Shown here: positions 1 through 30,649 of the stretch, in pieces
How positions within the stretch are numbered: the first letter of the stretch is position 1
Layout of the letters: every line of letters starts with the position of its first letter
Translations under genes and position numbers: made by a program
Virus record (IMG/VR): IMGVR_UViG_3300008258_000463
Coordinates: 1-30,649 of that record
From: a virus
Length of the DNA stretch: 30,649 nucleotides
Reading direction: 5' to 3' (one strand)
The notes under the pieces: model-generated
The model's database searches: none
What the model saw: only the letters and a program-made list of their open reading frames with translations
What the model was told of the DNA's origin: nothing

Positions 1-30
1 AAGTTTGGGGGGACTAACCCAAGAAAGGGC

Positions 31-360
31 ACTTATTGTACTTTGTACCATAACTCGTTTTTATGGGTCTATTTGCCCTACTTATTGTACTTTATACCAT
101 AACTAATTGAGCTCACTTATTGTACTTTTTACCATAAGTAAAGAAGGGACTTATTGTACTTTTTACAATAACTAAATGATGAGATGACTTATTGTACTTT
201 ATACAATAACTAATTCAATCTTGTGTGTGTGCGTGTGCGTGTGCGTGTGCGTATGCGTGTGCGCGTGTGCGTATGCGTGTGCGCGTGTGTGCGTGTGCGC
301 GTAGGGGTGCAGGACTTATTGTACTTTGTACCATAAGTACTTATTGTACTTTGTACAAAA
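31..360. repeat. Array of seven 25-bp dyad repeats
   Basis: Near-identical units starting acttattgtac lie at 31-55, 80-104, 115-139, 149-173, 187-211, 314-338 and 339-360 (the last truncated). Each unit has dyad symmetry: a left arm TTATTGTA and a right arm TACaATAA or TACcATAA around a 3-5 base T-rich centre. The arms vary but keep the symmetry; copies four and five are perfect 8-bp inverted repeats. Copies one to five start 34-49 bp apart, and copies six and seven abut. No gene is supported here. The layout suits a set of operators for a dimeric protein or replication iterons; the sequence does not decide between them. Confidence 0.85.
222..303. repeat. 82-bp perfect alternating purine/pyrimidine tract
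   Basis: Every base from 222 to 303 alternates pyrimidine and purine without exception. It is mostly GT and GC dinucleotides, with two AT steps near 252-254 and 272-274. It sits between dyad repeats five and six. Such tracts are known to favour left-handed Z-DNA under negative supercoiling. Open frames across it are low-complexity Cys/Ala/Arg or Thr/His strings and are not credible genes. Confidence 0.9.
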
Positions 361-488
361 AGCCAAAAAAATCGGGCAAAGGTAGTCGAAATGCACCCCC
401 CACCCCCAAAAAAAAGACCGTTTCCGCGCAGGGGGGCGACAGCGTCAGACCTATATATAACCCTCAGCCTCCATATATCTGAAATGCT

Positions 489-496
489 TATCTTTG
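489..496 (+). promoter_or_regulatory. Bacteroidota -7 box TATCTTTG
   Basis: An exact TAnnTTTG box ends 14 bases before the ATG at 511. No TTTG -33 element is seen at the expected distance. The same box and spacing recur upstream of at least six other genes here. Confidence 0.6.
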
Positions 497-510
497 TAAA
501 AACGATAATT

Positions 511-705
511 ATGAAAAAGTACACTGACATGTCCGGGTTGACTATGAAGAACGGGCGATTGATTAACGACAGACCGTGTGGAGTTACGGGTATTCAGCAG
601 GCTTTAGACCTCAGGAAGATGATGAAGCGTGAGCAGAAGATTGAGATGATGGTTGAGGCTGATATGCGTGCATCTATGCGTGAGAAGATGATGGGATACG
701 AATAA
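511..705 (+). CDS. Small Met-rich protein, unknown function
   Basis: A 64-residue protein. The frame is open further upstream to 391, but that extension would be translated from C-rich, low-complexity sequence lying before the promoter box at 489-496, so the ATG at 511 is chosen. The protein is charged and rich in Met, Lys, Arg and Glu, with a likely helical second half (residues about 28-62, heptad-like Met/Leu spacing). No domain is recognised. It stands alone, with its own promoter upstream and a hairpin terminator 23 bases downstream, so it is probably a single-gene transcript. ATG codons inside (for example residue 7) could serve as alternative starts. It sits next to the repeat region at the left edge, which may suggest an early or regulatory role, but this is only positional inference. 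Confidence 0.6.
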   Translation: MKKYTDMSGLTMKNGRLINDRPCGVTGIQQALDLRKMMKREQKIEMMVEADMRASMREKMMGYE

Positions 706-727
706 TAGACCACAAAAAACACGTTAT

Positions 728-751
728 GGGGGAGTGATCCCCCTTCTTTTT
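728..751 (+). terminator. Intrinsic terminator
   Basis: GGGGGA (728-733) pairs with TCCCCC (738-743) across a GTGA loop, followed by TTCTTTTT. It closes the gene at 511-705. Confidence 0.8.
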
Positions 752-880
752 GCCCTAAAAATGAATGCACGAGTAATGCACTTTGAATAAATTTCTTACT
801 TTGCTCTCTAAAAATTGGTCTTTTTTTCTTTTCTAAAAAGTATGGTTTTTACTCTTACTACTACTATTATGATAGATTAT

Positions 881-948
881 TGACATTAAAATGTCATTAG
901 AATGTTATATAACTTATTGATTATTAATATATTGTCGATAATGTCGAT
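881..948. promoter_or_regulatory. Inverted repeat and tandem TGTCGAT motif in AT-rich intergenic DNA
   Basis: TGACATT-AA-AATGTCA at 881-896 is a perfect 7-bp inverted repeat. About 37 bases further, TGTCGAT occurs twice (933-939 and 942-948) two bases apart. The surrounding 755-980 stretch is very AT-rich and has no gene. These look like protein-binding sites. No clear TAnnTTTG box is visible between 755 and 980. Confidence 0.4.
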
Positions 949-981
949 TTTAAATCTAAAATAGAATTAAAAAAAATAATA

Positions 982-990
982 AAAGGAGGT
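982..990 (+). promoter_or_regulatory. Orphan strong Shine-Dalgarno sequence (AAAGGAGGT)
   Basis: AAAGGAGGT matches the 16S anti-Shine-Dalgarno strongly. It is followed by an AT dinucleotide run, and no ATG, GTG or TTG lies 4-14 bases downstream. The first ATG is at 1030, 39 bases away. The other genes in the window lack such sites, as expected for Bacteroidota. ATA at 997-999 is in frame with the 1030 ORF but would be a very unusual start. Confidence 0.45.
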
Positions 991-1029
991 AATAAAATAT
1001 ATATATATATAGGGAACCTTAATTCTGAC

Positions 1030-1159
1030 ATGCTACCAAAAGGTACTTTTGAGTTTGGTCTAATGAAAAATAGTTTGTAGATTTGAATTCTACTTTAGTC
1101 GTTTCAAAAACGAAGTAATTGGGGTATCAGTTGAAAGCGGTACCCCATTATTTTTTTTG
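1030..1159 (+). ncRNA. Candidate structured RNA with a 16-codon ORF, ending in a terminator
   Basis: Four consecutive local hairpins can be drawn: TACC-AAAA-GGTA (1034-1045); GTAGA/TCTAC (1077-1093); TCGTTT-caa-AAACGA (1099-1113); and GGGGTA/TACCCC (1121-1146), which runs into a T tract. A 16-codon frame (1030-1080, MLPKGTFEFGLMKNSL) overlaps the first. No TAnnTTTG promoter is visible upstream, so where transcription begins is unknown. It could be a small RNA, a leader peptide with attenuation, or simply structured intergenic DNA. Confidence 0.3.
1121..1159 (+). terminator. Intrinsic terminator before groEL
   Basis: GGGGTA (1121-1126) pairs with TACCCC (1141-1146) across a 14-base loop, followed by a T-rich tract containing eight consecutive T. 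It insulates the groEL promoter from upstream transcription. Confidence 0.65.
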
Positions 1160-1187
1160 TTGGTGTCACAATTATTGTTTAAATTTG
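1156..1187 (+). promoter_or_regulatory. groEL promoter: TTTG-N20-TAAATTTG
   Basis: TTTG at 1156-1159 is followed after 20 bases by TAAATTTG at 1180-1187. This fits the Bacteroidota primary-sigma consensus (-33 TTTG, about 19-21 bases, -7 TAnnTTTG). It leaves 22 bases to the ATG at 1210. It is one of only two places in the window where I find both elements. Confidence 0.65.
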
Positions 1188-1193
1188 TGACAC
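1163..1193. promoter_or_regulatory. Operator-like palindrome over the groEL promoter
   Basis: GTGTCACAA (1163-1171) and TTGTGACAC (1185-1193) are perfect 9-bp inverted arms with a 13-base spacer. Arm centres are 22 bp apart, about two helical turns. The right arm overlaps the -7 box and the left arm lies in the -33/-7 spacer, so a bound dimer would block the promoter. As RNA it could also form a stem-loop. Confidence 0.6.
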
Positions 1194-1209
1194 TTAAATT
1201 AAATTGTAT

Positions 1210-2829
1210 ATGACTGAGAACTTAGGTTACTCTCCGAAGGATATCCGTTTCGGGGATGATGGGCGAGCGAGGCTCATTAGTGGAATCACAAAAATCGCAG
1301 GTGCTGTCAAGAGCACTTTAGGCCCGAGGGGCAACACTGTGCTGATCGAGTCAGCTAATCATACGAGTGGTATTACTGTAACGAAGGATGGTGTAACTGT
1401 CGCGAAGGCTGTTGACTTGATCGATCCGGTCGAGAACTTAGCTGTAAGGATGATGAAGGAGGCTGCCGACAAGACTGCTACGAATGCGGGTGACGGTACG
1501 ACTACTGCCATTGTGTTGACTGAGGCTTTGGTCAAGGCGGGTGATGAGCTCATCACTGAGGACTTAAACCGCATTCAGGTGCTACGCCACATGGTGGAGA
1601 TATCTGATGAGGTCGTGGAGAGTTTAAAGAAGAAGAAGAAGAAGGTCAATAAGAAGATGCTCAATGACGTGGCGACAATCTCGGCGAACAATGACAAGCA
1701 CATTGGTGGGATCATCTCACGGGTGTACAATGCGATTGGCACCAATGGGATCGTGACGGTTGAGAAGTCTCACACGAACGACACATATGCTGAGAGCACT
1801 CATGGCTTCAAGGTACAGCGTGGGTATTACTCACCGTACTTCATCAATGACCACAAGCGTGACGAGTGTGTGTTCGAGGACGTGATGGTCTTGGTGTGTG
1901 ATGCTGAGATACATAATATTTTGCAGTTGGAGAATGTGCTCAAGCCAATCATTCAGGAGGGCAAGCGCCTATTAATTATTGCGCCGTGTGCTGCACCTGT
2001 CATCAATACACTAGCCGCTAACGTGGCAAAGGGTAACTTGAAGGTATGTGCTATTGAGCCGCCTAGCTTTGGGTACAAGAAGCACGAGCTGATGGGTGAT
2101 ATTGCCTTGGCGGTGGGTGCGAAGTATTTCAGTGAGAAGACCGGTGATGATTTGAGTCTGATGACATACGCTGACTTGGGTCATGCGGCCAAAATTATTG
2201 TGGACTCGCAGAACACTGTGATCATTAACTCACCTACTAAGACTGACGAGGATGAGGTGGCCAATCGTGTGGAGCAGCTATGGGCTGCGCATGCTGAGGC
2301 GACCAAGAAGCACGACAAGGACTTTATTCTGTCGCGCATTGCATCGCTCACAGGTGGCGTTGGTGTTATCTTTGTGGGTGGTACGACTGACATTGAGCAG
2401 AAGGAGCTATACGACAGGGTGGATGATGCTGTGTCGGCGGTTCGCTCTGCCTTGGAGGAGGGTGTGCTACCGGGTGGTGGCAAGGCCTTGCTTGAGTCTG
2501 CCCTTTCAATGGAGAATTCTCTTTCTGATACTGCTGAGCTACACGTGGCCTTTGAGATTATGTGCAGGGCTTTAAAGACACCTGTCAAGCAAATATTGGC
2601 AAATGCGGGTCTAAAGTTTGAGGATATCTATAAGTTTGGTGATGGCCATGTCGTGGAGGGCTATGGGTACAACGTGAAGACGGGTGAGTACGGTGACCTT
2701 GTGCAGATGGGTGTCATTGACCCGTTCAAGGTGACTCGCTCAGCACTACAGAACGCTGTGAGTGTGGCTACAACAATTTTATCAACTGACGCCATTATCA
2801 CAATGGCGCGAACATATGACGCAAGATGA
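1210..2829 (+). CDS. groEL: Phage-encoded chaperonin GroEL (Hsp60)
   Basis: A 539-residue group I chaperonin that would form the ATP-driven folding chamber in the host cytoplasm. Visible landmarks are the ATP-site motifs TKDGVTVAK (Asp60, equivalent to E. coli Asp52) and GDGTTT (94-99), the catalytic Asp406 (equivalent to Asp398) in RVDDAV, and GGG 422-424. The apical RGYYSPYF (204-211) keeps the Tyr/Tyr/Phe pocket that binds GroES and substrate. The C-terminus ends at about residue 539 without the usual Gly-Gly-Met tail. A run of six Lys (140-145, six AAG codons at 1627-1644) replaces a region that is not so basic in E. coli. The frame extends to a TTG at 1204, but ATG 1210 fits the promoter spacing. 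It overlaps groES by four bases (ATGA). One hand-counted line is about 52% GC, well above the structural genes. Confidence 0.96.
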   Translation: MTENLGYSPKDIRFGDDGRARLISGITKIAGAVKSTLGPRGNTVLIESANHTSGITVTKDGVTVAKAVDLIDPVENLAVRMMKEAADKTATNAGDGTTTAIVLTEALVKAGDELITEDLNRIQVLRHMVEISDEVVESLKKKKKKVNKKMLNDVATISANNDKHIGGIISRVYNAIGTNGIVTVEKSHTNDTYAESTHGFKVQRGYYSPYFINDHKRDECVFEDVMVLVCDAEIHNILQLENVLKPIIQEGKRLLIIAPCAAPVINTLAANVAKGNLKVCAIEPPSFGYKKHELMGDIALAVGAKYFSEKTGDDLSLMTYADLGHAAKIIVDSQNTVIINSPTKTDEDEVANRVEQLWAAHAEATKKHDKDFILSRIASLTGGVGVIFVGGTTDIEQKELYDRVDDAVSAVRSALEEGVLPGGGKALLESALSMENSLSDTAELHVAFEIMCRALKTPVKQILANAGLKFEDIYKFGDGHVVEGYGYNVKTGEYGDLVQMGVIDPFKVTRSALQNAVSVATTILSTDAIITMARTYDAR

Positions 2830-3083
2830 TCGCTATCGGCAAAAATATTATCATTGAGACATTAGAGAAGGAGGTCAAGACTGAGTCGGGCCTCCTCTTA
2901 AGTGCGCATGACGCGAATGACTTCAGATATAAGATCGGCAAGGTTGTAGTGGCGGGCACTGATGTGTCTGCCATAAAGTCGGGTGATGAGATTTACTACG
3001 ACAAAAATAACTCATATACCATGGTCATCAACGACCGACCGTACACCATCATTCAGGAGCGTGACGTTGTTGTTGTCGTATAG
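2826..3083 (+). CDS. groES: Phage-encoded co-chaperonin GroES (Hsp10)
   Basis: An 85-residue protein of GroES family length that caps the GroEL chamber. The mobile loop is recognisable at residues about 17-27 (KTESGLLLS), with the hydrophobic tripeptide LLL where bacterial proteins have IVL. The later segments (IKSGDEIYYDK, then a terminal region ending in IIQERDVVVVV) match the GroES barrel strands (VKVGDIVIF, then the ESDILAIV end). It starts inside the groEL stop codon, so translation is coupled, and the gene order groEL-groES is the reverse of the usual bacterial groES-groEL. Its last 35 bases overlap the end of the convergent minus-strand gene. Identification rests on motif order and context; the sequence is diverged. 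Confidence 0.88.
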   Translation: MIAIGKNIIIETLEKEVKTESGLLLSAHDANDFRYKIGKVVVAGTDVSAIKSGDEIYYDKNNSYTMVINDRPYTIIQERDVVVVV

Positions 3084-3492
3084 AGTCGTTTAGCTTTAGA
3101 ATAGCGCCTTTCATCACAGCATCGCGGTATCGCTTGTTATTTTTGATCATGAGCGGGTTGTTGACGTAAGACTCAGCGATGAGTTGTTCACCATTTAGAT
3201 ATTTATAGATTAGCGTCACAAGATGCTTAGCTTTGAAGGAGAGTTTGTATAAGGCTCTCCTTTTTGTATGTGGGTCAGTCTTACGGAATGACTCAAGCCA
3301 TCCCTCTTTGAGCATTCGCTTGAAGCGCTTCGAGTCCCATCCAACTAGGCGGGTGAAGTCATCAAACTTATCTTTATTGAAGTACGCCTCTGAGTATAGA
3401 AACAATATCATATCAAGATCAGCTTGGTTTAGGCCATACTTTATCTTGACATATTGGCGTATGACCTTCCAATACTTTAGGTAGTCATCCAT
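3049..3492 (-). CDS. Putative winged-helix (MarR-like) DNA-binding protein
   Basis: A 147-residue basic protein and the only credible minus-strand gene in the window. Residues about 20-95 read like a winged helix: a helix (GLNQADLDMILFLYSE), a putative helix-turn-helix (FDDFTRLVGWDSKRFKRMLKEG), then a wing-like segment (KRRALYKLSFKAK) with a C-terminal helix. This resembles MarR/PadR-type regulators, but I cannot assign a family by eye. It converges on groES with a 35-base overlap, so transcripts would collide or act as antisense. A TAACTTTG box on the minus strand (plus coordinates 3519-3526) lies 26 bases before the start. It could be the repressor of the palindrome at 1163-1193 or of the 31-360 repeats; this is untested. 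Sampled GC is about 55%, higher than the downstream genes. Confidence 0.7.
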   Translation of the reverse strand: MDDYLKYWKVIRQYVKIKYGLNQADLDMILFLYSEAYFNKDKFDDFTRLVGWDSKRFKRMLKEGWLESFRKTDPHTKRRALYKLSFKAKHLVTLIYKYLNGEQLIAESYVNNPLMIKNNKRYRDAVMKGAILKLNDSIRQQQRHAPE

Positions 3493-3507
3493 GTTATTAA
3501 ATTTTAT

Positions 3508-3526
3508 TAAATTTGTCTCAAAGTTA
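3508..3526. promoter_or_regulatory. Overlapping divergent -7 boxes
   Basis: TAAATTTG on the plus strand (3508-3515) lies 30 bases before the ATG at 3546. TAACTTTG on the minus strand (3526 back to 3519) lies 26 bases before the minus-strand start at 3492. No -33 TTTG is evident for either. Both are plausible but weaker than the other promoters. Confidence 0.35.
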
Positions 3527-3545
3527 ACTAATTAAAAAAGATATC

Positions 3546-3947
3546 ATGGATTATAATAGCAGCTCTTTTCGCAACGGAGCAATTGACAGATTAAAAGGTA
3601 AGTTCGGAAAAGGACAAACAGAGAAACCTGTGACTGTTCGCCCATCAGCTGAGCAAGTAGCTCGCGTAAAAGGACGCATGGAGTCTGACATCAACAAGAT
3701 GGACGCTGAAATTAAGGGTTATGAATACACAACTCCTAAGTCGAAAACAGGTTTAGCTTGTTCACTGAGAAATGAAGGTTTATGCAAAGATAGTAAAGAG
3801 GCATATAGGGAGGTTGTTACTGAAGATGCGATGAAGGGTAATAAAGATAAATTTGTTGGAAAGAACATCCAATCAACTAGGTCTGCCTATCAAGGAGCAA
3901 AGAAAGCTCATTCGTATGCTAAATCTCAATATGAAAAGTATCTATAA
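3546..3947 (+). CDS. Basic phage protein with N-terminal DYNSxxFRN tag, unknown function
   Basis: A 133-residue, Lys-rich, soluble protein. Its first 23 residues (pattern DYNSxxFRNxxIDxxxxKFxxG) match the start of the protein at 4486-5046, although the rest of the two proteins differ. The remainder has an internal pair of Cys in ACSLRNEGLC and a Tyr/Lys-rich tail. No catalytic motif is seen. It begins a run of six genes linked by ATGA or TAATG overlaps or gaps of a few bases, so it is probably co-expressed with them. The shared N-terminus may be a targeting or packaging tag. A virion or DNA-associated role is inferred only from context. Confidence 0.75.
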   Translation: MDYNSSSFRNGAIDRLKGKFGKGQTEKPVTVRPSAEQVARVKGRMESDINKMDAEIKGYEYTTPKSKTGLACSLRNEGLCKDSKEAYREVVTEDAMKGNKDKFVGKNIQSTRSAYQGAKKAHSYAKSQYEKYL

Positions 3948-4192
3948 TGGCTGAAAAACCTACTTCACCATTGTATTCAGAGAAGACCGCGGCTTTAAAT
4001 AACACGCTCTCTGCGCTTAATATCAAGAACGCGCAGGCAATGAAGCTTTTGGATGAGAAATACGCTGTTAAAAACGATGTTGGACGCAAAAAGCGCAATA
4101 TTGCAGCGGCTTACGCGGAGCGCGGCCTCGCACAGCTCGGCAGTTCCGTCGGCATGAAGATGCCTCAAGGGTACCAACGACCAAGAAAATAA
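3947..4192 (+). CDS. Small basic protein, unknown function
   Basis: An 81-residue protein, Lys/Arg/Ala-rich with no Cys. Residues about 12-60 are probably helical (many Ala, Leu, Asn, Lys). The C-terminus (QGYQRPRK) is strongly basic. The start codon overlaps the stop of the preceding gene (TAATG), which suggests translational coupling. No family is recognised. Its position between two other small basic phage proteins makes a DNA-binding or virion-associated role possible but unproven. Confidence 0.65.
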   Translation: MAEKPTSPLYSEKTAALNNTLSALNIKNAQAMKLLDEKYAVKNDVGRKKRNIAAAYAERGLAQLGSSVGMKMPQGYQRPRK

Positions 4193-4195
4193 GAC

Positions 4196-4486
4196 ATGGC
4201 TGATAAGAGCAAAATGAAGTGCAACTCCCCACGTCCTTCTGACCGCGCAGGTAAGAAGATGATGGTTAAGGCATGCTCAGGAGGCACTGAGAAGCTACTG
4301 CATTTTGGGGCGAAGGGCTATGGCCACAACTATAGCGCTGCTGCACGTAAGAGCTTTAAAGCACGCCATAGTTGTGACACTGCCAATGACAAATTAACAC
4401 CAAGATATTGGGCTTGTAAGAAGCTTTGGGCAGGTAAGGGAGGAAGCACTCAATCATCACCATCAACACGTAGAGGAAAGTACTAA
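4196..4486 (+). CDS. Conserved small basic Cys-containing phage protein
   Basis: A 96-residue protein. The pattern is an N-terminal KMKCNSPRPS, then KACSGGTEKLLHFGAKGYG, KSFKARH and YWACKKLWAGKGG. From memory this matches a widespread small phage family with the signature KSFKARH...YWAxKxxW (I believe Pfam DUF6321), common in marine and freshwater phages; the exact family name should be checked. Cys residues at about 9, 28, 60 and 74 could bind a metal. It follows the previous gene by three bases and overlaps the next by one (TAATG). The molecular role is unknown; a virion-associated or DNA-associated role is plausible. Confidence 0.75.
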   Translation: MADKSKMKCNSPRPSDRAGKKMMVKACSGGTEKLLHFGAKGYGHNYSAAARKSFKARHSCDTANDKLTPRYWACKKLWAGKGGSTQSSPSTRRGKY

Positions 4487-5046
4487 TGGCAACAGATTAC
4501 AATAGCATTAATTTCAGAAACTCATCTATTGATAAGATGAGTACTAAATTTAGTAATGGTGACCCTGTAAATAAAGGAAGAGAAGCTATTTCTAAAGCTC
4601 CTTCAGACAAGAAAGAGTTGATTACAAAGAATAGAGCTAATGCTGCAAGAGATATGCGCAAAGATGTCACCCCTTTAAAAAATGAGGACGGTTCTACGTC
4701 TACTCACGTAATGGCAAGCGGTGAAGGAGGCTCAGGAAAATATAAGTACACTGTTAATCCAACTGTTTTCCCTAATGAAGGTGGTAAAACATGGACTGAT
4801 TTGAGAAATGATCCACGAGGCGCATACGATGAAGCATCTAAACGTGGTGAAGTTATTGGATTTAAGTCTGAGAAACGTGCTGAAAAATTTGGTATGGGAT
4901 CTTGGAAAAAAGGACAGGCAGGTCGTGAAGCAAATCAGATGTATCGTGATGCAAAGAAAAACAATGAATTGTATACTCAATCTGTCGGCGCTCAAAAAAG
5001 AGGTAAGGACGAAAAGATAAAAAAAGTTTTATCAAATAAAAAATGA
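4486..5046 (+). CDS. Phage protein with N-terminal DYNSxxFRN tag and virion-type appended domain
   Basis: A 186-residue hydrophilic protein. Residues 4-25 repeat the N-terminal pattern of the gene at 3546-3947. Residues about 73-145 (HVMASGEGGSGKYKYTVNPT, then WTDLRNDPRGAYDEASKRGE, then a segment ending in GSWKK) resemble a small domain often appended to phage structural proteins, with the order 'GK..v.PT / AY..a...G....F.s...A..f..g.w'. That resemblance is from memory. The C-terminus is very Lys-rich. It is coupled to its neighbours by TAATG upstream and ATGA downstream. It is probably a minor virion or virion-assembly protein; no enzyme motif is seen. Confidence 0.7.
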   Translation: MATDYNSINFRNSSIDKMSTKFSNGDPVNKGREAISKAPSDKKELITKNRANAARDMRKDVTPLKNEDGSTSTHVMASGEGGSGKYKYTVNPTVFPNEGGKTWTDLRNDPRGAYDEASKRGEVIGFKSEKRAEKFGMGSWKKGQAGREANQMYRDAKKNNELYTQSVGAQKRGKDEKIKKVLSNKK

Positions 5047-5387
5047 AAGACGCTTGCTATAAGAAAGTAAAGGCATCTTATGATGTGTTCCCCTCAGCTC
5101 GAGCTTCGCAGGCTATTGCTAAGTGCCGTAAGGCATCAGGAAACGTAAAGAAGACTGAGAAGGGAGCTAGTCTTAAGAGATGGGAGAAGGAGAAGTGGAC
5201 TGATACGCGCACGGGTAAGGCCTGTGGTGCGGGTGGTAAGAACGAGTACTGTCGACCATCAAAAAGAGTGTCTTCAAAGACACCTATAACAAAGAGTGAA
5301 ATGAGTCCATCCAAGCTTGCGGCCAAGAAGGCTGAGAAGTCAAGGGTTGGTATGGGCAGTAGAGTAAGTAACGTCAAAAAGAGATGA
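5043..5387 (+). CDS. Cys/Lys-rich phage protein (DUF5872-like)
   Basis: A 114-residue basic protein. The N-terminal motif ACYKKVKASYDVFPSARAS followed by AIAKCRK is a signature I recall from many phage small proteins. The middle GASLKRWEKEKW, TRTGKACGAG, YCRPSKRV resembles DUF5872, a domain shared by phages and some large eukaryotic DNA viruses. Both assignments are from memory. Cys residues in CY, KC, ACG and YC could bind zinc. The C-terminus (SPSKLAAKKAEKSRVGMGSR) is a basic tail. ATGA overlaps occur at both ends. The role is unknown; a packaged DNA-binding role is possible. Confidence 0.75.
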   Translation: MKDACYKKVKASYDVFPSARASQAIAKCRKASGNVKKTEKGASLKRWEKEKWTDTRTGKACGAGGKNEYCRPSKRVSSKTPITKSEMSPSKLAAKKAEKSRVGMGSRVSNVKKR

Positions 5388-5560
5388 AGCTAACAAGTAG
5401 AAGTCGCGGACTAGGCGACACAGTTGAGAAGATTACAACAGCAACAGGCATCAAGAAGGTAGCTGATACAATCGCGCAAGTAAAGAAAGGAACAGGTGAA
5501 TGTACACCATGTCAGAAGAGACGTGATGCTCTAAACCGCCTCTTCCCATACCAAAAATAA
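5384..5560 (+). CDS. 58-residue CxxC phage protein
   Basis: A short frame starting at the ATGA overlap with the previous gene and ending in TAA at 5558-5560. The protein begins MKLTSRSRGLGDTVEKITTA and ends CTPCQKRRDALNRLFPYQK. I recall this shape (GLGDTxEKIT..TGIKK at the front, a Cys pair followed by RR..LN.LFPY) from many phages, so the gene is almost certainly real despite its size. The CxxC could be half of a zinc site or a redox pair. The function is unknown. It is the last gene of the coupled run beginning at 3546; a new promoter box follows at 5565. Confidence 0.75.
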   Translation: MKLTSRSRGLGDTVEKITTATGIKKVADTIAQVKKGTGECTPCQKRRDALNRLFPYQK

Positions 5561-5564
5561 CCCT

Positions 5565-5572
5565 TATATTTG
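5565..5572 (+). promoter_or_regulatory. -7 box TATATTTG
   Basis: An exact TAnnTTTG box, 13 bases before the ATG at 5586, with the A-rich leader typical of Bacteroidota. No -33 TTTG is visible. Confidence 0.55.
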
Positions 5573-5585
5573 TAAAAAAAAAGAC

Positions 5586-6053
5586 ATGGCACAAATCCCA
5601 TTAGGCACGCAATTTATCGCAGGTGCCCCAAACTATCCAACAACTGAGCGCCGCTCAGCAATTATTAACGCTGAGAGTCAGGCGTATACAATGCAGGATA
5701 TTGTAGACACAGTAAGCGCAGAGATTCCTGCATATAAAGTTTATACTGCTTTACTTATTCAGTCAGGTACTAATAATCCTACTACAATTGTATTAGAAAA
5801 CACATTTGGAATTTCATTTAATTGGACTAGAGTAGCTGATGGAAACTATCAAATACAAGATTTTTCAAATAATCCATTTACAAATAATAAAACATTTGGA
5901 CTTTGTACAATTTCAGGAGGAATCAATAATAAAATTTTAAATTTTAGTCAAGCCTTTAGTTCAGTAGTAGCACTTAGTGTATTAAATCCATCAACAGGAG
6001 CTAACATTGATTTAAATGGAACTGTTCAAATTGAAATTAGAGTATACCCATAA
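5586..6053 (+). CDS. Probable phage structural protein, beta-rich
   Basis: A 155-residue protein without signal peptide or membrane segment. The N-terminal half (RRSAIINAESQAYTMQDIVD) is a motif I associate with short linker regions of Bacteroidota phage virion proteins. The second half, from YKVYTALLIQSGT to IEIRVYP, is Thr/Asn/Ile-rich and probably a small beta-sandwich. The codons become more AT-rich after about 5750, which would fit a swapped distal module. It has its own promoter box and is closed by the terminator at 6067-6103, so it is a single-gene unit. Likely a decoration, fibre or appendage protein; the exact place in the virion is unknown. Confidence 0.65.
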   Translation: MAQIPLGTQFIAGAPNYPTTERRSAIINAESQAYTMQDIVDTVSAEIPAYKVYTALLIQSGTNNPTTIVLENTFGISFNWTRVADGNYQIQDFSNNPFTNNKTFGLCTISGGINNKILNFSQAFSSVVALSVLNPSTGANIDLNGTVQIEIRVYP

Positions 6054-6066
6054 GTAAACTATTACT

Positions 6067-6103
6067 AAAACGAAGCCACCCTAACCGGTGGCTTTTTCGT
6101 TTT
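6067..6103. terminator. Strong, possibly bidirectional terminator
   Basis: GCCACC (6075-6080) pairs with GGTGGC (6087-6092). The stem is flanked by AAAACGA on the left and TCGTTTT on the right, which extend the pairing. T-runs lie on both strands. Confidence 0.8.
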
Positions 6104-6114
6104 AAAATATTGCC

Positions 6115-6122
6115 TATCTTTG
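6115..6122 (+). promoter_or_regulatory. -7 box TATCTTTG
   Basis: An exact TAnnTTTG box, 19 bases before the ATG at 6142 and just after the terminator at 6067-6103. No clear -33 TTTG is seen. Confidence 0.6.
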
Positions 6123-6141
6123 TGTTATTAATTTATAAGAG

Positions 6142-6615
6142 ATGGCAAACTACCAAAAATTACAGACCGCAACAGCACTTGCTGTTACAAAGTCTGACAA
6201 TGCTAACATACCATTCCCTGCTATTGTAGCTCAAGGTGTAAATAACAATGTTCTTACTAATGAGCTTGAGGATACTGACGTTAACTTCGTAGCTTTAAAT
6301 GTTCAGGTTGGTGATGTTGTTTACAACACTACTGACGGAACGGCTGCTACTGTAACTCAGGTCATTGATAATACTCGATTACTTTTGAATGCTGACATCT
6401 TCACAGCTACTGCAAAAAGCTATATTGTCTATGCTAACAACAACAAAGAAGGTTGTGTGCTTTACATTGGAACAGGTGGAAACCTACGTGTAGTGACAGC
6501 AGGTGGTCAGGATGTAACATTTGCAAGTGTTCTTGGAGGTACATTCTTCCCTGTACAGGTTCTTAAGGTGTTCTCTACAGGAACAAGTGCAGCTAACATT
6601 GTAGCCCTTTGGTAA
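6142..6615 (+). CDS. Phage structural protein, beta-barrel type
   Basis: A 157-residue protein, nearly all beta by composition. The middle part reads as a small barrel (VGDVVYNTTDGTAATVTQV, then a SYIVY strand). The C-terminal segment (GCVLYIGTGGNLRVVTAGG, VTFASVLGG, FFPVQVLKVF, then ANIVALW at the very end) is a pattern I recall as common in phage virion proteins, where it forms a conserved C-terminal strand set. No enzyme residues are apparent. It lies first in an operon that leads to fibre and lysis genes. A capsid decoration or tail-base protein is the best guess; precise function is unknown. Confidence 0.7.
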   Translation: MANYQKLQTATALAVTKSDNANIPFPAIVAQGVNNNVLTNELEDTDVNFVALNVQVGDVVYNTTDGTAATVTQVIDNTRLLLNADIFTATAKSYIVYANNNKEGCVLYIGTGGNLRVVTAGGQDVTFASVLGGTFFPVQVLKVFSTGTSAANIVALW

Positions 6616-6616
6616 G

Positions 6617-6757
6617 ATGTTGAACGGAATTATTATAGGGATTTTAATTGGAGCTCAGGGTGACAACCCTATATCTCCTATATATCCTAATGAGAGAGTA
6701 ACTGATATTGAAGAAAATAGACTCACCGATGATGGTGATGAACGTATAACTGATTAA
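6617..6757 (+). CDS. 46-residue protein with RxTD repeats
   Basis: A short frame that starts one base after the previous stop codon and ends two bases before the next start. The N-terminus (MLNGIIIGILIGAQG) is hydrophobic. The C-terminus carries three spaced RxTD units (RVTD, RLTD, RITD) in an acidic context. Tight packing between two genes supports it as real. The RxTD repeats resemble C-terminal repeats I recall from some phage virion proteins. It could be a small virion peptide or a membrane peptide; the hydrophobic stretch is short for a stable membrane span. Confidence 0.55.
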   Translation: MLNGIIIGILIGAQGDNPISPIYPNERVTDIEENRLTDDGDERITD

Positions 6758-6759
6758 TT

Positions 6760-7791
6760 ATGGCAGGAAAGAAAATAATTCAGCTACCTTCTTTAGGAAG
6801 GGCTTTGCAATCTACAGACATTTTTGAAGTGTCTGATAATGGAAATGGTAGTTATAAAGTGGCGGCAACAGAAATAGGTCCTGCACCATCTCAATATGAA
6901 ATTCCTGATATCACACACGATGGAAATCAGGATACAGGAATTCCTGCTCCTTACTTTGGCGTATTTATACAACCTGAATTCTATACTTTTGTTAGTTATC
7001 CATCTTTGAATATTTCGGAATTGTATAGCTACAAATTATCAAATTATACAGCGTTCAGTTTTTTGTATGATACCTATTCTTATAGTTATCCAAGCAATAT
7101 AACTGTAAATAATGAAGCAGTTTTATTTACTTCAATTCAGATGTGGGGGCAACAAATTAATTATAGTCTTCCTAATTGTGAGTTTTTTGGAGGTGCTTAT
7201 TTAAACGGAGTAGGGCAAATAGATTTGCCTAATTGTGTAGCAGCAAAAGAGATTCAAGTAAATGGTAATCCTGTTATTTCAATTGATGCTCCCGAATTAA
7301 TTTGGGTAAGAGACATCCTTTCGTTTTCAGAAAATATAGATACAATTAATTTTCCAAAACTTGAATTAGTAGGTTCACTTCAAGGATTTAATATAAATTG
7401 GATAGGTATGAATCCTGTACTATCTCTACCTGCTTTAAAATATATTACAGGCTCTGTTTATTTATCCGGACTTCAAAATGTACATACAATTGATATGTCA
7501 AACGTTAAAGTGATTAATTCAGAGGTGTACATAGACAATGCATATTCTTTAACTTCTTTGCAAATGCCAAACTTAAGATTTTTAGGAGCAGATTATACTC
7601 AAAGAAGATTTATTGTATACAATGCACCTTTGAATCAATCAAGCGTAGATAGTATATTGACGAGCTTGGATGCTTCAAATCAGTATAATGGTGAAGTAAA
7701 TTTAGCAGGTCTATGTCAAACTCCAAGTGCAACAGGTCAAGCAGCAGCAACTAATTTAATGAACAAAGGATGGTCAGTATCCACAAACTAA
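6760..7791 (+). CDS. Putative tail fibre / receptor-binding protein with leucine-rich-type repeats
   Basis: A 343-residue protein. The first 40 residues (MAGKKIIQLPSLGRALQSTD, then FEVSDNGNGSYKVAATEI) match the short attachment region typical of Bacteroidota phage fibre proteins. The central part, residues about 95-300, has repeating strands with L..LP.L or I..PNC spacing (SLPNCEFFGG, QIDLPNCVAA, SIDAPELIWV, TINFPKLELV, SLPALKYITG, TIDMSNVKVI, SLQMPNLRFL), which suggests a leucine-rich/BspA-like solenoid. The C-terminal SILTSLDA...NLAGLCQTPSATG... is a cap often seen after such repeats. Base composition is lower in GC than neighbours (one line counted at 25%). It most likely binds the host surface; the target is unknown. 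Confidence 0.65.
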   Translation: MAGKKIIQLPSLGRALQSTDIFEVSDNGNGSYKVAATEIGPAPSQYEIPDITHDGNQDTGIPAPYFGVFIQPEFYTFVSYPSLNISELYSYKLSNYTAFSFLYDTYSYSYPSNITVNNEAVLFTSIQMWGQQINYSLPNCEFFGGAYLNGVGQIDLPNCVAAKEIQVNGNPVISIDAPELIWVRDILSFSENIDTINFPKLELVGSLQGFNINWIGMNPVLSLPALKYITGSVYLSGLQNVHTIDMSNVKVINSEVYIDNAYSLTSLQMPNLRFLGADYTQRRFIVYNAPLNQSSVDSILTSLDASNQYNGEVNLAGLCQTPSATGQAAATNLMNKGWSVSTN

Positions 7792-7797
7792 TTTAAA

Positions 7798-8034
7798 ATG
7801 GAAATAGTAATTACATCAGATAAATATATCGTATCAAAAAACGAAGATGATTCAATCATTCACTTATCTTTTATTAACGAAAATGCTACGTTTAGAACGG
7901 GTCAGCCATTAGTGGAGCAATTTGATACTCTTGAAGAAGCAATTGCTTACATTGATGGAATAAAAGGAGAAGGATTTACTAAAGAAAATTTTGAATTTTA
8001 TTTTAAAACTCCTGAAGATATAAATAATCAATAA
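7798..8034 (+). CDS. Small acidic protein, unknown function
   Basis: A 78-residue acidic protein. Two predicted strands at the front (MEIVITSDKYIVSK, IIHLSFINENATF) are followed by a helix (DTLEEAIAYIDGIKG) and a C-terminal segment ending TPEDINNQ. There are no Cys, no signal peptide and no recognised domain. It follows the fibre candidate by six bases in the same operon, so it could be a fibre chaperone or an accessory to the fibre; that is positional inference only. Confidence 0.65.
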   Translation: MEIVITSDKYIVSKNEDDSIIHLSFINENATFRTGQPLVEQFDTLEEAIAYIDGIKGEGFTKENFEFYFKTPEDINNQ

Positions 8035-8037
8035 GAA

Positions 8038-8175
8038 ATGGCAAAGGTTCAGTCATCAACATCATTCGTAGCTAAGCCTAAGAGCAAGCGCCCGGGTGTT
8101 CAGGCAAAGAGCAAGATAAGTAAATTAAAGTCATCTAAGCTTTACAAGAAGAAATATAGAGGACAAGGAAAATGA
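8038..8175 (+). CDS. 45-residue very basic phage peptide
   Basis: Short frame: MAKVQSSTSFVAKPKSKRPG at the front and KLYKKKYRGQGK at the end, with 14 Lys and 2 Arg. The combination of KSKRPGV, a Ser/Lys-rich middle and a terminal YRGQGK is a pattern I recall from many small phage proteins, so it is accepted despite its size. It starts three bases after the preceding stop and its stop codon overlaps the holin start (ATGA). A DNA- or RNA-binding or virion-packaged role would suit the charge; nothing shows which. Confidence 0.7.
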   Translation: MAKVQSSTSFVAKPKSKRPGVQAKSKISKLKSSKLYKKKYRGQGK

Positions 8176-8666
8176 AAGCAAAGTTGATAACATTTTTGAT
8201 AGCGCTCACTGCAATGTGGGCACCGGTAGAGCTCTCTGCCATATGTCTATTCCTAACGATTGGAGTGGACACCATAGTAAAGCTCATCTCGCTTTGGTAT
8301 ATCTCAAAGAGAGAAAAGAGGTTGTACAAAGATGTGTTCAAATCAAAGATGTTACGTAGAGGTTATATGTTTAAATTGGCAGGATATGCATTTGTAGCCA
8401 TTCCTCTTTTACCACTTGACTTTTATTTGCTTACCCCATTCGTTAGCAGTGTATTAAAAAGCACAGGCTATGAAATCATTTTAAACAAGGCTGTATTTAC
8501 CAACGGCATACTAATTATCTTCTCTCTTATTGAGATATCATCAATCAATGAGAATTGGTTTGACATCACAGGAAACAATATGCTAAAGGCTGTATTTAAT
8601 ATTGTTAAGAAGACCCGTAGTATTGTAGAGAAAGCTGCAAGTACATATAGAAATATAAAGCCATGA
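8172..8666 (+). CDS. Putative holin
   Basis: A 164-residue integral membrane protein. Hydrophobic segments lie at residues about 5-20, 23-43, 68-95 and 108-122, and a basic cytoplasmic-type tail follows (KKTRSIVEKAASTYRNIKP). The segment IEISSINEN after the last membrane helix resembles the 'E.lSi.EN' signature of the phage_holin_4 family, as I recall it. It overlaps the amidase start by four bases, the usual holin-endolysin arrangement. Its role would be to open the inner membrane at a set time so that the amidase reaches the cell wall. Membrane topology is by eye. Confidence 0.8.
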   Translation: MKAKLITFLIALTAMWAPVELSAICLFLTIGVDTIVKLISLWYISKREKRLYKDVFKSKMLRRGYMFKLAGYAFVAIPLLPLDFYLLTPFVSSVLKSTGYEIILNKAVFTNGILIIFSLIEISSINENWFDITGNNMLKAVFNIVKKTRSIVEKAASTYRNIKP

Positions 8667-9304
8667 ATATAAAGCAGGTACCATTCGCTCCCTCAAACTA
8701 CTTAAAAGAGGAGACCAAGAAGAAACAGATATACCTTCATCATACTGCAGGTAATGGTAATGCTGAGGCTGTATTTAAGTATTGGGCGTCCACAAAAGAC
8801 CGTGTAGCAACCTGCGTTGCGATAGGTGAGAATGGATTGATTGCTCAGGGTTTCAGCTCAAAGTATTGGGGCTACCACCTAGGTCTAAAACAGGGTGTAT
8901 TTAACGCTAACGGCGTTCCTTACCAAAGCCTAGATAAACTATCAATCGGTGTAGAGATATGCAATTGGGGCTTCTTAAAAGAAGTCAATGGAAAGTATCT
9001 GAACTACGTTGGGCGTGAAGTGCCTAAGAAAGATGTGATAAAGCTTGATACTCCTTTCAAAGGATTTCAGTTTTGGCACTCATATACCAAAGAACAAATT
9101 GAATCAACAAAAGAATTGTTACTATATTGGAATGATATCTATGGAATACCATTGGACTATAATGAAGACATTTGGGCAGTTTCAAAGCGAGCTTTGGCCG
9201 CAGAGCCCGGAGTGTTCACACACAATTCAGTCAGAAAAGATAAGACTGACGTATACCCTCATCCCGAGCTAATCGAAATGCTTAAGTCATGCGAAACAAG
9301 ATAG
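8663..9304 (+). CDS. Endolysin: N-acetylmuramoyl-L-alanine amidase (Amidase_2)
   Basis: A 213-residue single-domain enzyme expected to cut the amide bond between the glycan strand and the peptide of peptidoglycan. The visible Amidase_2 landmarks are YLHHTAG (His26 as a zinc ligand), SIGVEICN (Glu99), FTHNSV (His187) and DKTDVYPHP (Asp196, in the position where this family has Cys or Asp). There is no signal peptide, so it needs the holin next to it to reach the periplasm. No separate wall-binding domain is seen. The final 16 bases overlap the next gene. Confidence 0.9.
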   Translation: MNIKQVPFAPSNYLKEETKKKQIYLHHTAGNGNAEAVFKYWASTKDRVATCVAIGENGLIAQGFSSKYWGYHLGLKQGVFNANGVPYQSLDKLSIGVEICNWGFLKEVNGKYLNYVGREVPKKDVIKLDTPFKGFQFWHSYTKEQIESTKELLLYWNDIYGIPLDYNEDIWAVSKRALAAEPGVFTHNSVRKDKTDVYPHPELIEMLKSCETR

Positions 9305-9570
9305 CAGGAACAAAGACAGGCGCATCTCGGAGTGCTAAGTACTACCAAGAGAATCCTGAGGCTCGTGCTAAGAAGGAGTCGTATGACAGAGAGTATCACT
9401 CTACTGAGGAGCGAAAGAAGTATCGTGCGAATCTAAATAAAAAGAATCGCGAGAAGGGAACCTATGGCAATGGAGATAAGAAAGACGTTGCTCACAAGTC
9501 CAAGACAAAGACCCGCATGCAATCTCAGTCATCAAACAGGGCTGACAAGAAAAATAATTTTTTTAAGTAA
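9289..9570 (+). CDS. Small basic phage protein (NPEAR/GTYGNGD family)
   Basis: A 93-residue, highly charged protein. The motif series GASRSAKYYQENPEARAKK, SYDREY, RANLNKKNREKGTYGNGDKK and DVAHKSK is one I recall from a widespread phage family (NPEAR...YD..Y...LN..NR..GTYGNGD..D.SH). No function is known to me. It sits inside the lysis block, overlapping the amidase end by 16 bases; its stop codon overlaps the next start (TAATG). The consistent Lys/Arg excess suggests nucleic-acid or virion binding rather than lysis. Confidence 0.75.
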   Translation: MRNKIAGTKTGASRSAKYYQENPEARAKKESYDREYHSTEERKKYRANLNKKNREKGTYGNGDKKDVAHKSKTKTRMQSQSSNRADKKNNFFK

Positions 9571-10067
9571 TGAAGAGATTTGCTCTTATTTTGTCGCTTA
9601 TTTTGACAGGATGTTCTGTCAACTACCACCTAAGCAAGGCGATAAAGAAAGGATATCGCGTGGTGGATTCTGCGGATACAATACGTATTACATCTATTGA
9701 CTCATTTCCTATCATTGTACACGACTCAATTGTTTGGGAGAAGGTAATTACTCAGAAAGACACAATCATTCGTTACAGCGCACCTCAGGTGCCTAAAACG
9801 CGATTTCAGATACGTTTCGATAAGAAGAGATTTAGTGATAGCTTAAATACTATCAGAAAGATGTACTCAGACAGCCTAGATGCAGCTGTAAAAATACACA
9901 AGCAAAATGTAAAGCAAAATGTCAAGTTTATTAAGCAAAAAACTAGACAGGTTAAGCACGAAAACAAGAAGGGAGCTAACCTATTCCTTCTTGGTTTAGC
10001 AACAGGAATAATATTAACTTTAATCGTAAGGTATGCAATTAATCAAGCACTCAAAAAATTTGCATGA
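9570..10067 (+). CDS. Putative unimolecular spanin (lipoprotein with C-terminal membrane anchor)
   Basis: A 165-residue protein. The N-terminus is a lipoprotein signal with lipobox LTGC (Cys15). The middle is periplasmic-looking, first strand-rich (residues about 30-75) then helical and Lys-rich (about 80-132). A single hydrophobic helix (about 136-156, LFLLGLATGIILTLIV) lies near the C-terminus. Outer-membrane lipid at one end and inner-membrane anchor at the other is the architecture of u-spanins such as T1 gp11, which fuse the two membranes in the last step of lysis. Its place directly after holin and amidase supports this. A plain two-anchor lipoprotein of other function is the alternative. 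Confidence 0.7.
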   Translation: MKRFALILSLILTGCSVNYHLSKAIKKGYRVVDSADTIRITSIDSFPIIVHDSIVWEKVITQKDTIIRYSAPQVPKTRFQIRFDKKRFSDSLNTIRKMYSDSLDAAVKIHKQNVKQNVKFIKQKTRQVKHENKKGANLFLLGLATGIILTLIVRYAINQALKKFA

Positions 10068-10905
10068 AATAATCGTCCCCACGGATGATTTTCAGATAGC
10101 AATGTTATCAGACATCCATTGGGACAATCCAAAGTGCGATTGGGATGTCTTGAAAAGCCACCTAGACTACTTTAAGAAGAATAACATACCCGTCATGGTA
10201 AATGGGGACTTCTTCTGTCTGATGCAAGGTCGCGGCGATAATCGTAGAAACAAGTCTGACATTAGACCTGAGCACAATAACTTTAGATACCTCGACTCAA
10301 TTGTTGAGACCGCTGTAGAGTGGTGGACGCCATATGCTGACATATTAACAGTAATTGGTTACGGAAACCATGAGACGGGTGTTATTAAGTGGCAGGAGAC
10401 TGACATTCTTCAGCGATTTGTTGATCTGCTCAATCTTAAGTGCGGTACAAACGTACAGGTTGGTGGCTATGGCGGGTGGTTGGTCTTTAAGATTGGCACT
10501 AGGAATGTATTGCCATACAAGGTGAAATATTTTCATGGATCAGGAGGTGGTGGAATTGTTACAAAGGGCGCCATCAACCTTACTAGAGCGCTAGAGCTTT
10601 ATGAGGACTTTGACGTATTCACAATGGGCCACATACATGAGAATGCCTCACGTAATGACGTCAGAGATATGATTCAGCACAACCCAACACTAGGATATCA
10701 AGTAAAACAGCGTCAGATTCACTTGATGCTCACAGGTACCTATAAGGAGGAGTATGAGGACGGGCACCATGGGTGGCACGTAGAGAGAGGTGCGCCACCA
10801 AAACCAATAGGTGGACGTATACTTCGTTTTAAAAATATACGTGTAATGAAGAATGGGACAGACAGGATGGAAAAGACTATTGACTCAAGTAAAATAATTA
10901 TCTAA
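10033..10905 (+). CDS. Calcineurin-like metallophosphoesterase
   Basis: A 290-residue enzyme. The five metal-binding blocks are in order: SDIHWD (Asp27, His29), NGDF (Asp59), GNHE (111-114), YFHGSGG (His168) and GHIH (199-202). These define the two-metal calcineurin-like phosphoesterase fold, seen in nucleases and phosphatases. The substrate cannot be told. There is no signal peptide, so it acts in the cytoplasm or in the virion. The ATG at 10033 overlaps the spanin gene by 35 bases in another frame; a later in-frame Met (residue 24) would cut into the first beta strand and is less likely. It could process DNA or RNA during infection. Confidence 0.88.
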   Translation: MQLIKHSKNLHEIIVPTDDFQIAMLSDIHWDNPKCDWDVLKSHLDYFKKNNIPVMVNGDFFCLMQGRGDNRRNKSDIRPEHNNFRYLDSIVETAVEWWTPYADILTVIGYGNHETGVIKWQETDILQRFVDLLNLKCGTNVQVGGYGGWLVFKIGTRNVLPYKVKYFHGSGGGGIVTKGAINLTRALELYEDFDVFTMGHIHENASRNDVRDMIQHNPTLGYQVKQRQIHLMLTGTYKEEYEDGHHGWHVERGAPPKPIGGRILRFKNIRVMKNGTDRMEKTIDSSKIII

Positions 10906-10912
10906 TAAATTG

Positions 10913-10920
10913 TATCTTTG
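10913..10920 (+). promoter_or_regulatory. -7 box TATCTTTG
   Basis: An exact TAnnTTTG box. The leader from inside the box through the ATG (10916-10938) is identical, base for base, to 17511-17533 before the scaffold gene. No -33 TTTG is seen. Confidence 0.65.
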
Positions 10921-10935
10921 TAAAAATTAAATCAA

Positions 10936-11169
10936 ATGAAAGTAGAAAAGTTTTTAACTAAGGAGGAGCTAGAGGCTACTCAAGGAATGCACAACGAGTT
11001 TAACAAGCTAAAGATTCAGCTTGCTGACGTTGAGCTACAGAAGCATGGTCTGTTAAAGCATATTGATATGCTAAGACTAGAGTTTCAGCAACATGAAAAA
11101 GGTCTAATGGACAAGTACGGTGAGGATGCTGTAATCAACCTTCAAACCGGAGAGGTCACAAAAAAATAA
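10936..11169 (+). CDS. Small coiled-coil protein
   Basis: A 77-residue protein, mostly one long helix with heptad-like Leu/Ile spacing (residues about 8-60), then a short segment YGEDAVINLQTGEVTKK. I recall this shape (FLT..EL...Q....E..K.K....VELQK..LL..I...) as a common small protein of phages. Its function is unknown. It opens the operon that carries fibre, terminase and portal genes and has its own promoter box. A scaffold-like or chaperone-like role is possible, but only from its coiled coil and position. Confidence 0.7.
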   Translation: MKVEKFLTKEELEATQGMHNEFNKLKIQLADVELQKHGLLKHIDMLRLEFQQHEKGLMDKYGEDAVINLQTGEVTKK

Positions 11170-11172
11170 GAA

Positions 11173-11778
11173 ATGGGAAAGATTAGCAGCTACGCAATTG
11201 ATTCAACGCCAAACCTTAATGACAAGGTTATTGGAACTGATGTTAATAATATGGATATTACCAAGAATTACCTTCTCGGAGATATTGTGTCACTAGCTAA
11301 TGCTAATATTATATTCAATCAAGTATTGAATGGTTTTTCAACGGTTGCTCAAGCTCCGTCTGCCTTAAACACTCCATTGATTGTAACTTTTGGCGCTGCT
11401 CAGGGTGGTCCTTTAACTGATATTGAGCTTCAGGGAGGCGGGAAAATTATATTTAATAAATCAGGACAGTACTTCATTAATGCATATGGTAATATTGAGC
11501 GTCAAGGGTCATCAGGTGGTACTGCTGTTGTTTTGTTCCGTGCGCTTTTGAATGGCACTCAAATATCAACGACTAAGGGATTTCGCTTAGATACACCGAA
11601 CTTACCTGACCCGTATGAGGTTAGTATTCCTTTCTACGCAAATGCAGGAGATATACTTTGGTATGAGATTATGCGTGACTCATCAGGAACCAATGCAGGT
11701 GGTATATACCCACACACAAACTTGGGCGGATGGTCTAACGTACCATCATCTCAAATTCAAATTTGGAAATTAAATTAA
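11173..11778 (+). CDS. Putative fibre / adhesin with jelly-roll C-terminus
   Basis: A 201-residue protein. The first 42 residues (MGKISSYAIDSTPNLNDKVI, then GTDVNNMDITKNYLLGDI) match an attachment tag I recall from Bacteroidota phage fibre and appendage proteins. Residues about 60-201 look like a C1q/TNF-type jelly roll: GKIIFNKSGQYFINAYGNIE, then AVVLFRALLNGTQIS, IPFYANAGDILWYEIMRD and the terminal strand SSQIQIWKLN. Such domains trimerise and bind surfaces. It is the second fibre candidate in the window. Receptor and virion position are unknown. Confidence 0.65.
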   Translation: MGKISSYAIDSTPNLNDKVIGTDVNNMDITKNYLLGDIVSLANANIIFNQVLNGFSTVAQAPSALNTPLIVTFGAAQGGPLTDIELQGGGKIIFNKSGQYFINAYGNIERQGSSGGTAVVLFRALLNGTQISTTKGFRLDTPNLPDPYEVSIPFYANAGDILWYEIMRDSSGTNAGGIYPHTNLGGWSNVPSSQIQIWKLN

Positions 11779-12006
11779 ATGGAAATCAGGAAGATATCGG
11801 TTGGCCCGGACTACAAGGGTGGAGCGATGCATTACATTGTTGGTCAGAAAGTACTAGGTGAGACTCAAGAGATTCATCTTATTAAGTATGATGACCATAA
11901 GCAATCAATTAAGATTTATATTGCCAATGATAAGAATGAGATTGTAATTTGGAAAGAGTTCAACAATACCATTCCTGTAGCCATTGAGTACAATATAAAT
12001 ATCTAA
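11779..12006 (+). CDS. Small conserved phage protein, unknown function
   Basis: A 75-residue protein, mostly beta by composition: MEIRKISVGPDYKGGAMHYI, VLGETQEIHLIKYDD, IKIYIANDKNEIVIWKEF, ending VAIEYNINI. I recall similar short proteins near terminase genes of Bacteroidota phages but know no function. It starts directly after the stop of the fibre candidate, and its stop overlaps the next start (TAATG), so it is translated with the following protein. Confidence 0.7.
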   Translation: MEIRKISVGPDYKGGAMHYIVGQKVLGETQEIHLIKYDDHKQSIKIYIANDKNEIVIWKEFNNTIPVAIEYNINI

Positions 12007-12569
12007 TGCAATCACCGTTCTACTTTATCACAAAACCAATTAGCGGAAAGAGATACAACAACACCAAAGAGATTGGTGGTATCGACCTTATTATAAGCAC
12101 CTCAGAGGAAGACCACAGGTTCTCAAACAGAGAGGCTGAGGTTATTGAGGTACCCGTAGATTATAGTGGTCCAATTAAGATTGGAGACAAACTATTGGTT
12201 CATCACAACGTATTCAAGTTTTATAACGATATGAAGGGTCGCCGTAAGAGCGGTAAGAGCTTCTTCAAGGAAGATATATTCCTGATTGATGACGAACAGT
12301 TCTTTATGTATCAAAACGATACAGGATGGCATGCATACGATAGGTACTGTTTTGTTCAGCCTATCAAGCCTGAAGCTTCATTTATATATAAGCCGATTGA
12401 AGAGGAGCCGTTGATTGGCATTATGAGATACCCCAACAAGGCTCTTATAGATGCGGGAATAAAGGCAGGTGATAAGGTCTGTTTTAAGCCTGATAGCGAG
12501 TATGAGTTTATTGTAGATGATGAGAAGCTATACCGGATGTATGACCATCAAATAACAATTAAGTTATGA
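12006..12569 (+). CDS. Phage protein with possible tandem GroES-like folds
   Basis: A 187-residue protein of unknown role. Two segments read like GroES-type barrels. The first is EAEVIEVPVDY, then GPIKIGDKLLVHHN, ending FKEDIFLID. The second is LIGIMRYPNK, then AGIKAGDKVCFKPDSEYEFI, then LYRMYDHQITIKL. Each has the order 'G.V...(I/V)K.GD.V.F...E..I....L..M...(D/Q)I' seen in GroES, including the true groES of this window (IKSGDEIYYDK). The similarity is weak and by eye, so the fold is inference. It lacks an obvious mobile loop, so it may be a structural descendant rather than a lid. It is coupled to both neighbours by overlapping start/stop codons, directly upstream of the packaging genes. Confidence 0.55.
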   Translation: MQSPFYFITKPISGKRYNNTKEIGGIDLIISTSEEDHRFSNREAEVIEVPVDYSGPIKIGDKLLVHHNVFKFYNDMKGRRKSGKSFFKEDIFLIDDEQFFMYQNDTGWHAYDRYCFVQPIKPEASFIYKPIEEEPLIGIMRYPNKALIDAGIKAGDKVCFKPDSEYEFIVDDEKLYRMYDHQITIKL

Positions 12570-12850
12570 GTCGGGAGAAAGATTTAAGACTCAATATTAT
12601 TGAGGCGGGATATAGGGCTGTTGAGCAACTTATTAAGGTTGCTAAGGAAGATATCATTAAGCCTGACCCTGAGGATGATTTATCTGCGGATAAATTAAAA
12701 AATGCTGCAGCATCAAAACGATTGGCTATATTTGATGCATTCGAAATTCTAAATAAAATTGAAGCTGAGAAAGCTACGCTAGAGGAGGTAAAAGATGATT
12801 CACCAAAGCTCGATACAAAACAGGGATTTGCCGAACGAAGAGCTAAATAA
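12566..12850 (+). CDS. Small helical protein, candidate small terminase subunit
   Basis: A 94-residue, mainly helical protein: residues about 5-32 (IIEAGYRAVEQLIKVAKEDI) and about 44-75 (KLKNAAASKRLAIFDAFEI) look like two long helices, and the C-terminus is charged. It lies directly before the TerL gene and overlaps it by 56 bases in another frame. Position and size suit a small terminase subunit, but I see no convincing helix-turn-helix, so the name rests on context. It starts at an ATGA overlap with the preceding gene. Confidence 0.5.
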   Translation: MSREKDLRLNIIEAGYRAVEQLIKVAKEDIIKPDPEDDLSADKLKNAAASKRLAIFDAFEILNKIEAEKATLEEVKDDSPKLDTKQGFAERRAK

Positions 12851-15056
12851 GCTTTATCGTGTAGTAAAAGACCATATCCCCAAAAGGGTTAAAGATCAAA
12901 AGAATCGAAACCATAGTTGGCAGTATGGCTACAACGATCAATATGACGTTGTAATATTATCAAAGACAGGAAGATTAGGTGATATATACAATATCAATGG
13001 ATTGCATATAGCACTTCCTGAATCTCCTGCAAAATGCACAAGTAGAAGCTCAAAATCATCAGAACAGTATTGGGAGCGTGTTGATATACCAAAGCAACTA
13101 GGTCGCATTCAGTCAATCTTTCAGTGGCATGAGATGCCTAAAGATTTTAAGGCGCAATATATTGACTACATAGAACAAGAGTTTGATAGAAGAGAGCAGG
13201 GGCATTGGTTTATGAATAATGGAACCCCAACATACATGACAGGTTCTCATTACATGTATCTTCAGTGGTCTAAGATTGACATAGGATATGCTGACTTTCG
13301 TGAGGCAAACAGAATTTTCTTTATTTATTGGGAGGCGTGCAAGGCTGACTACAGGTCATTCGGCATGGTTTACCTAAAGATTCGCCGTTCAGGTTTTTCT
13401 TTTATGTCATCATCAGAATGTGTGAATATTGCAACTCTTGCAAAAGATGCAAGGGTTGGTATCTTGTCAAAAACAGGTTCCGATGCCAAGAAAATGTTCA
13501 CCGATAAGGTTGTGCCTATCAACAGTAACCTACCTTTCTTCTTCAAGCCGGTAATGGATGGTATGGACAAGCCAAAGACAGAGCTTGCCTATCGCGTCCC
13601 TGCTTCCAAAATTACCAAAAAGAATATGCATGAGATTGATGAGGATGGTGTAGATGGCCTTGATACAACAATAGATTGGAAGAACACAGATGAGAACTCT
13701 TACGATGGTGAGAAGTTGTTATTCTTGGCGCATGATGAAAGTGCTAAATGGACAAAGCCAAATAATATCCTAAACAATTGGCGAGTAACCAAGACGTGTT
13801 TGCGTTTGGGTTCTAAGATTATTGGTAAGTGTATGATGGGTTCAACGTCCAATGCCTTAAGTAAAGGTGGTCAGAATTACAAAGATTTGTATGAGGATTC
13901 AAAGCCATCTACACGTAATGCAAATGGTCAGACTAAGTCGGGGCTGTATGGCATGTTTATCCCAATGGAGTGGAATATGGAGGGTTTTATTGATCTTTAT
14001 GGTATGCCTGTACTTCGTAAACCAAGCAATCCTATTAAGGGGGTTGATGGTAATATGATTGTCAATGGCGCTATTGATTATTGGGAGGCAGAGGTTGACT
14101 CATTAAAGAATGACCCTGATGCATTGAATGAATTTTACCGTCAGTTTCCAAGAACAGAGTCGCACGCATTTAGAGATGAAAGCAAGGCTGCTCTATTTAA
14201 CTTGACTAAGTTATATCAGCAGATTGACTTTAACGATACATTGATTAAAGAGCATCACTATACTAGAGGTTCATTTAGTTGGAAGGATGGCATCAAAGAT
14301 ACGCAGGTTATATTTACTCCTGATCGAAGGGGGAGGTTCTTAATTGCTTGGGCTCCTGCAAAGCATTTGCAAAACCAAGTACACACAAAGAATGGTATTA
14401 AATATCCCGGTAATGATCATATGGGGGCATTTGGATGTGACTCCTATGATATCTCAGGAGTTGTTGTAGGGCGTGGTTCAAATGGTGCGCTACATGGTCT
14501 AACTAAATACCATATGGACGAAGGTCCTGTTAACCAATTTTTTTTGGAATACATTGCTCGTCCGCAGACAGCAGAGATATTCTTTGAAGAGGTACTAATG
14601 GCATGTGTATTTTACGGTATGCCAATATTGATTGAGAACAACAAACCACGATTGCTGTATCATTTTAAGAACAGAGGGTATCGCGGATTCTGTATTAACA
14701 GACCGGATAAAGTTTATGCTAAATTATCTAAGACAGAGCGTGAACTAGGCGGTATACCAAACTCATCTGAGGATGTCAAGCAGGCGCACGCAGCTGCGAT
14801 TGAATCTTACATAGAGAAGTACATAGGTGTTCAGGAAGATGGGGAAATGGGCTTCATGCCATTCAATAAAACATTAGAGGATTGGGCTAAATTTGACATT
14901 AGCGATCGTACAATGTTTGATGCTACAATTAGCTCAGGATTGGCTATTATGGCTTGTCAGAAGCACTTATATCAACCCGAGGTAAAAGAGTCAAAAATAA
15001 GCATTAAATTTGCTAGATATAATAATAAAGGGAATATTAGCTCCTTAGATACATGA
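12795..15056 (+). CDS. Terminase large subunit (TerL)
   Basis: A 753-residue DNA-packaging motor that pumps DNA into the procapsid and cuts it. ATPase part: an atypical Walker A at KIRRSGFSF (195-203), Walker B with catalytic acid at LLFLAHDE (308-315), and a coupling-type motif MMGSTS (347-352). Nuclease part (RNase H fold, about 500-725): Asp549 in GCDSYD, Glu614 in PILIEN and Asp704/Asp709 in SDRTMFD. The Walker A lacks the usual GK(S/T). The length is larger than many TerLs because of an N-terminal region of about 150 residues. The ATG at 12795 overlaps the previous gene by 56 bases; a TTG near 12828 is a possible later start. It overlaps the portal gene (ATGA). Confidence 0.92.
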   Translation: MIHQSSIQNRDLPNEELNKLYRVVKDHIPKRVKDQKNRNHSWQYGYNDQYDVVILSKTGRLGDIYNINGLHIALPESPAKCTSRSSKSSEQYWERVDIPKQLGRIQSIFQWHEMPKDFKAQYIDYIEQEFDRREQGHWFMNNGTPTYMTGSHYMYLQWSKIDIGYADFREANRIFFIYWEACKADYRSFGMVYLKIRRSGFSFMSSSECVNIATLAKDARVGILSKTGSDAKKMFTDKVVPINSNLPFFFKPVMDGMDKPKTELAYRVPASKITKKNMHEIDEDGVDGLDTTIDWKNTDENSYDGEKLLFLAHDESAKWTKPNNILNNWRVTKTCLRLGSKIIGKCMMGSTSNALSKGGQNYKDLYEDSKPSTRNANGQTKSGLYGMFIPMEWNMEGFIDLYGMPVLRKPSNPIKGVDGNMIVNGAIDYWEAEVDSLKNDPDALNEFYRQFPRTESHAFRDESKAALFNLTKLYQQIDFNDTLIKEHHYTRGSFSWKDGIKDTQVIFTPDRRGRFLIAWAPAKHLQNQVHTKNGIKYPGNDHMGAFGCDSYDISGVVVGRGSNGALHGLTKYHMDEGPVNQFFLEYIARPQTAEIFFEEVLMACVFYGMPILIENNKPRLLYHFKNRGYRGFCINRPDKVYAKLSKTERELGGIPNSSEDVKQAHAAAIESYIEKYIGVQEDGEMGFMPFNKTLEDWAKFDISDRTMFDATISSGLAIMACQKHLYQPEVKESKISIKFARYNNKGNISSLDT

Positions 15057-17488
15057 AAGACGTAAAAATTAACATATCCTCAACATCATTTCCGAGTCAA
15101 TTCGCAACTGATGCAGAGAAAGAAACCGCTGAATTTGGTATCCAAGTTGGACAAGCCATACAGTACGAGTGGTTTAGAAAGGATGGTAATCAATGTAGAT
15201 ACTACAGTCAATGGCGTGACTTTCACCGCCTTCGTTTATATGCGCGTGGTGAGCAGCCTATTCAAAAATATAAGGATGAGCTTGCTGTTGATGGTGATTT
15301 GTCTTACATCAACCTTGATTGGACACCTGTTCCAATCATTCCTAAGTTTGTTGACATTGTTGTCAATGGAATGTCAGACCGTCTATTTAAGGTTAAGGCA
15401 TATGCTCAAGATGGAATGTCTCAGGCAAAGAGAAACAAGTATCAAGATATGATTGAAAGTCAAATGGTTGCAAAAGACCTTTTGATGAACATACAAGAGC
15501 AGACAGGTGTAGATCCATTTGTGATGAACCCTGATGAGCTTCCAAGCACTGATGAAGAGCTATCATTGTATATGAACCTCAACTACAAACCTGCAATTGA
15601 GATTGCAGAAGAAGAGGCTATCAATACTATACTTGCCGAGAATAGATACGATAACATTCGTAAGCAGTGTGACTATGACTTAATGACTATTGGTATCGCT
15701 GTTGAGAAGCATGAGTTCCTTCCGGGAGCAGGTGTTCAAATCTCATACGTAGACCCCGCAAACATTGTATACAGCTACACTGAAGACCCATACTTTAGAG
15801 ATTGCTTCTATTGGGGTGAAATCAGAACGCTTTCTATAACTGAGCTTTACAAGATTGACCAATCACTCACTCGTGAGGATTTAGAGGAGATTTCAAAATA
15901 TAGCCAAAGTTGGTATGATTACTATAATGTAGCTCAATTTTATGAAAACAATGTTTTTTACCGTGATACGTGTACTCTTTTATACTTTAATTATAAGAGT
16001 ACTAAGAAAATTGTTTACAAGAAGAAAATTCTTGATAATGGAAATACTCGAGTAATTGAGAAGGACGAGAACTTCAATCCTCCTGTGGAAATGATGGAGG
16101 AAGGTCGCTTCGAAAAGATAGAGAAAACAATTGATGTTTGGTATAATGGTATTATGGTTATGGGTACCAACATCTTGCTTAAGTGGGAGATGGCTGAGAA
16201 TATGGTAAGGCCAAAGTCAGCTACTCAGCACGCGCTTCCAAACTATGTAGCGGTTGCACCACGTATGTATAAGGGTGTTATTGAATCAATGGTTCGCAGA
16301 ATGATACCATTTGCTGACCTCATACAATTGACACACTTAAAGCTTCAGCAAGTAATTTCTCGTGTTGTACCTGATGGTGTATTTATAGATGCTGATGGTC
16401 TTAATGAAGTTGACTTGGGTACAGGTGCAGCTTATAACCCTGAGGATGCGCTTAGACTATACTTCCAAACAGGTAGTGTTATTGGTCGTAGCTACACACA
16501 GGACGGAGAATTTAATAATGCTCGTGTTCCAATCCAAGAGTTAAATAGTAACTCAGGCGCTGCTAAGACTCAAATGCTTATTGCAAACTACAATCACTAC
16601 ATGGATATGTTGCGTTCAGTAACAGGTCTTAATGAGGCTAGAGATGGCTCTGACCCTGACCCACGCGCATTGATTGGTGTACAGAAGCTTGCAGCACTTA
16701 ATTCAAACACAGCTACACGTCACATTCTTGAGGGAAGCTTGTATATGTTTAAGTCTATCGCTGAGGCTCTTACATATAGAGTTGCAGATATACTAGAGTA
16801 TGCTGACTTTAGAGATGACTTTGCTAATAAGATTGGCAAATACAATGTATCTATTTTAAATGAAATTAAAGACCTGTACGTATATGACTTCGGAATTTTC
16901 ATCGACATCTCTCCAGACGAAGAAGAGAAAGCACAGCTTGAGCAAAACATTCAAATTGCTCTATCTAAAGGTGATATTAACCTTGAGGATGCAATTGATA
17001 TACGTGAGATTAAAAATCTCAAGTTGGCTAACCAACTCTTAAAACTCAAACGAGTTAAGAAGGAAGAGAAGGAGCAACAGCGTGCAATGCAGGCTCAAGC
17101 TATTCAAGCACAACAGCAAGTTCAAATTCAGCAGATGGCTGCCCAAACTGCTATGCAAAAAATTCAACTTGAGACGCAATCTAAAATGCAAATTAAGCAA
17201 GCTGAGGTGGCTTTTGAAATTGAGAAGATGAAGAATGAGGCTATGCTCAAGCAACAATTAATGCAGACTGAGTTTGATATGCAAATGCAACTTAAGGGTG
17301 TTGAGGTTGAGTCTGTAGACAAAAGAGAAAAGGAAAGAGAAGAAGCTAAAGCTAAGCGTATTAGTCAACAAAACTCAGAGCAATCTAAGTTGATTAATCA
17401 AAGAAAGAACAACCTACCACCAATCAGTTTTGAATCCAATGAGGATTCCCTTGATGGCTTTGACATGGCTGAATTTGAGCCACGTTAA
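15053..17488 (+). CDS. Portal protein
   Basis: An 811-residue protein that would form the dodecameric DNA gate at one capsid vertex. Position directly after TerL and before scaffold and capsid is diagnostic, and the sequence fits: YINLDWTPVPIIPKFVDIVV near residue 90, a crown/stem region (MIPFADLIQLTHLKLQQVIS), and the SVTGLNEARDGSDPDPRA segment near residue 530 that is common in portals of this type. Residues about 660-775 form a long Gln- and Met-rich coiled coil (AQAIQAQQQVQIQQMAAQT and so on), followed by an acidic tail. It starts at ATGA in the TerL stop. The coiled-coil tail may extend into the capsid interior. Confidence 0.9.
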   Translation: MKDVKINISSTSFPSQFATDAEKETAEFGIQVGQAIQYEWFRKDGNQCRYYSQWRDFHRLRLYARGEQPIQKYKDELAVDGDLSYINLDWTPVPIIPKFVDIVVNGMSDRLFKVKAYAQDGMSQAKRNKYQDMIESQMVAKDLLMNIQEQTGVDPFVMNPDELPSTDEELSLYMNLNYKPAIEIAEEEAINTILAENRYDNIRKQCDYDLMTIGIAVEKHEFLPGAGVQISYVDPANIVYSYTEDPYFRDCFYWGEIRTLSITELYKIDQSLTREDLEEISKYSQSWYDYYNVAQFYENNVFYRDTCTLLYFNYKSTKKIVYKKKILDNGNTRVIEKDENFNPPVEMMEEGRFEKIEKTIDVWYNGIMVMGTNILLKWEMAENMVRPKSATQHALPNYVAVAPRMYKGVIESMVRRMIPFADLIQLTHLKLQQVISRVVPDGVFIDADGLNEVDLGTGAAYNPEDALRLYFQTGSVIGRSYTQDGEFNNARVPIQELNSNSGAAKTQMLIANYNHYMDMLRSVTGLNEARDGSDPDPRALIGVQKLAALNSNTATRHILEGSLYMFKSIAEALTYRVADILEYADFRDDFANKIGKYNVSILNEIKDLYVYDFGIFIDISPDEEEKAQLEQNIQIALSKGDINLEDAIDIREIKNLKLANQLLKLKRVKKEEKEQQRAMQAQAIQAQQQVQIQQMAAQTAMQKIQLETQSKMQIKQAEVAFEIEKMKNEAMLKQQLMQTEFDMQMQLKGVEVESVDKREKEREEAKAKRISQQNSEQSKLINQRKNNLPPISFESNEDSLDGFDMAEFEPR

Positions 17489-17507
17489 AACAATAAAAAA
17501 TAATATA

Positions 17508-17515
17508 TAACTTTG
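17508..17515 (+). promoter_or_regulatory. -7 box TAACTTTG
   Basis: A TAnnTTTG box, 15 bases before the ATG at 17531. The 23 bases from 17511 to 17533 are identical to 10916-10938. No -33 TTTG is found at the consensus distance. Confidence 0.6.
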
Positions 17516-17530
17516 TAAAAATTAAATCAA

Positions 17531-18613
17531 ATGGAATTTAAAGTAAAAGAAGTATCAGGAATGGTCGAAAAGAGCGCTGCTCAGATTGAAGATGAATTAT
17601 TACAGAAGCACGAAGAGAGTCTAAATGACACTATTCCATTAGAAGATAATCCTCCAATTGAAGAGCCGCCAATTGAGATTCCTGAGTTAAAAGAAGAAGA
17701 CGTTCTTTCATATTTGGGTAAAAGATACAATAAGGAAATCAATTCGTTTGACGAGTTGATGGCACAACGAGCAGAGAACGAACCGTTACCTGAAGATGTT
17801 GAGGCTTTCCTTAAGTATAAGAAAGAAACAGGGCGTGGCATCCAAGACTACTTGAAACTACAAGAAGACTTTGATTCTATGAATCCTGATAAAATGCTGA
17901 AGCAATACTTCATGGCTACAGAGGTTGGTCTCGATGAAGACGACATTGATGCCATGTTGGAAGAGTTTGCTTACGATGAGGATTTAGATGATGACTCACA
18001 CGTTAAGAAATCTAAGATTGCTAAGAAAAAGGCTATTGCTAAGGCCAAAGATTATTTTAACTCTGAAAAGGAGAAATATAAGCAACCTCTTGAGTCAAGG
18101 GGAAGTTCAATTGCTACTGAAGAGAAAGAAGATTTTGAGGCATATAAACAATACATACAACAAGCTAAAACCCTAGAGGAGGAAAACGGTCGCAAACGCG
18201 ATTGGTTCCTAAAGAAAACTGACGAGGTGTTTAGTCAAGAATTCAAAGGTTTTGAGTTCAACATTGACGACAAGAAAGTTGTTTTCTCTCCCGGTGATGC
18301 AACAGAGCTTAAGAAGCTCCAATCAACTCCAACAAACTTTATTAATAAGTATTTGGATGAGAGCGGAATGGTAAGTGATGCTGCAGGATACCATAGAGCT
18401 TTAGCGATCGCAATGAATCCTGAAAAGTTTGCCAAGTTCTTTTATGAGCAGGGTCAGGCTGATGCTACGGACGATGTCACTAAAAAAATTAAAAACGTGA
18501 ATATGTCTGAGCGCAGAGTACCTGAAGCAATCGTCAAAGGAGGAATGCAAATCCGAGAAGTAAACCCCGGCTCAGGCAAAGGGTTGAAAATCAAAAGTAT
18601 AAAAAAAATATAA
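17531..18613 (+). CDS. Capsid scaffolding protein
   Basis: A 360-residue, very charged protein. The first 60 residues are acidic and Pro/Glu-rich (PLEDNPPIEEPPIEIPELKE), the middle is Asp/Glu-rich (EDDIDAMLEEFAYDEDLDDD) followed by a basic Lys-rich patch (KKSKIAKKKAIAKAK), and the C-terminus is basic (SGKGLKIKSIKKI). A long helical, acidic protein with a basic C-terminal tail between portal and major capsid genes is the usual form of a scaffolding protein, which guides procapsid assembly and then leaves. No protease motif is visible, so it would exit intact or be cut by another protein. It has its own promoter box. Confidence 0.8.
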   Translation: MEFKVKEVSGMVEKSAAQIEDELLQKHEESLNDTIPLEDNPPIEEPPIEIPELKEEDVLSYLGKRYNKEINSFDELMAQRAENEPLPEDVEAFLKYKKETGRGIQDYLKLQEDFDSMNPDKMLKQYFMATEVGLDEDDIDAMLEEFAYDEDLDDDSHVKKSKIAKKKAIAKAKDYFNSEKEKYKQPLESRGSSIATEEKEDFEAYKQYIQQAKTLEEENGRKRDWFLKKTDEVFSQEFKGFEFNIDDKKVVFSPGDATELKKLQSTPTNFINKYLDESGMVSDAAGYHRALAIAMNPEKFAKFFYEQGQADATDDVTKKIKNVNMSERRVPEAIVKGGMQIREVNPGSGKGLKIKSIKKI

Positions 18614-18633
18614 ACAATTAAAAAAAGAAAAAA

Positions 18634-20070
18634 ATGTCTTTAAATCCTACCCCCCCGTATCAGTTGCAGCCGAGTGCTGAGCAGGTACCATTGTCAAGTA
18701 ACTACTTGACAAACTTTAACTTCATGAATCAGTATTTACCTGATACATATGAGAAAGAATTTGAGCGTTACGGAAACCGTACCGTTGCATCTTTCCTTCG
18801 TATGGTAGGTGCTGAGATGCCGTCTATCTCTGACCAAATCAAGTGGGCAGAACAAGGCCGTCTTCACACGAAGTACACTAAAGTTGTTTCTACTGTATTA
18901 ACAGGCGCTAGCAGTGCTGTATTTACAGTTAATGACTTGAACGTATCAGGTATAGCTATTCGTACAGGTCAAACTGTTATGATTACACCAAACGTAGCAG
19001 GTCCTTCACAAAACAAGGGTATTGTTACTGTTGTTGATACTGCCCTTGACCAATTTACAGTTGCTTTCTATGAGACAGCAGGCTTCACTAACGGTTCTGT
19101 AGTTAACGAATTTACTGTATTTGTTTACGGTTCTGAGTTCAAGAAAGGTACTACAGGTATGATTGGTTCATTGGAAGCTGAAGATGAAATCTTCTCTAAC
19201 AGCCCAATCATCATCAAAGATAAGTACGCCGTTTCAGGTTCTGACATGGCTCAGATTGGTTGGATTGAAGTAACTACTGAGAATGGTGCTACAGGATACC
19301 TTTGGTATTTGAAGTCTGAGCACGAGACTCGTCTACGTTTTGAAGACTACTTAGAGACTTCTATGTTGGAGGCTGTTCCTGCTGAGCCGGGTTCAGGTGC
19401 TGCTAACGCAGTTGTTAACCCAACTTATGGTAACAAAGGTTCTGAGGGTGTATTCTACGTAGTAAACTCTCGTGGTAACGTATGGGGAGGTGGTAACCCA
19501 ACTACATTGGGTGACTTCGACACAATCATCTCTCGTCTTGACAAGCAAGGCTCTATCGAAGAGAACGTATTGTTCTTGAATCGTGACTTCAGCTTTGACG
19601 TTGATGACATGTTGGCTTCTCAAAACAGCTACGGTGCATTTGGTACATCTTATGGTTTGTTTGACAACGATAAGGATATGGCCTTGAACCTTGGGTTCAC
19701 AGGTTTCCGCCGTGGTTATGACTTCTACAAGACAGATTGGAAATACCTAAACGACCCAACTATGCGTGGTGGTTTGACCGCATCTGCTACAGGAACTAGT
19801 ACATCTAACGTAATCACAGGTCTTCTTGTACCTGCAGGTTCAACTACTGTATACGACCAAATCCTTGGTAAGAACGCTAAGCGTCCATTCTTACACGTGC
19901 GTTACCGCGCTTCTGAGACTGAAGACCGCCGTTACAAGACTTGGATTACAGGTTCTGCCGGTGGTGCTGCTACAAGCGACCTAGATGCAATGGAAGTAAA
20001 CTTCTTATCTGAGCGTGCTGTATGTACCTTGGGTGCGAATAACTTCGTATTGTTCCGCTACGGAGCATAA
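18634..20070 (+). CDS. Major capsid protein (HK97-fold, crAss-like type)
   Basis: A 478-residue protein that builds the icosahedral shell. The segment ERYGNRTVASFLRMVGAEMP followed by IKWAEQGRLHTKY is a signature I recall from capsid proteins of crAss-like and related Bacteroidota phages. Residues about 85-165 look like a beta-rich inserted domain (VLTGASSAVFTVNDL to FTVFVYGSEFKKGT), a known feature of that group. The spine and axial regions follow (ATGYLWYLKSEHETRLRFED, FLNRDFSFDVDDML), and the last strand is NNFVLFRYGA. The upstream leader is a long A-rich run, which favours initiation in Bacteroidota. Many codons read as if selected for high expression. It is closed by a strong terminator. 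Confidence 0.9.
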   Translation: MSLNPTPPYQLQPSAEQVPLSSNYLTNFNFMNQYLPDTYEKEFERYGNRTVASFLRMVGAEMPSISDQIKWAEQGRLHTKYTKVVSTVLTGASSAVFTVNDLNVSGIAIRTGQTVMITPNVAGPSQNKGIVTVVDTALDQFTVAFYETAGFTNGSVVNEFTVFVYGSEFKKGTTGMIGSLEAEDEIFSNSPIIIKDKYAVSGSDMAQIGWIEVTTENGATGYLWYLKSEHETRLRFEDYLETSMLEAVPAEPGSGAANAVVNPTYGNKGSEGVFYVVNSRGNVWGGGNPTTLGDFDTIISRLDKQGSIEENVLFLNRDFSFDVDDMLASQNSYGAFGTSYGLFDNDKDMALNLGFTGFRRGYDFYKTDWKYLNDPTMRGGLTASATGTSTSNVITGLLVPAGSTTVYDQILGKNAKRPFLHVRYRASETEDRRYKTWITGSAGGAATSDLDAMEVNFLSERAVCTLGANNFVLFRYGA

Positions 20071-20086
20071 TCTTAGGATTAAAATA

Positions 20087-20119
20087 GGGAGTGTCCTCAA
20101 AGACACTCCCTTATTTTTA
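20087..20119 (+). terminator. Strong intrinsic terminator after the capsid gene
   Basis: GGGAGTGTC (20087-20095) pairs perfectly with GACACTCCC (20102-20110) across a 6-base loop, followed by TTATTTTTA. Confidence 0.9.
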
Positions 20120-20146
20120 TTGTAAACTTTAATTATATTATATCTT

Positions 20147-20905
20147 ATGTCAAAAAAAGGAAAGTTGGCTGCTGCCGACAGAGTCTATAGACTCAAGAAT
20201 GATAAGGCGCCATTGTCTTATATGTTATCAGCTCGTAATACTCATCGTTCACCACTTCTTTGGTACGATGAAGAGTTAAATCAGAATCGCCCACTGCGAT
20301 ATGCAATAAACCAAAAAAGCCCATTTGAGGATGAGCAGGACGGAAATCCTGTTATTCAGGCCATTATATTTGAGAACGGCTTTCTAAGCGTTCCAAAAAA
20401 CAACCCTGTACTTCAGGAGTTCTTGCACTACCACCCACAGAATGGTCTTGTATTTGAAGAGGTTAACAACGAGCGTGACGCACAGCAAGAGGTAGAATAC
20501 CTAACTGCTGAGGTTGACGCATTGATTAAGGCCCGTGAGCTTTCAATCGAAGAGCTTGAGACGGTTTATCGTGTGTTATTCAATAAGGACGTAAGTCGTG
20601 TTACAACAGCCGAGATGAAAAGAGATGTGCTTATCTATGCACGTAACTACCCCGGTAGTTTCTTGGATGCGTTAGATGACCCAATGCTTCGCCTTCAATC
20701 GCAGGTACACATATTCTTTGATATGGGGTTACTTGGATTCCGAAACGGAAACAAAGAGGTTTGGTATAGCACACCAACCAACAAGAAAAAAATGCTAAAT
20801 ATTCCTTACGGTGAAGATCCATATGTACTTGTTTCTATGTATCTAAAAAGCGATGAAGGACTAGAAGCATTAAAAATGTTAGAACATCATTTGCAGAATG
20901 CATAA
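20147..20905 (+). CDS. Conserved phage structural protein downstream of capsid gene
   Basis: A 252-residue protein. The motifs are a Lys-rich start, KAPLSYMLSARNTHRSPLLW, NRPLRYAINQKSPFEDEQDG, then a FLHYHPQNGLVF segment and a helical part with VYRVLFNKDVSRVTTAEMKR. I recall these ordered blocks from phage genes directly after the major capsid gene, but know no firm function. It may be a head-completion, decoration or connector protein. Its end overlaps the -33 element of a promoter (20890-20893). No good TAnnTTTG box lies before it; TATCTTAT at 20141-20148 is a near match that overlaps the start codon. Confidence 0.7.
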   Translation: MSKKGKLAAADRVYRLKNDKAPLSYMLSARNTHRSPLLWYDEELNQNRPLRYAINQKSPFEDEQDGNPVIQAIIFENGFLSVPKNNPVLQEFLHYHPQNGLVFEEVNNERDAQQEVEYLTAEVDALIKARELSIEELETVYRVLFNKDVSRVTTAEMKRDVLIYARNYPGSFLDALDDPMLRLQSQVHIFFDMGLLGFRNGNKEVWYSTPTNKKKMLNIPYGEDPYVLVSMYLKSDEGLEALKMLEHHLQNA

Positions 20906-20920
20906 ATAATGTTATATTTG
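20890..20920 (+). promoter_or_regulatory. Complete Bacteroidota promoter TTTG-N19-TATATTTG
   Basis: TTTG (20890-20893), 19 bases, then TATATTTG (20913-20920). This matches both consensus elements. The next 65 bases have no protein-coding frame and end in a terminator. Confidence 0.65.
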
Positions 20921-20925
20921 TAATG

Positions 20926-20992
20926 TTGTTTTAGAGTTTATGCTCATTTTGTTTGTTTGATAAAGGTGTCCTAGTGGCACCTTTATTTTTTT
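20926..20992 (+). ncRNA. Candidate short RNA of about 65 bases
   Basis: The start is estimated about 6 bases after the -7 box at 20913-20920; the end is the terminator T-run. The only ATG near the start is followed by a stop after three codons, so no protein is encoded. The RNA would have a U-rich single-stranded front (GTTTGTTTG) and a terminator hairpin. It could be a small regulatory RNA, or a leader whose hairpin attenuates expression of the connector genes from 21017 onward. Confidence 0.45.
20961..20992 (+). terminator. Intrinsic terminator
   Basis: TAAAGGTG (20961-20968) pairs with CACCTTTA (20978-20985). CC/GG inside extend the stem around a TAGT loop with one bulged T. Seven T follow. 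Confidence 0.8.
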
Positions 20993-20993
20993 G

Positions 20994-21001
20994 TATCTTT
21001 G
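20994..21001 (+). promoter_or_regulatory. -7 box TATCTTTG
   Basis: An exact box directly after the T-run of the previous terminator, 15 bases before the ATG at 21017. No -33 TTTG at the right distance. Confidence 0.6.
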
Positions 21002-21016
21002 TGAAAAGATATTTCA

Positions 21017-21763
21017 ATGATTAACTCAGTAAGAAACACCGTATTGTCAGTTCTTAATAAGAACAACTACGGTTATATCTCTCCCTCTGACTTTAACTTG
21101 TTTGCACAGCAGGCACAGATGGAGATTTATGAAGAGTACTACAGTAGCTATAATAAGACCATAAACGCAGAGAATGCAAGGGTATCAGGAACTGAGTACG
21201 CCGACATCGAGAATCCCATAGCTGAGGTCTTAGAAGGCTTTTTGCGAAATGATACTCTTCTTCAAGTTGCACCTACAACAAACCAATACTACGTGCCATC
21301 TTTAATTACAACAGGTTACAACTTCTACATGATTAGTAGACTGACTTGTTTTAATGGTACCACAAGATTAGGGGATGCTGAGAAGGTTGCTAACGCACGT
21401 CTATATATGTTGTTGGACTCAATGCTTACAGCTCCAACTACAAAATATCCATCTTATATTATTGAAGAAGATATCATTACAGTTTATCCTGATACCATTA
21501 ATGGTGTATCATCATTGAAGTGCTCATACTTTAGGTTGCCTTTAGACCCTAAGTGGACATACATAAACTTACCTAACGGAGAGCCTGCGTTTGACCAATC
21601 ACAGCCGGACTACCAAGACTTTGAGCTTCCATTTGAAGATGAATATAAGTTAGTTATGAAGATTCTTCAATACTGTGGTATGTCAATCAGAGAGATTCAA
21701 GTTGCGCAATATGGTATTCAACAAGAGCAGGCCGAGAACCCTGCGTTTAGCACACAACAATAA
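21017..21763 (+). CDS. Head-tail connector / ring protein (probable)
   Basis: A 248-residue protein. The front is helical (RNTVLSVLNKNNYGYISPSD, FNLFAQQAQMEIYEEYYSSY), then YADIENPIAEVLEGFLRN, strands (YPSYIIEEDIITVYPDTING) and a terminal helix with a Gln-rich tail. This fits the head-tail connector and ring proteins that follow the capsid gene in Bacteroidota podovirus-like phages, as I recall them. It starts the tail operon; the following gene begins six bases after it. The exact place in the neck is unknown. Confidence 0.65.
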   Translation: MINSVRNTVLSVLNKNNYGYISPSDFNLFAQQAQMEIYEEYYSSYNKTINAENARVSGTEYADIENPIAEVLEGFLRNDTLLQVAPTTNQYYVPSLITTGYNFYMISRLTCFNGTTRLGDAEKVANARLYMLLDSMLTAPTTKYPSYIIEEDIITVYPDTINGVSSLKCSYFRLPLDPKWTYINLPNGEPAFDQSQPDYQDFELPFEDEYKLVMKILQYCGMSIREIQVAQYGIQQEQAENPAFSTQQ

Positions 21764-21769
21764 TAGACC

Positions 21770-22693
21770 ATGGCATATATTTCACAGTATCAGTACTACG
21801 AGAATGGTGGTAATCAGCCTGAGGACGCCAATTGGGGTTCGTATCAGTATGTAAGCCTATACGATATCGTCAACAACTTCTTGTTGATGTATTCAGGCAA
21901 CCACTCATTAGTAAATAACGAGGAGAGATATAAGATTATCTTCCACGCAAAGAGAGCTATCCAAGAACTTAACTATGATGCATTTAAAGAAATCAAAGTT
22001 CTTCAGCTTACTATATGCGATCAACTACGTTTTGTATTGCCATCTGACTATGTCAATTGGGTTCGTATCTCTTTGTACAAAGATGGTTGGATTAGACCGT
22101 TGACTGAGAATATTCAAGTTCAATCAGCTAAGGCATATCTTCAAGACAATGACTGCAGAATTTTATTTGACCAAAATGGAAATGCATTAGAGCCACAATA
22201 TTCTGAGCTTGACTTTGATCGTATTACAGGTACTCAAAAGAGTATTTACTTGAATCCCGGGAATCAATTCGATGGTCAGCAAGGTTGGTATTATGAGGGG
22301 GATTGGTATTTTGAGGCAGGAATTGGAGCTAGATATGGTTTAAATACAGAGACAGCTAATAGAAATCCAACATTTACCATTGATAAGAAGTCAGGAGTTA
22401 TTAACTTTAGCTCGCATATGTCAGGTGAGTCTATTATTCTTGAATACGTATCTGATGGTATGGAGAATGGTGACGACAGCTTGATAACTGTAAACAAGTT
22501 ATTTGAGAAGTATGTGTACGCATATATTCAGTATGAGATACTAAACTCAAAACTTGGTGTGCAAGAGTATGTTGTAATGAGAGCTAGAAAAGAAAAATCA
22601 GCTCTTTTGCGCAATGCAAAAATTAGATTGAGCAATATTCATCCGGGGCGTTTGTTAATGAACTTACGTGGTCAGAATAAGTGGATAAAGTAG
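21770..22693 (+). CDS. Head-tail adaptor / tail-tube gatekeeper protein
   Basis: A 307-residue protein. The key part is HAKRAIQELNYDAFKEIKVL, then a FVLPSDYVNWVRISLYKDGW block, which resembles the T7 gp11-type (tail tubular A) and crAss-type ring proteins: a helix 'HAkRAlQELNyD' followed by a 'lP.DYVn.v.is' strand. A C-terminal helix-rich part (KLFEKYVYAYIQYEI, VMRARKEKSALLRNAKIRLS) follows. It would sit between portal and nozzle. It ends in TAG one base before the ATG of the large tail gene, consistent with co-translation. Confidence 0.75.
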   Translation: MAYISQYQYYENGGNQPEDANWGSYQYVSLYDIVNNFLLMYSGNHSLVNNEERYKIIFHAKRAIQELNYDAFKEIKVLQLTICDQLRFVLPSDYVNWVRISLYKDGWIRPLTENIQVQSAKAYLQDNDCRILFDQNGNALEPQYSELDFDRITGTQKSIYLNPGNQFDGQQGWYYEGDWYFEAGIGARYGLNTETANRNPTFTIDKKSGVINFSSHMSGESIILEYVSDGMENGDDSLITVNKLFEKYVYAYIQYEILNSKLGVQEYVVMRARKEKSALLRNAKIRLSNIHPGRLLMNLRGQNKWIK

Positions 22694-22694
22694 T

Positions 22695-25600
22695 ATGACA
22701 AAAATTACGAGAAACTTTACTGCGGGTAAAATGAATAAGATCGTTGATGAACGACTTATTCCTAATGGCCAATATATTGACGCATTGAATGTGCGTATGG
22801 GTTCAACTGAGCTTAGTGAGATTGGTGCCATTGAAAACACAAAGGGTAACTTAAAAATTACCACATTGGTTTACATTGATGGCACACCGCTAAGTGGCGA
22901 TGCTCGAACAATTGGTGCGTTTGAGGATGGAGCTAATGAAACCATTTATTGGTTTGTGCACGACTCAAACTTTCCCGTTGGAGCAACCGGCAAACTTGAC
23001 TTGATTGTCTCATTAAACGTACTCACCAACATACTAACGTACCACGTTATTAGTATTGATGATAGTGGAGGAGTTGACACTACTTTAAACTTTAATGAGA
23101 AGTATGTGATAACAGCTGTTAATAAGATTGATGAACTGCTATTTTTCTCTGACGACTACAACGCGCCACGCGTAATTAACGTTACAAAGAACTATGCTAA
23201 CCCTGTTGGTAACATAGACCAATTTACAAATGAGGCTACGCTTGTAATTAAGAAGCCACCTGTTGAAGCACCTGAGATTCAGTTGACAAATGTGCCGGGA
23301 CAAGAGAACTTTTTGACTGAGCGCTTCATTTGCTTTGCATATCGCTACAGATATGAGAACAATGAGTACTCAGCAATCTCTCAGTTTACTGAGCCTGCAT
23401 TTATACCTGATCCATTTGAGTTTGCTACTGATAGCTTTTTGAACAACGGGATGGTCAACTCATTTAACTCTGTGATAATTACATACAACACAGGTGGGCC
23501 ATTAGTTGTTGGTGTTGACTTGCTATTTAAAGAGATGGAGAGTAACGTCATTAGAGTCATTGAGAAGCTTGATAAGTCAACCCTTGGTTTAATAGACAAC
23601 ACTGATTACACCTATAACTTTACAAACAGCAAGATATTTACAGTTCTTCCCGAGTCAGAGATACTAAGGCTATATGATAATGTTCCATTATTAGCTAAAG
23701 CTCAGACTATTATGGGAAATCGTATAATGTACGGGAACTATTTAGAAGGATATGATTTACTTGATAAATTTGGAAATGCGGTAAGATTTGAGTATTACAC
23801 CACATTATTTAGCGAGAATATTGGTCTTACTGAGATACCTAACTCATTAGCTAATGGTAATTACAATATAGATGGCGCTGAGACTATTTCTAACGCTGTT
23901 TTAGATATTGACCTAGCAGGAATACCATTGACAGAGGGATCGTCCATTACAATCGATTTTTCACTTATTCATTCATCATTCACAGGAAGTACTCCATTTC
24001 CAACTCAAACTAACTCAAATGTTAGTGTATCGTTCACGTATTATTTACCAACGACATTTGCATCTGTGTTTGACATGGTATCAGATGTATCTTTTCAAGA
24101 GGCAGTTGGCCTAGTAACAAATATTCAGACAATGCCAAATGCATGTTTAGGTACTACGCTATCAGATGCATTTAACTGTGCGATGATACAGAACTTAAAT
24201 ACCTATGCTAAATATACAAGTGGTATCAATACAGCAAACTTATTGACATCAGCAATAGGAACAATTGGAAGTGATGTCGTTTCATTTCAATTTCCTGCTG
24301 TTGCATACGTAGATAATACAACTACTCCAACGTATACTGTTTACGAGTATATGAAGATAAGCACAGCTGAATGTTCATTTCAATCTATATCTCAAAACCA
24401 AAGTTTGCATAGCAATCGTGATTATGAGGTTGGTATTGTATATATGGATGAGTATAATAGATCTACAACTACATTGGTCAGTCAATTAAATACTGAGCAC
24501 GTACCATGTGGAAATTCAGATACTAAAAACAGAATAGTCGTTACTATACCTGTTTCGCAAGTAGCTCCATATTGGGCTACACGATATAAGTTTGTCATTA
24601 AGGCAGACAGGGATACATATGAGACAATATACAGTAACATATTTTTTGTTGATCCCTTAACAGGTTATGCTTATTTTTTATTGGAAGGAGAGAATACTCG
24701 AAAAGTAAATGTAGGCGACAGATTAATTGTAAAAAGAGATTCTGCGGGGCCTGTTGACAATTGTGCCTATGCTACAATATTAGAAAAAGAAGCTAAACCC
24801 AAAAACTTTTTGACTATACCAAGTTCTGTGACGGGTGTAAATATTCCCGTTCCGTCAGGTGTATATATAAAAATAAAAGCCAATGATTTTAATGCATCAT
24901 TTACTGAGGATTCTTTTATAACAAATGGCAATATAACAGAAGTTTCAAGCACTCAGGGGCAATCTCCAATTGTTAATTATCCGATGAATTTAGAAAATTT
25001 ACCGGGCCCTTATATTGATTATGATGTTCCTCAGGGTACAATTATTAAAATGACTTTTAAATTTAAAAGAGGAGAAGATGGAGATGGGGGCAACATTTGT
25101 GAGGCAAGAATATATACTTTAGAAAAAACAATTACTTCTCAAGCAAATTACGCCAATATGTACGATTGGTTTGTTGGAGATAACATTGCCAATTTGTTAG
25201 ATGATGGAACTTCTTATGTTGGTGGTACAGGTAACTGTGCAATACAAAATATATTTATACCAACATTAGGTACTGCTCCGTTACCCATTGGTAATGAATG
25301 TCAAAACTATTATCGATTTTTTAGATATCCAATTAGTAACTTTTTAGGATTATCAGTTAGCGGAACACATGCTTGCGGAAGCGGTAATAAAAGAAAATCT
25401 TCATTAGAAGTTAATTTTGAAGTGCTTAGAGCTGAGTCAACATTTGTTTTTGAGACTGAGCCGGCAGATACCTTACCTGATGTTTTCTTTGAGAATAACC
25501 TATCGTTTGAGATTAACACACAGGGTGAGCATCAAGGTAACGTAATGAACCAAAACTTTAGTACAGGATCCCCTGCTGTAGTTGACACAGGTTTCTTTAA

Positions 25601-27302
25601 CTGTTATGCTTTTGGTAATGGTGTTGAGAGTTACAAGATTCGTGACTCAATAGTTGGTAATTTTATCACATTAGGTAACCGTGTGACAAGTATTGCTGCG
25701 GAAGACTATCAAGCTGTTAGAAGATATGCTGATATGACCTACAGTGGTATATACAACAATGAGAGCAACGTAAACAAACTCAATGAGTTCAACCTTGGCT
25801 TACTTAACTTTAAGCAGTTAGAACGCTCATTTGGACCTATATACATTCTTGATGCACGTCAGACTGATGTACTTGTTTTACAAGAAGACAAGATTTCATA
25901 CGTATTAGCTGAAAAGAATTTATTATCTGATGCCGGAGCAGGAGGAGCACTCACCTCTGTACCTGAGGTATTGGGGACGCAGATAGCACGTGTAGAGAAG
26001 TTTGGTATTTCATTTAACCCTGAGAGTTACATCCAATGGGGTATGAACCGATTCTTTACTGACGTTAAGCGTGGTGCAGTATTGAACATACAAGATAATG
26101 AGACAGGGCTTGGCCAATTGAAAGTCATCTCTGATATGGGCATGGGGTCTTGGTTTAGAGATTTGTTTATAAATGATTTCGGAACTCAAAAGCTAGGAGC
26201 GTGGGACCCGTACTTAGATGAGTACGTATTGAGTTCTAATAACCAACCTATACCAACTGTTACTGAGTGCATATCATGTGGCATCACTCAAGAGTTTACA
26301 GTCACAGATGCTGAGAGAATTACTGAGTATTGTGTAAATGTCGGAGATATTGTCGGGGATGTGGATATCGTATACAATGTAACAAGCATTGGTATAGGTG
26401 TAGATTTTGAAGTGTCTGCTAATTACAACGGAACTCCATATACTACAGGCCCTACTTCTGTTGATGGCGTATTGACTATTGATAAAGACAGCAATTCTGC
26501 AGATACAGTTGAGATTCAAATTACCACGACTGGAGCTATCGTAATCGAAGTTACGGTAAATTGTCCAACGGCTAATGAGCTTACGGTGGTTGAGGTTGTA
26601 CTTACAGCCAACTCAGATGCAGGTCAGAGCATTTATCCTCAGTGGAGATATACTGACGGAGCGTACACAGGTTCACTTCAAAGCTCACTTGTAATATTTG
26701 CATCAGGGACTACCCCTGTGGTATCAAGATACAACTCAGTTGTTGGACCTCAAGGATCACCTAGTATACCAACAAATGGTAGCACTGTCAGAATGGCATC
26801 AAATAAATTTGCTTTTGCAAACTATAACTTTGATGTACTTCAAGACAAGTTCAGATATTTAAGAACTAATACCACATACCTAAACAACACTGTTGATATT
26901 AACGCATTAGTTGCTGCATCTTCAGTAGGAACAACTGCCGGCGGTGGTACATACTACTACGCAGACATTCCTTCGGGAGCCACAGGAGACTACTTGTATT
27001 TAGTTTGGGATTTCAGAAACGTGCACGAAGTGCCTCTTTGTTGGTCTTCAGACCCGCTAGATATTGACTACGTATGCTGTGACTGCGACCCTTGTGATAG
27101 TCCTTGCAGAGAGTGGTCATTACAGAACGTGGGAGAGGGAACGGCAACAGTTAATTACACTAACTGTGAAGGAGATGCTTCTGTAGCAACTATACCTGAA
27201 GGGACAACTCAATTTATATGTGGTCTTGCATCAGTAGCCCCATTAGTAATATCAGGAGGAGTAATCATAACAGTATCGCAGGAATGCGGATGTAGAGAAT
27301 AA
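22695..27302 (+). CDS. Large tail-tube / nozzle protein (tail tubular B-like) with C-terminal Cys-rich domain
   Basis: A 1535-residue protein. The N-terminus (RNFTAGKMNKIVDERLIPNG, then YIDALNVRMGST, IGAIENTKGN) is the classic start of tail tubular B/nozzle beta-propeller proteins, with repeated strands through about residue 400. The middle is Thr/Asn/Ser-rich, beta-rich and diverged. Around 1190-1370 an Ig-like region occurs. The C-terminus holds a Cys cluster (VCCDCDPCDSPCRE) followed by a roughly 65-residue domain with YTNCEG, FICG and a final CGCRE; the next gene ends in the same domain. It would form the distal tube and channel of the short tail. Size is far above T7 gp12 because of inserted modules. 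Confidence 0.82.
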   Translation: MTKITRNFTAGKMNKIVDERLIPNGQYIDALNVRMGSTELSEIGAIENTKGNLKITTLVYIDGTPLSGDARTIGAFEDGANETIYWFVHDSNFPVGATGKLDLIVSLNVLTNILTYHVISIDDSGGVDTTLNFNEKYVITAVNKIDELLFFSDDYNAPRVINVTKNYANPVGNIDQFTNEATLVIKKPPVEAPEIQLTNVPGQENFLTERFICFAYRYRYENNEYSAISQFTEPAFIPDPFEFATDSFLNNGMVNSFNSVIITYNTGGPLVVGVDLLFKEMESNVIRVIEKLDKSTLGLIDNTDYTYNFTNSKIFTVLPESEILRLYDNVPLLAKAQTIMGNRIMYGNYLEGYDLLDKFGNAVRFEYYTTLFSENIGLTEIPNSLANGNYNIDGAETISNAVLDIDLAGIPLTEGSSITIDFSLIHSSFTGSTPFPTQTNSNVSVSFTYYLPTTFASVFDMVSDVSFQEAVGLVTNIQTMPNACLGTTLSDAFNCAMIQNLNTYAKYTSGINTANLLTSAIGTIGSDVVSFQFPAVAYVDNTTTPTYTVYEYMKISTAECSFQSISQNQSLHSNRDYEVGIVYMDEYNRSTTTLVSQLNTEHVPCGNSDTKNRIVVTIPVSQVAPYWATRYKFVIKADRDTYETIYSNIFFVDPLTGYAYFLLEGENTRKVNVGDRLIVKRDSAGPVDNCAYATILEKEAKPKNFLTIPSSVTGVNIPVPSGVYIKIKANDFNASFTEDSFITNGNITEVSSTQGQSPIVNYPMNLENLPGPYIDYDVPQGTIIKMTFKFKRGEDGDGGNICEARIYTLEKTITSQANYANMYDWFVGDNIANLLDDGTSYVGGTGNCAIQNIFIPTLGTAPLPIGNECQNYYRFFRYPISNFLGLSVSGTHACGSGNKRKSSLEVNFEVLRAESTFVFETEPADTLPDVFFENNLSFEINTQGEHQGNVMNQNFSTGSPAVVDTGFFNCYAFGNGVESYKIRDSIVGNFITLGNRVTSIAAEDYQAVRRYADMTYSGIYNNESNVNKLNEFNLGLLNFKQLERSFGPIYILDARQTDVLVLQEDKISYVLAEKNLLSDAGAGGALTSVPEVLGTQIARVEKFGISFNPESYIQWGMNRFFTDVKRGAVLNIQDNETGLGQLKVISDMGMGSWFRDLFINDFGTQKLGAWDPYLDEYVLSSNNQPIPTVTECISCGITQEFTVTDAERITEYCVNVGDIVGDVDIVYNVTSIGIGVDFEVSANYNGTPYTTGPTSVDGVLTIDKDSNSADTVEIQITTTGAIVIEVTVNCPTANELTVVEVVLTANSDAGQSIYPQWRYTDGAYTGSLQSSLVIFASGTTPVVSRYNSVVGPQGSPSIPTNGSTVRMASNKFAFANYNFDVLQDKFRYLRTNTTYLNNTVDINALVAASSVGTTAGGGTYYYADIPSGATGDYLYLVWDFRNVHEVPLCWSSDPLDIDYVCCDCDPCDSPCREWSLQNVGEGTATVNYTNCEGDASVATIPEGTTQFICGLASVAPLVISGGVIITVSQECGCRE

Positions 27303-27313
27303 AATTAATTAAT

Positions 27314-28630
27314 ATGCCATACTACTTAGACGCACCATCATTATCATTAGCCACAGCCGTATATACTGACGCAGCGCTTAGTATATGTGCTGCTGATGGC
27401 GTGTATTCTGACGGTACAATTACACGCATTCAAACCTCATGTGTATTAGGACCTGCAAAGTTCTGCCCATCTTGCGGTGAGGATTGCGGTATTAGCCTAG
27501 ATGAATTAAAAGTAACTACCGGAGTATATTCGTCAACTATTGATTTAGGCAATGACCCCGGAGATACAGGTGCTATCATTATTAGCTTTGAGCCTTTAAG
27601 TTTTCCAAATGGATTTAAGGCCGTATACGATGGCATTACTTATAATACCTTTAGTTCTCCTATATATGGGCATATGACTGCACCATCAGGACTCACAAAC
27701 TATATGGGAGACCAAGATAATGACTGCGGAATCACATCGTCAAGCTTTATTCTTAATAACTACGATTGGGATGACGCAACTAATACCTATGTGTATAATG
27801 GAACTACTTCAGCGGTTAGTGCGCTACCATCTCAACTTAACTTAACAGTTAACCCACCGGGAGTCTGCATAATGGTTATACCAAAAGTTGGTCTTAATCC
27901 ATCATCTTTAGATATAACTATAGAATCTCCTTGCGGTGCTAACTTTGGTCTAGATGTAAGCTGTCCAACAGTTCTGTTCCCCACATACACAAGTCAGGTT
28001 GCCCCAACAGAAGAGATTGTTTGCGAGTATGACGACAACCTTATATACTATAACTATCCCGTAAATGGTAATGGTGTAACCCTTGGCCTGTTCGATTGGA
28101 TTTTCTTAGATTCTGTTGGAGAGATTATTGCTGCTGATGGATACTACCATGCGCCTACAATGCTTCCGGGAGTCTATGATTGGTTCTTGGTGCAAAATGG
28201 CATCATCATTCAGATGGGGCAATGTTCATACAATGCATACGTTATTACACGCTGTGCAGATGGCTTCTCTCTAGTTGCTGACTCAAGCGTTGGTATCGTT
28301 AATATTGGCGACTTTGTTACAATATCAGACCCACTTTATTCTGCTTGCGTATGGGAGGTAACTAATCAGACATTTATAACGTCAACGGTAACAATAAATT
28401 TAATTACCCCTTATACAAGCTGTGAAGAGGTATGTGTGTTATACAGTGTTGATAATATGACGGGCTCATCTGTAACGGCAAGCTACACTGACTGCGCCGG
28501 ATTGCCACAAACGCAAGTTGTTGCAGCCTACACAATTGAGTATATTTGTGCTAGAGTTGGAAGCATTACAATACCGGGGTCGCCGGCAGGAGTAATTGTG
28601 ACACTAGATTCATGTGACTGCGGATTTTAA
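27314..28630 (+). CDS. Probable tail appendage / fibre protein with shared C-terminal domain
   Basis: A 438-residue protein. The start (YYLDAPSLSLATAVYTDAAL, then CAADGVYSDGTITRIQ) is a pattern I recall from Bacteroidota phage tail appendage proteins. A Cys cluster (CPSCGEDCG) lies at about 50-60. The middle is beta-rich. The last 66 residues (CVLYSVDNM, YTDCAG, YICARV, ending CDCGF) match the C-terminus of the preceding 1535-residue protein. It follows that gene by 11 bases. It is likely displayed on the tail; whether it binds a receptor is unknown. Confidence 0.65.
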   Translation: MPYYLDAPSLSLATAVYTDAALSICAADGVYSDGTITRIQTSCVLGPAKFCPSCGEDCGISLDELKVTTGVYSSTIDLGNDPGDTGAIIISFEPLSFPNGFKAVYDGITYNTFSSPIYGHMTAPSGLTNYMGDQDNDCGITSSSFILNNYDWDDATNTYVYNGTTSAVSALPSQLNLTVNPPGVCIMVIPKVGLNPSSLDITIESPCGANFGLDVSCPTVLFPTYTSQVAPTEEIVCEYDDNLIYYNYPVNGNGVTLGLFDWIFLDSVGEIIAADGYYHAPTMLPGVYDWFLVQNGIIIQMGQCSYNAYVITRCADGFSLVADSSVGIVNIGDFVTISDPLYSACVWEVTNQTFITSTVTINLITPYTSCEEVCVLYSVDNMTGSSVTASYTDCAGLPQTQVVAAYTIEYICARVGSITIPGSPAGVIVTLDSCDCGF

Positions 28631-28633
28631 GAT

Positions 28634-29437
28634 ATGGAATATACACTAACATATAGCGAAACATCGGAAGGTTGGCCATCGTTCTACTCATTCATCCCTG
28701 ATTGGATGATTGGAATGAACAATTACTTTTACACATTTAAAGGCGGCAACTTATACCGACATAATGTAAATGCCCTTAGAAATAATTTCTATGGCGTTCA
28801 GTACAATTCAAAAATGACTAGCGTGTTCAATGAATCACCATTGGAAAATTTGTTATTCAAAACGTTAGCACTTCAAGGTGATGATTCTTGGGAAGCTCTT
28901 ACAATTGAGACAGATATTCAAAATAGTGGATACATTGAGAAGGCTTGGTTTGAGAAGAAGGAGCAGGTCTACTTTGCGTTCATTCGTAATGAAGGTGATA
29001 TTCCTGCAGGTACTGATGAGTACGCACTGCGATCACTTAATGGAATCGGAAGAAGTCAAGCAGTTACAGGTCCTGCTAATGCAACAGAGATTGCGTTCTC
29101 TATAAACCCATTGATTCAGATTGGGTCTATAGCTAGTGTAGGCGACTACCTCTACTATGCCCTTCCTCCAACATACGGTACTCCTGTATTGTGTGGTCAG
29201 ATAACCAATATTGTTCAGAACTATCCCGCAGGTGATAACTATTTTATTGTAGACACTACAGTTACAGGAGGTTCAGTTCCTCCTATTCAAAACGCATATT
29301 TCTTATACATCAAGAACTCAGTTGCTGAATCTCATGGGGTATTAGGACATTACTGTTTGTTTACTTTAGAAAACGACAATACGGCAAAAGTTGAGCTATT
29401 TGCCGTTGAATCAGATGTTATGAAGAGTTTCCCTTAA
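28634..29437 (+). CDS. Tail-associated structural protein
   Basis: A 267-residue protein. The front reads TLTYSETSEGWPSFYSFIPD, WMIGMNNYFYTFKGGNLYRH, NFYGVQYNSKMTSVFNESPL, then KTLALQGDDSWEALTIETD. I recall this as a module found in Bacteroidota phage tail proteins, sometimes as the C-terminal domain of a larger tail-tube or hub protein. Here it is a separate gene directly after the appendage protein (three-base gap). The rest is beta-rich. It probably binds the tail hub; the specific role is not shown. Confidence 0.65.
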   Translation: MEYTLTYSETSEGWPSFYSFIPDWMIGMNNYFYTFKGGNLYRHNVNALRNNFYGVQYNSKMTSVFNESPLENLLFKTLALQGDDSWEALTIETDIQNSGYIEKAWFEKKEQVYFAFIRNEGDIPAGTDEYALRSLNGIGRSQAVTGPANATEIAFSINPLIQIGSIASVGDYLYYALPPTYGTPVLCGQITNIVQNYPAGDNYFIVDTTVTGGSVPPIQNAYFLYIKNSVAESHGVLGHYCLFTLENDNTAKVELFAVESDVMKSFP

Positions 29438-29443
29438 AAAACT

Positions 29444-29451
29444 TATCTTTG
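29444..29451 (+). promoter_or_regulatory. -7 box TATCTTTG
   Basis: An exact box, 22 bases before the ATG at 29474. No -33 TTTG is found. Confidence 0.55.
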
Positions 29452-29473
29452 TATAATATAAAAAATAATTGAA

Positions 29474-30304
29474 ATGTTAGGATTCGCAGCAATAGCAGCA
29501 ATAGGTGGCGCTGTATCAACAGCCTTAACCACAGCCTTCTCAATTGGAGATATGCGCAAAATGAGAAAGCTCCAAAAGGAGTCTGACGCTGATGCTTTAA
29601 AATTCAGACAAGAAGCTGATAAATTCTTAGAAGTAAACGTCTACGACCAACTTGGTGTTCAAATGAAACCATACGAGTTAGAGCGTGAGGCATTGGCATC
29701 TGTAGGCGCACAATCAATTGAGGCAGGTCGTGAAAGCGAGCGTGGTGTTGGGGCAACTGTAGGGCGAGTTTTTGCCGGATACTCAGATGCAATTAGAGAT
29801 ATCCAAACACGCCAAGGCCAAGAGATGGCTGACCTTGAGAAGCTATCAGCTGCTGAGGACTCAAGACTTAAAGATATAAAAACACAGTTGGCTTTGGATG
29901 AAGCAGAGGGTGCACAACAAGCATCAGCAATGTACGAAGAGCGTGCACAGCAAGCTAAGAAGAATGCTATTTCAGGTGTAACAAGTATGCTTGGTCAAGC
30001 AGCTAAACTTTCGCCATTATATGGCACTGACATAAAGTCTGAGCAGGCTGCATTTGGAGAATTAAAGTTAACTCCTGAGCAAATGCAAAAAATTGGTAAT
30101 GTAAATTTTGAAGGATTAGGTCAGGCAGGCCAAGGTTCAAACTTAGATCTTCAAACAATCAGTCAATTATCAAGACCTGAGTATAAGTCTTTTGTAAAAT
30201 CATTGACTCCCGATCAATATCAAATGTTATTTGGAAGCAAGCAATTTGGTGATTTATTTAACCAAGCTTCTAAAGCTAATCAGTTTAACCCATTCCAATT
30301 CTAA
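29474..30304 (+). CDS. Internal virion / ejection protein (probable)
   Basis: A 276-residue protein. The N-terminus (MLGFAAIAAIGGAVSTALTT) is a hydrophobic, Ala/Gly-rich helix, then long charged helices with Gln/Glu/Ala/Lys heptads (DMRKMRKLQKESDADALKFR, DEAEGAQQASAMYEERAQQA) and a Gln/Asn/Phe-rich C-terminus (NQASKANQFNPFQF). This resembles the internal core proteins that podoviruses eject to build a trans-envelope channel (T7 gp14-like). It follows the tail genes with its own promoter box and precedes another helix-rich gene, which fits an ejection-protein block. Identity is by form and position only. Confidence 0.65.
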   Translation: MLGFAAIAAIGGAVSTALTTAFSIGDMRKMRKLQKESDADALKFRQEADKFLEVNVYDQLGVQMKPYELEREALASVGAQSIEAGRESERGVGATVGRVFAGYSDAIRDIQTRQGQEMADLEKLSAAEDSRLKDIKTQLALDEAEGAQQASAMYEERAQQAKKNAISGVTSMLGQAAKLSPLYGTDIKSEQAAFGELKLTPEQMQKIGNVNFEGLGQAGQGSNLDLQTISQLSRPEYKSFVKSLTPDQYQMLFGSKQFGDLFNQASKANQFNPFQF

Positions 30305-30307
30305 GAT

Positions 30308-30649
30308 ATGGCTAAGACATACTATAAGTTTGCGGAACGCAGTGCTGAGTCACAAATTAATTGGGCTGAGGTAGGGAAGAATGTAACGGATATGCTCAAC
30401 ACTGAGGCATCAATCCGTGAAGAAAAGAAAGCTGCAATTGATGAGGCATCTCGCCAATACGGTGAGGTGTTATCAAATGCACCTACGGGGGATTTTAAGG
30501 CTGCTAGTGAATGGACATTAGACTTTGCTAATGACGCAGCACAAGCTCGTTTAATGCAGGATAGATTGCTAAAGAGTGGTCGACTAAGTGTTCGTGACTA
30601 TACAGTTCAAAGACAGAACTTGGGAGATAGCACAAAGCAAATGTTTGAG
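30308..30649 (+). CDS. Internal virion protein, N-terminal part (runs off the window)
   Basis: An ATG at 30308, three bases after the previous stop, opens a frame of 114 codons that is still open at the window end. Visible parts: MAKTYYKFAERSAESQINWA, EVGKNVTDMLNTEASI, EEKKAAIDEASRQYGEVLSN, then a helix with AAQARLMQDRLLKSGRLSVR. The protein is helical and charged. In podovirus-like phages a very large internal or cargo protein usually follows this position, which suits the form. No enzyme motif is visible in the part present. Confidence 0.65.
   Translation, partial: MAKTYYKFAERSAESQINWAEVGKNVTDMLNTEASIREEKKAAIDEASRQYGEVLSNAPTGDFKAASEWTLDFANDAAQARLMQDRLLKSGRLSVRDYTVQRQNLGDSTKQMFE

Follow-up and report, generated by a model that had tools for sequence, protein, structure and literature searches.

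A groEL-groES operon in reversed gene order in a lineage of freshwater Bacteroidota phages

Many phages encode GroES only, some encode both GroEL and GroES and few GroEL only, as stated in the part of PMC7185714 that cites Marine et al. 2017. GroEL was found in 36 marine genomes related to phi38:1 (Nishimura 2017; PMC5332604), chaperonin cpn10 is a core gene of the Pervagoviridae (PMC8776804), and GroEL and GroES homologues have been reported in Panino (PMC11590407). Here we analyzed a groEL-groES pair in a 30,649-base virus record (IMGVR_UViG_3300008258_000463), the whole of which we call the window. A preliminary description of this DNA had held that phages rarely carry both genes, a view contradicted by the published pairs and by Callevirus, Immutovirus, Elemovirus and Panino records, which hold both. 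Since published and GenBank phages carry both genes, the window pair belongs to a known kind of phage chaperonin.

Podoviridae sp. ctfjg026 (MW202828) resembles the window in its groEL-groES order, the adjacency of the two genes, the same regulator after groES and a tandem GroES-terminase-portal-capsid module, whereas its GroEL is 62% and its GroES 60% identical and the 4-nt overlap of the window genes is missing there. Elemovirus (phages of Flavobacterium sp. BAL314) also has the two genes adjacent and in the window's order, annotated as groEL-groES in its GenBank records, with a second GroES-like protein upstream of the terminase, but its GroEL is ~37% and its GroES ~30% identical, on a long divergent branch. 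Maribacter phage Panino carries both genes, a capsid protein 54% identical to that of the window and, by profile match, a Cpn10-like ORF after groEL; unlike in the window, a small ORF separates groEL from this ORF, and the annotated GroES is the terminase-adjacent protein. The Callevirus phages (Cellulophaga phi38:1, phi40:1 and Calle) have both genes and a related capsid protein (40%), but in the canonical groES-groEL order with one ORF in between, and their GroEL falls outside the window clade.

With E. coli GroEL-GroES the window pair shares the domain make-up and the ATP site, but its GroEL is without the GGM tail and the inter-ring salt bridges and carries L234E, V263A and V264A, its GroES is shorter and without the roof hairpin, and its gene order is opposite. 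T4 gp31 is also a phage lid without roof loops, an absence thought to aid its folding of the 56-kDa capsid protein gp23 (PMC6318259), but it uses the host GroEL, whereas the window phage carries its own. Human mitochondrial Hsp60 (mtHsp60) of the Hsp60-Hsp10 pair is mainly single-ring and lacks both of the same inter-ring bridges (PMC5575113); the two proteins are not directly akin, and the ring state of the window protein is predicted from sequence. Pseudomonas phage EL gp146, likewise a phage chaperonin of group I-like type, is able to function as single rings, but it is ~27% identical (tblastn), and no GroES was identified in phage EL (PMC7185714).

A chaperonin operon in reversed order

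The source virus is a freshwater phage that infects Bacteroidota and belongs to a podovirus lineage with ~60-67 kb genomes; such a host is in line with the cultured relatives on Flavobacterium, Maribacter and Cellulophaga. The groEL gene (1210-2829, + strand; 539 aa, 58 kDa) gives a full-length Cpn60 match (PF00118, E=1.3e-61, 209 bits against a cut-off of 34.3, residues 29-532) and a match to phrog_5725, chaperonin groEL (4e-136), and its assignment also draws on a tree and a residue table. It starts with the ATG at 1210, and an in-frame TTG at 1204 would give two additional residues. The groES gene (2826-3083, + strand; 85 aa, 9.5 kDa) matches Cpn10 (PF00166, E=5.1e-11, 42.9 bits against a cut-off of 21.1), phrog_3188 (1.4e-12) and, in a PDB profile comparison, Thermus Cpn10 (2.9e-8), and was further assigned by alignments. 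Compared with five relatives, dN/dS was 0.09-0.15 for groEL and 0.08-0.16 for groES. That both are genuine genes is confirmed by Pfam matches above the curated cut-offs and by purifying selection on each; with dN/dS at ~0.08-0.16 and the pair found again in 82/82 related loci, it is not a product of chance. The two genes overlap by 4 nt (ATGA), which suggests translational coupling; the overlap is restricted to a close subclade and one further contig (L076).

Convergent with groES, and overlapping its 3' end by 35 nt, lies a putative regulator of 147 aa (3049-3492, - strand; phrog_17028, 2.7e-10; phrog_12817, transcriptional regulator, 2.6e-6), and a 'repressor protein' occupies the corresponding place after groES in MW202828. 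Positions 3546-5387, which separate the chaperonin operon from the virion genes, contain a series of small Lys/Arg-rich ORFs with no family matches (one was checked, against Pfam and PHROGs). Two of these, of 133 aa and 186 aa, are probably paralogues because they begin alike (MDYNSSSFRNGAIDRL and TDYNSINFRNSSIDKM).

The 5' region of groEL (1100-1209, + strand) contains a terminator-like hairpin followed by a Bacteroidota-type promoter within an inverted repeat. The hairpin, read by eye at ~1120-1160, has the form GGGGTA...TACCCC followed by a T-run, as in an intrinsic terminator; it was not listed by the terminator scan, for which its loop is too long. The promoter reads TTTG, ~20 nt, TAAATTTG. 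TAnnTTTG, the -7 element of Bacteroidota promoters, occurs within 70 nt upstream of groEL in 71/80 family loci against 5 expected from shuffles. For a Bacteroidota host, a scan for E. coli sigma-70 promoters was uninformative. Given the promoter motif and the terminator-like hairpin upstream, groEL-groES looks like a transcription unit of its own in a Bacteroidota host. Below the hairpin, an inverted repeat read by eye at 1166-1196, GTGTCACAA-N13-TTGTGACAC, straddles the promoter; it is a possible operator, with a sequence unlike CIRCE. A decayed form of this repeat was seen only in L004, L005, L008, L009 and L010.

Further upstream, window positions 28-360 contain seven copies of a near-palindrome, TTATTGTACTTTNTACNATAA, spaced 25-127 nt from start to start in an operator- or origin-like arrangement. 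The near-palindrome is also found in L004, L005, L008 and L009, in 4-8 copies ~0.7-1.5 kb upstream of groEL. Within the window array, a long alternating TG/CG tract (222-300) has a Z-DNA-like composition.

A single IMG/VR search yielded 181 relatives, of which 80 (65-91% identical) were kept; together with the window and MW202828 these make up 82 loci. In all 82, a profile search placed groES downstream of groEL and on its strand (gap -4 to ~1.8 kb), whereas among 81 bacterial groEL loci examined a nearby groES was present in 71 and lay upstream every time. The reversed order noted in the preliminary description thus extends to the whole family, and groEL-groES order is also found in the Manatee Spring podovirus MW202828, in Flavobacterium Elemovirus, in Maribacter phage Panino and in at least 80 IMG/VR contigs. 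We found no description of a lineage-wide reversed order in open papers, the scope of our literature search. The members of this lineage have in common a GroEL clade, a downstream groES and a terminase-portal-capsid module, and are podoviruses related to Elemovirus and Panino. Both genes are present in 7/7 window-family records of at least 60 kb (G001, G002, G003, G004, G007, G013 and G025), all found by way of the terminase or of the 187-aa protein described below and so without selecting for GroEL; the records in which the genes are missing are 34-54 kb fragments.

In many loci the interval from groEL to groES has gained small ORFs. In most relatives these include a ~120-aa ORF that by eye resembles MazG; with post-groEL insertions in L025, L027, L029, L033, L046, L047, L064 and L069 the gap behaves as an insertion hotspot. 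In the L176 record (G008:C1:993-2782) groEL and groES are each broken into two reading frames, so these are pseudogenes or sequencing errors.

The best bacterial GroEL identity is ~40%, and the best matches are spread over many phyla. In the tree, the window-family GroELs form one group (support 90/93), and together with the Elemovirus and Panino GroELs they stand apart from all bacteria (98/89, four long-branch phages removed); the exact placement of Elemovirus and Panino is unsure because their branches are very long. Other phage GroELs, among them those of DAC22 and of Vibrio phages, are placed inside bacteria. The phylogeny thus yields one old phage clade and not the recent host copy that the preliminary description had set against its own reading. 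We found nothing to suggest that the phage had captured its groEL-groES operon from a host in recent times, and rejected this origin as highly improbable, with bacterial identity of at most ~40%, a separate, well-supported clade and an opposite gene order. From the tree and the low bacterial identity, we conclude that groEL was acquired long ago and has been inherited with the capsid and terminase genes.

A conserved ATP site, altered surfaces and a roofless lid

The ATPase residues, which the preliminary description had listed as kept, are indeed present: the equivalents of E. coli D52, D87 and D398 are invariant in 82/82 relatives. The whole ATP/Mg-binding and catalytic set (D52, D87, T89-T91, D398, D495) is conserved in the window GroEL, and among the relatives D52, D87, T89, T91, D398 and D495 are kept in 82/82 and T90 in 81/82; by alignment, the residues equivalent to T30, D52, D87, T89, S151, D398 and D495 are invariant (82/82).

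A Gly-Met-rich C-terminal tail is typical of group I chaperonins, although it does not strictly define them. The absence of a Gly-Gly-Met tail from the window GroEL, as first described, is confirmed: its C-terminus (...TMARTYDAR; ...ATTILSTDAIITMARTYDAR) stops near the end of the ordered part of E. coli GroEL, which is why we regard the tail as absent. Such a tail is found in 24/24 bacterial GroELs, but neither the window GroEL nor any other phage GroEL that we read has one, so we rejected the loss as a peculiarity of the window phage. The six-Lys run at residues 140-145 is likewise real, encoded by (AAG)6 at 1627-1644 (+ strand), but nothing supports it as a functional feature. The tract is unconserved outside the closest relatives, and since it is interrupted in L007, L008 and L010 and gone in more distant relatives it looks free to vary; we therefore rejected a functional role.

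The apical RGYYSPYF pocket had been described as retained, and it is present, but the groove as a whole is not conserved. Among the GroES and substrate contacts the window keeps Y199, Y203, F204 and L237, while L259 is Ile, L234 is Glu, and V263 and V264 are Ala. Three of these changes are family-wide (L234E in 80/82, V263A in 81/82 and V264A in 82/82); Tyr at Y203 is found only in the close subclade, with Leu or Met in most relatives. In E. coli, L234, L237 and V264 are lid contacts that meet the GroES tripeptide, and the specificity between chaperonin and lid depends on the mobile loop together with the apical domain (PMC3514286); the window has Glu, Leu and Ala at these positions. Because specificity depends on these two elements, a cognate GroEL-GroES pair would be expected, although V264A and L234E could instead mean that lid binding is lost and not rewired.

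The mobile loop of the GroES reads TESGLLLS and contains a hydrophobic tripeptide (SGLLL), and the SG-[LIM]-x-L pattern is kept across the family alignment. The segment of the roof beta-hairpin, between two core strands, is deleted relative to the Cpn10 of both E. coli and Thermus. One alternative is a holdase of the phage EL gp146 type, which would keep a phage protein from aggregating, or delay its folding, with no encapsulation and no need for a lid. The predicted weakening of the GroES contacts speaks for it, as does the phage EL GroEL, which is active in the absence of GroES and dissociates into single rings when ATP is present (PMC7185714). Against it, groEL is accompanied in 82/82 loci by a groES that keeps its mobile loop and is under purifying selection, which argues that the lid is used, and we consider a holdase quite unlikely.

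The ring interface is altered as well. In the window K105 and A109 are Glu, R452 and E461 are Lys and V464 is Asp, as judged by alignment to E. coli alone, so that compensating contacts are possible. Both inter-ring salt bridges (K105-E434/D435 and R452-E461) are present in 23/24 bacteria, a set chosen for matching the phage query best, against 3/82 family members, and neither is retained in 71/82 family members; position 464 is hydrophobic in 24/24 of the same bacteria against 1/82. A working single-ring system requires a weakened lid interaction, and the lid affinity of mtHsp60 is weaker (PMC5575113). Both signatures, lost bridges and altered lid contacts, are present in the window GroEL, hence the single-ring hypothesis: with both salt bridges and the V464 contact gone, the particle may be labile or consist of a single ring, as in mitochondrial Hsp60. 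The loss of inter-ring contacts, too, was not found described in open papers, to which the literature search extended.

A second GroES-like protein and the probable client

Two genes upstream of the terminase, and missed in the preliminary description, the window encodes a second GroES-like protein of 187 aa (12006-12569, + strand; phrog_13932, co-chaperonin GroES, 3.6e-24). The protein falls below the Pfam Cpn10 cut-off (14.6 bits against 21.1), while its homologues phi40:1 gp089 (28.2 bits) and phi18:3 gp096 (32.6) exceed it over the C-terminal half. When the family profile was compared with bacterial GroES (hhalign), the C-terminal half aligned with 96.6% probability, and the N-terminal half was collinear over residues 7-65 with a GGIDLI loop, a weak match (20%). 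Since both halves align to bacterial GroES and beat 200/200 column shuffles, the protein is probably a tandem GroES, with one GroES domain at the C-terminus and a probable second one at the N-terminus; the two domains could not be aligned to one another. Chloroplast Cpn20 has a comparable layout.

Homologues fill the corresponding terminase-side slot in phi18:3, phi40:1, elemo, Panino and MW202828. In IMG/VR, relatives of the 187-aa protein are encoded on at least 599 stretches; searching there with the GroES-like protein of Panino yielded no relatives. This two-domain protein is kept even in related phages without GroEL: phages of the phi18:3 group carry it beside the terminase (L357 959-1561, phi18:3) and have no detectable GroEL, so it may work with the host GroEL there.

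Downstream of this gene, on the same strand, follow the terminase large subunit (12795-15056; phrog_6681, 1e-173; 87 kDa), the portal protein (15053-17488; phrog_6547; 94 kDa) and a capsid-module virion protein of 478 aa and 52.3 kDa (18634-20070; phrog_13704), whose Calle_1 homologue is annotated as structural/major capsid protein and which, by homology, is the putative major capsid protein. Of the large proteins compared (capsid protein 52 kDa, portal 94, terminase 87 and a 1535-aa protein 168), the capsid protein alone is near the GroEL cage size limit, which the ~56-kDa gp23 of T4 slightly exceeds (PMC6318259). The preliminary description had also named the 1535-residue protein as a possible client, but at 168 kDa it does not fit the cage and is a poor candidate for an encapsulated one.

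The distribution of the pair points the same way. GroEL and a GroES are both present in every phage lineage with a capsid protein 40% or more identical to the window's (MW202828, Panino, Elemovirus, Callevirus), and GroEL is missing from four Cellulophaga phages with a 25% identical capsid protein (phi18:3, phi13:2, phi19:3, phi46:3). That chaperonin presence tracks the capsid protein fits the capsid as client but could reflect shared descent; the correlation comes from few independent lineages. It is plausible that the pair is tuned to fold the phage's own capsid protein, whose 52 kDa fits the GroEL cage, and a dedicated folding pair for this protein is the most likely role.

We also weighed a general-purpose spare chaperonin, serving host and phage proteins alike, with no special client, once the host's own chaperonin can no longer cope or has been switched off. 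Full conservation of the ATP machinery and the mobile loop would suit such a role, as would the operon's own Bacteroidota-type promoter. We nevertheless judge it unlikely: the changes at positions 234, 263 and 264 of the groove run through the whole lineage, suggesting altered and not general binding, and presence follows one capsid-protein clade.

Proposed mechanism and implications

We regard as probable a vertically inherited chaperonin operon in which GroEL and a dedicated GroES lid fold a few late proteins, likely the capsid protein, perhaps as a single ring. A Bacteroidota-type promoter of its own would drive the groEL-groES operon, and ATP binding and hydrolysis would power capture and then GroES-capped folding of one or few phage late proteins, the most likely being the 52-kDa capsid protein. 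The phage GroES without the roof hairpin, like T4 gp31, would leave the dome more open; the altered apical contact residues may bias the phage GroEL toward its cognate GroES and away from that of the host; and the lost inter-ring salt bridges and V464 contact may yield a labile or single-ring particle. A more elaborate, capsid-specific version, a three-part single-ring machine composed of a GroEL without bacterial ring-ring contacts, the roofless GroES and the terminase-side two-domain GroES-like protein, with a partner specificity of its own, is put forward tentatively, as a possible but doubtful extension.

Complete phage chaperonin pairs are not rare; in the abundant lineage of freshwater Bacteroidota phages studied here they seem to form a core operon. 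Should the ring and lid changes have the meaning proposed, the window pair would be a natural single-ring GroEL with a cognate lid, which would bear on why most bacterial chaperonins keep two rings and would help to identify the phage protein that requires its own folding cage. The cultured relatives Elemovirus, Panino and Callevirus make the pair directly testable.
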